NCBI RefSeq assembly: GCF_000633935.1
Contig: NZ_KK214995.1
Coordinates: 301,402 to 365,401, forward strand
Source: Ectothiorhodospira haloalkaliphila ATCC 51935
GTDB lineage: Bacteria > Pseudomonadota > Gammaproteobacteria > Ectothiorhodospirales > Ectothiorhodospiraceae
Direction of reading: 5' to 3'
DNA length: 64,000 nucleotides
The notes below the pieces were generated by a model that was given only the letters and a program-made list of their open reading frames with translations, made no database searches and was not told where the DNA came from. Of the stretch, positions 1 through 64,000 are shown in pieces; positions within the stretch are counted from its first letter, which is position 1, and each line of letters opens with the position of its first letter. A program made the position numbers and the translations under genes.

Positions 1-1
1 C

Positions 2-148
2 CCATCCGGGCGCCCGGCGACCGCTGGCAAAGCGGCCGCCGGTGGCAGCAGCAAGCCCCAGCAGGGCAAGGCAGCGGGCGGTGGCGCCAAGCCGGGCAAC
101 CGGCCTGCCTCCCGTTCCAACCCGGACGATGAGTGGGAAGAGTTCTGA
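2..148 (+). CDS. Chemoreceptor (MCP) C-terminal tail, 5' part outside window
   Basis: The frame is open from the window edge and gives the last 48 residues. What remains is a flexible Ala/Gly/Pro/Lys-rich linker ending in NPDDEWEEF. A C-terminal xWxxF pentapeptide is the known tether by which CheR and CheB dock on chemoreceptors, and cheR follows 83 bases downstream with cheD and cheB behind it. This matches the Aer2/McpB-cheR-cheD-cheB order of Pseudomonas aeruginosa Che2-type systems, whose receptor also ends in a WEEF tail. The sensor and signalling domains lie outside the window, so the ligand cannot be told. Confidence 0.85.
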   Translation, partial: PSGRPATAGKAAAGGSSKPQQGKAAGGGAKPGNRPASRSNPDDEWEEF

Positions 149-187
149 GCGCCATCGGAGCCAGTCATCCATGACACGACCCTTCAG

Positions 188-208
188 GCCCGGTGCCTTG
201 CACCGGGC
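188..208 (+). other. Perfect stem-loop between receptor gene and cheR
   Basis: GCCCGGTGC and GCACCGGGC form a 9-bp perfect stem around a 3-base loop in the 83-base gap. There is no T-run after it, so it is not a clear Rho-independent terminator. It could lower read-through or act in mRNA processing between the abundant receptor and the scarce methyltransferase; that role is inferred. Confidence 0.45.
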
Positions 209-231
209 TCACATCGCCTGCGGTCACGCCC

Positions 232-1065
232 ATGCGTGACCGAGAATTCGATTTCAGGGATGCCGACTTCGAGCGAATCCGGCGAATGATTTATGAATAT
301 GCGGGCATCTCGCTCAACCCGGGCAAACGGGACATGGTCTACAGCCGTGTGGCGCGGCGCCTGCGTCAGGCGGGCCTGAACTCCTTTGAGGCCTATCTGG
401 ATCGCCTGGAGGTGGATGCCGAGGAATGGCAGCACTTTGTGAATTCGCTGACCACCAACCTCACATCCTTCTTCCGGGAGGCCCACCATTTTCCCGTGCT
501 CTCTGAACATGCCACCCGCATGCAGGGCCGTCTTCGGCGCACGCTGAGGATCTGGTCGGCCGGATGCTCCACGGGGGAGGAGCCGTTTTCCATCGCCATG
601 ACCCTGATCGACGCGTTCGGTAGCTGGACGCCGCCCGTGAAGATCCTGGCCACGGATCTGGATACACAAGTGGTGCGCCACGCTGCTGAAGGCATCTATC
701 CCATGGAGCGCATCGACAAGATGCCGCAGAGTGATGTGAAACGCTTTTTCCTGCGGGGCAAGGGCAGCCGTGAGGGCATGGTTCGGGTCAGGCCTCAGGT
801 ACGGGAACTCATCACCTTTGAGTCGCTCAATCTGCTGGGGCCAAGCTGGCCGCTCAAGGAGCCTTTTGATGCCATCTTTTGTCGCAATGTGTTGATCTAT
901 TTTGACAAGCCAACCCAGTACCGGCTGCTGTCCAGGTTTCATCCCCTGCTGCATCCTGAGGGTTTGCTGTTTGTGGGGCATTCGGAGAGCCTGGCCCATG
1001 CCTCCGACCTGTTCCGCTTGCAGGGCAAGACGGTCTGTGTGCCGGTGGCGAGGGGGCGCCCATGA
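232..1065 (+). CDS. cheR: Chemotaxis protein methyltransferase CheR
   Basis: A 277-residue SAM-dependent methyltransferase that methylates glutamates on chemoreceptors during adaptation. The N-terminal helical CheR domain (about residues 5-60) is followed by the SAM site SAGCSTGEEPFSIA (about 109-122) and the late motif FDAIFCRNVLIYF. I chose the ATG at 232, which opens directly into MRDREFDF; a GTG at 193 in the same frame would add 13 unlikely residues. No strong Shine-Dalgarno precedes it. Its last codons overlap cheD as ATGA, so the two are probably translationally coupled. The upstream receptor carries a CheR-docking tail, so this CheR most likely serves that receptor. Confidence 0.95.
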   Translation: MRDREFDFRDADFERIRRMIYEYAGISLNPGKRDMVYSRVARRLRQAGLNSFEAYLDRLEVDAEEWQHFVNSLTTNLTSFFREAHHFPVLSEHATRMQGRLRRTLRIWSAGCSTGEEPFSIAMTLIDAFGSWTPPVKILATDLDTQVVRHAAEGIYPMERIDKMPQSDVKRFFLRGKGSREGMVRVRPQVRELITFESLNLLGPSWPLKEPFDAIFCRNVLIYFDKPTQYRLLSRFHPLLHPEGLLFVGHSESLAHASDLFRLQGKTVCVPVARGRP

Positions 1066-1673
1066 GCGAAGGTTTCGAGGAGGTCCTGGCACCCAACCTG
1101 TATTACGACCGGCACTTCGACATGGATGCCGTCAAGATCCTGCCGGGAGAGTATTACGTCTCCAATCGGGAATTGCTGATGGTGACCGTGCTGGGCTCCT
1201 GTGTGGGGGCCTGCGTCAGGGATCGTCTGCGAGGCATTGGGGGCATCAATCACTTCATGCTGCCCGACGACAAGCGTAACGAGGACAGCCGTGTGGGCAG
1301 TTCCATGCGCTATGGGGACTACGCCATGGAGATCCTGATCAACCAGCTGATCAAGTTGGGGGCGCGCCGGGAAAACCTGGAGGCCAAGGTATTCGGTGCC
1401 GGCAATGTGCTGCCCGGGTTCAAGAGCAATATCGTCGGAGAGCGCAACGCCCAGTTCGTCACCGATTACCTGGCGACGGAGGGCATTCCCATCGCGGCAC
1501 AGGATTTGCTCGGCAATCACCCGCGCAAGGTGTACTTCTTTCCCACCACCGGGCGGGTACTCGTGAAGAAACTGCGCAGTCTGCACAACGAGACCATCAT
1601 CGAACGGGAACTGAGCTACAGCCAGAAACTGCGTCAGGCCAAGGTGTCCGGCGAAGTGGAACTGTTCGACTGA
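1062..1673 (+). CDS. cheD: Chemoreceptor glutamine deamidase CheD
   Basis: 203 residues. CheD deamidates receptor glutamines to glutamates, giving CheR its substrate sites. The catalytic cysteine is C47 in LGSCVGAC and the catalytic histidine is H64 in GGINHFMLP, 17 residues apart as in characterised CheD proteins. It overlaps cheR by 4 bases and is followed within 21 bases by an MCP-like gene. The protein is longer at the N-terminus and C-terminus than minimal CheD and ends in GEVELFD, which resembles the GDIELF tail of the next protein (see findings). Confidence 0.95.
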   Translation: MSEGFEEVLAPNLYYDRHFDMDAVKILPGEYYVSNRELLMVTVLGSCVGACVRDRLRGIGGINHFMLPDDKRNEDSRVGSSMRYGDYAMEILINQLIKLGARRENLEAKVFGAGNVLPGFKSNIVGERNAQFVTDYLATEGIPIAAQDLLGNHPRKVYFFPTTGRVLVKKLRSLHNETIIERELSYSQKLRQAKVSGEVELFD

Positions 1674-1694
1674 CGTATGCGAGGAGACCGACTC

Positions 1695-2927
1695 ATGCAG
1701 GGCTTAGGAATGGAGGCAATCATGCGGGCGCTCACACCCCACTGGCCGGCCGCCGTGGTCAGCGGGGTCGCTATCGTCGTCTGGGTGCTGCTGTCCCTGC
1801 CTGCCTGGCCAGGCATGCTGTTGATAGCACTTGCCTGGGTCGGCTCCTTGCTGTGGCAGACCCAAGCTGGCGCCCATGCCGGGCAATCCGCCCAGGCCCT
1901 GGCGGATGAGCGGCAGGGCACCCTGGACAGCGACCGCGAGTTGTGGGACCTGGTCGTTGAAATTGATGCCCTCATGGCGCCTGAGACAAGCGAGTTACGC
2001 ACGCTGGTGGGGCAGGCACGTGAATTGATCGGGGATGCCGTGCGTGATCTGCAGGAGAGCTTTCACAATCTCAACCAGACCTCCCGAGAGCAACAGGAAC
2101 TCGCCCTGAGACTGATCAGGGGGATGTCCAACGACCCCCAGGCGGCCACCTCCGGCGTTGAGGCCATCGACATGGACCAATTCATGGAGGAAAACGGCAA
2201 GGTGCTGGCCCAGAACGTGCGGATGCTCATCGACATGGGCAAGCACAGCGTGGAAGTGGCTCACCAGGTGGACGATCTCTCCAGCCTGATGAGTGAGATC
2301 TTCGGGCTGCTCGACAGTGCCAAGCACATCGCCGGACAAACCAACCTGCTGGCCCTGAACGCCGCCATTGAGGCGGCCCGTGCCGGGGAGGCGGGCCGGG
2401 GATTCGCTGTGGTGGCCCAGGAGGTGCGTAAGCTCTCCCAGGACTCGGACCAGTTCAACGAGCAGATCCGCGCCCAGGTGGAACAGGCCAACCGGCTCTT
2501 CGGTCATGCCCGGGAGGTGGTCGGTCGCATGGCCTCACAGGACTTGAACACATCCATCACCGCCAAGGGCAGCATGGACGAGATGATGGAACAGTTGCAG
2601 AAGCTGAATCAGAGCCTGGCCGAGGGGCTGGATCATATGTCCGGCGTTGCCGAGCGCGTGCAGCAGAATGTGGACGCGGCGGTCAGGCTGTTGCAGTTCG
2701 AGGACATTGCGGGTCAAGTGCTGGATCGGGCGCATACACGCATCGATTTCATGGAACGCTTTGTCTCCGAGCTGCGCCAACTGCCCATGGTGGAGCCGGA
2801 AAGATCCCAGCAACAGCTGGAACAGGCCCGTGGTCGGCTCAAGGCGCTGCGTGAGGAGTTACGGGATGCCGCTCACCGTCCCGTGAATCAGAAATCCATG
2901 GACGAAGGTGATATTGAACTCTTCTGA
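1695..2927 (+). CDS. Sensor-less membrane MCP-like protein with CheZ-like motif
   Basis: 410 residues from the ATG at 1695, which has GAGGAG 8 bases upstream; in-frame ATGs at 1677, 1710 and 1722 are less well placed. Two hydrophobic segments (about 18-35 and 37-54) are joined by a turn of a few residues, so there is no periplasmic sensor domain. A coiled-coil cytoplasmic part carries the MCP hairpin tip [20 protein letters not shown] followed by [13 protein letters not shown]. Further on, [12 protein letters not shown] (D337, Q341) resembles the DLTGQ active-site motif of CheZ phosphatases, and the protein ends in GDIELF. It could be an adaptor receptor, a CheY-P phosphatase, or both. Its place between cheD and cheB ties it to the chemosensory array. 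Confidence 0.75.
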
Positions 2928-2976
2928 TGCGATCCCAGTGGCCAATACAAGAATTTCAAAGCTGAGGGAGGGCGCT

Positions 2977-4035
2977 GTGGGTAAGCCGATACGGGTACTG
3001 GTGGTCGACGATTCCGCGTTGGTGCGCAAGCTTCTGACCGAGGTGCTGAACTCGATTGAGGGCATTGAGGTCGTGGGCACGGCCCAGGACCCGTATGTGG
3101 CGCGAGAACGCATCAAGAGTCTTGATCCGGACGTGCTGACCCTGGATGTGGAAATGCCGCGCATGGATGGCCTGACCTTCCTGCGCAACCTGATGCGTCT
3201 GCGCCCCATGCCCGTGGTGATGGTGTCCTCGCTCACCGAGCGCGGGGCCGAGGTCACCATGCAGGCCCTGGAGCTGGGCGCCGTGGATTTTGTCACCAAG
3301 CCCGCTCTGGATCTTGCCAATACCCTCAATGCCTACCGCGATGAGTTGGCCGCCAAGGTCAGGGTTGCGGCCGGGGCCAGAGTGCGCACCCTGGCAGCAG
3401 TGAAACCCAAGCATTCCGTCGACGAAATCCTGCCCGCCAAGGCAGTGGGGCACTGGCGTACCACGGACCGGCTGCTGGCTATCGGCGCCTCCACCGGGGG
3501 AACCGAAGCGGTGAAGGATGTTCTCATTGACCTGCCACCGGACAGCCCTGCCGTGGTCATTGCCCAGCACATCCCCGCAGGTTTCAGTGGCGCGTGGGCG
3601 CAACGCATGAACCGCCAGAGCCGGCTGGTGGTCAAGGAGGCCGAGGAGGGCGAACGCCTGATGGCTGGCCACGCGTACGTGGCACCCGGAGATCAGCATC
3701 TGATGGTGGCCCGGGATGGGGCCCGCTACGTCTGCCGCCTGAACATGGCCGAACCAGTCAATCGCCACCGGCCCAGCGTGGACGTGCTGTTTCGTTCCGT
3801 GGCCCAGGCTGCGGGCAAGAATGCCTGTGCTGCCCTGCTCACCGGCATGGGGGCCGACGGTGTACAGGGCCTCAAGGAGCTGCACGACATGGGCGTGGAG
3901 ACCATTGCCCAGGACGAAGCCACCAGCGTGGTCTGGGGGATGCCCGGAGAGGCCGTGAAGCGGGGTGCAGCCTCTCAGGTGCTGCCACTGGAGCGTATCG
4001 CCGAGGCCATGCTGAAGGCCTCCCGTGTGCGCTGA
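2977..4035 (+). CDS. cheB: Chemotaxis response regulator methylesterase CheB
   Basis: 352 residues. CheB removes receptor methyl groups and deamidates receptors when phosphorylated by CheA. The receiver domain has [12 protein letters not shown] and phospho-acceptor D57 in [10 protein letters not shown]. The esterase domain has S172 in GASTGG, H198 in IAQHIP and D294 in GMGADG, the same spacing as E. coli CheB. I chose the GTG at 2977 because GAGGGAGGG lies just upstream and the receiver begins at once; a GTG at 2908 would overlap the preceding gene and add 23 residues with no homology. The preceding gene ends 49 bases before. Confidence 0.93.
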
Positions 4036-4056
4036 TGCCCTTAAATATTTGGGCAT
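4035..4056. promoter_or_regulatory. Inverted repeat in cheB-STAS gap
   Basis: ATGCCC and GGGCAT flank the AT-rich ten bases TTAAATATTT. It lies at the end of cheB in the 94-base gap before the STAS gene. It could be an operator or a weak terminator; no T-run follows. Confidence 0.3.
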
Positions 4057-4129
4057 GCGGCCAAAAATCTGAGATCATCCTCACAATTCTCGCCGCCATT
4101 TTCTATTTTCGCCCTCGCTGGAGTCTCGT

Positions 4130-4435
4130 ATGAGCATCAAACGTCACGTCGATGAAAAGACCAACCTGGTGACGATATCCGTGGGTGGTCGGTTTGATTT
4201 CGCCCAACACAAGGCCTTCCGCGACGCCTATCGGGATCTGCCCGCCCAGGGCACCCGCTATCGGGTGGACCTGAGCGAGGCCACGTACCTGGATAGTTCG
4301 GCCCTGGGCATGCTGCTGCTGCTCAGGGAACACGCCGGCGGCGATACTGCACGGGTGAGCTTGCGGGGCTGCAGCGACGATGTACGCCGCGTGCTCAAGA
4401 TCGCCAATTTCGATCGCCTTTTCACCCTGGAGTAA
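4130..4435 (+). CDS. STAS-domain anti-anti-sigma factor (HsbA/SpoIIAA type)
   Basis: 101 residues forming one STAS domain. The regulatory phospho-serine site is in YLDSSALGML (S56/S57). Proteins of this type bind an anti-sigma factor or kinase when dephosphorylated and are released by phosphorylation. The next gene, 11 bases downstream, encodes a protein with both a PP2C phosphatase and a HATPase kinase-like domain, the expected partner that sets the phosphorylation state. In Pseudomonas aeruginosa the HsbA/HsbR pair has this layout and links to flagellar and c-di-GMP control. GGAG lies 7 bases before the ATG. Confidence 0.85.
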   Translation: MSIKRHVDEKTNLVTISVGGRFDFAQHKAFRDAYRDLPAQGTRYRVDLSEATYLDSSALGMLLLLREHAGGDTARVSLRGCSDDVRRVLKIANFDRLFTLE

Positions 4436-4446
4436 ACCCCCACCCC

Positions 4447-6177
4447 ATGTCATTCGACGCGCATCCAAGCCCCATTCGAGGGTCCGGGATCACGGAGGCC
4501 GCTGCCCCCCGGGGGCTGGCGCTGGTGGTGGACGACGAACCCACCAACCGCCGGTTGCTCGCGCGCATGCTCAAGAAGGAGGGTTTCGACACTCTGGAGG
4601 CAGAGAGCGGCGCCCGGGCCATTGAGCTGTTCGAGGAGTCGCCCCCGGATATCGTCTTCATGGATGTGATGATGCCGGGGATGGATGGATTCGAAGCGAC
4701 CCGGCGCATCAAGGCCATGGCTGGCTTTGATTTCGTGCCCGTCATCTTTCTTACCGCGTTGCATGATGAAAAGTCCCTGGTGCAGTGCACGGAGTCCGGC
4801 GGGGATGATTTTCTCACCAAACCCTTCAACTTCAGCATCCTCAAGGCACGCATCACGGCCATGGAACGGGTGCGTGACCTGCAGCGCATCATCGCCGGAA
4901 AAAACCGGGAACTGGAGCAACTGCTGGAGCAGGATCGCCAGGAGCAGAAGCTGGCCGAACGGGTATTCAGACGGGCAGTGAACGACCGCAATGTGCATAC
5001 GGAACAGTTCGGGCTGGTACAGCGGCCCGCCACCACGTTCAACGGCGATCTGGTGCTCACCCAGGACCTTCCCGATGGGGGCGTGCGCATCCTCCTGGGA
5101 GATTTCACCGGCCATGGTCTCGCGGCTGCCATCGGCGCGCTGCCCGTGGCCGAGACCTTTCGTACCATGACCCGCAAGGGCGTGGATGACGAGCAGGTGC
5201 TGGACGAGATCAATCGCAAGCTGTATCGCGTGCTGCCGCCGGAACGCTTCATGGCAGCCTGCCTGGTTTCCATCCCCGGCTCCGGTCGAGAGATCCGCTG
5301 GTGGAACGGCGGCATGCCCAGTGCCTGGTTACGCACCCAGGAGGGCTTGCAGGAGCTGGCCTCACATGCCTTGCCATTGGGCATCCTGCCGGAGCTGTCG
5401 GATCGGGAAACGCCCCGGCGCGTGGCCGTACGTCGTCATGACCGACTGCTGATGATGAGTGATGGTCTGCTGGAGGCCCGTGATCCGGATGGGTGCATGT
5501 TCATGGATCATGGTTTTGCCGGGGTGCTGCAGGCATGGACCCACGGCGGGGCGGTACTGCCCGACCTGCTGCAGGCCCTCGAGGAGCACTGCGCCGACCA
5601 GCGGCCGGAGGATGATGTTGCCATTCTGGAAACCCCCCTGGACCCGGAACTGTTCAGCCGTCCGCCCGTGAGCCGTGAAAGTCACCCGCAAGGGGGATGG
5701 AACTGGTCGCTGACATTGGAGGACGAGCGTCTTGGGGACTTGCCCTCGCTGGAGTCTGCCCTGCGCCCGCTGGGATTGCTGGATGGCCTGGAGGAGGATG
5801 CCGGCCCCCTGGAAACCATTGTCAACGAACTCTACAGCAATGCCCTGGAACATGGGGTGCTGCGACTGGACTCTCCCATGAAGGCCGACCCGGACGGATT
5901 TTGCAACTATTATCAGGAACGGGGCCGGCGCCTGGCCGAGGGTTGCCGAGGGCGTGTGGATGTGAGCGTGGCCTACGAGCCCAGTGAGACGCACGGCGTG
6001 TTCCGCGTCAGGATCAGTGATTCCGGCCCGGGGTTTGACACCCACCAGTGGGACGATGTGTCGCTGGACACCACCCGCCCCTGGGGCCGTGGCATCGCCC
6101 TGGTGCGGGATCTGTGCGATACGGTGGCTTTTGAAGATTCTGGCTCCCGGGTGGAGGCTGTGTATCGGTGTCGCTGA
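4447..6177 (+). CDS. Response regulator with PP2C phosphatase and HATPase domains (HsbR-like)
   Basis: 576 residues with three domains. The receiver domain (about 15-140) has LVVDDEPTNRRLL, phospho-acceptor in FMDVMMPGMDG and the LTKPFN lysine. A short coiled coil leads to a SpoIIE-type PP2C phosphatase (about 180-400) with metal-binding motifs GDFTGHG, MMSDGLLEARD and RPEDDVAIL. The C-terminal GHKL ATPase (about 430-576) has NELYSNALEH (N box), ISDSGPGFD and WGRGIALV. Such proteins phosphorylate and dephosphorylate a STAS antagonist under control of their receiver, here surely the product of the preceding gene. No clear Shine-Dalgarno is seen. The end overlaps the LOV kinase gene by 10 bases. 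Confidence 0.9.
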   Translation: MSFDAHPSPIRGSGITEAAAPRGLALVVDDEPTNRRLLARMLKKEGFDTLEAESGARAIELFEESPPDIVFMDVMMPGMDGFEATRRIKAMAGFDFVPVIFLTALHDEKSLVQCTESGGDDFLTKPFNFSILKARITAMERVRDLQRIIAGKNRELEQLLEQDRQEQKLAERVFRRAVNDRNVHTEQFGLVQRPATTFNGDLVLTQDLPDGGVRILLGDFTGHGLAAAIGALPVAETFRTMTRKGVDDEQVLDEINRKLYRVLPPERFMAACLVSIPGSGREIRWWNGGMPSAWLRTQEGLQELASHALPLGILPELSDRETPRRVAVRRHDRLLMMSDGLLEARDPDGCMFMDHGFAGVLQAWTHGGAVLPDLLQALEEHCADQRPEDDVAILETPLDPELFSRPPVSRESHPQGGWNWSLTLEDERLGDLPSLESALRPLGLLDGLEEDAGPLETIVNELYSNALEHGVLRLDSPMKADPDGFCNYYQERGRRLAEGCRGRVDVSVAYEPSETHGVFRVRISDSGPGFDTHQWDDVSLDTTRPWGRGIALVRDLCDTVAFEDSGSRVEAVYRCR

Positions 6178-7790
6178 AGGACGGGAACAGTGTGTTCTAT
6201 CAATCCCTGGAGGAACGCCTCCGGTGGCAGACCCGCGCCATGGAGGCCATGGTCAACGGGATTGCCATCGCCGATGCGACTCAGCCGGATAGCCCGCTGG
6301 TGTACGTGAACCCGGCCTTTGAACGCATGACCGGTTACCGGGCAGACGAGGTGCTGGGCACCAACTGCCGTTTCCTTCAGGGGGATGATCGGGATCAACC
6401 CGGCGTGCAGGAATTGCGTGATGCCGTGGTCGAAGGGCGGGCCACGAAAGTGCTGATCCGCAATTACCGGAAGAACGGGGAATTGTTCTGGAACGAGTTC
6501 AGCATCTCGCCGGTGCGCAACGACGCAGGAGTGGTCACCCACTACGTGGGGATTCAGCAGGATGTCACCGAACTCATGCAGGCCATGGAGGCTCTGCGCC
6601 AGGCCAAGGCGGAGGCGGACCGGGCCAATCAGGCCAAATCCAACTTCCTTTCCCGCATGAGCCACGAACTGCGCACCCCCATGAATGCCGTCCTGGGTTT
6701 CGCCCAGTTGCTGGAGCTGGACCCGGACCTGAACGGCGAACAGCAGGAAAATGTCGAGGAGATCATCCGGGGCGGCAGACACCTTCTGGACCTGATCAAC
6801 GAGGTGCTGGACCTGGCCCGGGTGGAATCGGGTCGAGTGGAACTGACTCCCGAGCCCCTGGAAATCCAGGGCCTGATGGACGAATGCCTGGCCCTGGTTG
6901 AACCGCTGGCGGGTGAACGCCACCTGGAGATTCGCAGCGACCAGGATCTGTCGGGGCATTTCGTGCTGGCCGACCGGGTCAGACTGAAGCAAGTCTTCAT
7001 CAATCTGCTCTCCAACGCCATCAAGTACAACCGACACCAGGGTCAGGTCACCATCGGCCTGGAGCCCGCCCGGCAGCTTCAGCAGGGGCTTCGCATCATG
7101 GTGTCCGATACCGGGTCCGGCATCCCGAGCGAGCGCATCACCGATTTGTTTCAACCCTTTACCAGACTGGTGGAGGACCAGCACAAGGAGGAGGGCAGTG
7201 GCATCGGCCTGGCCATCACCCAGCGCCTGGTACACCTCATGGATGGGCGTATCGGCGTCTCAAGTCGGGTTGGGGAGGGCAGCACCTTCTGGGTGGAACT
7301 GCCCGAGGGTATCCCAGCGGTCGAAACCCCGGATCGGCAGCCCTCGACCTGCTCGCCCAGGACCACCACAGAACGATCGAAATCAGGGTGCAAGATACTG
7401 CAGATCGAGGACAACGCTGCCAACCTGCGCCTGCTTGAGAGGCTGCTCAAGCGCCACGATGCCTTCAGCGTACTCAGCACGGAAGACCCCTACATCGGCC
7501 TGGAGTTGGCGCAGGAGCACCGTCCTGATGTGATCATTCTGGATATCCAGATTGCCCGTCTGGATGGTTTCGAAGTGCTGGAACGATTGAGGAGTCATGC
7601 CAGCACCCGTGACATTCCCGTGCTGGCCCTCACCGCCAATGCCACGGAATCGAACCGTCAGCGCGGCCTGGAGGCCGGCTTCGATGCCTATCTGACCAAG
7701 CCCCTGAATTTTGGGGAGTTGCTTGATACAATTCGCACACTCCTCTCACGGGATAAAGCCAATCGCCCCGGCAACAAGGTGCGCCAGTGA
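6168..7790 (+). CDS. LOV-domain blue-light hybrid histidine kinase (LOV-HisKA-HATPase-REC)
   Basis: 540 residues from GTG 6168; a GTG at 6192 with AAGGA upstream is an alternative start. The first domain is a LOV photoreceptor: GTNCRFLQG with adduct cysteine C67, N99 in IRNYRKNG, N109 in FWNEF and Q130 in VGIQQDVTE, at the same spacings as in plant phototropin LOV2. HisKA follows with H166 in SHELRTPMNAVL, then a HATPase with NLLSNAIKYN, DTGSGIP and GSGIGLAI. A C-terminal receiver has D459 in ILDIQIARLDG and YLTKPLN. The length and order match LOV hybrid kinases of Pseudomonas syringae and Xanthomonas. It overlaps both neighbours (10 and 4 bases), so coupling is likely. Its phosphorelay target may be the adjacent receiver proteins. 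Confidence 0.95.
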   Translation: MSLKDGNSVFYQSLEERLRWQTRAMEAMVNGIAIADATQPDSPLVYVNPAFERMTGYRADEVLGTNCRFLQGDDRDQPGVQELRDAVVEGRATKVLIRNYRKNGELFWNEFSISPVRNDAGVVTHYVGIQQDVTELMQAMEALRQAKAEADRANQAKSNFLSRMSHELRTPMNAVLGFAQLLELDPDLNGEQQENVEEIIRGGRHLLDLINEVLDLARVESGRVELTPEPLEIQGLMDECLALVEPLAGERHLEIRSDQDLSGHFVLADRVRLKQVFINLLSNAIKYNRHQGQVTIGLEPARQLQQGLRIMVSDTGSGIPSERITDLFQPFTRLVEDQHKEEGSGIGLAITQRLVHLMDGRIGVSSRVGEGSTFWVELPEGIPAVETPDRQPSTCSPRTTTERSKSGCKILQIEDNAANLRLLERLLKRHDAFSVLSTEDPYIGLELAQEHRPDVIILDIQIARLDGFEVLERLRSHASTRDIPVLALTANATESNRQRGLEAGFDAYLTKPLNFGELLDTIRTLLSRDKANRPGNKVRQ

Positions 7791-8890
7791 ACAGCCATGA
7801 CCTCTCCCACAACACCCATCAAGAGCCGGAGCGCAAGGCGGCCCGGATCATGGTGGTGGACGATGAACGGGCCAACCTGATCCTGATGGACCGCCTGCTA
7901 CGGACTGAGGGCTATTCCAACCTGGCCCTGGTTCAGGACCCCCGGGAGGTGATCGCCACTTATCACCAGGCACCCACCGACCTGATTCTGCTGGACATCA
8001 AGATGCCGCACATGAACGGCTTCGAGGTGATGGAGCAGTTCGCCGCGCTGAATGATCCCCTGGTCCCGCCCATTCTCGTGCTCACGGCTCAGCACAGCCG
8101 TGACTACATGCTCCGGGCCCTGAGTAACGGTGCACGGGATTTCATCGGCAAACCGTTTGACCGGGCTGAGGTGCTGGCACGGGTGCGCAACATGCTGGAT
8201 GTGCAACTGGCGCACCGCATGACCCACGATCAGAAGGACATGCTGGCGCAACTGGTGCACGAGCGCACCGATGAGATCCGGCGCACCCGCCTGCAGGTGG
8301 TGCAGCGTCTGGGGCGCGCCTCGGAATACCGGGACAACGAGACCGGGTGCCATATCCTGCGCATGAGTCACATTTCGGCCCTGCTGGCCCAGCATGTGGG
8401 CTGGGATCGTGATCAATGCGAACGCATGCTCCATGCCAGCCCGATGCACGATGTGGGCAAGATCGGTATTCCCGACCAGATCCTGCTCAAACCCGGCAAG
8501 CTCACACCCGACGAATGGGAGATCATGAAGACCCATGCCACCATCGGTGCCGACATCCTCAGTGGCGATGATTCCGACCTGCTGCTCATGGCCCGGGAAA
8601 TCGCTCTCACGCATCACGAAAAATGGGACGGCAGCGGTTATCCCAATGGTCTGGCCGGTCATGATATTCCCATGACCGGCCGCATCTGCGCCCTGGCAGA
8701 TGTCTTTGACGCCCTGACCTCCTGGCGGCCCTACAAGAAGGCCTGGGCCGTGGACGATGCCCTGGACTTCATCCGCAACGGGGCAGGGCAACATTTCGAC
8801 CCGGATCTCACCGAGCTCTTCTTCAGTCTGGTGCCCGATATTCTGGCCATCCGCGAGCGTTTTCCGGAACCCATTCCCGAGGCCGACTGA
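7787..8890 (+). CDS. Response regulator c-di-GMP phosphodiesterase (REC-HD-GYP)
   Basis: 367 residues. The receiver domain has MVVDDERANLILMD and D70 in LLDIKMPHMNG. The HD-GYP domain is complete: H221/D222 in HDVGKIGIP, the stretch ILLKPGKLTPDEW, HHEKWDGSGYPNG (G284-Y285-P286) and ALADVFDALTSWRPYKKAW. It should hydrolyse c-di-GMP, as RpfG-type proteins do. The start GTG overlaps the stop of the LOV kinase (GTGA), which makes the kinase the obvious phosphodonor. The likely output is light-dependent lowering of c-di-GMP and hence a change between motile and sessile life; that link is inference. Confidence 0.93.
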   Translation: MNSHDLSHNTHQEPERKAARIMVVDDERANLILMDRLLRTEGYSNLALVQDPREVIATYHQAPTDLILLDIKMPHMNGFEVMEQFAALNDPLVPPILVLTAQHSRDYMLRALSNGARDFIGKPFDRAEVLARVRNMLDVQLAHRMTHDQKDMLAQLVHERTDEIRRTRLQVVQRLGRASEYRDNETGCHILRMSHISALLAQHVGWDRDQCERMLHASPMHDVGKIGIPDQILLKPGKLTPDEWEIMKTHATIGADILSGDDSDLLLMAREIALTHHEKWDGSGYPNGLAGHDIPMTGRICALADVFDALTSWRPYKKAWAVDDALDFIRNGAGQHFDPDLTELFFSLVPDILAIRERFPEPIPEAD

Positions 8891-8928
8891 TCCTCCTGGG
8901 CCCCTCCCCGGGTCGGCCCGATCTCCGC

Positions 8929-8950
8929 TATAATGCGGGGCTTTCCCCGC
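8929..8950 (+). promoter_or_regulatory. Probable hom-thrC promoter -10 box and leader hairpin
   Basis: TATAAT at 8929-8934 matches the sigma70 -10 consensus, but no good -35 hexamer is seen 16-18 bases upstream. Directly after it GCGGGG-CTTT-CCCCGC (8935-8950) can form a 6-bp hairpin at the expected start of the transcript, followed by the hom ribosome site. Confidence 0.45.
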
Positions 8951-8966
8951 CATAGGAGCCAGATCA

Positions 8967-10277
8967 TTGGAACCCGTCAAAGTCGGCCTGTTGGGCCTTG
9001 GGACCGTGGGCAGCGGCACGGTCAGAGTGCTCAAGCGCAATAGCGACGAGATCACCCGCCGCGCCGGTCGTGGTATCGAACTCGTGGCGGCTGCGGCCCG
9101 CAATCTGGACTCCCTGGGCGATCTGGACGTGAGTGGCATGCGCCTCACCGAGGAAGCCCTGGAGGTGGTGGACGACCCCGAGGTTCAGGTGATCGTCGAA
9201 CTGATCGGGGGCACGACACTGGCCCGGGAACTGGTGCTGCGGGCCATTGACCAGGGCAAGCACGTGGTGACGGCCAACAAGGCCCTGATCGCCCTGCACG
9301 GCAACGAGATCTTCAGCCGCGCTCAGGAACGCGGCGTGATGGTGGCCTTCGAGGCCGCCGTGGCCGGCGGCATCCCCATCATCAAGGCCATCCGCGAAGG
9401 CCTGACCGGCAACCGCATTGAATGGCTGGCAGGCATCATCAATGGCACCGGGAACTTCATCCTCACCGAAATGCGCGACAAGGGGCGGGAGTTCGCCGAT
9501 GTGCTGGCGGAGGCCCAGCGTCTGGGTTACGCCGAGGCCGATCCCACCTTTGATGTGGAAGGCGTGGACGCGGCCCACAAGCTGACCATCCTGGCCTCCA
9601 TTGCCTTTGGTATCCCACTGCAGTTCGACCGGGTTTATACCGAGGGCATCTCCGGCATCTCCCGGGATGACGTGGTCTACGCCAACGAACTGGGCTACCG
9701 CATCAAGCATCTGGGCATTGCCCGCCGGGCCAATGGGGGCATCGAGTTGCGGGTGCATCCCACCCTGATTCCCGAGCGGCGCCTGATCGCCAACGTGGAC
9801 GGCGTACTCAATGCCGTGCTGGTGTGGGGCGATGCCGTGGGCCCAACCCTCTATTACGGCCCCGGGGCCGGTTCCGAGCCCACCGCCTCGGCGGTGGTCG
9901 CCGACCTGGTGGACGTGGTCCGCGCCCTGACCACCGACCCGGAGAACCGCGTGCCGCATCTGGCCTTCCAGGCCGATGCCCTGTCGGATGTTTCCATCCT
10001 CTCCATGGACGACGTGCAAACTGCCTTCTATCTGCGCCTGCGGGTGCTGGATCGTCCGGGTGTGATGGCCGATATCACCCGGATCCTGGCGGACCTGGAC
10101 ATCAGCATCGAGGCCATCATGCAGAAGGAGCCGGATGAAGATACCCAGGAAGCCGATGTGATCATGCTGACCCACCAGGTGCGCGAGGGTAATCTCAACC
10201 AGGCCATCGGCCGTATCGAGTCCCTGGACAGCGTGATCACCCCGGTGACCCGCATCCGCCTGGAAAACCTCAAGTAA
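8967..10277 (+). CDS. hom: Homoserine dehydrogenase
   Basis: 436 residues. It reduces aspartate semialdehyde to homoserine with NAD(P)H in the threonine/methionine pathway. The N-terminal Rossmann motif is VGLLGLGTVGSGTV, followed by the homoserine dehydrogenase catalytic region (NGTGNFILTEM, AEADPTFDVEGVDAAHKL). The C-terminal part (about 350-430, DRPGVMADITRILADL) is an ACT domain, the usual site of threonine feedback. It is a stand-alone enzyme, not fused to aspartokinase. The start is TTG at 8967 with AGGAG about 8 bases before. thrC follows after 36 bases on the same strand. Confidence 0.95.
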   Translation: MEPVKVGLLGLGTVGSGTVRVLKRNSDEITRRAGRGIELVAAAARNLDSLGDLDVSGMRLTEEALEVVDDPEVQVIVELIGGTTLARELVLRAIDQGKHVVTANKALIALHGNEIFSRAQERGVMVAFEAAVAGGIPIIKAIREGLTGNRIEWLAGIINGTGNFILTEMRDKGREFADVLAEAQRLGYAEADPTFDVEGVDAAHKLTILASIAFGIPLQFDRVYTEGISGISRDDVVYANELGYRIKHLGIARRANGGIELRVHPTLIPERRLIANVDGVLNAVLVWGDAVGPTLYYGPGAGSEPTASAVVADLVDVVRALTTDPENRVPHLAFQADALSDVSILSMDDVQTAFYLRLRVLDRPGVMADITRILADLDISIEAIMQKEPDEDTQEADVIMLTHQVREGNLNQAIGRIESLDSVITPVTRIRLENLK

Positions 10278-10313
10278 CATCGCGTCAATACGCCCCGACC
10301 CCGAGACCCGACC

Positions 10314-11456
10314 ATGCCTTTCCGACCCCGTTACACCGGCATCATCGAACGCTATCGTGACCGCCTGCCGGTGCATGACGATGCCCGCATCATCTCCCTG
10401 GGCGAGGGCAACACGCCCCTCATCCGGCTGAACAACGTCCCCCGGGTGCTGGGCAAGGAAGTGGACATCTACGTGAAGTTCGAGGGGCTCAACCCCACAG
10501 GCTCCTTCAAGGACCGGGGCATGACCATGGCCGTCACCCGCGCCGTGGAGGAGGGCTCCCGAGCCATCATCTGTGCCTCCACCGGCAACACCTCTGCCTC
10601 GGCAGCCGCTTACGCGGCCCGGGCCGGGATCACTGCCTTCGTGCTCATTCCCGATGGCAAGATTGCCCAGGGCAAACTGGCCCAGGCCATGATGCATGGC
10701 TCCACGGTCATCCAGATCAAGGGGAATTTTGACGCCGGCATGCGCTTGGTGAAGCAGGTGGCCGAAACCTCACCAGTGACGGTGGTGAACTCGGTCAACC
10801 CTTACCGTCTGCAGGGCCAGAAGACGGCGGCCTTCGAGATCGTCGAGGAACTGGGGCGTGCCCCGGATTACCACTGCCTGCCGGTGGGCAATGCCGGCAA
10901 CATCACTGCCCACTGGATTGGCTATTGCGAGTATTCCTCGGCCTCTGGGGATCACGTGACCGAGTCGTGCGGGTTCTGCAAGGGCCGCTGCATGTACGCC
11001 GGTGGCGCCATCGTGGGCAATCGCCCGCGCATGGTGGGCTACCAGGCCAGTGGCAGCGCACCCTTCATGCGCGGCGCCATGGTGGACGACCCGGATACGG
11101 TAGCCACGGCCATCCGGATCGGGCATCCCCAGTCCTGGGAGTACGCCTGGAAGGTGAAGGAAGAGTCCGGCGGCTGGTTCGATGAGTGCTCCGACGAGGA
11201 GATCCTGGCCGCGCAGAAACTGTTGGCTGAACGGGAGGGCGTGTTCTGTGAGCCCGCCTCTGCCACCTCGCTGGCCGGCGCCCTGCGTGACGTGAAGGCG
11301 GGCAAGATTCCCGAGGGCTCCAGCATCGTGTGCACCCTGACGGGGCATGGCCTGAAGGACCCGGACATCGCCATCCAGCAGAGCTTGCGGGCGCCGCTGA
11401 CGGTGGAAGCAGATCTGGATTCGGTGAAGCGGGCCATCCTGGATAACATGGCCTGA
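10314..11456 (+). CDS. thrC: Threonine synthase with cysteine-rich insertion
   Basis: 380 residues of the short PLP fold-type II threonine synthase, converting O-phosphohomoserine to threonine. The PLP lysine lies in NPTGSFKDRGM, and STGNTSASAAAYAARAG, PVGNAGNITA and LTGHGLKDP are typical. Between NAGNITAHW and PRMVGYQASG, where Bacillus-type ThrC has a short loop, there are about 20 extra residues containing TESCGFCKGRCMYAGG. C205, C219, C222 and C226 could form a metal or Fe-S site or a redox switch; I do not know this variant as a described form. It lies 36 bases after hom, in an evident two-gene operon. Confidence 0.95.
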   Translation: MPFRPRYTGIIERYRDRLPVHDDARIISLGEGNTPLIRLNNVPRVLGKEVDIYVKFEGLNPTGSFKDRGMTMAVTRAVEEGSRAIICASTGNTSASAAAYAARAGITAFVLIPDGKIAQGKLAQAMMHGSTVIQIKGNFDAGMRLVKQVAETSPVTVVNSVNPYRLQGQKTAAFEIVEELGRAPDYHCLPVGNAGNITAHWIGYCEYSSASGDHVTESCGFCKGRCMYAGGAIVGNRPRMVGYQASGSAPFMRGAMVDDPDTVATAIRIGHPQSWEYAWKVKEESGGWFDECSDEEILAAQKLLAEREGVFCEPASATSLAGALRDVKAGKIPEGSSIVCTLTGHGLKDPDIAIQQSLRAPLTVEADLDSVKRAILDNMA

Positions 11457-11483
11457 GGTGGAGCGCCTTCTCACTCCCCCTTA

Positions 11484-11520
11484 CCCCAACCCCTCTCCCG
11501 CTAGCGGGAGAGGGGCTCCC
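11484..11520 (+). repeat. CCCCTCTCCC-type palindromic repeat (terminator-like) after thrC
   Basis: The core at 11490-11515 is a perfect 26-base palindrome with arms CCCCTCTCCCGC and GCGGGAGAGGGG, preceded by TTACCCCAA. Related copies lie at 13459, 37931, 58127, 62157 and 62217. It sits between the convergent genes thrC and the DUF815 ATPase and may serve as a terminator. Confidence 0.7.
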
Positions 11521-11548
11521 TTGGTCCCTGTTTCACCAATGGCAGGGA

Positions 11549-12406
11549 TCAAGCCTCCCCCTGTCGCCCGGTCCAGTCCCGCGCAAACTGCCAGGCCACC
11601 CGGCCGCTGCGGGAACCCCTCAGCAGGGCATACTGCAGGGCCTCGCGCCGTGCCGCCTCGGTCATCGGGCCGCCGCCCAGGTGCGCCAGCCAATGCCTGA
11701 CCACCTCCAGGTACTGAGCCTGGGAAAAGGGATGAAAGGCTACCCAGAGGCCGAATCGCTCCGATAGCGACACCTTTTCCTCCACCGCCTCGCCAGGATG
11801 GATTTCGTCATCCACCCGCTTCGCTTCCAGGTTGTCCGCACTGCGCTCGGGCATCAGATGACGACGATTGGAGGTGGCATAGATGATCACGTTCTCCGGC
11901 GTGGCCTCCAGGTCACCGTCCAGGGCGGCCTTCAGTGCCTTGTAGGCCGGTTCGTTGGCCTCGAAAGACAGGTCATCGGCGAACAGCACGAACCGCTCCG
12001 AACGATCACGCAGCGGCGCCACGATGCGCGGCAGGTCCACCAGTTCGTGGGCATCCACTTGCACCAGACGCAGCCCCTCACTGGCATAGCGGGTCAGCAG
12101 GGCGCGCATCAACGAGGACTTCCCCGTACCCCGGGCACCCCAGAGCAGGGCATTATTGGCCGGCCGCCCGGCGAGGAACTGCCGGGTATTGCGCTCCAGC
12201 AATTCTCGCGGTCGCCCGATGTGCAATAGATCGTCGAGCGACAGCGGGCTGACTTCAGGGATGGATTGCAACTGCCCCTGACGCCAGCGAAATGCCGGTG
12301 CGTCCCACTGGATCGGCGGGGCAGGGGGTGGCAGCATCCCCTCCAGTCGCTCCATGAGTGAGTGGGCCCGCTGCAGCACCGCCTCCAGATCAACACGATC
12401 AGACAT
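11549..12406 (-). CDS. DUF815 family AAA-type ATPase
   Basis: 285 residues. Walker A is LLWGARGTGKSSL (about 88-100) and Walker B is VLFADDLSFE (about 140-149); YATSNRRHLMPE is a sensor-like motif. The DUF815 family is widespread in proteobacteria and has no established function. The upstream gene on the same strand (DUF2721 membrane protein) ends 9 bases before this start, so they are probably co-transcribed. The C-terminal region is Arg-rich, as is usual in AAA lid domains. Confidence 0.85.
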   Translation of the reverse strand: MSDRVDLEAVLQRAHSLMERLEGMLPPPAPPIQWDAPAFRWRQGQLQSIPEVSPLSLDDLLHIGRPRELLERNTRQFLAGRPANNALLWGARGTGKSSLMRALLTRYASEGLRLVQVDAHELVDLPRIVAPLRDRSERFVLFADDLSFEANEPAYKALKAALDGDLEATPENVIIYATSNRRHLMPERSADNLEAKRVDDEIHPGEAVEEKVSLSERFGLWVAFHPFSQAQYLEVVRHWLAHLGGGPMTEAARREALQYALLRGSRSGRVAWQFARDWTGRQGEA

Positions 12407-12415
12407 TCAGGGCTC

Positions 12416-12862
12416 CTAGCCTTCGCGGTTGCTCAGGGTGAGGCTCTCCACCGCCAGGAAGACCTCTCTCAGGAACAGGCCCAGGGCCGTGATCAGGCTG
12501 GCCATGGCCAGCACGAACATGGCACCCACCATCCGGGGATGTTCCATATCGAAGAGAAAGTCCAGAAATACGGTCACGATGGTCAGGCACACCAGCATGG
12601 CCGTGGTAATGCACAAGGTCATCCCCCAATGGACCAGGCGCGCACGGTCATCCAGGATCTTCAGTTCCCGTTCGCTCCATTCACGGCGTTTGGCATCCGG
12701 TGCGTGCATCATCTGGGCGAGATGCCGGCGGCGGTCCACCACCCGGCCGAGACGGGCGACAAAGGCATTCACGAATCCGGCGATGGCCACCAACAGGAAG
12801 ACAGGCGCCACGGACAACTGGATGACTTGCGAGATTTCAATGGGCGAGGTGGAGTCGATCAT
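12416..12862 (-). CDS. DUF2721 family membrane protein
   Basis: 148 residues from the ATG at 12862. Three hydrophobic segments are seen: VIQLSVAPVFLLVAIAGFVN, MTLCITTAMLVCLTIVTVF and MVGAMFVLAMASLITALGLF. The stretch between the first and second segments is charged and Arg-rich and is probably cytoplasmic. This matches the small DUF2721 family of unknown function. A TTG at 12901 in frame would lengthen it by 13 residues, but a short well-signalled frame ends 4 bases before the ATG (see next entry). It is transcribed with the DUF815 ATPase and away from the hemerythrin gene. Confidence 0.75.
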   Translation of the reverse strand: MIDSTSPIEISQVIQLSVAPVFLLVAIAGFVNAFVARLGRVVDRRRHLAQMMHAPDAKRREWSERELKILDDRARLVHWGMTLCITTAMLVCLTIVTVFLDFLFDMEHPRMVGAMFVLAMASLITALGLFLREVFLAVESLTLSNREG

Positions 12863-12866
12863 GCGA

Positions 12867-12911
12867 TCACCGCTGCAGAATGTTGTGATAGTCGATTTCA
12901 ACTATATCCAT
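12867..12911 (-). CDS. Possible 14-residue leader peptide before DUF2721 gene
   Basis: On the - strand GGAGG lies 4 bases before an ATG at 12911 that opens a 14-codon frame (MDIVEIDYHNILQR) ending in TGA 4 bases before the DUF2721 ATG. The ribosome site is the best in this gap, and the tight spacing suggests translational coupling. No regulatory residue run is evident. It may be chance. Confidence 0.3.
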   Translation of the reverse strand: MDIVEIDYHNILQR

Positions 12912-12976
12912 AAATCCTCCGGTCATGCATCCTGTGCTATGTTAGGGATATATGCCCCTTCGCGAGGTAATGCATC

Positions 12977-13423
12977 ATGAGCGAACATGCCAGAATCGAG
13001 GAACTGCCTCAGGTGGGCATGGCATTCATGGATGATGATCACGAGGAGGCCATGGGCCTGCTCGCCCGCGTGGTCGAAACCCTGGAAGCATCCCGTGACG
13101 GCCATGCGGAGCCGGAGGGGCTTCGCCGAGACCTGCGCAATTTCATAGAGCACAGCCGGGCCCATTTTCGGCGTGAGGAAGTGATCATGAAGGCCGTCCA
13201 TTTCCCACCCTTCCACATTCACAAGAACGAACACGATCAGCGTCTGGAAGAACTGGTCACCTACGTGGATGATCTGGATGCCGGTGTGATCGGGCTGGAA
13301 GACTTGAAGGACCAGTTCCTCAATGAATTCCTGCCCTGGTACCAACGCCACTGCGACACCATGGATCAGGCCACCGCGCGTTACGTGGAGAAGCAAGCCG
13401 CCGCAGGACCGACCAAGGCCTGA
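12977..13423 (+). CDS. Bacteriohemerythrin-like protein
   Basis: 148 residues of the hemerythrin four-helix fold, which binds O2 at a di-iron centre. The iron ligands appear in DDDHEE, HSRAHFRREE, HIHKNEHD and WYQRHCDTMD, so the set of His and acidic ligands is essentially complete. The protein is stand-alone with no receptor domain. It is divergent from the DUF2721/DUF815 pair and followed by a palindromic repeat. Roles proposed for such proteins are oxygen buffering, sensing or delivery; the physiological role here cannot be told. Confidence 0.9.
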   Translation: MSEHARIEELPQVGMAFMDDDHEEAMGLLARVVETLEASRDGHAEPEGLRRDLRNFIEHSRAHFRREEVIMKAVHFPPFHIHKNEHDQRLEELVTYVDDLDAGVIGLEDLKDQFLNEFLPWYQRHCDTMDQATARYVEKQAAAGPTKA

Positions 13424-13458
13424 ATCCTTCGCACCAGACTCCGCAGGCAACTGACCAG

Positions 13459-13496
13459 ATCCCTCCCCCCATGGGGAGAGGGGTTGGGTGAGGGGG
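13459..13496 (-). repeat. Palindromic repeat between hemerythrin gene and ettA
   Basis: CTCCCCCCATGGGGAGAG followed by GGGTTGGGTGAGGGGG is, read on the - strand, another copy of the CCCCAACCCCTCTCCC palindrome. It separates two convergent genes and could terminate both. Confidence 0.6.
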
Positions 13497-13525
13497 AAAA
13501 GGGGCGGCCCTGGGAAGAAGGCGAC

Positions 13526-15193
13526 TCAGGTCTCCAGGCGACGGTATTTCACCCGATGGGGCTGGTCCGCGTCGCTGCCCAGGCGCTTGCGGCGGTCCTC
13601 CTCGTAATCCTGGTAATTCCCCTCGAAGAAGACCACATTGCCGTCCTCCTCGAAAGCCAGGATATGGGTGGCGATACGGTCCAGGAACCAGCGATCGTGC
13701 GAGATCACCACGGCGCTGCCGGGGAAGTCCAGGATCGCCTCTTCCAGCGCTCTCAGGGTTTCCACGTCCAGATCGTTGGTGGGTTCGTCCAGCAGCAGCA
13801 GGTTGCCACCGCTGCGCAGCAACTTGGCCAGGTGGGCGCGATTACGCTCACCGCCGGAAAGCTCCTTCATGAGCTTTTGCTGATCACTGCCCTTGAAGTT
13901 GAAGCGACCCACATAGGCCCGGGAGGGCATCTGGAAGTTGCCCACATGGATGATGTCCTGCCCATCCGAGACCTCTTCCCACACCGTGCGCTGATCCTGC
14001 AGGGCATCACGGGTCTGATCCACATAGGCCACCTGCACGGTCTCACCGACGCGGATCTCGCCTGAATCCGGCTTCTCCTGGCCAACGATCATGCGAAACA
14101 GTGTGGACTTGCCTACCCCGTTGGGGCCGATGACACCGACAATGCCACCGCGAGGCAGGGAGAAGGAAAGGTTTTCATACAGCACCCGGTCCCCGTAGGA
14201 CTTGCTCACCCCATCCAGATCCACCACCACGTCGCCCAGGCGTGGGCCCGGTGGGATATAGATCTCCTTGGTCTCGCTGCGTTTCTGGTAGTCCTGTGAG
14301 GAGAGCTCCTCAAAGCGCTTGAGACGGGCCTTGCTCTTGGCGGAACGGCCCTTGGGGTTGCTGCGCACCCATTCCAGCTCCGATTCCATGTTCTTGCGGC
14401 GGGCGCTTTCCTGTTTCTCCTCGATTTCCAGGCGTTTCTCCTTCTGTTCCAGCCAGGACGAGTAGTTGCCCTGCCAGGGAATGCCTTGCCCCCGGTCCAG
14501 TTCAAGGATCCAGCCGGCCACATTATCCAGGAAGTAACGATCGTGGGTGACCGCCACCACGGTGCCGGTGAATTCCGACAGAAAGCGCTCCAGCCAGGCC
14601 ACCGATTCAGCGTCCAGGTGGTTGGTGGGTTCGTCCAGGATCAGCATGTCCGGAGCCGAGAGCAGCAGGCGGCACAGGGCCACGCGGCGGCGCTCACCAC
14701 CGGAGAGCTTGGTGACATCGGCATCCCAGGGGGGCAGACGCAGGGCATCGGCAGCCACTTCCAGCTTGCGCTCCAGATCCCAGGCGCCAGCGGAGTCGAT
14801 GCGATCCTGAAGTTCGGCCTGCTCGGCCAGCAGGCTATCGAAATCCGCGTCGGGGTTGGCGAATTCCTCGGCGATGGCATTGAAGCGGTCCACCAGGGCC
14901 TTCACCTCGCCGACGCCGTCCTCCACGTTGCCGCGCACGTCCTTCTCCGGATCAAGATGAGGCTCCTGGGAAAGAAAGCCGATCTTGATGCCCGGTTGCG
15001 GGCGTGCCTCGCCGATGTATTCCTTGTCCAGGCCCGCCATGATGCGCAACAGGGTGGATTTACCCGCACCGTTATAACCCAGCACGCCGATCTTGGCGCC
15101 CGGGAAGAAGTTCAGCGAGATGTCCTTGAGGATTTCCTTCTTTGGCGGGACGACCTTGCCCACACCATTCATGGTGTAGATGTATTGGGCCAT
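13526..15193 (-). CDS. ettA: Energy-dependent translational throttle protein EttA (ABC-F)
   Basis: 555 residues, the same length as E. coli EttA. It has two ABC domains and no membrane segment. The first has GYNGAGKST and [11 protein letters not shown] with [11 protein letters not shown]; the second has GPNGVGKST and [12 protein letters not shown] with [11 protein letters not shown]. The linker contains the ABC-F arm and the Lys/Arg-rich stretch [19 protein letters not shown]. EttA binds the ribosomal E site and gates entry into elongation according to the ATP/ADP ratio. It stands alone between convergent hemerythrin and divergent GGDEF genes. Confidence 0.95.
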
Positions 15194-15385
15194 ATGGAAC
15201 CTGTATGGGGAATGAGTTGTGCGATGAAAGCGGGCGACTGGCCCGGTGCGTTGCCCGCATTATCCTGAAGTTGACCGGCAGTTTCCAGCGGCCGCCTCGG
15301 CAAGTGCCCATATATGCGGGTTTTTTTACCTTGAAAGGGCCACCGCCTTTTGGCAAGCTGGACCCATTCCAATCGCGAAACCCGG

Positions 15386-17260
15386 ATGCCCACTCCTCCC
15401 TCCATATCCCTCGCGCAACGCAAGTCCCCGGGACGTGGTCGGTGGCGTTATCGGCCCCTGGCGACGGGCGCGCTGACCATGGCCCTGGCGGTGGCGGGCT
15501 TCACCGGCGTGGACATGCTGGTGGAGCAGCGCCTGGAGGACCGCGCCCGGACCCAGGTCCTTGGTGAACTCTCCACCGTCCGGGCCCGTCTGGAGGGCGA
15601 ACTCAACGCCACCATCCATTTCACCATGGTGCTGGCCACCTACACAGGGATCCATCCCGACATCAGCGAGAGCGAATTCCGCCGGGTGGCAGCAGAGCTG
15701 TTTCGTCAGCGCAGCGACATGATACGCAACATCACTCTGGCCCCGGACAATGTCATCCGGTTCGTTTACCCGCAGGCGGGCAATGAGGCCGCCCTGGGGC
15801 TGGATCTGGAAAACCACCCGGAGCAGAGCGAGTCGGTTTATCGCATGATGCAGGCTGCGGATACGGTACTTGCCGGGCCGTGGGAGCTGGTTCAAGGCGG
15901 TACGGGGCTGATCATTCGCACCCCCGTGTACCTGAACTCGGATCGTGGCCGGCATGATCCCGAGGCCTACTGGGGTCTGACCAGCATTCCCATCGACATG
16001 GAGGCCATCTATGAGATCACGGGGCTCATCAATCTGCAGGATCGACTGGATATGGCCATTCGGGGGCGCGATGGTCTTGGCCCGGCGGGGGCCGTGTTCT
16101 TTGGCGACCCGGAACTCTTCAGCCGGGACAGTGTGCGCCAGGAGGTGATCATCAAGGGGGGGCGTTGGGAACTGGCCGCACTGCCCAGGGGGGGCTGGTC
16201 CGCCGCCACGGCCCGCCCCATGGCCTGGCATTTCACGGGCCTCACACTGGTGCTGATGGCCGGCGCCCTGGCCTGGCGCATGACCCAGCAATCCGATCGG
16301 GTGCGCGTTTCACAGGCACTGCATCAAAGCCTCAGCGAGCGCCTCAGGGCCACCATTGCGGCCATGCCTGACATCTGCTTCATTCTGGACTCCGAGGGCC
16401 GTTATCTGGAGGTCTTCGGTGGCCATGACCCCCAGATTTATCACACCAGCCACCAGGCCCTGCTGGGCCGGACACTGCATGAGGTCATGCCCCGGGACAA
16501 GGCGGATCTCTTCCTGGCGCGGATTCATGAGACCCTGCGCACCGGGCAGTTGCAATCCATCGAGTACGCCCTGTCGGTGGACGATGTGGAAGGCGTTGAA
16601 CCGGAAAGTGGACCTACGGGACCCCAGTGGTTCGAGGGCCGTATCACGCCCTTGGGAAAAGACGTCATGGGGCGTCCGGCGGTGATCTGGTTGTCGGTGA
16701 ACATCACGCAGCGCAAGAAGGCCCAGGACAGCATGCGCTTCATGGCTCTCCATGATGCATTGACCGGCCTGGCCAACCGTACTCTGCTCAGGGACCGCAT
16801 CATCCATGCCATTGCTCAGGCCCGGCGGGAGCATAGTCGCATTGCCGTCATGTACATCGACCTGGACGACTTCAAACCCATCAATGACAGCCTGGGGCAC
16901 GACGCCGGCGATACGGTGCTGTGCGAAGTGGCACAACGACTCAACGAATCCGTGAGGGATTCGGACACCGTGGCCCGGGTAGGCGGCGACGAATTCGTGA
17001 TCCTGCTGGAAAAACTACCGGACCCGGAACTGGCGGCGCGCATCGCCGAAAAGATACTGGAGGTGCTTGGCAGGCCCATCCACGCCAAGGGTCGCGCCTG
17101 CCAGGTGACCACCAGCATCGGAATCAGCCTGTATCCGGATGACGGCGAGACCTACGAATCCCTGTTGGGGGCGGCGGATCGGGCCCTTTACGAGGCCAAG
17201 TCTCAGGGCAAGGGCCGCTACTGGCAGACCGATTCCCGTCTCACAGACATCAGTTCCTGA
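15386..17260 (+). CDS. Membrane diguanylate cyclase with CHASE, PAS and GGDEF domains
   Basis: 624 residues from ATG 15386; a TTG at 15350 is possible and neither has a strong ribosome site. A membrane segment (about 25-45) leads to a periplasmic CHASE domain (about 60-270, with FTMVLATYTGIHPDISESEF), a second membrane segment near WHFTGLTLVLMAGALAW, a PAS domain and a GGDEF domain. The active site is RVGGDEF, and the inhibitory I-site RDSD lies five residues before it, so product feedback is expected. It should make c-di-GMP in response to a periplasmic signal. Its last 11 bases overlap the convergent ABC permease gene. CHASE ligands are often small hormone-like molecules; none can be named here. 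Confidence 0.92.
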   Translation: MPTPPSISLAQRKSPGRGRWRYRPLATGALTMALAVAGFTGVDMLVEQRLEDRARTQVLGELSTVRARLEGELNATIHFTMVLATYTGIHPDISESEFRRVAAELFRQRSDMIRNITLAPDNVIRFVYPQAGNEAALGLDLENHPEQSESVYRMMQAADTVLAGPWELVQGGTGLIIRTPVYLNSDRGRHDPEAYWGLTSIPIDMEAIYEITGLINLQDRLDMAIRGRDGLGPAGAVFFGDPELFSRDSVRQEVIIKGGRWELAALPRGGWSAATARPMAWHFTGLTLVLMAGALAWRMTQQSDRVRVSQALHQSLSERLRATIAAMPDICFILDSEGRYLEVFGGHDPQIYHTSHQALLGRTLHEVMPRDKADLFLARIHETLRTGQLQSIEYALSVDDVEGVEPESGPTGPQWFEGRITPLGKDVMGRPAVIWLSVNITQRKKAQDSMRFMALHDALTGLANRTLLRDRIIHAIAQARREHSRIAVMYIDLDDFKPINDSLGHDAGDTVLCEVAQRLNESVRDSDTVARVGGDEFVILLEKLPDPELAARIAEKILEVLGRPIHAKGRACQVTTSIGISLYPDDGETYESLLGAADRALYEAKSQGKGRYWQTDSRLTDISS

Positions 17261-18023
17261 TGCCCACACCCTTGTTCAGCAGGAACAGGGCCACGCCGTA
17301 CAGGAGCACCACAAAGCCGATGATGATGCCGTAGGAGGTCGCAAGGCCGATATCGGCCACCCCCAGAAAGCCGTAACGGAAGGCGTTCACCATGTACAGG
17401 ATCGGATTGAGCATGGAGGCCCCCTGCCAGAACTCCGGCAGCAGGGTGATGGAGTAGAACACGCCCCCCAGATAGGTCAAGGGTGTGAGAATGAAGGTGG
17501 GGACGATGGAGATGTCATCGAAGCTGCGGGCAAACACCCCGTTGATCAGCCCGGCCAGGGCGAACAGGGTGGCTGTGAGCAATACCACCGAGAGGGTGAT
17601 GGCCAGATTGTGGATGGAAAGCGGGCTGAAGATCATGGAGATCAGGGTCACCGCCACTCCCACCGCCAGGCCGCGGCATATGCCACCTGCAACGAAACCG
17701 AGGATGATCAGGTAATTGGGCACGGGTGAAACCAGCATCTCTTCCAGGTGACGCTGAAACTTTGCGCTGTAAAAAGAGGACACCACGTTCGAGTAGGAAT
17801 TGGTGATCACCGCCATCATGATCAACCCAGGGACAATGAAGTCCATATAACGGATGCCCTCCATCTCCCCGATGCGCGAACCGATCAAGCCTCCGAAGAT
17901 GATGAAGTACAGCCCCATGGTGATCACCGGGGGCAGGATGGTCTGAATCCAGATGCGGGAAAAACGCAGGACTTCCTTGGTCACGATGGTGCGCAGGGCC
18001 ACCCAATTGGCATAGCCTGACAT
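17250..18023 (-). CDS. ABC-2 type transporter permease (YadH-like)
   Basis: 257 residues with six hydrophobic segments and the ABC-2 permease pattern (ILPPVITMGLYFIIFGGLIG, FILTPLTYLGGVFYSITLLP, LNPILYMVNAFRYGFLG). Together with the ATPase encoded just upstream it forms an exporter of the YadG/YadH class, whose substrate is not established. The start ATG overlaps the ATPase stop as TAATG, so translation is coupled. The 3' end overlaps the convergent GGDEF gene. Confidence 0.9.
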   Translation of the reverse strand: MSGYANWVALRTIVTKEVLRFSRIWIQTILPPVITMGLYFIIFGGLIGSRIGEMEGIRYMDFIVPGLIMMAVITNSYSNVVSSFYSAKFQRHLEEMLVSPVPNYLIILGFVAGGICRGLAVGVAVTLISMIFSPLSIHNLAITLSVVLLTATLFALAGLINGVFARSFDDISIVPTFILTPLTYLGGVFYSITLLPEFWQGASMLNPILYMVNAFRYGFLGVADIGLATSYGIIIGFVVLLYGVALFLLNKGVGIRN

Positions 18024-18958
18024 TATGCGGTCACTCCCGTATTGCGGCTCTCGTCCACCATGTTCATGAAGAGTTGCTCCAGGCGATTGGTCTTGTTGCG
18101 CATGCTACGCACCTGAATGCCTTCCCGGTTCAGATCCACGAAGAGTTGGTTCAGGCTGACATCACGATCCACATCTGCCTCCAGGGTGAGTTCGTCCACC
18201 CAGCGCAGTCGATGCTGGGGCAGGGTGGGCAACTGCATCAGCGGCTGGCTCAGATCCAGGATGAAGGTTTCCGTGTTGAGTTGATTGAGCAGGCCCTTCA
18301 TGGTCGTGTTCTCGATGATGCGCCCGTGATCAATGATGCCGATGTTGCGGCACAGGCTCTCGGCCTCCTCCAGGTAGTGGGTGGTGAGGATGATGGTGCA
18401 GCCCTGCCGGTTGATCTCCCGCAAAAACGTCCACATGGAGCGGCGAATCTCGATATCCACCCCAGCGGTGGGTTCGTCCAGGATCAGCAACCTGGGTTCG
18501 TGCACCAGGGCACGGGCGATCATCAGTCGGCGTTTCATGCCTCCCGACAAAAGCCGCGCCATGCCCTTGCGCTTGTCCCACAGGCCCAGCTCCACCAGAT
18601 ATTTCTCGGCCCGCTTCCAGGCCTCCTTGCGGGGGATGCCGTAATATCCGGCCTGGTTGACGACAATCTCCTCCACCGGCTCGAACACGTTGAAATTGAA
18701 CTCCTGGGGCACCAGCCCCAGGCAACGCTTGGCGGCGTAGAGGTCCTTGTCCAGGTCGTGACCGAAGATGGAAACACTGCCCCCGGACTTGTTCACCAGG
18801 GAGGCCACGATACTGATGGTGGTGGATTTCCCGGCTCCATTGGGGCCAAGCAGGGCGTAGAAGTCGCCGGGCTCCACCTGCAGGTCAATGCCCTTGAGGG
18901 CCTCGAATCCGTTCTTGTAGGTCTTGGTCAGGTTCTGGATGGACAGGGCGTGGGGCAT
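18023..18958 (-). CDS. ABC transporter ATP-binding protein (YadG-like)
   Basis: 311 residues from ATG 18958, close to the usual length of YadG; a TTG at 18991 would add 11 residues. It has Walker A GPNGAGKST, signature LLSGGMKRRLMIARAL, Walker B LLILDEPTAGVD and the H-loop TTHYLEEAE. The approximately 80-residue C-terminal extension is typical of exporters of the ABC-2 class. The permease gene follows with a one-base overlap. The divergent neighbour is an M17 peptidase gene. Confidence 0.9.
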   Translation of the reverse strand: MPHALSIQNLTKTYKNGFEALKGIDLQVEPGDFYALLGPNGAGKSTTISIVASLVNKSGGSVSIFGHDLDKDLYAAKRCLGLVPQEFNFNVFEPVEEIVVNQAGYYGIPRKEAWKRAEKYLVELGLWDKRKGMARLLSGGMKRRLMIARALVHEPRLLILDEPTAGVDIEIRRSMWTFLREINRQGCTIILTTHYLEEAESLCRNIGIIDHGRIIENTTMKGLLNQLNTETFILDLSQPLMQLPTLPQHRLRWVDELTLEADVDRDVSLNQLFVDLNREGIQVRSMRNKTNRLEQLFMNMVDESRNTGVTA

Positions 18959-19069
18959 GGGCGATCCGTGATCCGCTCCGGAGATGGGCAAACCCGGAAT
19001 TCTAACAGATCCGTGCAGCCGGTTCGGGATGATAGATTACGGGGGTACACCCATCGAATCCGGATACCC

Positions 19070-20479
19070 ATGACCGACTGTTTCGAACGCGCCCCTGCCA
19101 CGCAGATGATCACCCTGATCCCCCTGGATGCCGCTCTTTTTGATCCATGGCTGGAACGACAGCCAGAACGAATGCGCAACTGGGTGAAGGCTGCCCGTTT
19201 CCAGCCCAAGGCCGGCCACCACCTGGCCTTACCGGAAACCGATGGTTGCGTTCGCAAGATGCTGGTGGGCGTCGATCCGGATGCCGCCAGCTGGGCCTTG
19301 GCGGATCTGCCCGGCAGGCTGGGGGAGGGGGTCTACACCCTGGAGTGTGACTGGTCGCCACAGCGCCTGGCCCAGGCAGCGGTGGGTTGGGGGCTGGGCA
19401 GCTACCGATTCGAGCGCTACCGCCCCAGCGACAAGCCCCATCCTCGGCTGAGCCTTACCCGGCTCACCGATGATCAGGCGCAGCGAGTCGAGCAAACCGT
19501 TGACGCCATCAGCCTGGTGCGGGACCTCATCAACACGCCGGCGGAGGACATGATGCCTGAGCACCTGGCCGAATCCGCCCAGCAACTGGGCGAGACCTTC
19601 GGTGCCACGGTACGGCAGGTGGTAGGGGATGCCCTGCTGGAGGAAAACTATCCCAGTATCCACCGAGTGGGACGGGCCAGTCACCACGCCCCCCGTGTGA
19701 TCGATTTGCAGTGGGGGGACGATGCCCACCCCCGGATCACCCTGGTGGGCAAGGGGGTGTGTTTCGATACCGGTGGGCTCGATATCAAGCCGAGCAATGG
19801 CATGCGTCTCATGAAAAAGGATATGGGCGGTGCTGCTCACGTGCTGGGCCTGGCGCATTTGATCATGGCGGCAGGCCTGCCGGTGCGCCTGCGGGTACTG
19901 ATTGGTGCCGTGGATAACGCCATCGATGGCAACGCCTTTCGCCCGGGGGACGTGATCACCACCCGCAAGGGCCTGACCGTGGAAGTGGACAACACCGATG
20001 CCGAGGGTCGTCTGGTGTTGTGTGATCTGCTCACCCGGGCCTGCGAGGAGAGCCCTTCACTGATCATTGATTTTGCCACCCTCACCGGGGCGGCGAGGGT
20101 GGCGGTCGGCACGGAGATCGCGGCTTTCTTCACGGATGCCCGTGAACTGGTCCACGGCCTGCATCGTCATGCAGAGATCCAGGAGGACCCTTGCTGGCGG
20201 CTCCCCCTGCATGAGCCCTACAGGGAGCTGCTGGAGAGTTCCGTGGCCGATCTGGCCAACAGCGGCAGTACCCCTTACGCGGGAGCCATTACCGCCGGGC
20301 TGTTCCTCAAGGCCTTCGTGCCCCGGACCCAGCCCTGGATCCATTTTGATGTGATGGCCTGGAACACACGTGCCCGTCCGGGGCGTCCCAAGGGGGGCGA
20401 GGCCCTGGGCGTGCGTGCGGTATTCGCCTGGCTGGAGGAGCGTTTCAGTACGCCCCAAGGTCCAGACTGCCAAGATTGA
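19070..20479 (+). CDS. Leucyl aminopeptidase family (M17) protein
   Basis: 469 residues from ATG 19070. It is a cytosolic di-zinc exopeptidase of family M17. The metal and substrate residues sit in LVGKGVCFDTGGLDIKPS, KKDMGGAAHVLG and the signature NTDAEGRL. The N-terminal domain is shorter and different from PepA, as in the many M17 proteins of proteobacteria without a close PepA relation. The frame is open for another kilobase upstream, but that part lies opposite the ABC ATPase and has no coding sense. The 3' end overlaps the convergent dehydrogenase gene by 35 bases. Confidence 0.9.
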   Translation: MTDCFERAPATQMITLIPLDAALFDPWLERQPERMRNWVKAARFQPKAGHHLALPETDGCVRKMLVGVDPDAASWALADLPGRLGEGVYTLECDWSPQRLAQAAVGWGLGSYRFERYRPSDKPHPRLSLTRLTDDQAQRVEQTVDAISLVRDLINTPAEDMMPEHLAESAQQLGETFGATVRQVVGDALLEENYPSIHRVGRASHHAPRVIDLQWGDDAHPRITLVGKGVCFDTGGLDIKPSNGMRLMKKDMGGAAHVLGLAHLIMAAGLPVRLRVLIGAVDNAIDGNAFRPGDVITTRKGLTVEVDNTDAEGRLVLCDLLTRACEESPSLIIDFATLTGAARVAVGTEIAAFFTDARELVHGLHRHAEIQEDPCWRLPLHEPYRELLESSVADLANSGSTPYAGAITAGLFLKAFVPRTQPWIHFDVMAWNTRARPGRPKGGEALGVRAVFAWLEERFSTPQGPDCQD

Positions 20480-21875
20480 TCCGGGTCACCGCCAGGGCGT
20501 AGGCGGCGGTGCGGTAATCCAGGTGCCGCCCGCCCTCGCGCCGGAACCGGGCGATCTCCTGGAACGCCACGCGCATGGCATCGTCCAGGCCGGATCGCAC
20601 CAGGTCCACTTCTTCGGCGCCACGGATGAGGTTCTCGCGCATCCATGCCGGGGTCTTTTCACCACTCATCATTTCCAGGGCAGAAACGATGTGCTCGCCC
20701 CGGGTCTCATCCAGGCGTCGCTGCAAACGCCCGAAGCGGATATGGGAGAGGTTACGGATCCACTCGAAGTATGAGACCACCACACCGCCGGCGTTGGCAT
20801 AGATGTCCGGCAGGATGACCGTGCCCTTGCCGCGCAGGATCTCGTCTGCCTCGTAGGTGATGGGCCCATTGGCGGCTTCGATGATCAAGGGAGCGCGGAT
20901 GCTCTCGGCATTGTCCTTGTGAATCACGCCCTCCAGGGCCGCCGGGATGAGCACGTCACAGTCTTCGGCCAGCACGCTTGCCCCTTTGTCCACGAACCGG
21001 GCATCGGGGTAGCCCAGCACCGTGCCGTGCTCATTCATGTAGCAACGCACTGCCTCCACCGACAGGCCCCGCTCGTCAATCAGGGCGCCCTCACGCTCGA
21101 TGATCCCGACGATGCGGGCGCCATCCTCCTCCTGCAGGAACTTGGCCGCGTGATAGCCCACATTGCCCAGGCCCTGCACGATGATGCGCTTGCCCTCCAG
21201 GGACCCCTGCAGGCCCGCCGCCTGCACCTCGGCGGGATGGCGGAAGAACTCCCTGAGGGCATACTGGATGCCACGCCCCGTGGCCTCCAGCCTTCCCGGC
21301 ATTCCGCCCAGGTCCACCGGCTTACCGGTCACGCAGCCCACGTAGTTGATGTCTTCCGGGTAGAGGTTCTTGTAAGTATCCAGAATCCATGCCATTTCCC
21401 GTTGCCCTGTACCCACATCGGGAGCCGGCACGTTGGTGGCCGGGCTGAGGAATCCGCGGCGGGCCAGTTCCCGGGCAAACCGCCGCGTGATGAGTTCCAT
21501 TTCATCCCGGTCGTACTGGGTGGGATCAATGCACAGCCCCCCCTTGGAGCCGCCAAAGGGCACATCCACGATGGCACATTTATAGGTCATCAGCGCCGCC
21601 AGGGCCTCGGTATCGTCCTGATCCACGGTGGGGGAAAAGCGCAGCCCCCCCTTGGCGGGAAGACGATGGGTGCTGTGCACGGCCCGCCAGCCGGTGAAGG
21701 TGCGAACCTCCCCGCGCAGCTTGATGGGAAAAGAGACCTGCAGGGTGGCGTTACAGGACTTGAGGGCACGATCAGCCCCGGGCTCCAGTTTCACTTCCTT
21801 GAGGGCCCGATCCAGCATGAGGGCCACGTTCTGCTGAAAACTCCCGGAGCGGGTGGCGGTCGGTTGATCGCTCAT
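20445..21875 (-). CDS. Glu/Leu/Phe/Val-type glutamate dehydrogenase
   Basis: 476 residues from ATG 21875, which has AGGAGG 5 bases upstream. It catalyses oxidative deamination of glutamate, or the reverse. Substrate-binding lysines lie in RLPAKGGLRFSP and VPFGGSKGGL, with APDVGTG and the Rossmann motif IVQGLGNVGYHAAKFL. A longer frame to 21953 adds 26 residues without homology. The gene lies on the same strand as cydABDC and the small cysteine protein, 95 bases after the latter. Coenzyme choice cannot be read with confidence. Confidence 0.92.
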   Translation of the reverse strand: MSDQPTATRSGSFQQNVALMLDRALKEVKLEPGADRALKSCNATLQVSFPIKLRGEVRTFTGWRAVHSTHRLPAKGGLRFSPTVDQDDTEALAALMTYKCAIVDVPFGGSKGGLCIDPTQYDRDEMELITRRFARELARRGFLSPATNVPAPDVGTGQREMAWILDTYKNLYPEDINYVGCVTGKPVDLGGMPGRLEATGRGIQYALREFFRHPAEVQAAGLQGSLEGKRIIVQGLGNVGYHAAKFLQEEDGARIVGIIEREGALIDERGLSVEAVRCYMNEHGTVLGYPDARFVDKGASVLAEDCDVLIPAALEGVIHKDNAESIRAPLIIEAANGPITYEADEILRGKGTVILPDIYANAGGVVVSYFEWIRNLSHIRFGRLQRRLDETRGEHIVSALEMMSGEKTPAWMRENLIRGAEEVDLVRSGLDDAMRVAFQEIARFRREGGRHLDYRTAAYALAVTRINLGSLDLGAY

Positions 21876-21970
21876 GACACCTCCTGGTTGACGGTTGCGG
21901 CGCTTTGGCCCGACGGTATCTCTGCGGGCACGCAAACCATCGTGAAAGGACATTCACGACGGCAGAGTGT

Positions 21971-22162
21971 TCAGGGGCGTGAAAGCTTCCGGCGCCGATC
22001 CTCGTCTGCCTTCTCCCTCAGGGCCCGGGCAGTGTTCTTCTCCGGATCGCTGAAGACAAAGCGTCCGGCGAGCACGCAGCCCTTCATGCCTGGCTCACAG
22101 GGGCGATCGTCCAGATGGCCGCACAGGCCCTTGCTTTCATGCGGGCAACCCCATCCACCCAT
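21971..22162 (-). CDS. Small conserved-looking cysteine-rich protein after cydC
   Basis: 63 residues from ATG 22162, with GAGGAG 6 bases before it, inside the end of cydC; the cydC stop lies 2 bases before. The N-terminal half has four cysteines: GGWGCPHESKGLCGH then RPCEPGMKGCVL, followed by AGRFVFSDPEKN and a charged tail. The cysteine spacing suggests a metal or Fe-S site. It has no membrane segment, so it is not CydX. I do not recognise a named family. Its tight coupling to cydC suggests a role tied to the oxidase or its cysteine/glutathione exporter. Confidence 0.75.
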   Translation of the reverse strand: MGGWGCPHESKGLCGHLDDRPCEPGMKGCVLAGRFVFSDPEKNTARALREKADEDRRRKLSRP

Positions 22163-22164
22163 GA

Positions 22165-23844
22165 TCAACTCCTCGGTTGCTGCGCCTGAAGCTGTCCCCG
22201 TTCCAGCCGGTAATGGCGATCCGCCATGGGGGCAGTGGCTTCCTCGTGGGCGATCACCAGTGCGGCCCGCTGGGCCAGCCAGGGGGCCATGCGTTCCCGA
22301 AGGCGGATAATGGTGGCCGGGTCCAGACCCCGAAAGGGCTCATCCAGGATCACCAGCGGCGGATCCCTCAGGATCAGCCGGGCCAGCGCCAGACGACGGG
22401 CCTGCCCTCCGGACAGCAGTGCCCCACCTTCACCCACCTGGGTGTCCAGACCCTGGCCCAGAGTCTGGACAAAGTCGTCCAGGCCGGCAATGAACAGCGC
22501 CTGATGCAATTGCTCTTCAGTGGCCTCGGGGCGGGCCAGGCGCAGATTATTGGCCATGGTGTCCGCAAACAGCACGGTCTCCTGGGTGAGGGCTCCCAGT
22601 TGGCTGTAGAGGTCCTGATAGCTCATGTCCTGCACCGGCACGCCGGCCACGCGGGCCTCACCCTCCTGAGGCGCCACCAGGCGCAGGGCCACACTGAGGA
22701 TGCTGGTCTTGCCGGCGCCGGAGGCCCCGGTGATCAGGACCGTCTCACCCGTGTTCACGTCCAGATCGATTCCCTGCAGCACCGGTGGCCCCTGTTCACC
22801 GTAGCGCAGCACCACCTGACGAAGTTGCAACCCTTCGCAAGAAGCTGGAGCAACCGGTGTTTTGGGTTCCTCCAGGGCAGGGCGAGTATTGGCCACATCC
22901 AGCAGGCGGCGGGCTGCGCTGCGGATCTGGCCCACGCGTTGATAGGCCCCGGGTAGCATGCCCAGGGCTTCGGAAAGCCCCAGTGTGGCGAGAATGACCA
23001 GCACCACGATGGGTGCGCCGGCCTGTCCTGTGGCCAACCAGCCGATCCCCAGCCATAGGGCCAGCCACACGGCCGCCAGACCCGCCAGCATCGCCAGGGC
23101 ATCCCCCAGGGCACCCCAGCGCGCCAGCCCACCCTCGGCATGGGCACGGTCAGATTCGGCCGATTCCAGTGCGCGCCGATGACGACCCAGGGCGCCGAAC
23201 ACCCGCAGCTCCGCCAGGCCCTGAACGCCCTCCACCGCCAGCTCACGCACGCGGGCGGCGGCCCGGGTGCGGCGCTCCCCGGCAGCCCGCCCCAGGGCCA
23301 GGGCCAGGGCCGGCAACACCAGGCCTGCAAAGGCCAGCAGGGCAATCACCCAGAGGGCGCTGAACGGGGCCAGCAGGCCGAACAATACTGCGCCCCCCAG
23401 CAGGGCCAGCACGGCTGTGAGAGTGGGTGTGATCACCCGCAGGAAGAGGCCGTCCAGGGTGTCGATGTCACCCACCAGTCGCTGCAGCAGATCAGCCGAG
23501 CGAAAACGGGCCAGGGTGCCCGGATCCAGAGGCGCCAGGCGACGGAAGATCCAGCTGCGCAGGTCGGCCAGATGGCGCAACACCGCCTCGTGGTTCACCA
23601 GACGCTCGGCATAGCGCCCCAGGGTGCGGGTAATGGCCAGGGCACGAATGCCGCCGGCGGGCCTGTAGACATCCAGCCCCAGAATGAGCCCGGCACCGGC
23701 CAGGGCCGATGCGGTGATGAACCAGCCGGAAAGGGCCAGCAGGCCCGTGGAGGCTGCCACCGTCAGTACAGCCAGCAGACCGCCAGCGGCAAACCAGGGC
23801 AGACGGGGCAGGGAGAGCTTGAGGAATGGCCAGAGGTCCTTCAT
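22165..23844 (-). CDS. cydC: Cysteine/glutathione ABC exporter subunit CydC
   Basis: 559 residues from ATG 23844, which overlaps the cydD stop as ATGA. An N-terminal six-helix ABC membrane domain is followed by an ATPase with Walker A ITGASGAGKTS, signature LLSGGQARRLALARL and Walker B LVILDEPFRGLD. CydDC exports cysteine and glutathione to the periplasm and is needed to assemble cytochrome bd. The upstream neighbours cydD, cydB and cydA complete the operon. The long frame continues further upstream only as the shadow of cydD. Confidence 0.93.
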   Translation of the reverse strand: MKDLWPFLKLSLPRLPWFAAGGLLAVLTVAASTGLLALSGWFITASALAGAGLILGLDVYRPAGGIRALAITRTLGRYAERLVNHEAVLRHLADLRSWIFRRLAPLDPGTLARFRSADLLQRLVGDIDTLDGLFLRVITPTLTAVLALLGGAVLFGLLAPFSALWVIALLAFAGLVLPALALALGRAAGERRTRAAARVRELAVEGVQGLAELRVFGALGRHRRALESAESDRAHAEGGLARWGALGDALAMLAGLAAVWLALWLGIGWLATGQAGAPIVVLVILATLGLSEALGMLPGAYQRVGQIRSAARRLLDVANTRPALEEPKTPVAPASCEGLQLRQVVLRYGEQGPPVLQGIDLDVNTGETVLITGASGAGKTSILSVALRLVAPQEGEARVAGVPVQDMSYQDLYSQLGALTQETVLFADTMANNLRLARPEATEEQLHQALFIAGLDDFVQTLGQGLDTQVGEGGALLSGGQARRLALARLILRDPPLVILDEPFRGLDPATIIRLRERMAPWLAQRAALVIAHEEATAPMADRHYRLERGQLQAQQPRS

Positions 23845-25568
23845 GCGTGATGCCCCGTATCCTGTACCACCTGACCGTCCTGAATGGTGATGACCCGGTT
23901 GGCCCACTCCAGCACCCGGGGATGATGACTGGCAATGAGCAGGGTGGCGCCGGTGGTGGCCGAGCGCTCCAGGGCCTTGAGGATCTGCTCCTCGGTGTCG
24001 GGATCCAGGCCCGCCGTGGGTTCGTCCAGCAGCCACAGCGGGGCCTGCTTGAGGGCCGCGCGAGCCAGTGCCACCCGCTGGGCCTGGCCGCCTGACAGAC
24101 CATATCCCCGTTCACCCAAGGGGGTATCCAGCCCCTGGGGGAGCTGGCTGGCAAACGACAGCACACCGGCATCCCGGGCAGCCGATCTGACGGCCTCATC
24201 CGAGGCCTGGGGTTCGCCCATGCGGATATTATCGGCCAGGCTGCCTGCGAAGACATGGGGACGCTGTCCCATCCAGGCTGCCTGGCGCACCGGATCCGGC
24301 TCAGCCCCATCCACCGCCACCTTCCCCCGATCCGGGCGAATGAATCCCGCCAGCAGATGCAGTACGGTAGATTTTCCGGCACCGCTGGGGCCGCACAGGG
24401 CCACGCGCTCGCCGGGCTCGATGGTCAGACTCACACCCTGCAGCGCCTGGCGTTGCCCATCCTCGAAACTCACGTGCACGTTATCCAGGCGAACACGCAC
24501 GCCGCTCCCGCTGGAGGGGTGAGGCACGGGAGGCGGGGAGGGCAGCTGCGGCGCCTCGCGGCGCAGCAGCGGCATCAACACCTGGGCGGCTCCCAGCGCC
24601 GCAGCACGATCATGATAGTGCTGCGCCAGTTGCCGCAGGGGCTGGAAGAAGTCCGGGGCCATGAGCAGGATGAACAGGCCCGAGAAGAGGGTGAGTTCCG
24701 GAGCCGGGCCCCAGGTGAGATACCCGATCAGGCCAAAACCCACGTACATGGCCACCAGGGCAATGGCGACGGCGCTGAAGAACTCCAGCACCGCAGAGGA
24801 CAGAAAGGCCACGCGCAGCACCTTCATGGTGCTGGCTCGATAGCCTTCGGCGGCCTCGGCCACGTCCGCCGCGGCGCGCTCCTGGGCATTGAGCAGGCGC
24901 AGGGTGGTCAGGCCCTGCAGGCGATCCAGGAAATGCCCGCCCAGTCGGGCGACGGTTTCCTGTTGGCTGCGACTGACCTGCGCTGCCCCCATGCCCAGCA
25001 AGGCCATGAAGAAGGGAATCAGCGGGGCCGCAAACAGAAGAATCAGAGCGGCCAGCCAGTCCTGGGTGAGCGCGGCGATGGAGATGCCGATGGGCACGAG
25101 GGCCGCCACCATCATTTGCGGCAGATAACGCCCGTAATAGCCGGACAACCCCTCCACCTGTTCCACGATGGCTGAGGAGAGGGTGCCACTGTGGCGATCG
25201 GCGAGCCGCACCGGCCCCAGGGTGGCCAGATGCTGGAATATGCGATCCCTGAGGCGCCCCTGGATGCGCAGCGCCGCCTCCTGACCCGTGGCCTCCCGCA
25301 CCCACCCCAGCACCACGCGCAGCAACATCACGCCGGCCAGCCAGGCGAACGGCACGGCCAGTTCCGACGGGCCCTGACCATGGCTGATGGCGCGATCCAG
25401 CAGCCATGCGATCAGCCCCGCCTGCGGAATGATGAGCAGGCCGGAGAGCACGCCGGCACCGGTGGCCAGCCCCAGAAGGGGCCGGACCGGAGCGATGTGC
25501 TCATTGAGCCACTGGCGTGCTTCCCGGTTGGGGATTTCCGGGGTCGTATTGTCGGCGGGAGAGGTCAG
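23841..25568 (-). CDS. cydD: Cysteine/glutathione ABC exporter subunit CydD (probable CTG start)
   Basis: About 575 residues. It has an ABC membrane domain and an ATPase with GPSGAGKST, LSGGQAQRVALARA and LLDEPTAGLD. The frame is open back to a stop at 25580-25578 but holds no ATG, GTG or TTG upstream of a GTG at 25451. That GTG would fall inside the first membrane helix (LLGLATGAGVLSGLLIIPQA). A CTG at 25568 overlaps the cydB stop as CTGA, has GAGGG 6 bases before it and yields an N-terminus of normal length (REARQWLNEHIAPVRP before helix 1). I therefore place the start there. A sequencing error or another near-cognate codon is possible. Confidence 0.85.
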   Translation of the reverse strand: MTSPADNTTPEIPNREARQWLNEHIAPVRPLLGLATGAGVLSGLLIIPQAGLIAWLLDRAISHGQGPSELAVPFAWLAGVMLLRVVLGWVREATGQEAALRIQGRLRDRIFQHLATLGPVRLADRHSGTLSSAIVEQVEGLSGYYGRYLPQMMVAALVPIGISIAALTQDWLAALILLFAAPLIPFFMALLGMGAAQVSRSQQETVARLGGHFLDRLQGLTTLRLLNAQERAAADVAEAAEGYRASTMKVLRVAFLSSAVLEFFSAVAIALVAMYVGFGLIGYLTWGPAPELTLFSGLFILLMAPDFFQPLRQLAQHYHDRAAALGAAQVLMPLLRREAPQLPSPPPVPHPSSGSGVRVRLDNVHVSFEDGQRQALQGVSLTIEPGERVALCGPSGAGKSTVLHLLAGFIRPDRGKVAVDGAEPDPVRQAAWMGQRPHVFAGSLADNIRMGEPQASDEAVRSAARDAGVLSFASQLPQGLDTPLGERGYGLSGGQAQRVALARAALKQAPLWLLDEPTAGLDPDTEEQILKALERSATTGATLLIASHHPRVLEWANRVITIQDGQVVQDTGHHA

Positions 25569-26569
25569 TGGTAACCCTCACCGACACGCACCTTGCCCCT
25601 GAACACCCAGTAGGTCCAGGCGGTGTAGGCGAGGATGATGGGGACCACGAACAGGATACCAACCAAGGTGAACAACTGGGCATCCGGCGAAGAAGAGGCA
25701 TCCCAGAAGGTATGCTCCGGCGGCACGGCGTAAGGCCACATGCTGATCAGCAGACCCGCATAGGCCAGCACGAACAGCACCAGGGTGGCCACAAACGGCG
25801 TCCCCTCGTTGCGCTGGGTCAGGCCGCGCCACAACCACAGGCCGGCCAGTACGGAGAGGGTGGGGAAGACCCAAAGCACCGTGGCGTTTTCCAGCCAGCG
25901 CTCCAGGATGTGGGGGTGGGCCACCGCCGTCCACAGGCTGACGATGACATAGACCGCCAGCACCGCTCCCAGCATCCAGCGGGCCATCCTGTAGGCCCAG
26001 TCCTGCAGATCGCCTTCGGTCTTCATGATCAGCCAAGTGGCGCCCAGCAGGGTGTAACCCGCCACCAGGCCCAGACCGGTCATCACGGTGAAGGGGGTCA
26101 ACCAGTCCAGTGGCCCGCCCACGTAGGAGAAGCCTTCCACCTCAAAGCCCTGGATATACGCCCCTACCACGGCCCCTTGAGCGAAGGAGGCCACCAAAGA
26201 GCCCAGGAAGAACGACCAGTTCCAGGGGCCCCGCTTGCCGGGAGCCGACTTGAAGCGGAACTCAAAGGCGACACCGCGGAAGATCAACCCTGCCAGGAGC
26301 AGAAACACGCCGATGTAGAGTGCCGGCAGGAACACCGCATAAATCAGGGGGAAGGCGGCCAGCAGGCCGGCGCCCCCGAGGATCAGCCAGGTTTCATTGC
26401 CATCCCAGACCGGCGCGACGGAATTCATCATCACATCGCGATGATCCTCGTTGCGAGCGAAGGGGTAGAGGATGCCCACCCCCAGGTCGAATCCGTCCAT
26501 AAGCACGTACATGAACACCCCGAAGCCGATGATGGCCACCCAGATCAGTGTGAGATCGATCAGTTCCAT
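25565..26569 (-). CDS. cydB: Cytochrome bd-type quinol oxidase subunit II (CioB/CydB)
   Basis: 334 residues, with about eight to nine membrane helices and the typical start MELIDLTLIWVAIIGFGVF followed by YVLMDGFDLGVG. It is the second core subunit of the bd oxidase. The length is that of CioB rather than the longer E. coli CydB. It starts 6 bases after cydA and overlaps the probable cydD start. Confidence 0.95.
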   Translation of the reverse strand: MELIDLTLIWVAIIGFGVFMYVLMDGFDLGVGILYPFARNEDHRDVMMNSVAPVWDGNETWLILGGAGLLAAFPLIYAVFLPALYIGVFLLLAGLIFRGVAFEFRFKSAPGKRGPWNWSFFLGSLVASFAQGAVVGAYIQGFEVEGFSYVGGPLDWLTPFTVMTGLGLVAGYTLLGATWLIMKTEGDLQDWAYRMARWMLGAVLAVYVIVSLWTAVAHPHILERWLENATVLWVFPTLSVLAGLWLWRGLTQRNEGTPFVATLVLFVLAYAGLLISMWPYAVPPEHTFWDASSSPDAQLFTLVGILFVVPIILAYTAWTYWVFRGKVRVGEGYH

Positions 26570-26575
26570 GACGGC

Positions 26576-27973
26576 TTACCTCGCGGGCTGGGTAATGGAT
26601 TCATCGGCCGCGGAGAAAGGCCGTTTGGGATGGGCGCCGGGCACGGGATGATCACCCTGGGCCTCGTCGGGACCCTTGCGGATGATGCGCACCAGAAAGG
26701 TGACGCCGGCGATGAACACCACGGCGTAGACGGCGATGAAGCCGATCAGGCTGAACAGGGCCATGCCTCCGGTCAGGGAGGGGGTGAGACCCTCTTCGAC
26801 CCGCATCAGGCCATAGGACAGCCAGGGCTGACGGCCCACCTCGGTGACGAACCAACCCGCCAGCACCGCGACGAACGGCAATGGGATCATGAAGCTGAGC
26901 AGGCGCAGGAAGCGAGGCGAGTGCTCCAGACGGCCCCGCCAGGTCAGCCAGGCGCCCCAAAGGGCCATCACGATCATGAGCAGACCGATACCGACCATGA
27001 TCCTGAAACTCCAGAACACGATGGGGACGTTGGGGCGATCCTCGGGCGCCCATTCCTTGAGCCCTTCGACGCGGCCATCCCATTCATGCGTGAGGATCAG
27101 GCTTGCCAGCTTGGGAATGCCCACCTCCATGAAGTTGCGTTCCTGAGACTGACTGGGGATCGCGAACAGCAGCAGCGGTGCCCCGTCCGTGGTTTCCCAC
27201 ACCCCTTCCATGGCGGCCACCTTGGCCGGTTGATGTTCCAGGGTATTCAGGCCATGCACATCCCCCACCAGCAACTGGGCGGGTGCTGCCAGGGCCAGCA
27301 TGATCAGGCACATCTGCAGGGCCTTTTTGGAGGCCAGCGGCGTCTTGCCCTTGAGCAGATACCAGGCCGAGACGGCCGCCACCACAAAGCCGCCCGTGAG
27401 GAACGAGGCCAGTGCCACGTGGAAGAAGCGAGGCCAGAAGGAGGGGTTGAAGATGGCCTCACCCCAGGAGGTGAGATGGAAGATGCCATCCCGCAACTCC
27501 ACGCCTGCCGGGGTTTGCATCCAGCTGTTGGCAGAGAGGATCCAGAACGAGGAGATGAAGGTGCCAAGGGCCACCATGCAGGCGGCGAACAGGTGGGTGC
27601 CACGGGGCACCTTGTCGCGGCCAAAGAGCAGGACACCCAGGAACACCGCCTCCAGGAAGAAGGCCGTCACCACCTCATAGGCCAGCACGGGCCCCAGGAA
27701 GTTGGCGCTGGCGTAGGAGAAAACGCTCCAGTTGGTGCCGAACTGGAAGGACATGACGATGCCCGAGACCACGCCCATGCCGAAGACCACGGCAAAGACC
27801 TTGGTCCAGAAACGGGAGAGCTGTTCGTAGGCCGGATTACCGGTCTTGTAGAGCAACCCCTCGAGCAGGGCGATGTAGGAGGCCAGCCCAATGGTGAATA
27901 CCGGAAAGATGGCGTGGAATGAAACGACGAACGCGAACTGAATGCGCGATAAGAGAAGCGGATCAAGCTCCAT
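26576..27973 (-). CDS. cydA: Cytochrome bd-type quinol oxidase subunit I (CioA/CydA)
   Basis: 465 residues. This subunit holds the three haems and the quinol site of the terminal oxidase in the inner membrane. Haem ligands include H20 in VVSFHAIFPVF and the His in RFFHVALAS; the GWFVTEVGRQPW motif is conserved. The region between GDVHGLNTLEHQPAKVAAME and NVPIVFWSFRIM, the Q-loop, is short. A short Q-loop is typical of the cyanide-insensitive (CIO) branch, and the total length agrees with that branch. An FNR-like site lies 67 bases upstream. Confidence 0.95.
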   Translation of the reverse strand: MELDPLLLSRIQFAFVVSFHAIFPVFTIGLASYIALLEGLLYKTGNPAYEQLSRFWTKVFAVVFGMGVVSGIVMSFQFGTNWSVFSYASANFLGPVLAYEVVTAFFLEAVFLGVLLFGRDKVPRGTHLFAACMVALGTFISSFWILSANSWMQTPAGVELRDGIFHLTSWGEAIFNPSFWPRFFHVALASFLTGGFVVAAVSAWYLLKGKTPLASKKALQMCLIMLALAAPAQLLVGDVHGLNTLEHQPAKVAAMEGVWETTDGAPLLLFAIPSQSQERNFMEVGIPKLASLILTHEWDGRVEGLKEWAPEDRPNVPIVFWSFRIMVGIGLLMIVMALWGAWLTWRGRLEHSPRFLRLLSFMIPLPFVAVLAGWFVTEVGRQPWLSYGLMRVEEGLTPSLTGGMALFSLIGFIAVYAVVFIAGVTFLVRIIRKGPDEAQGDHPVPGAHPKRPFSAADESITQPAR

Positions 27974-28039
27974 GGAGGCAGGACTCCCGTGTCGTGGTGG
28001 ACTTTAGACTCATTCTGCGCCTTCTTCCCGGAATACCCT

Positions 28040-28053
28040 ATGATTTTGGTCAA
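28040..28053 (-). promoter_or_regulatory. FNR/ANR-like box upstream of cydA
   Basis: ATGAT-TTTG-GTCAA on the + strand differs from the FNR consensus TTGAT-N4-ATCAA at two positions, one in each half. It lies 67 bases before the cydA start. FNR/ANR control of bd-type oxidases is well known, so the position makes sense. Confidence 0.4.
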
Positions 28054-28173
28054 TCACCAACCCGCGAATTTCAGCCCCTTGATCCAGGGCCCAGGACCGG
28101 TGCCCCGGAATTGTACCCCCCCGCGTCGTTCACTCAACCCCCTTTGCCAAACCGGTGCCTCGAAGAGAGATGT

Positions 28174-28893
28174 TCAATCCCCGCCAGGCGGCCCCATCAC
28201 CCCCGAGGATCGCAGACAGCCATGGAAAGCCACTGCCGAGGTGCCACTGGACTGACGGTCCCAGCAGTTGACAATCTCATCGAAACAGGCCTCCACCTCA
28301 TCGGAGTGACCGCAATGGAAGGCGGCGGCTTCGGAGAGTGAATCCACCGTGTCGTGGGTGACCGTCATGGGGCCCTCGGTAATCATCCAGTGCAGGGCCT
28401 GACGGGCCCCCTCCAGGGAAAAGGTCATGCTCTGGATGTCGCCGAAGGCATCTTCCACCTTCAGGTGTACCTCACGCCCCTCCATCAGGGCCTGCATCAG
28501 CGGGGGAATCTCGTTCCCCTGGCGTGGCTCCCAGAGTGCCCACTCCACCGACTCGCCCTGTCGCCCCTCATCGCCCGCAGGTTGCTGGTCCTCGTCAATA
28601 TGGGTCGAGACTACCCGGGAGCGTCCTTCGGAAGCCACGCGAGCCTCCACGCAACAGGTCTTCTCCGCAGAGGGATTGCCTGAGCGGATCAGGATGGCGG
28701 CCTTGAGCGGCCCATTGCGGGCCTGACCGATGGCGAAGGCATGCCCATCTTCACTGCGGGTGTACGCCAGCAGCGTCAATCCCCCCCCATCAGGCTCGCT
28801 GTAGCTGATCCACCAGTCCTGAAAGCGCTCGGCGGCGTTCAGGGGCATGGCCAGGCCCAGCAGGATAACGGCAACCCACAAGCGATGACGCAT
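28174..28893 (-). CDS. Secreted protein of unknown function
   Basis: 239 residues. The N-terminus MRHRLWVAVILLGLAMPLNA is a typical Sec signal peptide with cleavage expected after LNA. The mature part is acidic and contains seven cysteines (CC in EKTCCVEARV, later C in FHCGHSDEVEACFDEIVNCW and HGCL), so disulphides in the periplasm are plausible. I recognise no family. It is transcribed in the same direction as cydA, 200 bases upstream of it, and diverges from fabI. Confidence 0.7.
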   Translation of the reverse strand: MRHRLWVAVILLGLAMPLNAAERFQDWWISYSEPDGGGLTLLAYTRSEDGHAFAIGQARNGPLKAAILIRSGNPSAEKTCCVEARVASEGRSRVVSTHIDEDQQPAGDEGRQGESVEWALWEPRQGNEIPPLMQALMEGREVHLKVEDAFGDIQSMTFSLEGARQALHWMITEGPMTVTHDTVDSLSEAAAFHCGHSDEVEACFDEIVNCWDRQSSGTSAVAFHGCLRSSGVMGPPGGD

Positions 28894-29035
28894 GATTCGT
28901 AACCCTCGAAGCCTGGTGAAAAAAATGTCAAGTCCATGGGATCAGCAATTATTGATCGTTGTCAAGCTCACGCTTGGTGCAGGGCCGTGAGCAAGGCCCA
29001 TTTCATATATCCGTCATGTTCACCTGTTAATTTTC

Positions 29036-29055
29036 GCTGCAATGCAGCATATACT
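29036..29055 (+). promoter_or_regulatory. fabI operon promoter with CTGC-N3-GCAG operator-like palindrome
   Basis: TATACT at 29050-29055 is a good -10 box. The perfect inverted repeat GCTGCA-A-TGCAGC (29036-29048) lies in the spacer just upstream, where a bound protein would block RNA polymerase. It contains CTGC-N3-GCAG, the kind of TGC-rich site reported for PhaR regulators of polyhydroxyalkanoate genes. Fourteen bases (29038-29051) recur at the phasin promoter. The rest of the 269-base gap before fabI shows nothing clear. Confidence 0.5.
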
Positions 29056-29162
29056 AGGGGGTAATGAGTTGGCGGGTACTCGCGGTCACGGCCCTCGAGG
29101 CCCAGCCGCCCGACCCGCCTCGCTCTTCACCTACATTCGCCCAACCCAATCGGAGGTGGCAT

Positions 29163-29939
29163 ATGGCTGCCCATCCTTTTTCCCTTGAAGGAAAAACCGG
29201 CATCGTCACCGGGCTCGCTAACGCTGACAGCATCGCTTACGGCTGTGCCAAGGCCATGCACGAAGCCGGCGCGGAGATGATCGTCACATACGGTTCTCCC
29301 AAAGCCGAGAAACACATCACCCCCCTGGGTCCTGACATGGGCAACCCCCAGCTCATGCTCTGTGACGTTCAGGATGAATCCCAGGTGGAAGCCCTGTTCG
29401 CCCAGGCCCGTGAGCGCTGGGGCAAGCTGGATTTCCTGATCCACTCCATGGCCTTCGCCACCCGGGACGATCTGCACGGTCGTGTGGTGGACTGCTCCCG
29501 CGAGGGTTTTGGTATGGCCATGGATGTCTCCTGTCATTCCTTCATGCGGCTTGCCAGACAGGCCGAACCCTTGATGAAGGAGGGTGGCACCCTGATCACC
29601 ATGTCCTACTACGGGGCTGAAAAGGTGGTGGAAAACTACAACCTGATGGGGCCCGTGAAGGCCGCGCTGGAAGCTTCGGTGCGCTATATGGCCGATGAGC
29701 TGGGCCCGGCGGGTATTCGCGTGCATGCCATCTCACCCGGCCCGATCCGCACCCGCGCGGCATCGGGTATCAAGGATTTTGAAAATCTGGCACAAACGGC
29801 CGAGCAGCGCTCACCCCTGCGCCGCCTGGTGTCCATCGAAGATGTGGGTCGTACGGCCGTCTTCCTGACCTCGGAAGCGGGACATTCACTCACCGGCGGC
29901 ACCACCTATGTGGATGCCGGTGACCACGTGAAGGCCTGA
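29163..29939 (+). CDS. fabI: Enoyl-[acyl-carrier-protein] reductase FabI
   Basis: 258 residues from ATG 29163, with GGAGG 6 bases upstream. It is an SDR-fold enzyme that reduces enoyl-ACP with NADH in the last step of fatty acid elongation. Key features are GLANADSIAYGCAKAMHEAG near the N-terminus, the catalytic Tyr/Lys in NYNLMGPVKAALEASVRYMA, and the C-terminal GGTTYVDAGDH. It is separated by only 5 bases from the MaoC-PTA fusion gene, which is unusual, since fabI is more often alone or with other fatty acid genes. Confidence 0.95.
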   Translation: MAAHPFSLEGKTGIVTGLANADSIAYGCAKAMHEAGAEMIVTYGSPKAEKHITPLGPDMGNPQLMLCDVQDESQVEALFAQARERWGKLDFLIHSMAFATRDDLHGRVVDCSREGFGMAMDVSCHSFMRLARQAEPLMKEGGTLITMSYYGAEKVVENYNLMGPVKAALEASVRYMADELGPAGIRVHAISPGPIRTRAASGIKDFENLAQTAEQRSPLRRLVSIEDVGRTAVFLTSEAGHSLTGGTTYVDAGDHVKA

Positions 29940-29944
29940 AGATC

Positions 29945-31354
29945 ATGGACAAGAGAGTGGAACAAGACTTTATCGAAAACCGAACCTTTGATGAGATTCA
30001 GGTGGGAGACTCGGCGACCATCGAACGCCGTCTCACCATGGATGACATCAAGCTGTTCGCCATCATGTCGGGCGACGTCAATCCAGCCCATGTGGACGAG
30101 GACTTCGCCAAGAGCACCCGATTCCAGGAAATCATCGCCCACGGGATGTGGGGCGGCGCCCTGATCTCCACGGTACTGGGCACGGAGCTCCCGGGGCCCG
30201 GCACCATCTATCTGGGCCAGACCCTGCGCTTCAAGGCCCCGGTGGGCTTGGGCGACGTGCTGCGCGTGCATGTGAAGGTGCTGGAGAAGGATCCCGGCAA
30301 GAACGGCATCAAGTTCGACTGCCGCTGCACCAACCAGGACGATCGGGATGTCATCGTGGGCGTGGCCGACGTGCTGGCCCCGACGGAGAAGATCCGTCGC
30401 CCACGCACGATCATGCCCCGGGTTCGCATGGCCGAACGGGCTCGACTGCATGAACTGCTTCACGCCGCCACACACCCGGAACCGGTGAGCATGGCGGTCG
30501 TGCATCCTGTGGATACCCAGTCCATCCTGGGCGCCTATGAGTCGGCCCGGGCGGGGTTGATCCATCCGGTGCTCATCGGCCCGGAAGACCGGATTCGAGC
30601 AGCCGCTGACGAAGCCGAGGTGGACATCTCCGATTTCGAGCTGGTACCCGTGCGTCACAGCCATGCCGCAGCGGAGGAAGCTGTCAGCCTCACCCGCAGC
30701 GGCCGGATCGAGTCCATCATGAAGGGCTCGTTACACACCGATGAGCTGCTGCGGGCCGTGCTGGCCCGGGAGTCGGGTCTGCGCACCGAGCGGCGCATCA
30801 GCCATGTCATGGCCTTTGATGTGCCCACCTATCCGCGGCCACTGTTCATCACCGATGCGGCCATCAATATCTACCCCAGCCTGGCCGACAAGATGGACAT
30901 CGTCCAGAACGCCATTGATCTGGCCCATGCCGTGGGTAATGAGGATCCGAAGGTGGCCATCCTCTCCGCGCTGGAAACGGTCAATCCCAAGATCCAGTCC
31001 ACCCTGGAGGCGGCCGCCCTGTGCAAGATGGCAGAGCGTGGGCAGATCACCGGGGGCACGCTGGATGGCCCGTTGGCCTTCGATAATGCCGTGTCGGAAG
31101 CCGCAGCGAAGACCAAGAATATCGTTTCGCCAGTGGCCGGCAAGGCCGATATCCTGCTGGCACCCGACCTGGAAGCTGCCAACATGCTCATGAAGCAGCT
31201 CACCTATCTGGCGGATGCCACCGGTGCCGGCATCGTGCTGGGTGCACGCGTACCCATCGTGCTCACCAGCCGGGCAGATGATGCCATCACCCGTATGGCC
31301 TCCTGTGCACTGGCCTTGCTGGCGGCGGATTACCAGAAGAAGAAGGGGAGATGA
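29945..31354 (+). CDS. MaoC-like (R)-enoyl-CoA hydratase / phosphate acetyl-butyryltransferase fusion
   Basis: 469 residues. The N-terminal MaoC hot-dog domain (about 10-150) has the hydratase signature around IMSGDVNPAHVDEDFAKST and AHGMWGGALIS. The C-terminal domain (about 165-465) is a phosphotransacetylase/phosphotransbutyrylase with MKGSLHTDELLRAVL, DAAINIYPSLADK and a closing HDR-like region. The fusion could link beta-oxidation or fatty acid intermediates, acyl-CoA and acyl phosphate, with acetate kinase making ATP. A MaoC/PhaJ hydratase also supplies (R)-3-hydroxyacyl-CoA for polyhydroxyalkanoate. The next gene, ackA, overlaps by 4 bases. Confidence 0.9.
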   Translation: MDKRVEQDFIENRTFDEIQVGDSATIERRLTMDDIKLFAIMSGDVNPAHVDEDFAKSTRFQEIIAHGMWGGALISTVLGTELPGPGTIYLGQTLRFKAPVGLGDVLRVHVKVLEKDPGKNGIKFDCRCTNQDDRDVIVGVADVLAPTEKIRRPRTIMPRVRMAERARLHELLHAATHPEPVSMAVVHPVDTQSILGAYESARAGLIHPVLIGPEDRIRAAADEAEVDISDFELVPVRHSHAAAEEAVSLTRSGRIESIMKGSLHTDELLRAVLARESGLRTERRISHVMAFDVPTYPRPLFITDAAINIYPSLADKMDIVQNAIDLAHAVGNEDPKVAILSALETVNPKIQSTLEAAALCKMAERGQITGGTLDGPLAFDNAVSEAAAKTKNIVSPVAGKADILLAPDLEAANMLMKQLTYLADATGAGIVLGARVPIVLTSRADDAITRMASCALALLAADYQKKKGR

Positions 31355-32547
31355 TGGCGGATATCCTGGTCATCAACAGCGGTTCCTCGAGCATCAAGTT
31401 CGCCCTGTTCGCCCGGCAGGGCGGGCAGGGGCTCGAGGGCTTTGCCGCCCGTTTCCGGGGACAGTTTTCCGGCCTGGGTGACCAGCCGCACTTTGTCGCC
31501 AAGGATGCGCAGGGACAAACGTTGCTGGATGAGCACCCGCAGGGGCAGGACGGGGACCGCTTCGATCATGCAGCGGCCCTGAAGTGCCTCCTGGACTGGG
31601 TGGATGATCATTCCGACGTGGACGACATCGCCGCCATCGGCCATCGGGTGGTCCACGGGGGGCGCACCTATCGCCAACCGGCTCGCCTGAATGCCGAAAC
31701 CGTCCGGGATCTGGAAACACTGATCCCGCTGGCACCGTTGCATCAGCCCCACTGCCTGGCACCAGTGAGCCTCTTGTCCGAGCTGCGGCCGAATGTGCCG
31801 CAGGTGGCCTGTTTCGATACCAGCTTTCACACCACCCAGCCTCGTGTGGCCCAGGCCTTCGCCCTGCCGCGGCATCTCACCGAGGCGGGCCTGGTCCGTT
31901 ACGGATTCCACGGCCTTTCCTATGACTACATCAGTCGCGCCCTGGCCCGGCACGTACCCACCCCGGAAACCGGGCGTGTGGTCGTGGCCCACCTGGGTAA
32001 CGGCGCCAGTCTGTGCGCCATGCACAACGGCGTGAGCGTGGCATCCACCATGGGGTTTACCGCCCTGGACGGGCTGCCCATGGGCACCCGCTGCGGCAAT
32101 ATCGACCCCGGCCTGGTCCTGCATCTGCTCAGCCACGAGAACATGACCCCGGATGAGGTGAGCCGGGTGCTGTACAAGGAATCCGGCTTGCTGGGCGTCT
32201 CGGGTATCAGCAGCGACATGCGTGTGCTACTGGACAGTGAAGAGCCCTCGGCGCGTGAGGCGGTGGATCTGTTCGTCTACCGGATCGTGCGTGAGATCGG
32301 CAGCCTGGCCTCCGCCCTGGGTGGTCTGGATCACCTGGTGTTCACCGCAGGCATCGGTGAGCGCGCCTCCCCGGTGCGTTCGGAAGTGATTCGTGGCTGC
32401 CAGTGGCTCGGGCTGGAGGTGGACGAGGCCCGTAATCTGGACCACGGCCCCCGCATCAGCACCGGGGCAAGCCGGGCCGCTGCCTGGGTGATCCCCACTG
32501 ACGAGGAGCGCATGATCGCCTGGCACACGGCCCAGTGCTGCGACTGA
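31351..32547 (+). CDS. ackA: Acetate kinase
   Basis: 398 residues of the ASKHA fold. Motifs are LVINSGSSSIKFALF, GHRVVHGG, FDTSFH, LGNGASLCA, GTRCGNIDPG and FTAGIGE. It interconverts acyl phosphate plus ADP with carboxylate plus ATP. Two adjacent ATG codons at 31351 and 31354 are possible starts. It overlaps the stop of the MaoC-PTA fusion gene, forming an operon that runs from CoA thioester to acid and ATP. Confidence 0.95.
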   Translation: MMADILVINSGSSSIKFALFARQGGQGLEGFAARFRGQFSGLGDQPHFVAKDAQGQTLLDEHPQGQDGDRFDHAAALKCLLDWVDDHSDVDDIAAIGHRVVHGGRTYRQPARLNAETVRDLETLIPLAPLHQPHCLAPVSLLSELRPNVPQVACFDTSFHTTQPRVAQAFALPRHLTEAGLVRYGFHGLSYDYISRALARHVPTPETGRVVVAHLGNGASLCAMHNGVSVASTMGFTALDGLPMGTRCGNIDPGLVLHLLSHENMTPDEVSRVLYKESGLLGVSGISSDMRVLLDSEEPSAREAVDLFVYRIVREIGSLASALGGLDHLVFTAGIGERASPVRSEVIRGCQWLGLEVDEARNLDHGPRISTGASRAAAWVIPTDEERMIAWHTAQCCD

Positions 32548-32641
32548 AAGGAGCATTCACCCCCGGGTCCCGGCAAGAGTGCCGCGACCCGGAAGTCGGG
32601 CGGGGGATGACGAGCCCACGCCACCAGGCAGGCTGAACAGG

Positions 32642-32848
32642 CTAGCTGTCGTACTTGAAGGATACGTTCAGCCTGGCCCGGTAGGCAGCGATATTGCCCT
32701 GGTCATCCAGCTTGATGTCCAGCTTGTTCACTTCCACGATACGAAGCTCCCGCAGGCTGGAACGCGCCTTGGCCACCGCCTGCTGGGCCGCGTCCTCCCA
32801 GGATTTTTCGCTGGTCCCGACAAGCTCTATCACCTTGTAAACGCTCAT
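32642..32848 (-). CDS. Dodecin family protein
   Basis: 68 residues, the usual size. The start MSVYKVIELVGTSEKSWEDAA and the later stretch VAKARSSLRELRIVEV are typical. Dodecins form hollow dodecamers that bind flavin (or CoA) and protect the cell from free flavin. The start has GAGGAGATAATA upstream. It lies convergent to ackA, with a 94-base gap in which I see nothing distinct. Confidence 0.92.
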   Translation of the reverse strand: MSVYKVIELVGTSEKSWEDAAQQAVAKARSSLRELRIVEVNKLDIKLDDQGNIAAYRARLNVSFKYDS

Positions 32849-32997
32849 TATTATCTCCTCATCTCCTGAATGAATCCCTTGTGGTGGCGATGACCTTATT
32901 CCTTTAAAGTGGGCGGCCTTTCAAGACCGCTCCCCCTTTGTTATAGACGACCGATCAGGGATTGTCAGGGCACCTCTCCACTGCCAGGGCTGTCATC

Positions 32998-33003
32998 TAT
33001 AAT
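32998..33003 (+). promoter_or_regulatory. Probable -10 box for thiD
   Basis: TATAAT is a perfect -10 hexamer 94 bases before the thiD start. No good -35 is seen at the right distance. The gap 32849-33096 otherwise holds only the ribosome site of dodecin and no gene. Confidence 0.35.
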
Positions 33004-33096
33004 CGTGATCCCCACGCGCTGATCACTCTGGAAGTGCTCGGCAGAGCCTGATTTTGAACCCATTCGAACCATGCATCGTTATCGAGGACCATCACT

Positions 33097-33912
33097 TTGG
33101 ATCGTTTTGGCAACGCAAGGGTACTGGTGGTGGCCGGCTCCGACTCGGGGGGTGGCGCTGGCATCCAGGCGGATATCAAGACCATCATGGCCCTGGGGGG
33201 GCATGCCAGTACCGCCATCACTGCCCTGACCGCCCAGAACACCCTGGGGGTGCACGGCGTGCATGCCGTCCCCGTGGACTTCGTCCGCGAACAGATGCGG
33301 GTGGTGCTTGAGGACATCGGCGCGGACTGCATCAAGACCGGAATGCTGCAAGACCGGGCGGTCATCGATGCTGTGGTGGCCGAACTGGAGGCCCGAGCAG
33401 CACATGTGAATGTGGTAGTGGACCCGGTGATGGTGGCCAAGAGCGGGGATCAGTTGATCAGTGATGACGCCGTGAGCCATCTGCGGTCGGTGCTGCTGCC
33501 CCGGGCGAAGGTGCTCACGCCCAATCTGCCCGAGGCAGAGGTGTTGCTGGGCCGGTCGATCAGCGGGGTGGAGGCCATGCGGGAAGCGGCCATGGCATTG
33601 CGGGCACTGGGGCCCGAGCATGTACTGCTCAAGGGTGGACACCAACAGGGTGAGATGATCAACGATTGCCTAGCCTCGGCCGAGGGGGTGGAAGTGTTCA
33701 CCAGCACCCGTCTGGACACCCGATGCAACAATGGTACGGGCTGCACCCTGGCCAGCGCCGTGGCTGCCGGCCTGGCCCACGGGCTCACCGTCCGCGAGGC
33801 CGTGTTGCAGGCGCAAAAATACCTGTTCAAGGCCCTGCGCTCGGCCCGCCGCCTGGGGGAGGGCGCCGGGCCGGTGAACCATGGTTTCAATTCTGGATAT
33901 AGTCAGTTATGA
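33097..33912 (+). CDS. thiD: Hydroxymethylpyrimidine/phosphomethylpyrimidine kinase
   Basis: 271 residues of the ribokinase-like fold. It phosphorylates HMP and HMP-P for thiamine synthesis. Features are VAGSDSGGGAGIQADIKT, VVDPVMVAKSGDQLI, VLTPNLPEAEVLLG, VLLKGGH and the anion-hole/catalytic GTGCTL. The residues before GTGC are TRCNN where most ThiD have a RNTH-like sequence, a local deviation in a conserved loop, while the catalytic cysteine is kept. The start is TTG 33097 with GAGGA 9 bases upstream. No other thiamine gene is near. Confidence 0.9.
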   Translation: MDRFGNARVLVVAGSDSGGGAGIQADIKTIMALGGHASTAITALTAQNTLGVHGVHAVPVDFVREQMRVVLEDIGADCIKTGMLQDRAVIDAVVAELEARAAHVNVVVDPVMVAKSGDQLISDDAVSHLRSVLLPRAKVLTPNLPEAEVLLGRSISGVEAMREAAMALRALGPEHVLLKGGHQQGEMINDCLASAEGVEVFTSTRLDTRCNNGTGCTLASAVAAGLAHGLTVREAVLQAQKYLFKALRSARRLGEGAGPVNHGFNSGYSQL

Positions 33913-34071
33913 CGTAAACCTTGAAATAACTTCATATACGTACCTCGCTGAATCAAAGGATTGGATCCCCGACTTCAACCATGACCTGAACTGTCGTCCC
34001 TGAGTGTGACTTTTCATCAGCTTAGCGCCATCATTGCCGGGCAACCGCAGGAGTGCCACGTGGAACAGCTC

Positions 34072-34095
34072 CCGGGCGCTGCTGGAAACGCCCGG
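34072..34095 (+). terminator. Weak stem-loop downstream of thiD
   Basis: CCGGGCG and CGCCCGG form a 7-bp stem with a 10-base loop, 160 bases after thiD, with no clear T-run. The rest of the 268-base gap (33913-34180) holds no recognisable gene; an AT-rich stretch and a LexA-like half site lie just before the helicase gene. Confidence 0.3.
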
Positions 34096-34144
34096 TAAAG
34101 AAACCATGCGGGCCGCCAGAGCCTGGCAGATGGTTCATCATCAT

Positions 34145-34160
34145 ATGGCATTATATACAG
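34145..34160 (+). promoter_or_regulatory. Degenerate LexA-like site before mrfA-like gene
   Basis: ATGG-N8-ACAG (with TATATACAG) matches the LexA pattern CTGT-N8-ACAG in the right half only. It overlaps an AT-rich -10-like stretch 21 bases before the helicase start. It is weaker than the dnaE2 and imuB boxes in this window. Confidence 0.25.
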
Positions 34161-34180
34161 CCTCTGATTAAACTCAGTCC

Positions 34181-36607
34181 ATGGCCCGCCCCCGCTCCCA
34201 GCACTCGCCGGCATCCTTTGCCTCAGACACCCCGACGACGGATGCCGCCGACCCGGTGCTGCGTCTGGCCGGACAACTGCGCAGACGTTACAAAGGGTGC
34301 ATTACCGGTGAACTGATCCTGCCGGCCCAGCCCGGGCAATACGCCCCCATCCCTGACGAGCTGGACCCTCGCCTGAAAAAGGCCCTGGAGGCCCGGGGCA
34401 TCACACGGCTCTACACTCACCAGGCCGAGGCCTGGCAACGTGTCCGGGCTGGTGAGCACCTGGTGCTGGTCACGCCCACCGCCTCGGGCAAGAGCCTGTG
34501 CTTTCACCTGCCGGTGATGCAGGCGGTGCTGGAGCGGGGCGTCAAGGCCCTGTATCTGTTTCCCACCAAGGCCCTGTCCCAGGACCAGGTGGCTGAGGTC
34601 CAGGCCCTGAACGAAGGGGGCAATCTGGGCATCCGCGCCTTCACCTTCGATGGCGACACGCCCGGTGATGCCCGCAAGGCGGTGCGTACCCGGGGGGATA
34701 TCGTCGTCTCCAACCCGGACATGCTGCACCAGGGCATCCTGCCTCATCACACCAAGTGGGCGCAGTTCTTCGAGAACCTGGAATATGTGGTCATCGACGA
34801 GACCCATACCTATCGGGGTGTCTTTGGTGCCCACGTGGCCAACCTCATGCGGCGCCTGCAACGGGTCTGCCGCTTTTATGGGGTGCGCCCCCGTTTCATC
34901 ATGGCCTCGGCCACCATCGCCAACCCGGGGGAACTGGCCACACGCCTGATCGGCGAGGCGGTGAGCACCGTGGATCAAAGCGGCGCGCCGCGAGGCGAAC
35001 GTCACCTGCTGCTATGGAACCCGCCGGTGATCAATCCGGATCTGGGTATCCGGGCCTCGAGCCGTTCCCAGAGCACCCGCATCGCTCGATTGGCCACACG
35101 CATGGGCCTGAAGAACATCGTCTTCGCCCGTTCCCGGTTGATGGTGGAGGTGCTCACCAAGTACCTCAAGGATGTCTTCGACAAGGACCCGCGACGCCCA
35201 CCCCGGGTGACCGCCTACCGTGGCGGCTACCTGCCCACCCAGCGCCGTGCCACCGAGAAGGATCTGCGGGCGGGCCGGGTGGACTGCGTCATCAGCACCT
35301 CGGCCCTGGAACTTGGCGTGGATATCGGCAGCCTGGATGTGTGCGTGCTCAACGGCTACCCGGGCACCATCGCCGGTTCCTGGCAGCGCCTGGGCAGGGC
35401 GGGCCGGCGTCAGCGCCCGGCCCTGGGGGTGCTGGTGGCCGGCAGCGATCCACTGGATCAGTTCATCGTGCGCAATCCGGAGTTCTTCCTGGGCGCCGGG
35501 CCGGAGCATGCACGCATCGACCCGGATCAGTTGCTGATCCTGCTGGACCACGTGCGCTGCGCCGCCTTTGAACTGCCGTTTCGCCAGGGTGAGCATTTCG
35601 GCGATGAGCCGCTGGAGGAACTGCTGGGCTATCTGGAAGAGGAGGGCGTGCTGCACCGGGAGGGGGATCAGTGGTACTGGAGTGCCGACAGCTACCCGGC
35701 CAACAGTGTCAGCCTGAGATCCGTGGCCGAGGACAACTTCGTGGTGGTGGACACCACCGGCGGCGGCAAGCGGATCATCGCCGAGGTGGACTTTTCCGCC
35801 GCCCCCATGACCCTGTACGAGGGCGCCATCTACATGGTGCAGGCCAGTCCCTATCAGGTGGAACGACTGGACTGGGTGGGGCGCAAGGCCTTTGTGCAGG
35901 AGACCCGGGTGGACTACTACACCGACGCCATCGACTACACCCGGCTGAAGATCCTGGATGACTTCGACCGCGCCCGTCACCCGGAATCCACCTGCGCCCA
36001 TGGTGAGGTACACGTGGTGCGACGGATTCCAGGTTACAAGAAGATTCGCTACTACACCCATGAAAATATTGGCTTTGGTGAAATCAATCTCCCGGATCAG
36101 GAGATGCACACCACCGCAGCCTGGTGGGAACTGGCACCCCAGACCCTGGAGGCCCGCTTCGACTCCCGCCAGGAGGCGCTGGATGGATTCCTGGGGGCCG
36201 CCTATGCCATGCACCATGTGGCAGTCCTGCGCATGATGTCGGAGCCCCGGGATCTGGGCCGTGCCGTGGGCGATGGTGATGCCCGGTGGTTTGCCACCGT
36301 GGGTAGTCACGGCCGCGGCCAGATCCGCGACGAGCAGGGCGCGGAGAAATCACCGGATGCCCAGGGCCGTTTCCGACCCGCAGTGTTCCTCTACGACAAT
36401 TTCCCCGGTGGGGTCGGCCTGTCGGCGCCACTGTTTGATCAACGCGTGGCGGTGGTCCACGACGCCCTGGGGTTGGTGGGCCAATGTGAATGCACCCACG
36501 GCTGCCCGGCCTGCATCGGTCCCATCCTTGCCTCCGACGAGACCCGGGGCTATTCCCCCAAGGCCGCGGCGTTACGGGTACTCGGCCTCTTCGGCGAAGC
36601 GCCGTGA
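34181..36607 (+). CDS. mrfA: MrfA/YprA-like DEAD-box-type DNA repair helicase with DUF1998
   Basis: 808 residues of helicase superfamily 2. Motif I is VTPTASGKSLCFHLP, motif II VVIDETHTY, motif III ASATIANP, and motif VI SWQRLGRAGRRQRP. After the two RecA-like domains comes the MrfA Zn-binding domain (DUF1998) ending in CECTHGCPACIG; C769, C771, C775 and C778 keep the CxCx3Cx2C spacing of MrfA. In Bacillus subtilis MrfA works with exonuclease MrfB in a mitomycin-damage repair pathway. The next gene, coupled by a GTGA overlap, is an MrfB-like exonuclease, so function in DNA crosslink or adduct repair is inferred. Confidence 0.88.
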   Translation: MARPRSQHSPASFASDTPTTDAADPVLRLAGQLRRRYKGCITGELILPAQPGQYAPIPDELDPRLKKALEARGITRLYTHQAEAWQRVRAGEHLVLVTPTASGKSLCFHLPVMQAVLERGVKALYLFPTKALSQDQVAEVQALNEGGNLGIRAFTFDGDTPGDARKAVRTRGDIVVSNPDMLHQGILPHHTKWAQFFENLEYVVIDETHTYRGVFGAHVANLMRRLQRVCRFYGVRPRFIMASATIANPGELATRLIGEAVSTVDQSGAPRGERHLLLWNPPVINPDLGIRASSRSQSTRIARLATRMGLKNIVFARSRLMVEVLTKYLKDVFDKDPRRPPRVTAYRGGYLPTQRRATEKDLRAGRVDCVISTSALELGVDIGSLDVCVLNGYPGTIAGSWQRLGRAGRRQRPALGVLVAGSDPLDQFIVRNPEFFLGAGPEHARIDPDQLLILLDHVRCAAFELPFRQGEHFGDEPLEELLGYLEEEGVLHREGDQWYWSADSYPANSVSLRSVAEDNFVVVDTTGGGKRIIAEVDFSAAPMTLYEGAIYMVQASPYQVERLDWVGRKAFVQETRVDYYTDAIDYTRLKILDDFDRARHPESTCAHGEVHVVRRIPGYKKIRYYTHENIGFGEINLPDQEMHTTAAWWELAPQTLEARFDSRQEALDGFLGAAYAMHHVAVLRMMSEPRDLGRAVGDGDARWFATVGSHGRGQIRDEQGAEKSPDAQGRFRPAVFLYDNFPGGVGLSAPLFDQRVAVVHDALGLVGQCECTHGCPACIGPILASDETRGYSPKAAALRVLGLFGEAP

Positions 36608-37827
36608 ACCTGCGCCAGCGCCTGGATCGGCTCAAGGGGCATGGCGCCGGGACGCCGGCCCGGGAACGGGAGCCTGAGGGCAGGGCCTCGGTGGCCGAGC
36701 GTGTGCGACGGTTGCGGCCCCGCCGCGAGGGCCATCGTCCGGTACAGGTGGATGCGGACCAGTCCCTGGCCGATCGCCTGGGTGCCGAACTGCTGGAACC
36801 GGGCGTGCTGGGGTGTTCCCAATACCTGCCGCTGGAGAACACCCACGGTCGCTTCCCCCTATCAACCCTGCTGGGTGAACAGGTCCATCTGCCCGAGGCC
36901 CAGGGATGGGAGCCGCACGGCCTGGTCTTTCTGGACACCGAGACCACCGGCCTGGCCGGCGGCACCGGCACCGCCGTGTTCATGCTGGGCCTGGCCCGGC
37001 TGGAGGGCCATCAGTTGCATGTACGCCAGTTCATGTTGACCCGCTTTGCCGGCGAGGCGGGCATGCTGCGCCAGGCCGCCGACTTCCTGGCCGGGGCTCA
37101 TACCGTGGTCACCTACAACGGCAAGCGTTTTGACCTGCCGCTGCTGCTCACCCGGGTCCGCCTGGCAGGCCTGGATGATCCTTTTTCGCGGCTTGGGCAC
37201 CTGGATCTGCTGTACCCGGTGCGGCGGCTGTTCCGGCAGCGCTGGCCGGACTGTCGCCTGATCACGGCAGAGCAACGCCTGCTGGGCTTCGGGCGTCTCC
37301 ATGACCTGCCGGGAGCAGAGGCGCCGCTGGCCTGGATGGACTATCTGCGCTACGGGGATGCCCGGCGCCTGCCGGGGGTACTCACCCATAACCGCTGGGA
37401 CCTGGTCTCCCTGGCGGCCCTGTGCCCGGCCCTGGATCAGGCCCACGGCACGCCGGATGCCTTTGGGGCCGACCCGGTGGCGGTGGCCAAGGGTCACCTC
37501 AAGGCCGGACTGCGGGGCCGGGCACTGGAGGTGTTGCACCAGGATCGCGCGGCGCTGGATGAAAAGGGTCTTTTGCTCATGGCGGACCTGCTGCGCCGGG
37601 AGGGACGCGACGCGGAGGCCCTGCATCTCTGGGATGCACTGTCCGCGCGGGGTTGCGTGACGGCCCTGGAGGCCCTGGCCAAGTACCATGAGCATGTGCG
37701 TCGCGACCTGCGCACGGCTCTGGACTGTGCACGCCGCCTCCCCCCGGGCGAAGCGCATCAGCGGCGCCGGGAGCGTCTGATGAACAAACTGGCCCTGCGC
37801 GCCGGCCGACGCTCGGAAGACCCTTAA
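36604..37827 (+). CDS. mrfB: MrfB/YprB-like DEDD 3'-5' exonuclease with C-terminal helical repeats
   Basis: 407 residues from GTG 36604, overlapping the helicase stop. The RNase H-like exonuclease fold is seen in FLDTETTGLAGGTGT (first D and E), VTYNGKRFDLPLL (second D) and THNRWDLVSLAAL (last D). The C-terminal 100 residues, with LKAGLRGRALEVLHQD and LADLLRREGRDAEALHLWDA motifs after it, look like TPR repeats, as in MrfB. The basic, Arg-rich N-terminus (about 1-50) may bind DNA. The pair is best read as a repair module, not a defence system, since no other defence gene is near. Confidence 0.85.
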   Translation: MNLRQRLDRLKGHGAGTPAREREPEGRASVAERVRRLRPRREGHRPVQVDADQSLADRLGAELLEPGVLGCSQYLPLENTHGRFPLSTLLGEQVHLPEAQGWEPHGLVFLDTETTGLAGGTGTAVFMLGLARLEGHQLHVRQFMLTRFAGEAGMLRQAADFLAGAHTVVTYNGKRFDLPLLLTRVRLAGLDDPFSRLGHLDLLYPVRRLFRQRWPDCRLITAEQRLLGFGRLHDLPGAEAPLAWMDYLRYGDARRLPGVLTHNRWDLVSLAALCPALDQAHGTPDAFGADPVAVAKGHLKAGLRGRALEVLHQDRAALDEKGLLLMADLLRREGRDAEALHLWDALSARGCVTALEALAKYHEHVRRDLRTALDCARRLPPGEAHQRRRERLMNKLALRAGRRSEDP

Positions 37828-37862
37828 AGTGAAAGCACCCAGGTTCAGCTACGGAAGCTTCC

Positions 37863-37882
37863 TTCTCCCCCATGGGGGAGAA
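37863..37882. repeat. 20-base perfect palindrome after mrfB
   Basis: TTCTCCCCCATGGGGGAGAA reads the same on both strands. It is related to the CCCCTCTCCC palindromes and lies 35 bases after the mrfB stop; it may end transcription. Confidence 0.5.
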
Positions 37883-37930
37883 TGTATGGGGATGATGGGG
37901 TGGGGGGGGCACTGTGCCGGCCCTCGCCCC

Positions 37931-38015
37931 TCACCCCAACCCCTCTCCCCTGAGGGGAGAGGGGCTTTTCACTTTCATCATCGGGGGTGCCTCACCTGCC
38001 GTGATGCATGAGAGT
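37931..38015 (+). repeat. Composite intergenic repeat, copy A
   Basis: The unit has a CCCCAACCCCTCTCCC/GGGGAGAGGGGCT palindrome followed by a second part with TTTCATCATCGGG, GGTGCCTCACC and CGTGATGCATGAGAGT. The same two-part unit lies at 58127-58212. The second part can form its own hairpin. Copy A fills the gap between the convergent mrfB and dnaE2 genes. Confidence 0.7.
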
Positions 38016-38029
38016 TAAGGGTTTTCCCC

Positions 38030-41000
38030 TCAACAGAAGTCCCGGGAATCAGTCGGCAAGGCCCCCAGCCAGGCGCTGCGATCCGTCAGATGCCGGGCCA
38101 CCAGATGACAGACCCCATCCTCCCGCTGCCACTCCCCCCGCACCTCCAACAGGCGTCCTTGCAGCACCTCTGCCCGGAAACGGGTCACCAGAGCTGGCCA
38201 GACGATGATGTTCACCGTGCCTGTCTCGTCCTCCAGGGTGAGAAACACGGTACCACTGGCGGATGAGGGGTGCTGGCGGGTGATGACCAGCCCCACATAG
38301 CGCACCTGGCGACGGTGGGGCTGGGCCCGCAGGGACCGGGCCGTGGCCGGGCCCAGCGTCGCCAGCCGCTCCCGCAGCAGCGCCAGGGGATGACGCCCCA
38401 GGGACAGGCCCTGACTGGCATAATCCGCCACCAGATCCTCACCTTCGCTGGGTACACGCAACAGGGGGTCCGCCTCCCGCACGCAGGCATCTGCCAACAG
38501 TGGCAGGGGCGTTTCCGTGGCCAGGGCCTCCCATCGGGCACGATGCCGGTGGCCACTCAGGGATGCCAGGGCACCGGCGGCCGCCAGAGTGTCCATGTCC
38601 TTGCGATGGAGCTGTGCACGTTGGGACAAGTCGGTCGCTGCCACGAAGGCACGCGCCCGGCGCGCGTCCACAATGCGATCAGCAGTAGCTCGGGAAAGCC
38701 CACGAATCAGGCGCAAACCCAGGCGCAGGGCAGGCTGGGTGATGTCCTCGGCACCATGCCCTGCCTCGTCGTCCAAAGGCAAAAGGGTGCAATCCCAGTC
38801 ACTGGCACACACATCCACCGGCAACACCTGCACCCCGTGCCGACGGGCATCCTGGATCAACTGCGAAGGCCCGTAGAACCCCATGGGCTGGCTGTTGAGC
38901 AAGGCCGCAGTAAACGCCGCCGGTTCATGGCATTTGAGCCAGGCAGACACATAGGCGATCAAGGCAAAGCTGGCGGCGTGGGATTCGGGAAAACCATATT
39001 CGCCAAACCCCAGGATCTGCTGGTAGATCTGCCGGGCAAAGTCCGGATCGTAACCGCGCGCCGCCATGCCCTCCAGCAACCGCTCCCGAAAGCGATCCAG
39101 CGTGCCCTTGCGCCGCCAGGCGCCGATGGCGCGACGCAACCCGTCGGCCTCGCCGGCGCTGAACCCGGCCGCCACCATGGCCAGCTTGATCACCTGCTCC
39201 TGGAACAGGGGCACCCCCAGGGTACGTTCCAGCACCTGTCGAACCTGGGGGCTGGGGTAGGTCACCGGTTCCAGACCCTGTCGACGGCGCAGATAGGGGT
39301 GCACCATCTCGCCCTGGATGGGACCGGGCCGGACGATGGCCACTTCGATGACCAGGTCATAAAAACAGGCGGGCCTGAGGCGCGGCAGCATGCTCATCTG
39401 CGCCCGGGACTCGATCTGGAACACCCCCACCGTGTCGGCCTGCTGGATCATGCGGTACACCGCCGGGTCCTCGCGGGGCACGGTGGCCAGGTTCAACTGC
39501 TCTCCCCGGTAGGCCTGGATGAGATCGAAACTGCGCCGGACCGCCGAGAGCATCCCCAGGGCCAGGACATCGATCTTGAGCAGACCCACGGCGTCCAGGT
39601 CATCCTTGTCCCACTGGATGATGGTGCGATCCTCCATGGCGGCATTTTCCAGGGGCACCAGATGGGACAGGGGCCCCCGGGAGATCACAAAGCCGCCCAC
39701 ATGCTGGGACAGATGCCTGGGAAAACCGCGGATCTGCCCCACCAGGGTCAGCAGACGGCGCATGACGGCGCTGTGGGGGTCCAGGCCTGCCTCACGCACC
39801 CGGTCCTCATCCACTCCCGATTCCCACCAGGCCATGTTGGCGGCCAGCCGATCCACCTGTGCCTGGGCAAGGCCCAGGGCCTTGCCCAGATCCCGGATGG
39901 CGCTGCGACGTCGATAGGTGATCACGGTGGCCGCCAGGGCAGCACGGTCGCGGCCATAGCGGGTGTAGATGTACTGGATCACCTCCTCGCGCCGCTCGTG
40001 TTCGAAATCCACATCGATATCCGGGGGCTCGTTGCGCTCCCGGGAGATGAAGCGTTCGAACAGCATCTCCGAATGGGCGGGATCCACCGAGGTGATCCCC
40101 AGGCAGAAGCACACGGCGGAATTGGCCGCGGAGCCTCTTCCCTGGCACAGGATCCCGCGCCCCCGGGCGAAACGGACAATGTCGTGCACGGTGAGAAAAT
40201 AGGGCTCATAGCCCATGTCCCGGATGACACCCAGCTCGTGATCCACCAGGTGACACACCCTGGCCGGCGCCCCTTCCGGCCAGTGACGGGTCATGCCGTC
40301 TTCCACCAGCCTTCTGAGGTACCGATCCGGCGAAAGATCCTTCGGCACGTCGTCCAGGGGATATTCATATCGCAGCATATCCAGGGAGAATCGACAGCGC
40401 CGGGCAATCTCCACGGTGCGCTCCAGCCAGGAGCGCGGATAGAGTCCGGTCAGGGCCTGTCGGCTGCGCAGATGGCGCTCGCCATTGGGAAACAGGGCCT
40501 CTCCCACCTGCGCCAGGGGCCGACCCAGGCGGATGGCAGTCAGGGCATCCTGCAGGGCCCGACGCCCCCGTACATGCATGTGCACATCACCGGTGGCCAC
40601 CAGGGGCAGGCCGGTCTCCCGGGACAGGGCCTCCAGGGCCTCGCGCCGACGCCGATCCTGCCCATCCCGGTGCAGGGAAGCAGCTATCCAGGCACGCCCG
40701 GGAAAATGCGCATGCAGCCAATCTGCCGTGCCCCGGATATCGCCTTCTTCGGATGGGTCCAAGGGCAGGAGAGGCACCCACAGGGCCAGCAACCCCTGGG
40801 CATGGGAGGCCACATCCGGCCGATGGAGTTGATAGGTCCCCTTGTGAGCCCGCCGACGCCCCCGGGTGATCAGTGTGGAGAGGTTTTCATAACCGATCCG
40901 CGTGGCGGCCAGGAGGATCAGGGTGAACCGGCAGCCCACTTCCAGCTGACTCCCCATGATGAGTTGTATTCCCTGTTCCCCGGCTGCGACGTGGGCACGC

Positions 41001-41158
41001 ACCACCCCGGCCAGAGAGGCGATATCCGTGAGCGCCAGGGCCTCATAGCCCAGATCGGCAGCACGGGCCACCAGTTCCTCCGGATGCGAGGCACCCCTGA
41101 GGAAACTGAAGTTGGACAGGCACTGGAGTTCGGCATACGGCGCGAGACATGGGGACAT
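38030..41158 (-). CDS. dnaE2: Error-prone DNA polymerase DnaE2 (ImuC)
   Basis: 1042 residues from ATG 41158, opening MSPCLAPYAELQCLSNFSF; the frame continues 50 codons upstream across the LexA box and cannot be coding there. It has an N-terminal PHP domain (YAELQCLSNFSFLRGASHPE, DVHMHVRGRR), the C-family catalytic core with PDIDVDFEHERREEV and a C-terminal OB/tRNA-anticodon-like region. DnaE2 is the SOS-induced lesion-bypass polymerase of the ImuABC mutasome. imuB lies 3 kb further on the same strand but in its own unit, and imuA is not in the window. A LexA box is 54 bases upstream. Confidence 0.95.
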   Translation of the reverse strand: MSPCLAPYAELQCLSNFSFLRGASHPEELVARAADLGYEALALTDIASLAGVVRAHVAAGEQGIQLIMGSQLEVGCRFTLILLAATRIGYENLSTLITRGRRRAHKGTYQLHRPDVASHAQGLLALWVPLLPLDPSEEGDIRGTADWLHAHFPGRAWIAASLHRDGQDRRRREALEALSRETGLPLVATGDVHMHVRGRRALQDALTAIRLGRPLAQVGEALFPNGERHLRSRQALTGLYPRSWLERTVEIARRCRFSLDMLRYEYPLDDVPKDLSPDRYLRRLVEDGMTRHWPEGAPARVCHLVDHELGVIRDMGYEPYFLTVHDIVRFARGRGILCQGRGSAANSAVCFCLGITSVDPAHSEMLFERFISRERNEPPDIDVDFEHERREEVIQYIYTRYGRDRAALAATVITYRRRSAIRDLGKALGLAQAQVDRLAANMAWWESGVDEDRVREAGLDPHSAVMRRLLTLVGQIRGFPRHLSQHVGGFVISRGPLSHLVPLENAAMEDRTIIQWDKDDLDAVGLLKIDVLALGMLSAVRRSFDLIQAYRGEQLNLATVPREDPAVYRMIQQADTVGVFQIESRAQMSMLPRLRPACFYDLVIEVAIVRPGPIQGEMVHPYLRRRQGLEPVTYPSPQVRQVLERTLGVPLFQEQVIKLAMVAAGFSAGEADGLRRAIGAWRRKGTLDRFRERLLEGMAARGYDPDFARQIYQQILGFGEYGFPESHAASFALIAYVSAWLKCHEPAAFTAALLNSQPMGFYGPSQLIQDARRHGVQVLPVDVCASDWDCTLLPLDDEAGHGAEDITQPALRLGLRLIRGLSRATADRIVDARRARAFVAATDLSQRAQLHRKDMDTLAAAGALASLSGHRHRARWEALATETPLPLLADACVREADPLLRVPSEGEDLVADYASQGLSLGRHPLALLRERLATLGPATARSLRAQPHRRQVRYVGLVITRQHPSSASGTVFLTLEDETGTVNIIVWPALVTRFRAEVLQGRLLEVRGEWQREDGVCHLVARHLTDRSAWLGALPTDSRDFC

Positions 41159-41211
41159 GAACGATTCACGGACAGGATGCACCTTGAGCAGGCAGGAGAT
41201 CGGCAAGAAAA

Positions 41212-41231
41212 TACTGTTCATATTAACAGCA
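41212..41231 (-). promoter_or_regulatory. LexA box of dnaE2
   Basis: TACTGTTCATATTAACAGCA contains a perfect CTGT-N8-ACAG at 41214-41229 and resembles the E. coli consensus. It lies between dnaE2 and the divergent oxidoreductase gene, 54 bases before dnaE2, and could control both. SOS control of dnaE2 is well established in other bacteria. Confidence 0.8.
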
Positions 41232-41306
41232 TTTACCATTGGTAGAGGTGTTGAGAACCACCCCATCTCCAATCTGCTAATCTTCAGCGACACGGCAACC
41301 AGGGGC

Positions 41307-41885
41307 ATGGCTCAGGTGAAACACATCACGTTGATCCAGGGGCATCCGGATCCGCAAGGCGGGCACTTTTGCCACGTCCTGGCTGATGCCTACCTTCGGG
41401 GCGCCGCACAATCAGGGCATGCGATACAGGTCATCGACGTGGCACAATTGGAATTCCCACTCCTGCGTAGCCGGGCAGAATTTCACGGTGGTCCGGTTCC
41501 CGATGATATCGCCCAGGCCCAGAGCGCCCTGGCCGGGGCCGAACACCTGGTGTTCATTTATCCGATCTGGATGGGTACCATGCCCGCGTTACTCAAGGGG
41601 TTTCTTGAGCAGGCCTTCCGTCCCGGGTTTGCCGTCAATGAGCTGGGCAAGGGGGTACTCAAGGGCAAATCCGCCCGGATCGTGGTCACCATGGCCATGC
41701 CGGCCCTGATCTACCGCTGGTATTACCGGGCACACGGATTGAGAAGCTTTGAACACAATATTCTCGGCTTTGCGGGCATCGGCCCCATGCGCGAGAACCT
41801 GATTGGGATGGTTGAGGGGATGAATGATGCGGCAAGACAAAAATGGGTTCACAAGATGGAGAAACAAGGGCGTGCAGGTTGCTGA
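41307..41885 (+). CDS. NAD(P)H-dependent oxidoreductase, flavodoxin-like fold
   Basis: 192 residues from ATG 41307. The FMN-binding N-terminus is KHITLIQGHPDPQGGHFCH, followed by EHLVFIYPIWMGTMPALLKG and FLEQAFRPGFA, typical of the quinone reductase/modulator of drug activity B family. It probably reduces quinones or related electrophiles with two electrons. It diverges from dnaE2 and shares the LexA-containing gap, so SOS induction is possible. Its last 14 bases overlap the start of the lipoprotein gene. Confidence 0.88.
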   Translation: MAQVKHITLIQGHPDPQGGHFCHVLADAYLRGAAQSGHAIQVIDVAQLEFPLLRSRAEFHGGPVPDDIAQAQSALAGAEHLVFIYPIWMGTMPALLKGFLEQAFRPGFAVNELGKGVLKGKSARIVVTMAMPALIYRWYYRAHGLRSFEHNILGFAGIGPMRENLIGMVEGMNDAARQKWVHKMEKQGRAGC

Positions 41886-42357
41886 AAAAAAGTCACTTCA
41901 CCGATTCAAGTCACTGTGGTTACTGGGTCTGGTACTGATCCTGGGGGCCTGTGATCGACACGAGGAGGATACCCGCCACCATGGTGTATGGGACGTGGAT
42001 AACTTCTCCGCACCGGACACCGCCGAAATGTCTGCGGAAGCGGCCGAAAGCATCCTGGGCAGTCGCGGTGTTTATTCAAAGCACATTGCCCGTTTCGAAG
42101 ACATGCAGTGCCTCAAGCCCCGCTACGAGCATCAGTCCCTGGATGCCGAGACATTCATGGAGGAGTTCGGGGTGGAGCCAGGCCAGGTCGGTCTGGCGGA
42201 TGACGACATCACCCGCATTGAGATCACCTGTTATGACAATCCACTGGAGCGGGGCAGTACGCTGTTCGTCAAGGATGAGGATACGCTGATGACCGTCTGG
42301 GAAGGGGTGTTCTTCCAGATGCATCGCAGCAGTGGCAGCCCGGTGCCGGCACGCTAG
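41872..42357 (+). CDS. Predicted lipoprotein of unknown function
   Basis: 161 residues from GTG 41872 (an ATG at 41824 in the same frame would put 16 residues before the signal). The signal peptide FKSLWLLGLVLILGAC ends in the lipobox LGAC, so the cysteine is probably lipidated. The mature protein is acidic (DRHEEDTRHHGVWDVDNFS) and has two more cysteines. No family is recognised. It overlaps the oxidoreductase gene and is followed by a strong terminator. Confidence 0.75.
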   Translation: MQVAEKKSLHRFKSLWLLGLVLILGACDRHEEDTRHHGVWDVDNFSAPDTAEMSAEAAESILGSRGVYSKHIARFEDMQCLKPRYEHQSLDAETFMEEFGVEPGQVGLADDDITRIEITCYDNPLERGSTLFVKDEDTLMTVWEGVFFQMHRSSGSPVPAR

Positions 42358-42380
42358 CGCACCGGATGTTTCATCGGGAC

Positions 42381-42426
42381 AAAAAAACGCCCCCACCCGG
42401 AAGACCCGAGTGGGGGCGTTTTTTTT
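42381..42426. terminator. Bidirectional Rho-independent terminator
   Basis: A-run plus ACGCCCCCAC, a 13-base loop, then GTGGGGGCGT plus T-run. The arms pair perfectly, and T-runs occur on both strands. It ends the lipoprotein transcript (+) and the phasin transcript (-). Confidence 0.92.
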
Positions 42427-42472
42427 GCCGATGCCCCTGGTAGGGGCGTCGGATTACTCAGCCTTCCGAAGT

Positions 42473-42856
42473 TCAGGCGCTCTTGCGAGCGGCGCTCTTC
42501 TTGGCAGCGTCCAGGTTGGAGACGGTGGCAACACTCTCTTCACCCAGCTTCTGCACTTCTTCGGCGTAGCCGCGCTGCAGTTCGACCAGCTCGGTGGTGT
42601 CCTTGGCAACCTTTTCGCTCAGGGACTTGGCGGCTTCGCTTTGAGCGCTCACATAGGCCTGAAGGCTCTGCGAATCGCTGACGGTCTGCATGGCACGCAT
42701 CTGCTCAATGGCTACTTCGGAGTAGCTGCGGAACATGCTGATCTGGTAGTCCACCAGCTTGGCCATATGGTCAAGGGTGACGTTGTTGAACTTGCGTGCC
42801 GGAGCCGCCAGCTTGTCAAACTGCTCTTGGGCACTGACAAAGATATCGTTGTACAT
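42473..42856 (-). CDS. Phasin family protein (PHA granule-associated)
   Basis: 127 residues, all helical and without membrane segments. The start MYNDIFVSAQEQFDKLAAPA and the pattern of amphipathic helices (YQISMFRSYSEVAIEQMRAM) are those of the phasin_2 type, which coat polyhydroxyalkanoate granules. The C-terminus is Lys/Ala-rich. It has its own promoter and terminator, as expected for a strongly expressed granule protein. No PHA synthase is in the window. The promoter shares a motif with the fabI operon. Confidence 0.9.
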   Translation of the reverse strand: MYNDIFVSAQEQFDKLAAPARKFNNVTLDHMAKLVDYQISMFRSYSEVAIEQMRAMQTVSDSQSLQAYVSAQSEAAKSLSEKVAKDTTELVELQRGYAEEVQKLGEESVATVSNLDAAKKSAARKSA

Positions 42857-42907
42857 GGCAAATCTCCTGTCTTTCTGTGGTTAAGGCAGGTGAATTCCTG
42901 ACCTTGT

Positions 42908-42944
42908 TGCGATGCAGCATAGCGCAGATTTTTGTGCAGTGCAA
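42908..42944 (-). promoter_or_regulatory. Phasin promoter with TGC-rich motif
   Basis: On the - strand TTGCAC (42939-42944) and TATGCT (42916-42921) are 17 bases apart, a good sigma70 promoter. TGCGATGCAGCATA at 42908-42921 on the + strand matches the fabI promoter sequence at 13 of 14 positions and overlaps the -10 box. TTGTGCAGTGCAACAA over the -35 box is a second near-palindrome. Confidence 0.65.
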
Positions 42945-43083
42945 CAACCCAATTCACTGCGCGGAGGGTGGTTCATTCAGGTCAGCGATATCTCCGAGGA
43001 CCCCCAGAGTCATGATTTCCTTGAAAATTAAGCGGGAAAGGCACCGAAATAGAAGCCAAAACCTGCCTGGATGTAGTAGATTC

Positions 43084-43101
43084 AACGAAAATTTTTTCGT
43101 T
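43084..43101. promoter_or_regulatory. 18-base palindrome upstream of DJ-1/PfpI gene
   Basis: AACGAAAATTTTTTCGTT is a perfect inverted repeat (8-bp arms, 2-base centre), 52 bases before the DJ-1 gene start. It has the look of an operator; no regulator gene is adjacent. Confidence 0.4.
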
Positions 43102-43153
43102 CTTGTCCGGGCCTGGATCCGTTCTGGCGCGGGCAGCGTCAAGGAATCTACTG

Positions 43154-43864
43154 ATGAGCGACAAAGGTAACCGCAGCACACTTGTCGGCATCCTGGTCTT
43201 CGACCAGGTAGAAGTTCTGGACTTTGCCGGCCCCTTCGAGGTGTTCTCCACCACGCGCCTGGACGAGGCTCGAAGGGCCGAAACCGATTCCCCCTTCGAT
43301 ATCCGCCTGATCGCCGAGCACAAGCAGGTGGTCACGACGACCGGGGGCATGATGGTGGTGCCTCATCATGATTTCGAGGACTGCCCGGACCTGGACATCC
43401 TGGTGGTTCCCGGCGGACGGGGGGCACGGCGGGAGATCAGCAACATCCGGCTGATGGAATGGTTGCGGCAACAGTCCGATGGACTGTCCCTGCTGGCCGG
43501 AGTATGCACCGGTTCCATGTTGCTGGGGCAGGCGGGCCTGCTGGAGGGGCTGCGCGCCACCACACACTGGCGTTCGCTGGACTGGATGCGGGAGTATTTC
43601 CCGGATGTCATGGTGGTGGAGGATGAGTTCGTGGTGGATGCCGGCTCGGTGATCACCTCCGCGGGCATCTCTGCCGGCATCGACATGGCCCTGCAACTGG
43701 TGTTGCGTTTCCACGGCCAGGAGGTGGCCCGTGCCGCCGCCCGCTACATGGAATACCCCTTCCCGGAGAACAGCCGCCTCAGGATGGTGCAGGACATCAA
43801 GGATGCGGCCGACCGGTCACAGCAGATTCAGGACGCCCATCATCAGGATGATTCCCCCCGTTGA
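43154..43864 (+). CDS. DJ-1/PfpI family protein (isonitrile hydratase-like)
   Basis: 236 residues from ATG 43154, with AAGGA 9 bases upstream. It is a class I glutamine amidotransferase-like fold. The nucleophile-elbow cysteine is C118 in LLAGVCTGSMLLG; VFDQVEVLDFAGPFEVFS and LVVPGGRG are typical. The subgroup resembles isocyanide hydratase and the N-terminal domain of AraC-type GATase regulators, but no HTH domain is present. The substrate is unknown. The stop codon lies in a 16-base tandem repeat. Confidence 0.85.
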   Translation: MSDKGNRSTLVGILVFDQVEVLDFAGPFEVFSTTRLDEARRAETDSPFDIRLIAEHKQVVTTTGGMMVVPHHDFEDCPDLDILVVPGGRGARREISNIRLMEWLRQQSDGLSLLAGVCTGSMLLGQAGLLEGLRATTHWRSLDWMREYFPDVMVVEDEFVVDAGSVITSAGISAGIDMALQLVLRFHGQEVARAAARYMEYPFPENSRLRMVQDIKDAADRSQQIQDAHHQDDSPR

Positions 43865-43889
43865 GGCGTCGTTCCGTTGAGGCGTCGTT
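43858..43889 (+). repeat. Two exact 16-base tandem repeats across the DJ-1 stop codon
   Basis: CCGTTGAGGCGTCGTT occurs twice in a row (43858-43873 and 43874-43889) without mismatch. The TGA stop of the DJ-1 gene is in the first copy. It lies in the short gap before the convergent imuB end. Confidence 0.85.
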
Positions 43890-43909
43890 GGCCGCGCTTG
43901 TGTGGCGCT

Positions 43910-45514
43910 TCAACCAAACAACCCCTGTAGATACCATATCCCGTCCGGGTTGCGCAGATCCCGATACAGCCAGAGGCTCTGTCCGGCGGGCGTGGAAGCA
44001 CGCACATAGTCCCGCCTGACATCCCCGTCATCCCACCAGCCCGACTCGATGCGCTCATCCGTCTCCACAGGGGTTATAGGGCAGGGGGGTGCCATGGGGG
44101 GATCCAGTAACCAGACGGGACGCGCCCCCGTGGATGGGTGCACCTGGCCGCCATGGCCCTCCTCGCCAATGCCCATCTTCATGGAATACCAGGCCCGTTC
44201 AGGACGATGATCCGCCACGCAGGCCAACCTCTTGACCGCATCCTCGCCCAGACGGGCCCGCAGACGTTCCAGTAGTTGTCGCAGGTCTGCCTGCTGTTCA
44301 GCCCCGGTGGTGAACAGGGTCTGGCCCTGATGGTGAGCCAACCGCGACAGATCCTGTGCCGACACGGTCAGGGCTGTGACCGTGGCCTCAAGGACAGTAC
44401 GCTCCAACACCTCCCGGCAGACCTCCAACAGGTGTTCTGCATCCCGGCTGGGAGCCAACAGCCCCACCTGCAGCGGCGTGGAGGCCCTCCGGTGATGATG
44501 CAATGCCACCCGCAGACGGCCCACGCCCAGACCCCGTCCCCGCAACCAGCCAGCCAGCATCTGCAGCAACGACTCCAGGATCGGGAGCAGAGGGTGATGC
44601 CCGTCCATCTCGAAGGGCAGATGCCGGGTGTGCTCAAAGCGGGCCGGTGGATTGAACCGGGGAAGGGGGTCTGGCGACCATCCACGCAGTCGATCCAGTT
44701 CCCGCAAGAGCTCCGGCCCCAGACGCCGGGCCAGGCCATCACGGGGCAGCCGGAGCAGATCTCCCAGTGTGCGCACCCCCAATCCTCTCAATCTTTCCTG
44801 GCGTTTGGGGTCATCTTCAAGGGTTTCCAGCGGGGCCTTCCGAAGCAGACGCAGCAGGGCATCGCCATCCGTGACCGTTGTCCCCGGTGCCCATCGCGCC
44901 AGCAGGCGGGCAGCGGAGGGGCAGGGGGCGATCCCTGCTCGCACCTGAAAATCCAGGGGGCCGAGCGCCTCCAGGATCCGCCCCCGCAGGGCCTCCACAC
45001 CCCCGAACAGACGCAGGCTGCGCCCGATCTCCAACAGGATCAACGGCTCACCCGGCGGCTGATGCACATGGTCGGTGAATTGCAGCCCCCAACCCGCCAG
45101 CGTTTCCAGGGCCTGCTGCTCTGCAAAGAGATGACGGGGCAGGGTGATCAATTCCCGGCACAGGGGCAGGGCGGCCGCCAGGGACATCAAAGGATGGATG
45201 CCGCGTTGCCGGGCACGACGATTGGCGGCATGGACCCACTGCTGCCTGCCTTTCTCCTCGATGATGACCAGAGGATCGGCCACGGCCTCTCCCGACTGGT
45301 GGATCAGGTCCAGGCAGAGATGAGGGAAATACAGGGCCAGCCAGAGATCCGGGCGAGGCACCGTTGGAGCCTCTGGTCTGGATGAAGAGGCTTCAGGCCC
45401 GGGAGCCCCCCCGGGGCCATCGCCGGCGCGCACCGGGGATGCGGTTCGCAACCGGCCAGGCGGCGCAGGCGGGATGCCCGGCAACACAAGTTGGCCCTGT
45501 TGGGGAGTGGGCAT
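43910..45514 (-). CDS. imuB: ImuB, inactive Y-family polymerase-like mutasome protein
   Basis: 534 residues. The Y-family fold is present (LHAANRRARQRGIHPLMSL-like palm and fingers, RGLGVRTLGDLLRLPRDGL helix-hairpin-helix, little finger), but the catalytic acidic motif at the N-terminus is replaced by LWLALYFPHLCLDL. This is the hallmark of ImuB, which bridges DnaE2, the beta clamp and ImuA. GAGG lies 8 bases before ATG 45514, and a LexA-like box lies just upstream. imuA, normally next to imuB, is missing here. The N-terminal 45 residues are Pro/Gly/Ser-rich. Confidence 0.92.
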   Translation of the reverse strand: MPTPQQGQLVLPGIPPAPPGRLRTASPVRAGDGPGGAPGPEASSSRPEAPTVPRPDLWLALYFPHLCLDLIHQSGEAVADPLVIIEEKGRQQWVHAANRRARQRGIHPLMSLAAALPLCRELITLPRHLFAEQQALETLAGWGLQFTDHVHQPPGEPLILLEIGRSLRLFGGVEALRGRILEALGPLDFQVRAGIAPCPSAARLLARWAPGTTVTDGDALLRLLRKAPLETLEDDPKRQERLRGLGVRTLGDLLRLPRDGLARRLGPELLRELDRLRGWSPDPLPRFNPPARFEHTRHLPFEMDGHHPLLPILESLLQMLAGWLRGRGLGVGRLRVALHHHRRASTPLQVGLLAPSRDAEHLLEVCREVLERTVLEATVTALTVSAQDLSRLAHHQGQTLFTTGAEQQADLRQLLERLRARLGEDAVKRLACVADHRPERAWYSMKMGIGEEGHGGQVHPSTGARPVWLLDPPMAPPCPITPVETDERIESGWWDDGDVRRDYVRASTPAGQSLWLYRDLRNPDGIWYLQGLFG

Positions 45515-45528
45515 GGGGAAGCCTCAAA

Positions 45529-45548
45529 TACTGTTCATCCATATAGTA
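45529..45548 (-). promoter_or_regulatory. LexA-like box of imuB
   Basis: TACTGTTCATCCATATAGTA has CTGT-N8-ATAG at its core, one base away from CTGT-N8-ACAG, with matching outer TA. It is 14 bases before the imuB start, and the first nine bases equal those of the dnaE2 box. Confidence 0.65.
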
Positions 45549-45604
45549 TAGACGCACCCATCAGACCGGCACCACCACCCGGATGACTCAACCGCCCGGC
45601 GATC

Positions 45605-47929
45605 CTAGCCGGTTCGCTGTGGCGTGATGTCGTAGCGCCGCTCGCCCTCGCGTTTTTCATACTGGTTGGCGTCCACCACCGCCAGGGCCGTCATGTTCAC
45701 CAGACGACGCACCGAGGCCGTTTCGGTGAGGATATGCACCGGACGGGCGGCGCCGAGCAGGATCGGGCCCACGCTGACACCCTCGCCACTGGAGGCCTTG
45801 AGCAGATTGAAGGCAATGTTGGCGGCATCGATATTGGGCATCACCAGCAGATTGGCCTCACCCTTGAGGCGACAGTGCTGGAACAGACGATTGCGGATCT
45901 CTTCCTTGAGGGCAGCATCGGCATGCATCTCTCCATCCACCTCCAGGTTGGGATCCATACGCTCCAGGATATCCCGGGCCCGACTCATCTTGCGGGCGGT
46001 TTCCGATTCCACACTGCCAAAATTGGAGTGGGAGACCAGGGCCACCTTGGGCGTGAGCCCGAAATTGCGCACTTCTTCGGCGGCCATCAGGGTGATCTCT
46101 GCCAGGGTCTGGGCATCCGGGTTCTCGTTGACGTACGTATCGCAGATGAACAGGGTGCGATGGGGCAGCATCAACAGGTTCATGGTGGCAAAAGTGCGCA
46201 CCTCCGGGGCCAGGCCGATCACATCGCTGACATGCTTGAGATGGTAGGCGTGCTGACCCACCATGCCGCAGATCATGGCGTCTGCCTCCCCATTGCGGAC
46301 CAGCATGCTGCCGATCAGGGTGTTGTTGCTGCGGATGCGGTGCTTGGCCACATCCGGCGTGACCCCGCGACGCCCCATGATGCTGTGATAATCCGACCAG
46401 AAGTCCCGGAAGCGGGGATCGGAATCCGGGTTGATCAGCTCGAAATCCTTGCCCGGCGTCAGTTGCAGGCCAATGCGCTCGATGCGTGACTGAATCACCT
46501 CGGGGCGGCCGATGACCACCGGATGCGCCAGTCCCTCCTCGAGCACCGTCTGCACGGCACGCAGCACCCGCTCGTCCTCACCCTCGGGATAAATCACCCG
46601 ACGCGGCGCCGCCTTGGCGGCGGCAAACACCGGCTTCATGACGAAACCGGACTGATAGACGAAGTTGTTGAGATGATCCCGATAGGTCCACAACTCCTCG
46701 ATGGGCGCCGTGGCCACCCCCGAATCCATGGCGGCCTTGGCCACCATGGGGGCAATCTTGACGATCAAGCGGGGGTCAAAGGGTTTGGGGATCAGATAGG
46801 AAGGCCCGAATCGAAGGCCTTCATCCCCATAGGCCTTGGCCACCACTTCGGAAGGTTCGGCCCGGGCCAGTTCCGCCAGGGCCTTGACTGCCGCCACCTT
46901 CATCTCATCGGTGATGGTACGGGCGCCCACATCCAGAGCCCCCCGGAAGATGAAGGGGAAACACAGAACATTGTTCACCTGGTTGGGATAGTCGGAACGC
47001 CCCGTGGCCATCACGGCATCCTGACGCACCTCCAGCACCTCCTCGGGGAGGATCTCCGGATCCGGGTTGGCCAGGGCCATGATCAGCGGGTTGGGCGCCA
47101 TTCGCGCCACCATGTCCTTCTTGAGCACACCGCCCGCAGAGAGCCCCAGGAAGATATCGGCACCTTCCATGACCTCGCCCAGTGAGCGGGCATCCGTGGC
47201 CTGGGCAAAGCGTTGCTTGATAGTATCCATTTCCTCAGGGCGGCCCTTGTAGAGCACCCCATGGATGTCCGTAACCCAGATGTTATCCAGGGGCAGCCCC
47301 AGGGTGACCAGCAGATCCAGGCAGGCGAGGGCCGCAGCCCCGGCCCCGGAGGTCACCAGTTTGACGTTGCTCAGATCCTTGCCTGAGAGCTGCATGGCAT
47401 TGAGCACCGCCGCGGCCACGACGATGGCCGTGCCATGCTGGTCATCGTGAAACACCGGAATGTTCATCCGCTCGCGCAGCCGGCTTTCGATGTAGAAACA
47501 CTCCGGCGCCTTGATATCCTCGAGATTGATACCTCCAAAGGTGGGCTCCATGGCAGCGATGATGTCCACCAGCTTGTCTGGGTTGTTCTCGTTCAACTCG
47601 ATGTCGAACACATCGATATTGGCAAACTTCTTGAACAGTACCGCCTTGCCTTCCATCACAGGCTTGGCGGCCAGAGGCCCCACGGCCCCCAGACCCAGCA
47701 CCGCAGTGCCATTGGTCACCACGCCCACCAGATTCGCCCGTGCGGTCAGCCTGCCGGCCTCGCTGGGGTCTGCGGCAATGGCCCTGGAGGCAGCTGCCAC
47801 GCCGGGGGAATAGGCGAGGGCCAGATCCCGCTGGTTGGTCAGCCCCTTGGTGGGCACCACTGAGATCTTTCCGGGGGTAGGAAGGAGGTGGTAATCAAGT
47901 GCAGCCTGGTCGAGCGAAGTCTTATCCAT
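45605..47929 (-). CDS. maeB: NADP-type malic enzyme with C-terminal phosphotransacetylase domain
   Basis: 774 residues from ATG 47929, with AAGGGA upstream. The N-terminal malic enzyme part (about 1-430) has [15 protein letters not shown], the catalytic [27 protein letters not shown] and a Rossmann motif [13 protein letters not shown]. The C-terminal part (about 445-774) is PTA-like and in MaeB is regulatory (acetyl-CoA) rather than catalytic. The enzyme decarboxylates malate to pyruvate with NADPH production, useful for fatty acid or PHA synthesis. It diverges from an SDR gene. Confidence 0.95.
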
Positions 47930-48029
47930 GGTTCCCTTGGGTCTCCGGGGCTTGGATCGTGAATCAATGGGGGGTGTATTATGGGCGCTTACAGACATTC
48001 CCGCATCCAGGATGCGACAGGGGGCAGCC

Positions 48030-48806
48030 ATGCCAGGACGAAGAAAGGGTTGGACAGTGGTCACTGGAGCAGGCAGTGGCATGGGCAGGGCCCTTGCCTG
48101 GGACCTGGCGAGTCGTGGGGGGCGCGTCATCGCCATTGGCCGCCGGGCCGATGCCCTGGAAGAGACCCGCGCCAAGGCCCCGGAGTCCATCCAGGTGGCC
48201 GTCGCTGATGTCTCAACGCCTGCAGGTCGAGACGCAATCGCCCTGGCCGCTGCCGCTCAAGGCACCATTCACGCCCTGGTTCATAACGCTGCCGTGCTGG
48301 AACCCGTGGGTGCCTTGAGCGAGGTCAGCCTGGATGACTGGCGTTACCAGCAGGCCGTGAACGTGGAGGGTCCGCTGTTTCTCACCCAGGCTTTGCTACC
48401 GTACCTGGCTGAGGATGGACGCATCCTGCATGTCTCATCGGGCGCTGCCCACCGCAGCCTGAATGGTTGGGGCGGTTATTGCGCCTCCAAGGCGGCGCTT
48501 TACATGCTGTACCAGTGTCTGAGGGAGGAGTTGGGTAGCCGGAGCATCCACGTGGGCAGCGTGCGCCCGGGCGTGGTGGATACCCCCATGCAGCAGCAGA
48601 TCCGGGAAACGGACGAGCAAAGATTCCCCGGCGTGGAACGATTCCGTCGCCTGAAGACCGAAGGCCAGCTCCAGCCGCCGGAGCGCGTGGCTGACTTCAT
48701 GAGCTGGATCCTGCTGGAAACGGGAGACAAGCAATTCTCCCTGGAGGAATGGGACATCGACAACGAGTCGCAGACGCGGCTCTGGAAGGATACGCGGCAG
48801 GTTTGA
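48030..48806 (+). CDS. Short-chain dehydrogenase/reductase
   Basis: 258 residues from ATG 48030, which has AGGGGG 5 bases upstream; earlier in-frame starts overlap the maeB start region. The cofactor motif is VVTGAGSGMGRALA, then NAAVLEP, and the catalytic Ser-Tyr-Lys are in LHVSSGAAHRS and YCASKAALYM. The substrate is unknown. It is similar to the YciK/benzil-reductase-like SDR groups. Confidence 0.88.
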   Translation: MPGRRKGWTVVTGAGSGMGRALAWDLASRGGRVIAIGRRADALEETRAKAPESIQVAVADVSTPAGRDAIALAAAAQGTIHALVHNAAVLEPVGALSEVSLDDWRYQQAVNVEGPLFLTQALLPYLAEDGRILHVSSGAAHRSLNGWGGYCASKAALYMLYQCLREELGSRSIHVGSVRPGVVDTPMQQQIRETDEQRFPGVERFRRLKTEGQLQPPERVADFMSWILLETGDKQFSLEEWDIDNESQTRLWKDTRQV

Positions 48807-48863
48807 GTTTGTTTTTTGTGGCTTAGGCCTGGAGGGTTCTTCCATGAGAAGTACATTATTTAA

Positions 48864-48879
48864 CATAATATACATTATG
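48864..48879. promoter_or_regulatory. AT-rich operator-like palindrome
   Basis: CATAATATACATTATG is a 6-4-6 perfect inverted repeat in an AT-rich tract (48850-48890) that stands out from the GC-rich surroundings. It lies in the 444-base convergent gap between the SDR gene and bioA. No gene with a clear product starts after it. Confidence 0.35.
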
Positions 48880-48896
48880 CGAACCAATATATACCC

Positions 48897-48986
48897 GTGG
48901 GAGCCGGCCTGCCGGCGATGCGCTGCGCCAACAGCGCCCAGGAGATGCCAAGTGCCCGCCGCTTTCGCGGGCAGGCCCGCTCCCAC
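48897..48986. repeat. Inverted pair of Pseudomonas-type REP elements
   Basis: GTGGGAGCCGGCCTGCCGGC starts at 48897, and the reverse complement of a GTGGGAGCGGGCCTGCCCGC sequence ends at 48986. The two 24-base units face each other across 42 bases. This is the layout of REP pairs described in Pseudomonas, which are spread by a RAYT transposase. Confidence 0.75.
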
Positions 48987-49061
48987 AGGCCGCCCAAACC
49001 ACACAACCACACACACCAGACATCCTGCACACATCCCGCAAACAGCGCCCCCACAGCGTCC

Positions 49062-49180
49062 GGTCAGTCTCCGGGGGCGGATTCCTGTAAGCGGGCTTCA
49101 GCCGCAGGAAGCGGCTGCAGAGCCTACATGGACGTATTCACGGCGTCCCGCTGTAAGGAATTTGCCCCCGGAGACTGACC
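49062..49180. mobile_element. MITE-like element with 34-base terminal inverted repeats
   Basis: The left arm (49062-49095) and right arm (49147-49180) are inverted copies at 29 of 34 positions. The outer 17 bases, GGTCAGTCTCCGGGGGC, are identical. Inside lies a second hairpin, CAGCCGC-AGGAA-GCGGCTG (49099-49117). The element is 119 bases long and encodes nothing clear. It may be a non-autonomous transposon or a structured RNA. Tandem CAGGCACC copies (49221-49242) follow before bioA. Confidence 0.75.
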
Positions 49181-49250
49181 CCCACCCCGAACCAAAACGA
49201 GGCCACCCACAGAGGCCAACCAGGCACCCAGGCACCCAGGCAAAAATCAC

Positions 49251-50603
49251 TCAACCAGCAGCAGTCGCCAGATCAATCCCCTCAGCCATCACCTCAGCCA
49301 GAAACCGGATCTGCTCCTCGGTGATCACATAAGGCGGCATCATGTAAGCCACATTCCCCAACGGCCGCAGCAAGGCACCACGCTTGAGCGCATGCTGATA
49401 GGCAATCAGGCCACGACGCTCCTGCCAGGGATACGCCTCCCGGGTGGCCTTGTCCCTGACCATCTCCACCGCCGCGATCATCCCGTGCTGGCGCACGTCC
49501 CCAACATGCGGATGATCCGCCAGCGGCGCCAGGGACTCCCGCATCACCTGAGCCAGGCGCCGGTTGTTGCCCAACACATCATCCCGCTCGAACAGATCCA
49601 GCGTTGCCAGCGCCGCCGTGCAGGCCAGCGGATTGGCCGTATAGGAATGAGAATGCAAAAAGGCATTCAGCTTGGTGTAATCATCGTAAAAGGCCTGGTA
49701 CACAGTGTCGTTGGTGAGCACCACCGACAACGGCAGATAGCCCCCGGTCAGCCCCTTGGACAGACACATGAAATCCGGCGTGATGTTCGCCTGCTCACAG
49801 GCAAACATCGTCCCCGTGCGCCCGAATCCCACCGCAATCTCATCGGCAATGAGATGCACCCCATGCCGATCACAGGCCTCCCGCAAGAGCTCCAGATACC
49901 GGGGATGGTACATGCGCATATGGCCCGCACACTGCACCAACGGCTCCACGATCACCGCACAGGTTTCATGGGCATGGCGCGCCAGGGTCTCCTCCATGGC
50001 CTGAAAACGACGCTCGGCCACCTGCTCACAGGTCTCGCCCGGTTCCCGCTCGTAGCAGTCCGGCGCAGTCACCGGGATGGGCTCCATGAGCAGCGGACCA
50101 TAGGTGGCCTTGTAAAGCGGCACATCGCCCACCGCCAGGGCCCCCAGGGTCTCGCCATGGTAGCTGTTGGTCAGGCAGATGAACCGCGTCTTGCCCCCCT
50201 GCCCCGTGTTGAGCCAGTAATGAAAGCTCATCTTCAGGGCCACCTCCACTGCCGCCGAACCGCTGTCCGCATAAAAACAGCGGCTCAGACCGGGCGGCGT
50301 GATCTGCACCAGGCGCTCGGAGAGCTTCACCACCGGCTCATGACTGAAGCCGGCCAGGATCACATGCTCCAACTGATCCAGCTGATCCCGAATGGCCTGG
50401 TTGATCACCGGATTGGCATGACCGAACAGGTTCACCCACCAGGAACTGACGGCATCGATATACCTATTCCCGTCAAAATCCTCCAGCCAGACCCCCTCCC
50501 CCCGCCGAATTGGCGTGAGCGGGAGATGTTCGTGATCCTTCATCTGCGTGCACGGATGCCAGACCACCGCCAGATCGCGTTGCTTGATGGTTTCGTTGTT
50601 CAT
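49251..50603 (-). CDS. bioA: Adenosylmethionine-8-amino-7-oxononanoate aminotransferase
   Basis: 450 residues of PLP fold type I. It converts KAPA to DAPA in biotin synthesis using SAM as amino donor. Family residues include WHPCTQMKDHE, AVSSWWVNLFGH, YADSGSAAVEVALKM, YHGETLGALAVGD, LIADEIAVGFGRTG and the PLP lysine in CLSKGLTGGYLPL. GGGGTGA precedes the ATG. It is apart from other bio genes. The terminator of the KamA-like gene sits just upstream, so it should have its own promoter. Confidence 0.95.
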   Translation of the reverse strand: MNNETIKQRDLAVVWHPCTQMKDHEHLPLTPIRRGEGVWLEDFDGNRYIDAVSSWWVNLFGHANPVINQAIRDQLDQLEHVILAGFSHEPVVKLSERLVQITPPGLSRCFYADSGSAAVEVALKMSFHYWLNTGQGGKTRFICLTNSYHGETLGALAVGDVPLYKATYGPLLMEPIPVTAPDCYEREPGETCEQVAERRFQAMEETLARHAHETCAVIVEPLVQCAGHMRMYHPRYLELLREACDRHGVHLIADEIAVGFGRTGTMFACEQANITPDFMCLSKGLTGGYLPLSVVLTNDTVYQAFYDDYTKLNAFLHSHSYTANPLACTAALATLDLFERDDVLGNNRRLAQVMRESLAPLADHPHVGDVRQHGMIAAVEMVRDKATREAYPWQERRGLIAYQHALKRGALLRPLGNVAYMMPPYVITEEQIRFLAEVMAEGIDLATAAG

Positions 50604-50630
50604 CGTTTCACCCCGGTGCCAAAACCAGAA

Positions 50631-50654
50631 AGGGCCGCGATTGCTCGCGGCCCT
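50631..50654 (-). terminator. Terminator of the KamA-like gene
   Basis: AGGGCCGCGA and TCGCGGCCCT form a perfect 10-bp stem with a 4-base loop. On the - strand it is followed by TTTCTGGTTTT. It lies between the KamA-like gene and bioA. Confidence 0.75.
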
Positions 50655-50693
50655 GCCCTTACCTGCTCATTCCAGAAAGCCGGACGATCGGCG

Positions 50694-52058
50694 TCAGGCC
50701 TGCCCTGCCTGCATGGCCTCGTACTCATCCTCGAAGAAGAACTTCTCTTCGCCAAAGGCCGGCTTGAGATGATTCAGCCAGGTGGCCTCTTCATCATAGC
50801 GGGCGAAGAACGGGCGTTGCACCCATTCCGGATTGCGCCCCTGGATGAAGCGCAGCACGAACACCTTCTCGCCGTGAATCTCGGTGACACCCTGGATTTC
50901 CACCTTGCCGGGGCCGGCGCTCATGGAGGGCCCACGGGCCGTGCGGCCCAGGCCGGACACCTGTTTCATGGCATCCCGGTAGATCTCCCAGGCACGGGCC
51001 AGCGGCACCTCGAAGTACCGACGAGCACCGGTATCGCGCTCGGCGAACATGTAATACGGAATGATCCCCAGGCGTACCTGCTGCTCCCACATGCGCGCCC
51101 ACACAGCCGGGTCATCATTGATGTTCGCCAGCAGCGGACCCTGACTGCGGATCTCGGCGCCGGTGGCACGCAGGCGACGGATGGCCTCGCGGGCGATCGG
51201 GGTGTCCATCTCCCGCCAGTGATTGTAATGGGCCATGATGGCCACATGCTTGCCCGCCTTCACCAGGCGCTCCAGCAGCATCACCAGATCATCCGCATCG
51301 GCATCGCTCACAAAGCGATGGGGCCAGAAGGTCAGCGCCTTGGTGCCGATGCGCACGGTCTGCACATGCTCGAACTCGGGCCCCATCAGCGGTTCCAGGT
51401 ACTGGGCCAGATGCTTGGTCTTCATCACCATCGGGTCGCCGCCGGTGATGAGAATATCGCTCACCTCGGGGTTGACACGCAGATAGCCCAGCATGTCGCT
51501 GGCCTGGTTGGAAGCAATGCGCAGGCTCTTGTCCCCCACGAACTGCGCCCAACGGAAACAGAAGGTGCAGTAGGCGTGGCAGGTCTGCCCCTGACTGGGG
51601 AAGAACAGCACTGTCTCGCGGTACTTGTGCTGCAGGCCCTGCAAGGGCTCTCCATCCAGTTCCGGGCGGTTCATTTCCATCTGCCCCGCCGGATGCGGGT
51701 TCAGTTCTTCGCGCAGTTCACGGGCCAGTGCCACGATCTCGGTACGATCCGCACCGCGACGATGCAATTCGGCCATGCGCTCGAAGGCCTCGGGCTCGAG
51801 CATGTCGCGCTGCGGGAAAGTCAACTGGTAGATTGGGTCATCGGGGACCTGATCCCAGTCGATCAATTCCTCTATGATGTACTCATTGACACGAAACGGC
51901 AGAACACTGGCTACCACCTTCATCTCGAAGCGGCACTCGTCGGACAGACGATCCAGGGCCGGAATCTGGTCAAGATTACGGTCGGTGAGGACTTTGAAGG
52001 CCCGGGCTTCGATCTCCCGCAATTCTTCGTGTCGATAAAAGTTGAGGACAGAATTCAT
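50694..52058 (-). CDS. KamA-family radical SAM enzyme (lysine 2,3-aminomutase-like)
   Basis: 454 residues from ATG 52058, with GGAGG 7 bases upstream. The radical SAM cluster motif is GQTCHAYCTFCFRWAQF (CxxxCxxC), followed by ILITGGDPMVMKT. A lysine in SAGPGKVEIQG lines up with the PLP-binding lysine of aminomutases, so the PLP/SAM chemistry seems intact. The cluster context differs from the CPMYCRHCTR type of true lysine 2,3-aminomutase, so the substrate is uncertain; beta-amino acids made by such enzymes can serve as osmolytes. It is divergent from a class V aminotransferase gene and has no acetyltransferase partner (ablB) next to it. Confidence 0.85.
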   Translation of the reverse strand: MNSVLNFYRHEELREIEARAFKVLTDRNLDQIPALDRLSDECRFEMKVVASVLPFRVNEYIIEELIDWDQVPDDPIYQLTFPQRDMLEPEAFERMAELHRRGADRTEIVALARELREELNPHPAGQMEMNRPELDGEPLQGLQHKYRETVLFFPSQGQTCHAYCTFCFRWAQFVGDKSLRIASNQASDMLGYLRVNPEVSDILITGGDPMVMKTKHLAQYLEPLMGPEFEHVQTVRIGTKALTFWPHRFVSDADADDLVMLLERLVKAGKHVAIMAHYNHWREMDTPIAREAIRRLRATGAEIRSQGPLLANINDDPAVWARMWEQQVRLGIIPYYMFAERDTGARRYFEVPLARAWEIYRDAMKQVSGLGRTARGPSMSAGPGKVEIQGVTEIHGEKVFVLRFIQGRNPEWVQRPFFARYDEEATWLNHLKPAFGEEKFFFEDEYEAMQAGQA

Positions 52059-52080
52059 AGACGCCTCCGATTCTGTGATC

Positions 52081-52113
52081 AGATCAAGATGCTGAAAAAG
52101 GGATCTTGGATCT
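52081..52113. promoter_or_regulatory. Imperfect inverted repeat in KamA-aminotransferase gap
   Basis: AGATCAAGAT and ATCTTGGATCT pair with one bulged base across 12 bases. It lies just upstream of the KamA-like gene in the 216-base divergent gap, where no other feature is clear. Confidence 0.3.
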
Positions 52114-52274
52114 AGCGTGACGAAGAACGGGCGCCGCAGGCGTGCCAGCCCTGCTCTCCGAGGAGGCCGCGCATGAAGGCGGCTTGAATGACAAAATTCT
52201 AAGGGGGCAAAGCTTTTCGAATATAACAAACACTAATGCGCAAAAGCAAACCGCCCCAAAAACCGAGGATCGAC

Positions 52275-53390
52275 ATGCACCCGGAATTCCCCCTGGCCGA
52301 CGACATCCTGCATTTGAACCACGCCGCCGTCGGCCCATGGCCCGTGCGCACGCAGCGTGCCGTGGCCGCCTTCGCGGAGGAAAACACCCGACTGGGTTCC
52401 CGCCACTACCTGCAATGGCTGAAGGTGGAAAAACGTCTGCGGGAGCGGCTGCAACGGCTCATCCATGCCGCTTCCGTGGATGACATCGGCCTGCTCAAGA
52501 ACACCTCCGAGGCCCTGTCCGTGGTGGCACACGGCCTGCCCTGGAAAGCGGGAGACAACGTGGTCTGCCCCCTTCAGGAGTTCCCTTCCAACCGCATCGT
52601 CTGGCAGTCACTGGAGCGCTTGGGGGTGGAAACCCGGCTGGTGGACCTGTCGAAAGCCTCCGACCCGGAGGCTGCCCTGCTGGGCGCCATGGACCGGCGC
52701 ACGCGCCTGCTCAGCGTGAGCGCCGTGCAATATGCCAGCGGCCTGCGCATGGACCTGAACCGTCTGGGCAGCGCCTGCCATCATCGGGGTGTGCTGTTCT
52801 GCGTGGATGCCATCCAGCAACTGGGCGCCCTCCCCCTGGATGTACAGGACTGCCAGGCGGATTTCCTGGCGGCCGATGCCCACAAATGGCTCCTGGGGCC
52901 GGAGGGCATCGCCGTGTTCTATTGCGCCGAGCGCCTGCGGAATCAACTCACGCTGCAGCAATTTGGCTGGCACATGGTGGAAGATATGGGCAATTTCGAT
53001 CGCCTGGACTGGGAGCCGGCCCGCTCTGCCCGGCGTTTTGAATGCGGCAGCCCCAACATGCTGGGCATCCATGCCCTGGAGGCCAGCCTGTCATTGTTCG
53101 AGGAGACGGGCATGGAGTTCGTGGCCGATGCCCTGTCACGCAACGTGGAATACCTCATCGATCTGCTTCGAGCCAGCAAATTCGACGTGTATTCACCCGT
53201 GCAGGCGGATCGTCGGGCGGGCATCGTCACCTTCGGACGCCAGGGAATGGATGCCGAGAAGACCTATCAGCGACTCATGGAACAAGGCGTCCTGTGCGCC
53301 CTGCGTGGCGGCGGGATCCGGTTTTCCCCGCATTTCTACACCCGCACCGGCCACATGGAGCAGGCCGTGGAGCGTGCCGCCGAAGTCTAG
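52275..53390 (+). CDS. Class V aminotransferase (cysteine desulfurase/NifS-like fold)
   Basis: 371 residues from ATG 52275, with GAGGA 6 bases upstream. The PLP lysine is in FLAADAHKWLLGPEGIAVFY and the aspartate in VLFCVDAIQQLGALPLDV. LHLNHAAVGPWP at the N-terminus is typical for the group. No catalytic cysteine loop of a true desulfurase can be recognised, so this may act on an amino acid or isopenicillin-type substrate. It diverges from the KamA-like gene and converges on tatD. Confidence 0.85.
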   Translation: MHPEFPLADDILHLNHAAVGPWPVRTQRAVAAFAEENTRLGSRHYLQWLKVEKRLRERLQRLIHAASVDDIGLLKNTSEALSVVAHGLPWKAGDNVVCPLQEFPSNRIVWQSLERLGVETRLVDLSKASDPEAALLGAMDRRTRLLSVSAVQYASGLRMDLNRLGSACHHRGVLFCVDAIQQLGALPLDVQDCQADFLAADAHKWLLGPEGIAVFYCAERLRNQLTLQQFGWHMVEDMGNFDRLDWEPARSARRFECGSPNMLGIHALEASLSLFEETGMEFVADALSRNVEYLIDLLRASKFDVYSPVQADRRAGIVTFGRQGMDAEKTYQRLMEQGVLCALRGGGIRFSPHFYTRTGHMEQAVERAAEV

Positions 53391-53399
53391 TTCCGGGAC

Positions 53400-54209
53400 T
53401 CAGCCCACCCCTGCCAGCGACCGGGAAGCGCGATGCGCCGGCACGCCGAACAACCGACCGTAGTTCGCCGTGGTCTGTTCTGCCAGGCGTTCCAGGGGCA
53501 CGCCCCGCACATCCGCCAGGCACTCGGCCACATGACGCACCCAGGCCGGATGATTGGTCTTGCCACGGTAAGGCATCGGGGCCAGGTAAGGGGCATCGGT
53601 CTCCACCAGCAGACGATCATCCGGGACCTGACGGGCCACGTCCCGCAGGGCCTGGGCATTGCGGAAGGTGACAATGCCGGAAAACGACAAATACAGGCCC
53701 ATGTCCAGCCCGGCGTGAGCCGTGTCCCAGTCTTCGGTGAAGCAGTGCAGCACACCACCGGTGTCCCGGACCCCCTCCTCCTTGAGGATATCCAGGGTAT
53801 CCCGACGCGCGTCCCGGGTATGAATGATCACCGGCTTGCCTGCGGCCCGAGCGGCCCGCAGGTGGCGACGGAAACGCGCCCGCTGCCACTCCAGATCCCC
53901 TTCATTGTAGTGATAGTCCAGCCCCGTCTCGCCAATGGCCACCACGCCCGGATCATCGGCCATGGCCACCAGTTCCTCTTCGGTGGGTTCATGCCCCTCA
54001 CGGGCACTGGGATGCACGCCCACCGAGCAGGATACCTGCTCATAACGAGCGGCCAGATCCTTCACCTGGGCGTAGTTGTTCATGTCGATGCACACGCACA
54101 GCATGTGATCCACGCCCGCCTCGGCGGCCGCCTGCATCATGCGGTCCCTGTCGCCGTCAAAGGGCTTGAGGTGGATGCGATCCAGATGACAATGAGAGTC
54201 GATAAGCAA
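53400..54209 (-). CDS. TatD family metal-dependent hydrolase (DNase-like, YcfH group)
   Basis: 269 residues. The amidohydrolase-type metal ligands are in LIDSHCHLD, AIGETGLDYHY, PVIIHTRDA, VLHCFTEDW and LVETDAPYLAP. The TTG start at 54209 has AGGA 10 bases before it. It is the last gene of the operon fabD...holB-pilZ-tatD; the order holB-pilZ-tatD is conserved in Pseudomonas. It probably acts as a 3'-5' exonuclease or deacylase-like hydrolase; the exact role of this group is not settled. Confidence 0.92.
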   Translation of the reverse strand: MLIDSHCHLDRIHLKPFDGDRDRMMQAAAEAGVDHMLCVCIDMNNYAQVKDLAARYEQVSCSVGVHPSAREGHEPTEEELVAMADDPGVVAIGETGLDYHYNEGDLEWQRARFRRHLRAARAAGKPVIIHTRDARRDTLDILKEEGVRDTGGVLHCFTEDWDTAHAGLDMGLYLSFSGIVTFRNAQALRDVARQVPDDRLLVETDAPYLAPMPYRGKTNHPAWVRHVAECLADVRGVPLERLAEQTTANYGRLFGVPAHRASRSLAGVG

Positions 54210-54220
54210 GGTGCGAGATC

Positions 54221-54562
54221 CTACATGGTATGGGTCGGGCGATCGGCCTGCAGACTGCCGCCCAGCAGGCCTTCGATCTTGTTGCGGGTGGCGCCATTGT
54301 CCTGTTCATTGAACTGCACGCCGATGCCCGGCGTTCGGTTGCCCTGGGCGCGGGGCGGTGTGATCCAGATGATTCGGCCCGCCACGGGCAGGCGTTCACG
54401 CTCCTCCATCAGTGTGAGCAGCATGAAGATCTCATCTCCCAGCTTGTAGGGCTTTTGCGTGGGAATGAACAGGCCGCCATTCTTTACGAAGGGCATGTAG
54501 GCGGAATACAGCGAGTTCTTGTCCTTGATGGACAGCGAGAGGATACCTTGTCCCGGTGCCAC
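54221..54562 (-). CDS. pilZ: Type IV pilus assembly protein PilZ
   Basis: 113 residues with the PilZ fold. The text GGLFIPTQKPYKLGDEIFML and GIGVQFNEQD fit PilZ of type IV pili, which lacks the RxxxR c-di-GMP motif; none is seen here. It is needed for pilus extension, through PilB and FimX. The GTG start at 54562 has GGAGG 6 bases upstream. It lies between holB and tatD as in other gammaproteobacteria. Confidence 0.93.
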   Translation of the reverse strand: MAPGQGILSLSIKDKNSLYSAYMPFVKNGGLFIPTQKPYKLGDEIFMLLTLMEERERLPVAGRIIWITPPRAQGNRTPGIGVQFNEQDNGATRNKIEGLLGGSLQADRPTHTM

Positions 54563-54608
54563 GATGGCCTCCCCGGTTGGACCTGTCTGGCAGGCGATGC
54601 GTGAGGGT

Positions 54609-55595
54609 TCAGGAGCGGGCCAGATCCCGCCAGGTGATCAGCATGTCCTCCAGGAACATCACGGTGTTCACGTTGGAGTCCAGCCCCTGGCGCCAGACCA
54701 GCAACTGCTGCTGAAGCTGGAACGATGCCTGCAAGTCTAACGCCTTTGCCAGGGCCTGCAAATCCTCGCGCGGGGCAATGCCCGAGACCCGGGGGTCATC
54801 CGCGCCGGTCATGTGCCAGCGGATCACGTCATCCACCAGAATCTGCAAGCGGGTTACCCACTCGATCATGGACCCATCCTTGAGCCGATCCACCAGGCTA
54901 CCCAGGGATGCCCGTCGCCCCAGCAGATCCAGAAGGGCGCGTCGCTGTGCCTGCCATTCCTCCAGGGCCCCGCCCTCGGCCAGGCTCCGGGCCCGCAGGG
55001 GTGATCCCTGCCCCAGGGCCAGCAACATATCCAGGGATTCCCCGGGCACGGATTCGGCGAGCCATTCCCGCGCCCGGGCAGCATCCGGCATGGGCAACCT
55101 GATCTGCTGACAGCGACTGCGGATCGTGGCAGGCAGGCGGGCCGGATGGGCCGTCACCAGGATCAGAACGCCCTCCCCCGAAGGTTCTTCCAAAGTCTTG
55201 AGCAGACTGTTGGCCGAGGCATCGTTCATGGCATCCGCCGGATGAATGATGGCCAGGCGATGGCGTCCATGACTGCGGCTCAGTCCCATGAAACCGGCCA
55301 GGTCGCGGATCTGATCCACGAGGATCCGGGTCTTGCCCTCGGGGATGGTCAGTTCAGTGAGGTCCGGATGGGATCCTGCCCGTACCATATGGCAACCATG
55401 GCACTGCCCACAGGGTGCGCCCTCGGCATCGGGGTGGCTGCATAGCAGGCTCTGGGCAAAGCGTCGAGCCATCTCCAGTTTGCCCACACCCTGAGGACCC
55501 GTGAACAGCAGGCCATGGGCCAGGCGCCCGGCATCCACCTGCTCCTTGAGGGCCTGCCAGGCCGGTGCCAGCCAGGGATACGGCGCACCGGTCAT
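54609..55595 (-). CDS. holB: DNA polymerase III delta-prime subunit
   Basis: 328 residues from ATG 55595, which overlaps the tmk stop as ATGA. It is a clamp-loader subunit. The P-loop-like GLLFTGPQGVGKLEMARRF, the zinc module CGQCHGCHMVRAGSHPD and LLKTLEEPSGEGVLILVT with SRCQQI are as in delta-prime/DnaX-type clamp loaders. A GTG at 55613 would add six residues. Confidence 0.93.
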   Translation of the reverse strand: MTGAPYPWLAPAWQALKEQVDAGRLAHGLLFTGPQGVGKLEMARRFAQSLLCSHPDAEGAPCGQCHGCHMVRAGSHPDLTELTIPEGKTRILVDQIRDLAGFMGLSRSHGRHRLAIIHPADAMNDASANSLLKTLEEPSGEGVLILVTAHPARLPATIRSRCQQIRLPMPDAARAREWLAESVPGESLDMLLALGQGSPLRARSLAEGGALEEWQAQRRALLDLLGRRASLGSLVDRLKDGSMIEWVTRLQILVDDVIRWHMTGADDPRVSGIAPREDLQALAKALDLQASFQLQQQLLVWRQGLDSNVNTVMFLEDMLITWRDLARS

Positions 55596-56275
55596 GCGCC
55601 CCCCCGGTTCCACCCGAAATCCACCAGGGCGTCCACCCGGGCGATCAGATCTGCCCTCACCTGCTCCAGGGACTGCTCGGCGTCGATCACGGCATACCGC
55701 CCGGGGTTCATCTGCACCCGCGTGTGATAGATGAAGCGAACCCGCTCGAAGAACGACAGCGTCTCCTGCTCGAAACGGTCTGCTTCCCCCCGCTTGGCCG
55801 CACGGGCCAGACCGGTGGCGACCGAGGCATCCAGAAACAGCGTCAGATCAGGCCGGAAGGCGCCTTGCACCCAGTTCTCCAGGGCAGCAATACGCTGCAC
55901 ATCGATCTTTCGTCCGCCCCCCTGATAGGCGTAGGTGGCATCGGTGAAACGGTCGCTGATCACCCAGGTGCCGGCCTCCAGCGCGGGCAGGATGCGCCGT
56001 TGCAGATGCTCGGCCCGGGCGGCAAACACCAGCAGCAACTCCGTGTCCACATGCATGGGCGGATAATCCCGCGACAAAAGCAATTCACGCACGGCCTCGC
56101 TGATTTGAGTGCCGCCAGGCTCGCGGGTGGTCATCACGGGGATCCCACGCCCGGTCAGATGGTCCGCCAGTGCCTGCACCTGGGTGGACTTGCCCACCCC
56201 CTCGATCCCTTCCAGGCAGATGAATTTCCCGCGCACGGGCGCGGTTTGCGTTGAATGATCAGACTGGGTGGTCAA
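55592..56275 (-). CDS. tmk: Thymidylate kinase
   Basis: 227 residues. It phosphorylates dTMP to dTDP. P-loop ICLEGIEGVGKSTQVQ, the DRF motif VISDRFTDATYAYQGGGR and TREPGGT are typical. The start seems to be TTG 56275 with AGGA about 10 bases upstream; a GTG 13 codons later lacks a ribosome site. The N-terminal 15 residues are an extension. It follows mltG by 19 bases. Confidence 0.93.
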   Translation of the reverse strand: MTTQSDHSTQTAPVRGKFICLEGIEGVGKSTQVQALADHLTGRGIPVMTTREPGGTQISEAVRELLLSRDYPPMHVDTELLLVFAARAEHLQRRILPALEAGTWVISDRFTDATYAYQGGGRKIDVQRIAALENWVQGAFRPDLTLFLDASVATGLARAAKRGEADRFEQETLSFFERVRFIYHTRVQMNPGRYAVIDAEQSLEQVRADLIARVDALVDFGWNRGGA

Positions 56276-56294
56276 TGGGATGAATCCTGGTCAA

Positions 56295-57302
56295 TCAGCG
56301 ACCGTACCGGCTGGCATCACCACCGAGCTGGTATTTGATCACCGCCTGGCGATGTTCCCGGTAGGTCTCGGAAAAGTGGTGACTGCCATCGCCCCGGGAG
56401 ACAAAGAACAAAGCCCTGGAGTCCGCCGGATTGGCCACGGCTTCCAGCGCGGCCGCCCCTGGCAGGGCGATGGGGGTGGGCGGCAGGCCGTCGCGGGTGT
56501 AGGTGTTGTAGGGGGTATCCAGGCGCAGGTCGCGGCGGCGAATGCGGCCATCGAAATGCTCAATGCCGTAAATCACCGTGGGGTCGGTTTGCAAACGCAT
56601 GCCACGGCGCAGGCGCTCCACGAAGACTGCCGCCACCATGGGTCGCTCCGCAGCCCGCCCCGTCTCCTTCTCGACGATGGAGGCCAGGATCAAGGCTTCA
56701 TAGGGGCTCTCCAGCGGCAGATCCTCCTGCCTGGCCTCCCAGGACGACGCCAGCGCACGCTCCATGCGTTCATGGGCACGGCGCAGGAAATCCATATCCG
56801 TGGTGCCACGGGGAAAGAGGTAGGTATCCGGAAAGAACCAACCCTCGGGGTGGGCATCCGGCTTGCCCAGGCGTTCCATCACAGAATCGTAGTCGTCGGG
56901 CTCCAGGGTGTTCTCGATGTGCTCGTGGGCCGCGATGGCCCGCATCATCTGACGGAAATTCCAGCCCTCGGGGATGGTGAGGCTGTACTGCAGGGTGCGC
57001 CCCTGCACGAACAAGGCCAGCAGCGCCGGGGGCGTGAGATCCGGGGTGAGCAGGTACTCACCGGCACGAAGACTCTGGGCCTGGCCCTCCATGCGCCCGT
57101 ACGCCTCCCAGTAATGGGCGTTCTCGATGATGCCGGCTTCTGCCAGGTCCTGGCCCACGCGCCGCAGCGAGGCTCCGGAGGGCACGGTGAATACTTTGTT
57201 TTCCGCGACGTTGGCAGGCGTGTCCAGAAACCGTTGATAGTCCCAGGCCAACGCGCCGGCCCCGGCCACGACCATCAGCAAAAGCAGGATCAGGATTCGC
57301 AT
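56295..57302 (-). CDS. mltG: Endolytic murein transglycosylase MltG
   Basis: 335 residues. One N-terminal membrane anchor (RILILLLLMVVAGAGALAW) is followed by a LysM-like part and the YceG catalytic domain, with ASIVEKETGRAAERPMVAAV holding the catalytic glutamate and LQTDPTVIYG and LDTPYNTYTRDGLPPTPIA downstream. It cuts nascent glycan strands to set their length. It lies between pabC and tmk, the conserved place. Confidence 0.95.
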   Translation of the reverse strand: MRILILLLLMVVAGAGALAWDYQRFLDTPANVAENKVFTVPSGASLRRVGQDLAEAGIIENAHYWEAYGRMEGQAQSLRAGEYLLTPDLTPPALLALFVQGRTLQYSLTIPEGWNFRQMMRAIAAHEHIENTLEPDDYDSVMERLGKPDAHPEGWFFPDTYLFPRGTTDMDFLRRAHERMERALASSWEARQEDLPLESPYEALILASIVEKETGRAAERPMVAAVFVERLRRGMRLQTDPTVIYGIEHFDGRIRRRDLRLDTPYNTYTRDGLPPTPIALPGAAALEAVANPADSRALFFVSRGDGSHHFSETYREHRQAVIKYQLGGDASRYGR

Positions 57303-57326
57303 GGGGTAGCCTGTCTCGATGTGGAG

Positions 57327-58121
57327 TCATAGGGCCTGTTGCAGCCGGCCAATGAGCGGCGGCATCGGCATGGCGCGCCCCTCCAGGGAGCGCACGGGCC
57401 AAAGACCGATGAGGGTATTGGTCAGGAACAGCCCATCGGCCTGCCAGAGGTCCTCAAGCCCTACCTGTTCCTCCCGGCAGGACAGCCCCCATGCCCGAGC
57501 CATCTCCAGAACCCGCGCCCGCGTGATACCGGCCACGCCGCAGTGTGACAGGTCGGGAGTGACGAGGGCATCGCCCCGGACCAGGAAAAGATTGCTCATG
57601 GTGCCCTCCACTACCTGTCCCGATGTATCCAGCATGAGGCCTTCATGATACTCGTCGGACCATTCAGACCGGGCCATCACCTGTTCCAGCCGATTCAGGT
57701 GTTTGATGCCGGCCAGCACCGGGTTACGGGAGAGCCGCATGCTGCAAAGGCGCACATCCACGCCCTCATGCCGGTCAGTGGACGCGTTGCGGGCCCGTGA
57801 ATCGAAGGCCAGTATGCGTGTGGGCTCGGGATGGAGGGGCGGCCGATAGCCCCGGGGGCCGCTGCCACGAGTCACCGTGATCTTGAGCACCCCGAGGGGG
57901 GTGCCCTGGATCACGGTGCGGGCCTCGTCAAGCAGCACCTCGGGATCGGGCATCGGGATGCCCAGTCGATCACAGCCCGTCCGCAAACGGGACAGATGCA
58001 GCGACCATCGCCGGGGCTCGCCCGCCTCCACCCGCAGGGTTTCAAACAGCCCGTCGCCGTAGTGAAGCCCCCGGTCGGTCGCCGGCAGGGAGCGGGAGGG
58101 CTGTCCATTGACGAGCATCAT
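57327..58121 (-). CDS. pabC: Aminodeoxychorismate lyase
   Basis: 264 residues of the fold-type IV PLP enzymes. It converts aminodeoxychorismate to p-aminobenzoate for folate. GLHYGDGLFETLRVE, the PLP lysine in GIKHLNRLEQVMAR, and EGTMSNLFLV are conserved. The start is ATG 58121 (a second ATG follows). It is separated from fabF by the composite repeat copy B. Confidence 0.93.
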   Translation of the reverse strand: MMLVNGQPSRSLPATDRGLHYGDGLFETLRVEAGEPRRWSLHLSRLRTGCDRLGIPMPDPEVLLDEARTVIQGTPLGVLKITVTRGSGPRGYRPPLHPEPTRILAFDSRARNASTDRHEGVDVRLCSMRLSRNPVLAGIKHLNRLEQVMARSEWSDEYHEGLMLDTSGQVVEGTMSNLFLVRGDALVTPDLSHCGVAGITRARVLEMARAWGLSCREEQVGLEDLWQADGLFLTNTLIGLWPVRSLEGRAMPMPPLIGRLQQAL

Positions 58122-58126
58122 CGGTC

Positions 58127-58212
58127 ATCCCAACCCCTCTCCCCGCAGGGGAGAGGGGCTCGGAGCGTCCCTTTCATCATCGGGGTGCCTCACCACCGTG
58201 ATGCATGAGAGT
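58127..58212 (+). repeat. Composite intergenic repeat, copy B
   Basis: Same two-part unit as at 37931-38015: the CCCAACCCCTCTCCCC palindrome, then TTTCATCATCGGGG, TGCCTCACC and CGTGATGCATGAGAGT. Its last base is the first base of the fabF stop codon on the other strand. It separates fabF from pabC inside one operon. Confidence 0.7.
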
Positions 58213-59450
58213 CAGAGCTTGTTGAAGACCAGGCTACCGTTGGTGCCACCGAACCCGAAGGAGTTGGAGACAGCCACCCGGGCATTGGTCTCCCGCGCCG
58301 TGTTGGGCACGTAATCCAGATCGCAGGCAGGATCGGGGTTATCCAGGTTGATGGTGGGCGGCAACACGCCATGATGCAGGGCCAGCGCCGAGAAGACCGC
58401 CTCGATGCCGCCAGCGGCACCCAGCAGGTGACCGGTCATGGACTTGGTGGAACTCACCGCCGTCTTGTAGGCATGGTCACCCAGGGCACGTTTCACGGCC
58501 ATGGTCTCAGCCTTGTCGCCGGCCGGGGTGGAGGTGCCATGAGCATTCACATAATCCACTTCATCGGGGTTGATGCCGGCGTCCTTCAGGGCCTGCAGCA
58601 TGCAGGCTGCCGCACCCTCGCCACCCTCGGAAGGCTGGGTCATATGGTGGGCGTCGGAGTTCCAGCCGAAGCCGGACAATTCGCAGTAGATGCGTGCGCC
58701 CCGGGCCTTGGCATGCTCGTAGTCTTCCAGCACCACAACACCAGCGCCGTCGCCCAGCACGAAGCCGTCGCGGTCCTTGTCCCAGGGGCGACTGGCACGA
58801 GTGGGGTCGTCGTTGCGCGTGGACAGGGCCCGGGCTGCGGCAAAACCGCCGATGCCCAGGGGGGTGGTGGCCATTTCGGCACCACCGGCCACCATCATGT
58901 CCACTTCGCCATACTTGATCATGCGCGCAGCGTCACCGATGTTGTGCGTACCGGTGGCACAGGCAGAAACGATGGAGATGTTCGGGCCCTTGAGGCCAAA
59001 CATGATGGAGAGGTTGCCCGCGACCATATTGATGATGGCGCTGGGCACGAAAAATGGGGAGATCTTGCGGGCACCGCCCTTGAGAAAAGCGGCATAGCTC
59101 TTCTCGATATACGGCAGACCGCCGATACCCGAACCGATGGCCACACCGATACGCTCGGCGTTCTCCTCGGTCACTTCCACCCCGGCGTCACGAATGGCCT
59201 GGATCCCGGCGGCCATGCCGTAATGGACGAAGGTGTCCATCTTGCGCTGTTCCTTGGGTGAAATGTAATCGTCAGCGTTGAAATCCCTGACCGCCCCGGA
59301 GATGCGTACGGGCATCTCGGATGCGTCAAAGACGTCGATGGGAGAGATGCCACTACGACCCGCGGTGATGTTGTCCCATGCGGTATTGATGGTGGATCCG
59401 ACCGGCGAGACGATGCCAAGGCCGGTGATGACTACGCGCCGTTTAGACAA
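58212..59450 (-). CDS. fabF: 3-oxoacyl-[acyl-carrier-protein] synthase II
   Basis: 412 residues of the thiolase fold. It condenses malonyl-ACP with acyl-ACP. The catalytic Cys is in [17 protein letters not shown] and the two His in [14 protein letters not shown] and [14 protein letters not shown]; the end is [15 protein letters not shown]. The start is TTG 59450 with AAAAAGGGG upstream. It follows acpP with a stem-loop in the gap. Confidence 0.96.
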
Positions 59451-59522
59451 TCTACTGCCCCTTTTTCACGCCGGGCGTGAAATCTTGAAGTTCAACTCTG
59501 TACAACCAGCGGTTTGAGCACT

Positions 59523-59556
59523 CGTGGCCGCGATCAGGGGACTGGTCGCGGCCACG
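59523..59556 (-). other. Stem-loop between acpP and fabF
   Basis: CGTGGCCGCGA and TCGCGGCCACG form a perfect 11-bp stem around a 12-base loop, in the 136-base gap. No T-run follows. It may act as a partial terminator or a 3' stabiliser that lets acpP be made at a higher level than fabF; that is inference. Confidence 0.6.
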
Positions 59557-59586
59557 GGCGTTGAACACGGGTATTGGTATCCCCGA

Positions 59587-59829
59587 TCAGGCGTTCGGCA
59601 GGTGCTCATTGATGTAGTCGATGGCCTGCTGAACAGTGGTGATCTTCTCGGCCTGCTCGTCAGGAATTTCGGTTTCGAATTCCTCTTCCAGCGCCATCAC
59701 CAGTTCAACGGTGTCCAGTGAATCCGCGCCGAGATCGTCCACGAAAGAGGCACTGTTGGTGACGTCTTCTTCCTTGACGCCGAGTTGCTCAACGACGATT
59801 TTCTTGACGCGTTCTTCGATATTGCTCAT
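59587..59829 (-). CDS. acpP: Acyl carrier protein
   Basis: 80 residues, strongly acidic. The phosphopantetheine serine is S37 in [18 protein letters not shown]. It carries the growing acyl chain in fatty acid synthesis. The 206-base gap upstream (59830-60035) is long for an operon, and TTGATT and TAGAGT in it (- strand) may be a separate promoter, as known in other bacteria. Codon choice seems biased towards strong expression. Confidence 0.97.
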
Positions 59830-60035
59830 GGTTAACCTATCCCCTTGATTTGAAATGCAGCCGAAGCTGGGCCGCTATTGTATTGAAATCCCTTCGGTCG
59901 ATCCACTGTGCGTGTTCGCCAAGGGGTGCAGCGCACCCCCGGAAGTATGGACCGCGACCGATGGGCTGTAAACTCTACCGGGCGTGACAAAAAATCAAGC
60001 TAAAACATTGCCCTGATCATGACCTGGGCCCTGGA

Positions 60036-60779
60036 TCAGCCCATAAACATGCCGCCATTCACGTGCAGGGTCTCCCCGGTCACGTAGGCAGCCGCCGGCG
60101 AAGCCAGGAAGGCCACCACCCCAGCCACCTCGGCGGGATCACCCAACCGACCCAGCGGGATCTGGCCCAGCAAGGCATTCTTCTGCTCTTCCGGCAGACC
60201 CCGGGTCATGTCCGTGTCGATAAAGCCCGGCGCCACCGTGTTCACGGTCACACCACGCGCGCCCACCTCGCGGGCCAGAGACTTGCTGAAGCCCAGCAGG
60301 CCTGCCTTGGCGGCGGCGTAATTGGTCTGCCCGGCATTACCGGATGAACCCACCACCGAGCCCACGTTGATGATACGCCCCTTGCGGGCCTTCATCATGC
60401 CGCGCAACACGGCCTTGCTCACCCGGTAAACGGCGGTCAGGTTGGTCTGGATGATGTCATCCCACTCTTCGTCCTTCATCCGCATCAGCAGGTTGTCCCG
60501 GGTGATGCCGGCATTGTTCACCAGCACGGTCACGGCGCCGAATTCGCCACTCACCTGCTTGATCAGGCCCTCCACATCCTCCGGACGCGTCACGTCCAGG
60601 ACCATACCGCGGCCCTTGGCACCCGCCTCGTTCAGGTAGGCGGTAATCCCTTCGGCCCCCTTTTCACTGGTGGCGGTGCCGACCACGGTCGCCCCCTGGC
60701 TGGCCAGGGTCAGGGCGATGGATTTGCCAATACCACGACTGGCGCCCGTCACCAGGGCAATTTCACCTTCAAGAGTCAT
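60036..60779 (-). CDS. fabG: 3-oxoacyl-[acyl-carrier-protein] reductase
   Basis: 247 residues from ATG 60779, with GAGGAG 5 bases before it. An NADPH-dependent SDR with LVTGASRGIGKSIAL, LVNNAGITRDNLLMRM and the active-site Tyr/Lys in TNYAAAKAGLLGFSKSLA. It reduces beta-ketoacyl-ACP. It lies 41 bases after fabD. Confidence 0.96.
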   Translation of the reverse strand: MTLEGEIALVTGASRGIGKSIALTLASQGATVVGTATSEKGAEGITAYLNEAGAKGRGMVLDVTRPEDVEGLIKQVSGEFGAVTVLVNNAGITRDNLLMRMKDEEWDDIIQTNLTAVYRVSKAVLRGMMKARKGRIINVGSVVGSSGNAGQTNYAAAKAGLLGFSKSLAREVGARGVTVNTVAPGFIDTDMTRGLPEEQKNALLGQIPLGRLGDPAEVAGVVAFLASPAAAYVTGETLHVNGGMFMG

Positions 60780-60820
60780 GCATACTCCTCGTTTACGGTC
60801 TGCAATGGGCCGCGGCCCTG

Positions 60821-61756
60821 TCAGGACCGGCACATCTCCAGGGCCTGGGCCAGTGACTCAGGATCCTGCACACAGGCCAGTTTCAAAGATTTTTCGATGC
60901 GCTTGTTCAAGCCCGTGAGCACCTTGCCGGGCCCCAGTTCCACCACATGGGTGATGCCGTCGCCGGCCATGCGCTGAATGGTCTCCACCCAGCGCACAGG
61001 GCGATGAATCTGTGCTGCCAGGGCCCCGCGGATCACGCCGGCACCATCATGGCAATCCACGTCCACATTATGGATCACGGGGATGCGGGGAATACCGACA
61101 CGGACAGCATCCAGGCGCACATGCATCTGCAAGGCCGCCGACTTCATCAGCTGACAATGCGAGGGCACACTCACCGGCAACTGCACGGCCCGTTTGGCGC
61201 CGGCCTCCTTGGCCAACAGGGTGGCACGCTCCACGGCGGCCGTGGTGCCGGCGATCACCACCTGACCGGGGGCATTGAAGTTAACGGCTTCCACCACGCC
61301 ATCGGCGGAGGCTTCCAGACAAACGGCCTGCACCTGCTCATCCGTGAGACCCAGCACGGCGGCCATGGCGCCCTCGCCCTCGGCCACTGCCCCCTGCATC
61401 AGGCGGCCCCGCTCGGCCACCAGGCGCACGGCCACATCAAAGTCCAGGGAATCGGCGCACACCAGCGCGGTGTACTCGCCCAGGCTATGGCCCGCCATGA
61501 TCTGGGGCTCGGGGCCGCCTTCGGCATTCCACACGCGCCAGGCGGCCACGCCGGCTGCCAGCATGGCTGGCTGGGTGTTCTCGGTCCGGTTCAGATCCGA
61601 CTCGGGGCCATCCTGGGTCAGCGCCCACAGATCCAGCCCCAGCACATCGGAGGCCTGCTGGAAGGTTTCGCGCACTTGCGGATGGGCTTGCGCCAGGGCG
61701 CCGAGCATACCCAGGGATTGGGAGCCCTGGCCCGGAAAGACACAGGCGATTCTCAT
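60821..61756 (-). CDS. fabD: Malonyl-CoA:ACP transacylase
   Basis: 311 residues from ATG 61756, with AAGGA 8 bases before it. It loads malonyl groups on ACP. The catalytic serine is in GHSLGEYTALV and the histidine in VSVPSHCQLMKSA; the N-terminus is CVFPGQGSQSLGML. It is the first gene of this cluster: plsX, fabH and rpmF, usual upstream partners, are absent here and infA diverges instead. Confidence 0.96.
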   Translation of the reverse strand: MRIACVFPGQGSQSLGMLGALAQAHPQVRETFQQASDVLGLDLWALTQDGPESDLNRTENTQPAMLAAGVAAWRVWNAEGGPEPQIMAGHSLGEYTALVCADSLDFDVAVRLVAERGRLMQGAVAEGEGAMAAVLGLTDEQVQAVCLEASADGVVEAVNFNAPGQVVIAGTTAAVERATLLAKEAGAKRAVQLPVSVPSHCQLMKSAALQMHVRLDAVRVGIPRIPVIHNVDVDCHDGAGVIRGALAAQIHRPVRWVETIQRMAGDGITHVVELGPGKVLTGLNKRIEKSLKLACVQDPESLAQALEMCRS

Positions 61757-61861
61757 GAGACAAGTCCTTGAGAGGGTCATGGTAAAGCCGCCTAGTGTAG
61801 GCAAACCGGGGGGGCGGGGGCAATGCTGGTGACAAACCGCATCAGAAGGGGCAGATAGCTC

Positions 61862-61889
61862 TTGTGTTATGGCGCACAGTGTTGATAAT
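61862..61889 (+). promoter_or_regulatory. Possible infA promoter
   Basis: TTGTGT (61862-61867) and GATAAT (61884-61889) are 16 bases apart, 35 bases before the infA start codon. The match is moderate. Confidence 0.4.
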
Positions 61890-61923
61890 TAGCCACCTGG
61901 ATCGCCAAACCCTGTATGGGCAT

Positions 61924-62142
61924 ATGTCTAAAGAAGATCACATCGAGCTGGATGGTACGGTGCTGGATAACCTGCCCAACACCATGTTTCGTGTTGAGCT
62001 GGACAACGGACACATCGTCACGGCCCACATCTCGGGTCGCATGCGAAAACACTACATCCGTATCCTCCGGGGCGACAGGGTCACCGTGCAGATGACACCT
62101 TACGACCTGAGCAAGGGCCGGATCGTTTACCGGAACAAGTAA
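61924..62142 (+). CDS. infA: Translation initiation factor IF-1
   Basis: 72 residues from ATG 61924, the universal length. The OB-fold sequence [20 protein letters not shown] and [20 protein letters not shown] is unmistakable. IF-1 blocks the A site in initiation. It lies between the divergent fab operon and the convergent clpA gene, a neighbourhood (clpA-infA) seen in E. coli. Confidence 0.97.
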
Positions 62143-62156
62143 TTCCCTTCCCTCCC

Positions 62157-62258
62157 CTCATCCCAACCCTTCCCCCCTGGGGGAGAAGGGCTAAAGCCCC
62201 ACAGGGAGAAGGTTTTCTCCCCTCTCCCGCTTGAGGGAGAGGGGTGGGGGGGTTAGGG
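62157..62258. repeat. Inverted pair of CCCCTCTCCC-type palindromes between infA and clpA
   Basis: One copy (62157-62192, CATCCCAACCCTTCCCCCC then GGGGGAGAAGGGCT) points +, and a second (62217-62258) with CCCCTCTCCCGC and GAGGGAGAGGGG points -. They flank a short spacer, like a REP doublet, and lie at the convergent ends of infA and clpA. Confidence 0.65.
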
Positions 62259-62277
62259 CACTGAGGGCCCTCAGTGC
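62258..62277. other. 20-base perfect palindrome over the clpA stop codon
   Basis: GCACTGAGGGCCCTCAGTGC is self-complementary over its full length, and the clpA stop codon is within it. As RNA it can only form a hairpin with a tight loop; as DNA it looks like a dimer-binding site. Its role is unknown. Confidence 0.5.
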
Positions 62278-64000
62278 ACCGGCTCTTCGGCAAAGTCCAG
62301 GGACAGACTGCCGTCCTTCACGCCCACGTGCACCTCGCCGCCGCCCACCAGGCGACCAAACAGCACTTCCTCCGCCAGCGGCTTCTTGATCTGATCCTGA
62401 ATGACGCGGGACATGGGGCGCGCACCCATCTTCGGATCGTAGCCGTGCTCGGCCAGCCAGGCGCGGGCCTCGTCGTCCACCACCAGCACCACCTTCTTCT
62501 CGTCCAGCTGGGCCTGCAACTGGATCAGGAACTTGTCCACCACGTTGGCGATGGTGACCGGATCCAGGGCCTTGAACTGGATGATGGAATCCAGGCGATT
62601 GCGGAATTCCGGGCTGAAGGTGCGCTTGAGCACCTCCATGGCATCGCTGGAATGATCCTGCTGGGTGAAGCCCACCGACGGACGGCTGGCCACCTCGGCC
62701 CCGGCGTTGCTGGTCATCACCAGGATCACGTTACGAAAGTCCACCTTGCGCCCATTGGTGTCCGTGAGGGTGCCGTGGTCCATCACCTGCAGCAGCAGGT
62801 TGAACACGTCCGGGTGGGCCTTTTCCACCTCGTCCAGCAGCAGCACCGAGTGGGGCTGCTTCAGAATGGCATCGGTGAGCAGGCCGCCCTCGTCGTAGCC
62901 CACATACCCGGGCGGCGCGCCGATGAGTCGCGAGACGGTGTGACGCTCCATGTACTCGGACATGTCAAAGCGCACCAGTTCGATCCCCAGGATCTGGGCC
63001 AGCTGCCGGGTGACCTCGGTCTTGCCCACGCCGGTGGGGCCGGCGAACAGGAAGGAACCGATGGGCTTGTCGGTCTCCCCCAGCCCGGAACGGGACATCT
63101 TGATGGCCGCCGCCAGCTTCTCGATGGGCTCATCCTGACCGAAGACCACCATCTTGAGGTTGCGCTCCAGATTCTTGAGGGTGTCCATGTCGGAAGCGGA
63201 CACGCTCTTGGGCGGGATGCGGGCGATCTTGGCGACGATGTTCTCCACATCCTGCACCGAGATGGTCTTCTTGCGCTGACTGGCGGGCTGCAGCCGCCGA
63301 TTGGCGCCGGCCTCGTCGATCACATCGATGGCCTTGTCCGGGAGATGACGGTCGGTGATGTAGCGACTGGAGAGTTCCGCCGCCGCCCGCAGGGCCTTGC
63401 TGGTATAGCGCACTTCATGATGGGACTCGAAGCGTGACTTGAGGCCCTTGAGGATCTCGAAGGTCTCGTCCACCGTCGGCTCGTTCACGTCGATCTTCTG
63501 GAAACGCCGCGCCAGGGCGCGATCCTTCTCGAAGATGCCGCGATACTCCTGATAGGTGGTGGAACCGATGCACTTCAACTCACCCGAAGCCAGCATGGGC
63601 TTGATCAGGTTGGAGGCATCCATCACGCCACCGGAGGCCGAACCGGCACCGATGATGGTGTGGATTTCATCGATGAACAGCACCGCGCCGGGCTGACGCC
63701 GCAACTGGCCCAGCACGCCCTTGAGGCGCTTCTCGAAATCCCCCCGGTACTTGGTGCCGGCCACCAGCGCGCCCAGGTCCAGCGAGTAGATGGTGCTGTC
63801 CCGCAGCACCTCCGGCACCTGGTCGTCGATGATCTTCTTGGCCAGCCCCTCGGCGATGGCCGTCTTGCCCACACCGGCCTCGCCCACGAACAACGGATTG
63901 TTCTTGCGGCGCCGGCAGAGGATCTGCACCGTGCGCTCAAGTTCATGGGCCCGGCCGATCAGGGGGTCGATCTTGCCCTTGCGGGCCTGCTCATTGAGGT
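62271..64000 (-). CDS. clpA: ATP-dependent Clp protease ATPase ClpA, 5' part outside window
   Basis: The 575 C-terminal residues are in the window; the N-domain and the start (about 180 residues) lie beyond it. Two AAA+ modules are seen: D1 with VGEAGVGKTAIAEGLA and VLFIDEIHTIIGAG, and D2 with AGPTGVGKTEVTRQLA and LLLDEVEKAHP. The ClpP-binding loop is PSVGFTQQD and the C-terminal D2 small domain is complete. ClpA unfolds proteins for ClpP. The adaptor gene clpS, normally just upstream, would lie outside. Confidence 0.95.
   Translation of the reverse strand, partial: LNEQARKGKIDPLIGRAHELERTVQILCRRRKNNPLFVGEAGVGKTAIAEGLAKKIIDDQVPEVLRDSTIYSLDLGALVAGTKYRGDFEKRLKGVLGQLRRQPGAVLFIDEIHTIIGAGSASGGVMDASNLIKPMLASGELKCIGSTTYQEYRGIFEKDRALARRFQKIDVNEPTVDETFEILKGLKSRFESHHEVRYTSKALRAAAELSSRYITDRHLPDKAIDVIDEAGANRRLQPASQRKKTISVQDVENIVAKIARIPPKSVSASDMDTLKNLERNLKMVVFGQDEPIEKLAAAIKMSRSGLGETDKPIGSFLFAGPTGVGKTEVTRQLAQILGIELVRFDMSEYMERHTVSRLIGAPPGYVGYDEGGLLTDAILKQPHSVLLLDEVEKAHPDVFNLLLQVMDHGTLTDTNGRKVDFRNVILVMTSNAGAEVASRPSVGFTQQDHSSDAMEVLKRTFSPEFRNRLDSIIQFKALDPVTIANVVDKFLIQLQAQLDEKKVVLVVDDEARAWLAEHGYDPKMGARPMSRVIQDQIKKPLAEEVLFGRLVGGGEVHVGVKDGSLSLDFAEEPVH

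Follow-up and report, generated by a model that had tools for sequence, protein, structure and literature searches.

The protein encoded at positions 1695-2927 of the plus strand, which we call P0001, belongs to an F7 chemosensory cluster of the ancestral type, in which gene order, architecture and C-terminal tail mark it as the McpA-like receptor. It is best read as a CheZ-like phosphatase that is anchored in the membrane and acts on the F7 CheY. That dephosphorylating this CheY would be the main job of the receptor we hold to be probable, by a modest measure. The window analysed is a whole stretch of 64,000 nucleotides from Ectothiorhodospira haloalkaliphila ATCC 51935. A first-pass annotation of it had drawn attention to an MCP-like protein with a CheZ-like motif; the McpA-like F7 identity, the conservation of the GDIELF tail and the occurrence of the module without a receptor part lie beyond that view.

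The gene runs from an ATG at 1695 to a stop codon ending at 2927 and encodes 410 residues. A Shine-Dalgarno-like GAGGAG is found at 1681-1686, 8 bases 5' of the ATG, and a second in-frame ATG lies upstream, at 1677. The protein matched the Pfam model MCPsignal (PF00015) with 94.2 bits for a cut-off of 34.6, and this signalling domain was the only one above cut-off of the 14 families listed at E 1, neither HAMP nor any sensor domain reaching that level in this search. The MCP models of NCBIfam stayed far under their cut-offs and the remaining matches were noise. Hydropathy analysis revealed two hydrophobic stretches that nearly touch (about residues 19-35 and 38-54; 1749..1856), with 17-residue means of 2.56 and 1.76, the best value past residue 70 being 0.95. 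The membrane region is thus devoid of a periplasmic domain, as in McpA-like F7 receptors. An AlphaFold2 model built on five alignment rows had low confidence (mean pLDDT 46, pTM 0.27) and placed helices at residues 5-34 and 37-93. The first-pass description of an MCP-like protein with no sensor domain and two membrane helices separated by almost no periplasmic loop was therefore confirmed. The tip of the MCP hairpin and its flanks, delimited by the Pfam match and by conservation, occupy residues 213-258 (2331..2468). Alignments and profile comparison delimit a CheZ-like segment at residues 326-346 (2670..2732), in which D337 (2703..2705) and Q341 (2715..2717) form a DxxxQ motif within LQFEDIAGQ. 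The motif does follow the hairpin tip, as the earlier annotation had it, at a distance of 105 residues from E232 instead of the 110 it gave. The protein ends with GDIELF (2907..2924). A protein 98.5-99% identical to P0001 was also found on a contig titled Spirochaetaceae (L045), which may be mis-binned.

All nine neighbours of the gene in its cluster were confirmed by Pfam. Read on one strand through the adjoining upstream stretch (L002) and the window, the order is cheY (L002:6335-6700), cheA, cheW, a large MCP gene, cheR (193..1065, CheR 199 bits), cheD (1062..1673, CheD 118 bits), P0001, cheB (2908..4035, CheB_methylest 215 bits plus a receiver), a gene for a STAS protein of the anti-sigma-factor antagonist type (4130..4435, STAS_2 67 bits) and one for a CrsR-like response regulator with SpoIIE phosphatase and kinase-like ATPase domains (4447..6177; SpoIIE, Response_reg and HATPase_c_2), those in the window all being on the plus strand. 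The listed start of cheB overlaps the receptor gene, and the true start may be further in. We also observed that the linker of the cluster's CheA (L002:6735-9125) carries five spaced [YF]G[FL]F..[AS]P repeats, possibly docking motifs. P0001 adjoins cheB and lies near the anti-sigma antagonist and serine phosphatase genes, as in an ancestral F7-type cluster (assigned here by gene order), and the layout closely resembles the published 'stage 1' order. According to passages of PMC7184735, stage 1 F7 systems have the mcpA-like receptor gene after cheB, stage 1-2 clusters have cheY without cheZ, and the genomes that carry them have cheZ only in F6 clusters. None of the ten genes of the P0001 cluster is a cheZ. 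The search for another cheZ in the genome, called for by the first-pass annotation, returned a single Pfam CheZ match, located elsewhere between genes read as cheY and cheA.

Clusters from other genomes supported the identification. A relative at L025 has the published order cheD-cheB-receptor-STAS-phosphatase (read by eye). The published stage 1 order was found at L300 and L301 and the stage 2 order at L302, L304 and L305, all with QFxDxxxQ homologues. At L297-L299, and also at L303, L309 and L310, the receptor gene stands directly before cheY, as in P. aeruginosa; three genomes with the P. aeruginosa gene order carry homologues at E 2.7e-36 to 6.7e-35. Throughout these loci (L297-L305, L309, L310) the homologues combine QFxDxxxQ with a tail ending in LF or FF. 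Because stage 1, stage 2 and receptor-cheY clusters thus carry the same kind of homologue, we identify P0001 as McpA-like. Relatives named in the literature are PA0180/CttP, VCA1088/Mlp44 and SO_2117, and their published trait is a conserved C-terminus without the aromatic residue of the CheR pentapeptide. In 51 of 52 McpA-like relatives, the corresponding position of the P0001 tail is V or I. A 2025 review (PMC11940527) gives, in the portion available, E-W/V-E-X-F as the tail of V. cholerae System III receptors including Mlp44. Reading GDIELF as a CheR pentapeptide was rejected, as it has no aromatic residue and the tail is common to CheD.

The role of the McpA-like receptor was termed unclear in the 2020 F7 paper. 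CttP has been tied to trichloroethylene taxis and described as a chemoreceptor. In S. oneidensis, McpA assembles with CheA3 of the Che3 system and its overproduction raised swimming in a CheA3-dependent manner, which the authors interpreted as receptor function (PMC9855816, as far as its accessible text goes); the words 'phosphatase' and 'CheZ' are absent from the main text of that paper. The overproduction effect would also fit a phosphatase that acts on CheY-P.

The motif of P0001 resembles the active site of CheZ. In E. coli CheZ, D143 and Q147 are catalytic; the Asp holds the conserved Lys of CheY and the Gln places the attacking water. The first-pass annotation had aligned FEDIAGQVL with FQDLTGQ of CheZ; in the CheZ that this genome encodes, the corresponding segment reads DFQDLTGQV. 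P0001 did not match Pfam CheZ (PF04344) at E 1 and we therefore do not class it as a CheZ. A relative at L130 reached 17.3 bits for a cut-off of 30.7. Fourteen matches to the model in all fell under the cut-off; nine were fetched, of which seven were DxxxQ receptors of about 400 residues. Profile comparisons included a sister group, G2, of proteins of about 400 residues, mostly with LQFQDRxSQ, encoded in another type of che cluster. The G2 profile aligned with CheZ at 86% probability (E 4.8e-6) over 62 columns, the two DxxxQ motifs falling in register. The motifs were also in register when CheZ was compared with the McpA-like profile (16%, E 0.0016) and with that of a third group of small proteins, G3 (0.2%). 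McpA-like and G2 profiles matched each other over 333 columns at 100% with 31% identity, a span that includes the hairpin common to MCPs. The CheZ link of the McpA-like group would thus run through G2. Built without CheZ, the G2 profile found CheZ genes down to E 7.8e-9. The D and Q residues sit on the polar helix side not only in CheZ but also in each of the three groups; with the two residues masked, their angle to the hydrophobic face is 100-178 degrees.

An ordinary but unusual receptor could in principle give the same picture, the motif serving the structure of a long coiled coil and its CheZ likeness having arisen by convergence of helical sequences. The known McpA-like proteins are described as chemoreceptors, and coiled coils easily match one another: in the PDB, the G2 profile ranked a Rad50 coiled coil ahead of CheZ (1kmi), whose E of 0.072 was not significant, and CheZ was not among the matches of the McpA-like profile. 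However, neither reversed profiles nor ordinary MCPs gave a match at the motif; six reversed-profile controls all remained at or below 2.9% against CheZ, and the ordinary-MCP profile (7%) aligned elsewhere. As the module also persists without the receptor hairpin (see below), we consider this explanation unlikely.

The CheZ-like phosphatase reading gains from conservation. D337 and Q341 were unchanged in 21/21 aligned relatives of the same bacterial family. Within the class, a profile of the C-terminal part (A2) matched in 70 of 274 genomes, from 55 of 221 genera, a few of these 70 owing their match to CheZ or G2. The motif was present in all 30 loci read from this survey, and together with the family relatives this argues against a chance occurrence. 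DxxxQ was invariant in 52/52 McpA-like sequences. When these were aligned with 15 G2 sequences, D337 and Q341 remained Asp and Gln in 67/67, the invariant residues outside 213-258 being Q334, F335, D337, Q341 and F410; F123 was kept in 66/67, residues 338-340 between Asp and Gln were variable, and the GDIELF tail was about as conserved as the motif. QFxDxxxQ was not found in the listed ORFs of the 12 other MCPs of the genome that P0001 matched. G2 had first been chosen by its QFQD pattern and the McpA-like group by A2, a profile that contains the motif, so that the invariance of G2 in the joint alignment is partly built in. Since the sequence sets had been chosen with the motif in view, we built HMMs from the part that precedes it. 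With that of the McpA-like group, the first 100 matches by score all bore the motif (98 distinct by their last 150 residues). Matches shorter than 480 residues carried it in 112/124 cases and those of at least 480 residues in 3/91, these three being longer ORFs within which a family gene lies. The searched pool, in which some genes recur in several loci, had been gathered mostly with motif-bearing profiles and motif-less relatives could therefore be under-sampled in these counts. The in-register profile similarity via G2, the strict conservation, the helix face, the company of cheY (see below) and the lack of cheZ in stage 1-2 F7 clusters agree with each other, and the CheZ likeness would accordingly be more than a chance string.

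The third group, G3, consists of proteins of mostly 137-204 residues with QFxDxxxQ and no MCP hairpin. Seven of ten G3 ORFs have the ELF tail, and their genes stand before cheR in F7-type clusters; nine of 17 small modules adjoin cheR. The G3 profile scored 97.5% against G2 and 95% against the McpA-like group. Four G3 proteins searched gave no Pfam match near cut-off (E 0.1) and no NCBIfam match (E 0.01). Strong G3 matches occurred in 31/274 genomes, and CheD was present in 31/31. One free-standing relative is encoded at L210:7848-8444. A further set of small modules (L306-L308, L268, L145) directly adjoins cheY. The existence of these proteins suggests that DxxxQ and tail may form the working core and that the receptor part is optional.

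Several other proteins were observed in the course of these searches. The genome of P0001 encodes on contig C4 an orphan DxxxQ protein of 181 residues ending in DDIELF (L208:8352-8897), with no che gene recognised nearby; its relatives are encoded beside a gene read as typA (L216) or ahead of one resembling glutamine synthetase (L217). At L223:8806-10578, no more than about 2.5 kb from a cheB-like ORF, lies the gene of a 590-residue protein with MQYDDISSQ, the tail DEIELF and no Pfam match above cut-off. The G2 profile is also matched by ORFs of about 1100-1300 residues (L218:9130, L219) from a different family of the phylum; that of L218 is beside cheY-cheA and has no clear QFxDxxxQ.

The module keeps close company with cheY and cheD. 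cheY was adjacent to 19/55 receptor-type modules, 5/17 small modules, 4/6 CheZ genes and 0/67 other MCP genes, modules being recognised by the motif and genes less than 1500 bases from a locus end and CheY ORFs of more than 160 residues being excluded. G2 stood beside cheY in 11 of the 16 loci judged. Outside the P0001 cluster, gene labels are best matches to the proteins of that cluster and not Pfam calls. Modules were taken as strong at A5 below 1e-20 and, for full-length A4 matches, below 1e-15. CheD was found in 77/80 genomes with such a module and in 15/194 of the others; seven genomes with weak A2 matches (best E above 1e-6) were dropped from these strict counts. Inspection of the 15 showed a small module in four (L261, L262, L268, L145). 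Three (L258-L260) have cheY-cheZ after cheB, no module and a CheD without ELF tail, five (L263-L267) have an ELF-tailed CheD with no module found in the stretch, and three (L269-L271) show neither or are unclear. cheY-cheZ followed cheB in four clusters, of which three lack both module and CheD tail. The F7-like cluster of L307 combines the two kinds: a small DxxxQ protein is encoded ahead of one cheY, and CheZ downstream of cheB and of a second cheY, which may represent a transitional state. At L096, CheZ and module genes are about 8 kb apart. The clusters of L258-L260 speak for the phosphatase reading, those of L263-L267, L307 and L096 against it.

The tail itself links the module to CheD. 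The CheD of the P0001 cluster ends with GEVELFD (1650-1670). Among 64 loci, the ELF tail was found in 23/34 CheD, 21/24 McpA-like proteins and the G3 ORFs counted above; it was absent from 54 other MCPs, 43 CheR, 45 CheB, 44 CheA, 44 CheW and 39 CheY, and occurred in 2 of 2142 unlabelled ORFs. Both partners were ELF-tailed in 24 of 29 listed pairs of CheD and module; the CheD of L130, L136, L140, L144 and L309 stands beside a module and has no ELF tail, which weighs against the proposed reading. Tails were also seen to be paired within a cluster, CheD and DxxxQ protein both ending in ITFF at L146 and in NIELF at L142. The shared tail hints at a common partner.

This association raises the question of whether the conserved patch serves CheD, either with Q341 as a deamidation target or as a docking patch. 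The co-occurrence counts, the presence of module and CheD in the same clusters and their mostly shared tails speak for such a role. However, the CheD deamidation consensus needs a small residue three positions before the target Gln, and position 338 is mostly Ile, Arg or Met. D337 is also just as invariant as Q341, and the CheZ likeness would be left unexplained, so that we judge a patch devoted to CheD very improbable. Bacillus CheD also binds CheC, more strongly with CheY-P (abstract of PMC3513319). CheC is a phosphatase, and the company of CheD therefore also fits the phosphatase reading. A second possibility is that the motif binds CheY-P or the CrsR-like regulator without catalysis, the receptor acting as a sink at the membrane or array. 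A conserved polar face and a shared tail suit binding as well as catalysis, and sequence cannot separate the two, but what stays constant is precisely the catalytic pair with the Gln-Phe ahead of it, while residues 338-340 vary; we regard pure binding as rather unlikely, if worth some weight.

If P0001 is a phosphatase, the two membrane helices would tether it and the MCP hairpin could place it in the receptor array. The Asp and Gln that face outward from the returning helix would play the parts of D143 and Q147 in CheZ, D337 holding the conserved Lys of CheY and Q341 placing the water that attacks the phosphoryl group. GDIELF may be a docking peptide for a partner common to CheD, perhaps CheY, in the manner of the C-terminal helix of CheZ. 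More broadly, and tentatively, since we rate this proposal slightly more apt to fail than to hold, the DxxxQ proteins may form an unrecognised CheY phosphatase family built on the CheZ catalytic helix. It would exist in three forms (McpA-like F7 receptor, sister receptor beside cheY, small soluble proteins), serve the CheYs of systems thought to be phosphatase-less and be coupled to CheD via the shared tail, CheZ and the MCP-like coiled coils having a common catalytic ancestor. Although the receptor family has been described before, its proposed activity and the free-standing forms appear to be new. Among the listed titles and abstract openings of the open-access literature, and in the accessible portions of PMC7184735, PMC9855816, PMC7534058 and PMC11940527, we found no report of a CheZ-like motif in McpA-like receptors or small proteins. 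If the proposal is true, P0001 is a candidate for the off-switch so far missing from an old, little understood system of bacterial signalling. It would terminate the signal in stage 1-2 F7 clusters, where this step appears to be lacking, and would represent a membrane-tethered phosphatase in the shape of a receptor, which can be compared with its naturally free-standing counterparts. The CheZ-like active site makes the role of the McpA-like receptor concretely and cheaply testable.

P0001 shares with the McpA-like F7 receptors PA0180/CttP, VCA1088/Mlp44 and SO_2117 the gene neighbourhood, the MCP hairpin, the lack of a periplasmic domain and an x-V/I-x-x-F C-terminus. Its gene lies between cheD and cheB, whereas the published receptor gene follows cheB, and the available literature passages on these receptors make no mention of its CheZ-like motif. 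The large Aer2-like receptor of the same cluster (L002:9665-12148) also has an MCP signalling domain, but differs from P0001 by its HAMP and PAS domains, by a tail of the CheR-tether kind (DEWEEF, the protein ending DDEWEEF) and by the absence of QFxDxxxQ. With CheZ (PF04344; PDB 1kmi), P0001 has in common F-x-D-x-x-x-Q on a polar helix face followed by an acidic-hydrophobic tail, and the cheY neighbourhood is common to CheZ genes and P0001-type modules. Unlike CheZ, P0001 has an MCP hairpin and a membrane anchor, has no Pfam CheZ match, belongs to a different gene cluster and ends in a conserved tail distinct from the DDLLSSLGF of CheZ. The CheC/CheX/FliY phosphatases differ from the DxxxQ proteins in fold and motif; they would have the same function as that proposed for P0001, and CheC, too, works with CheD.
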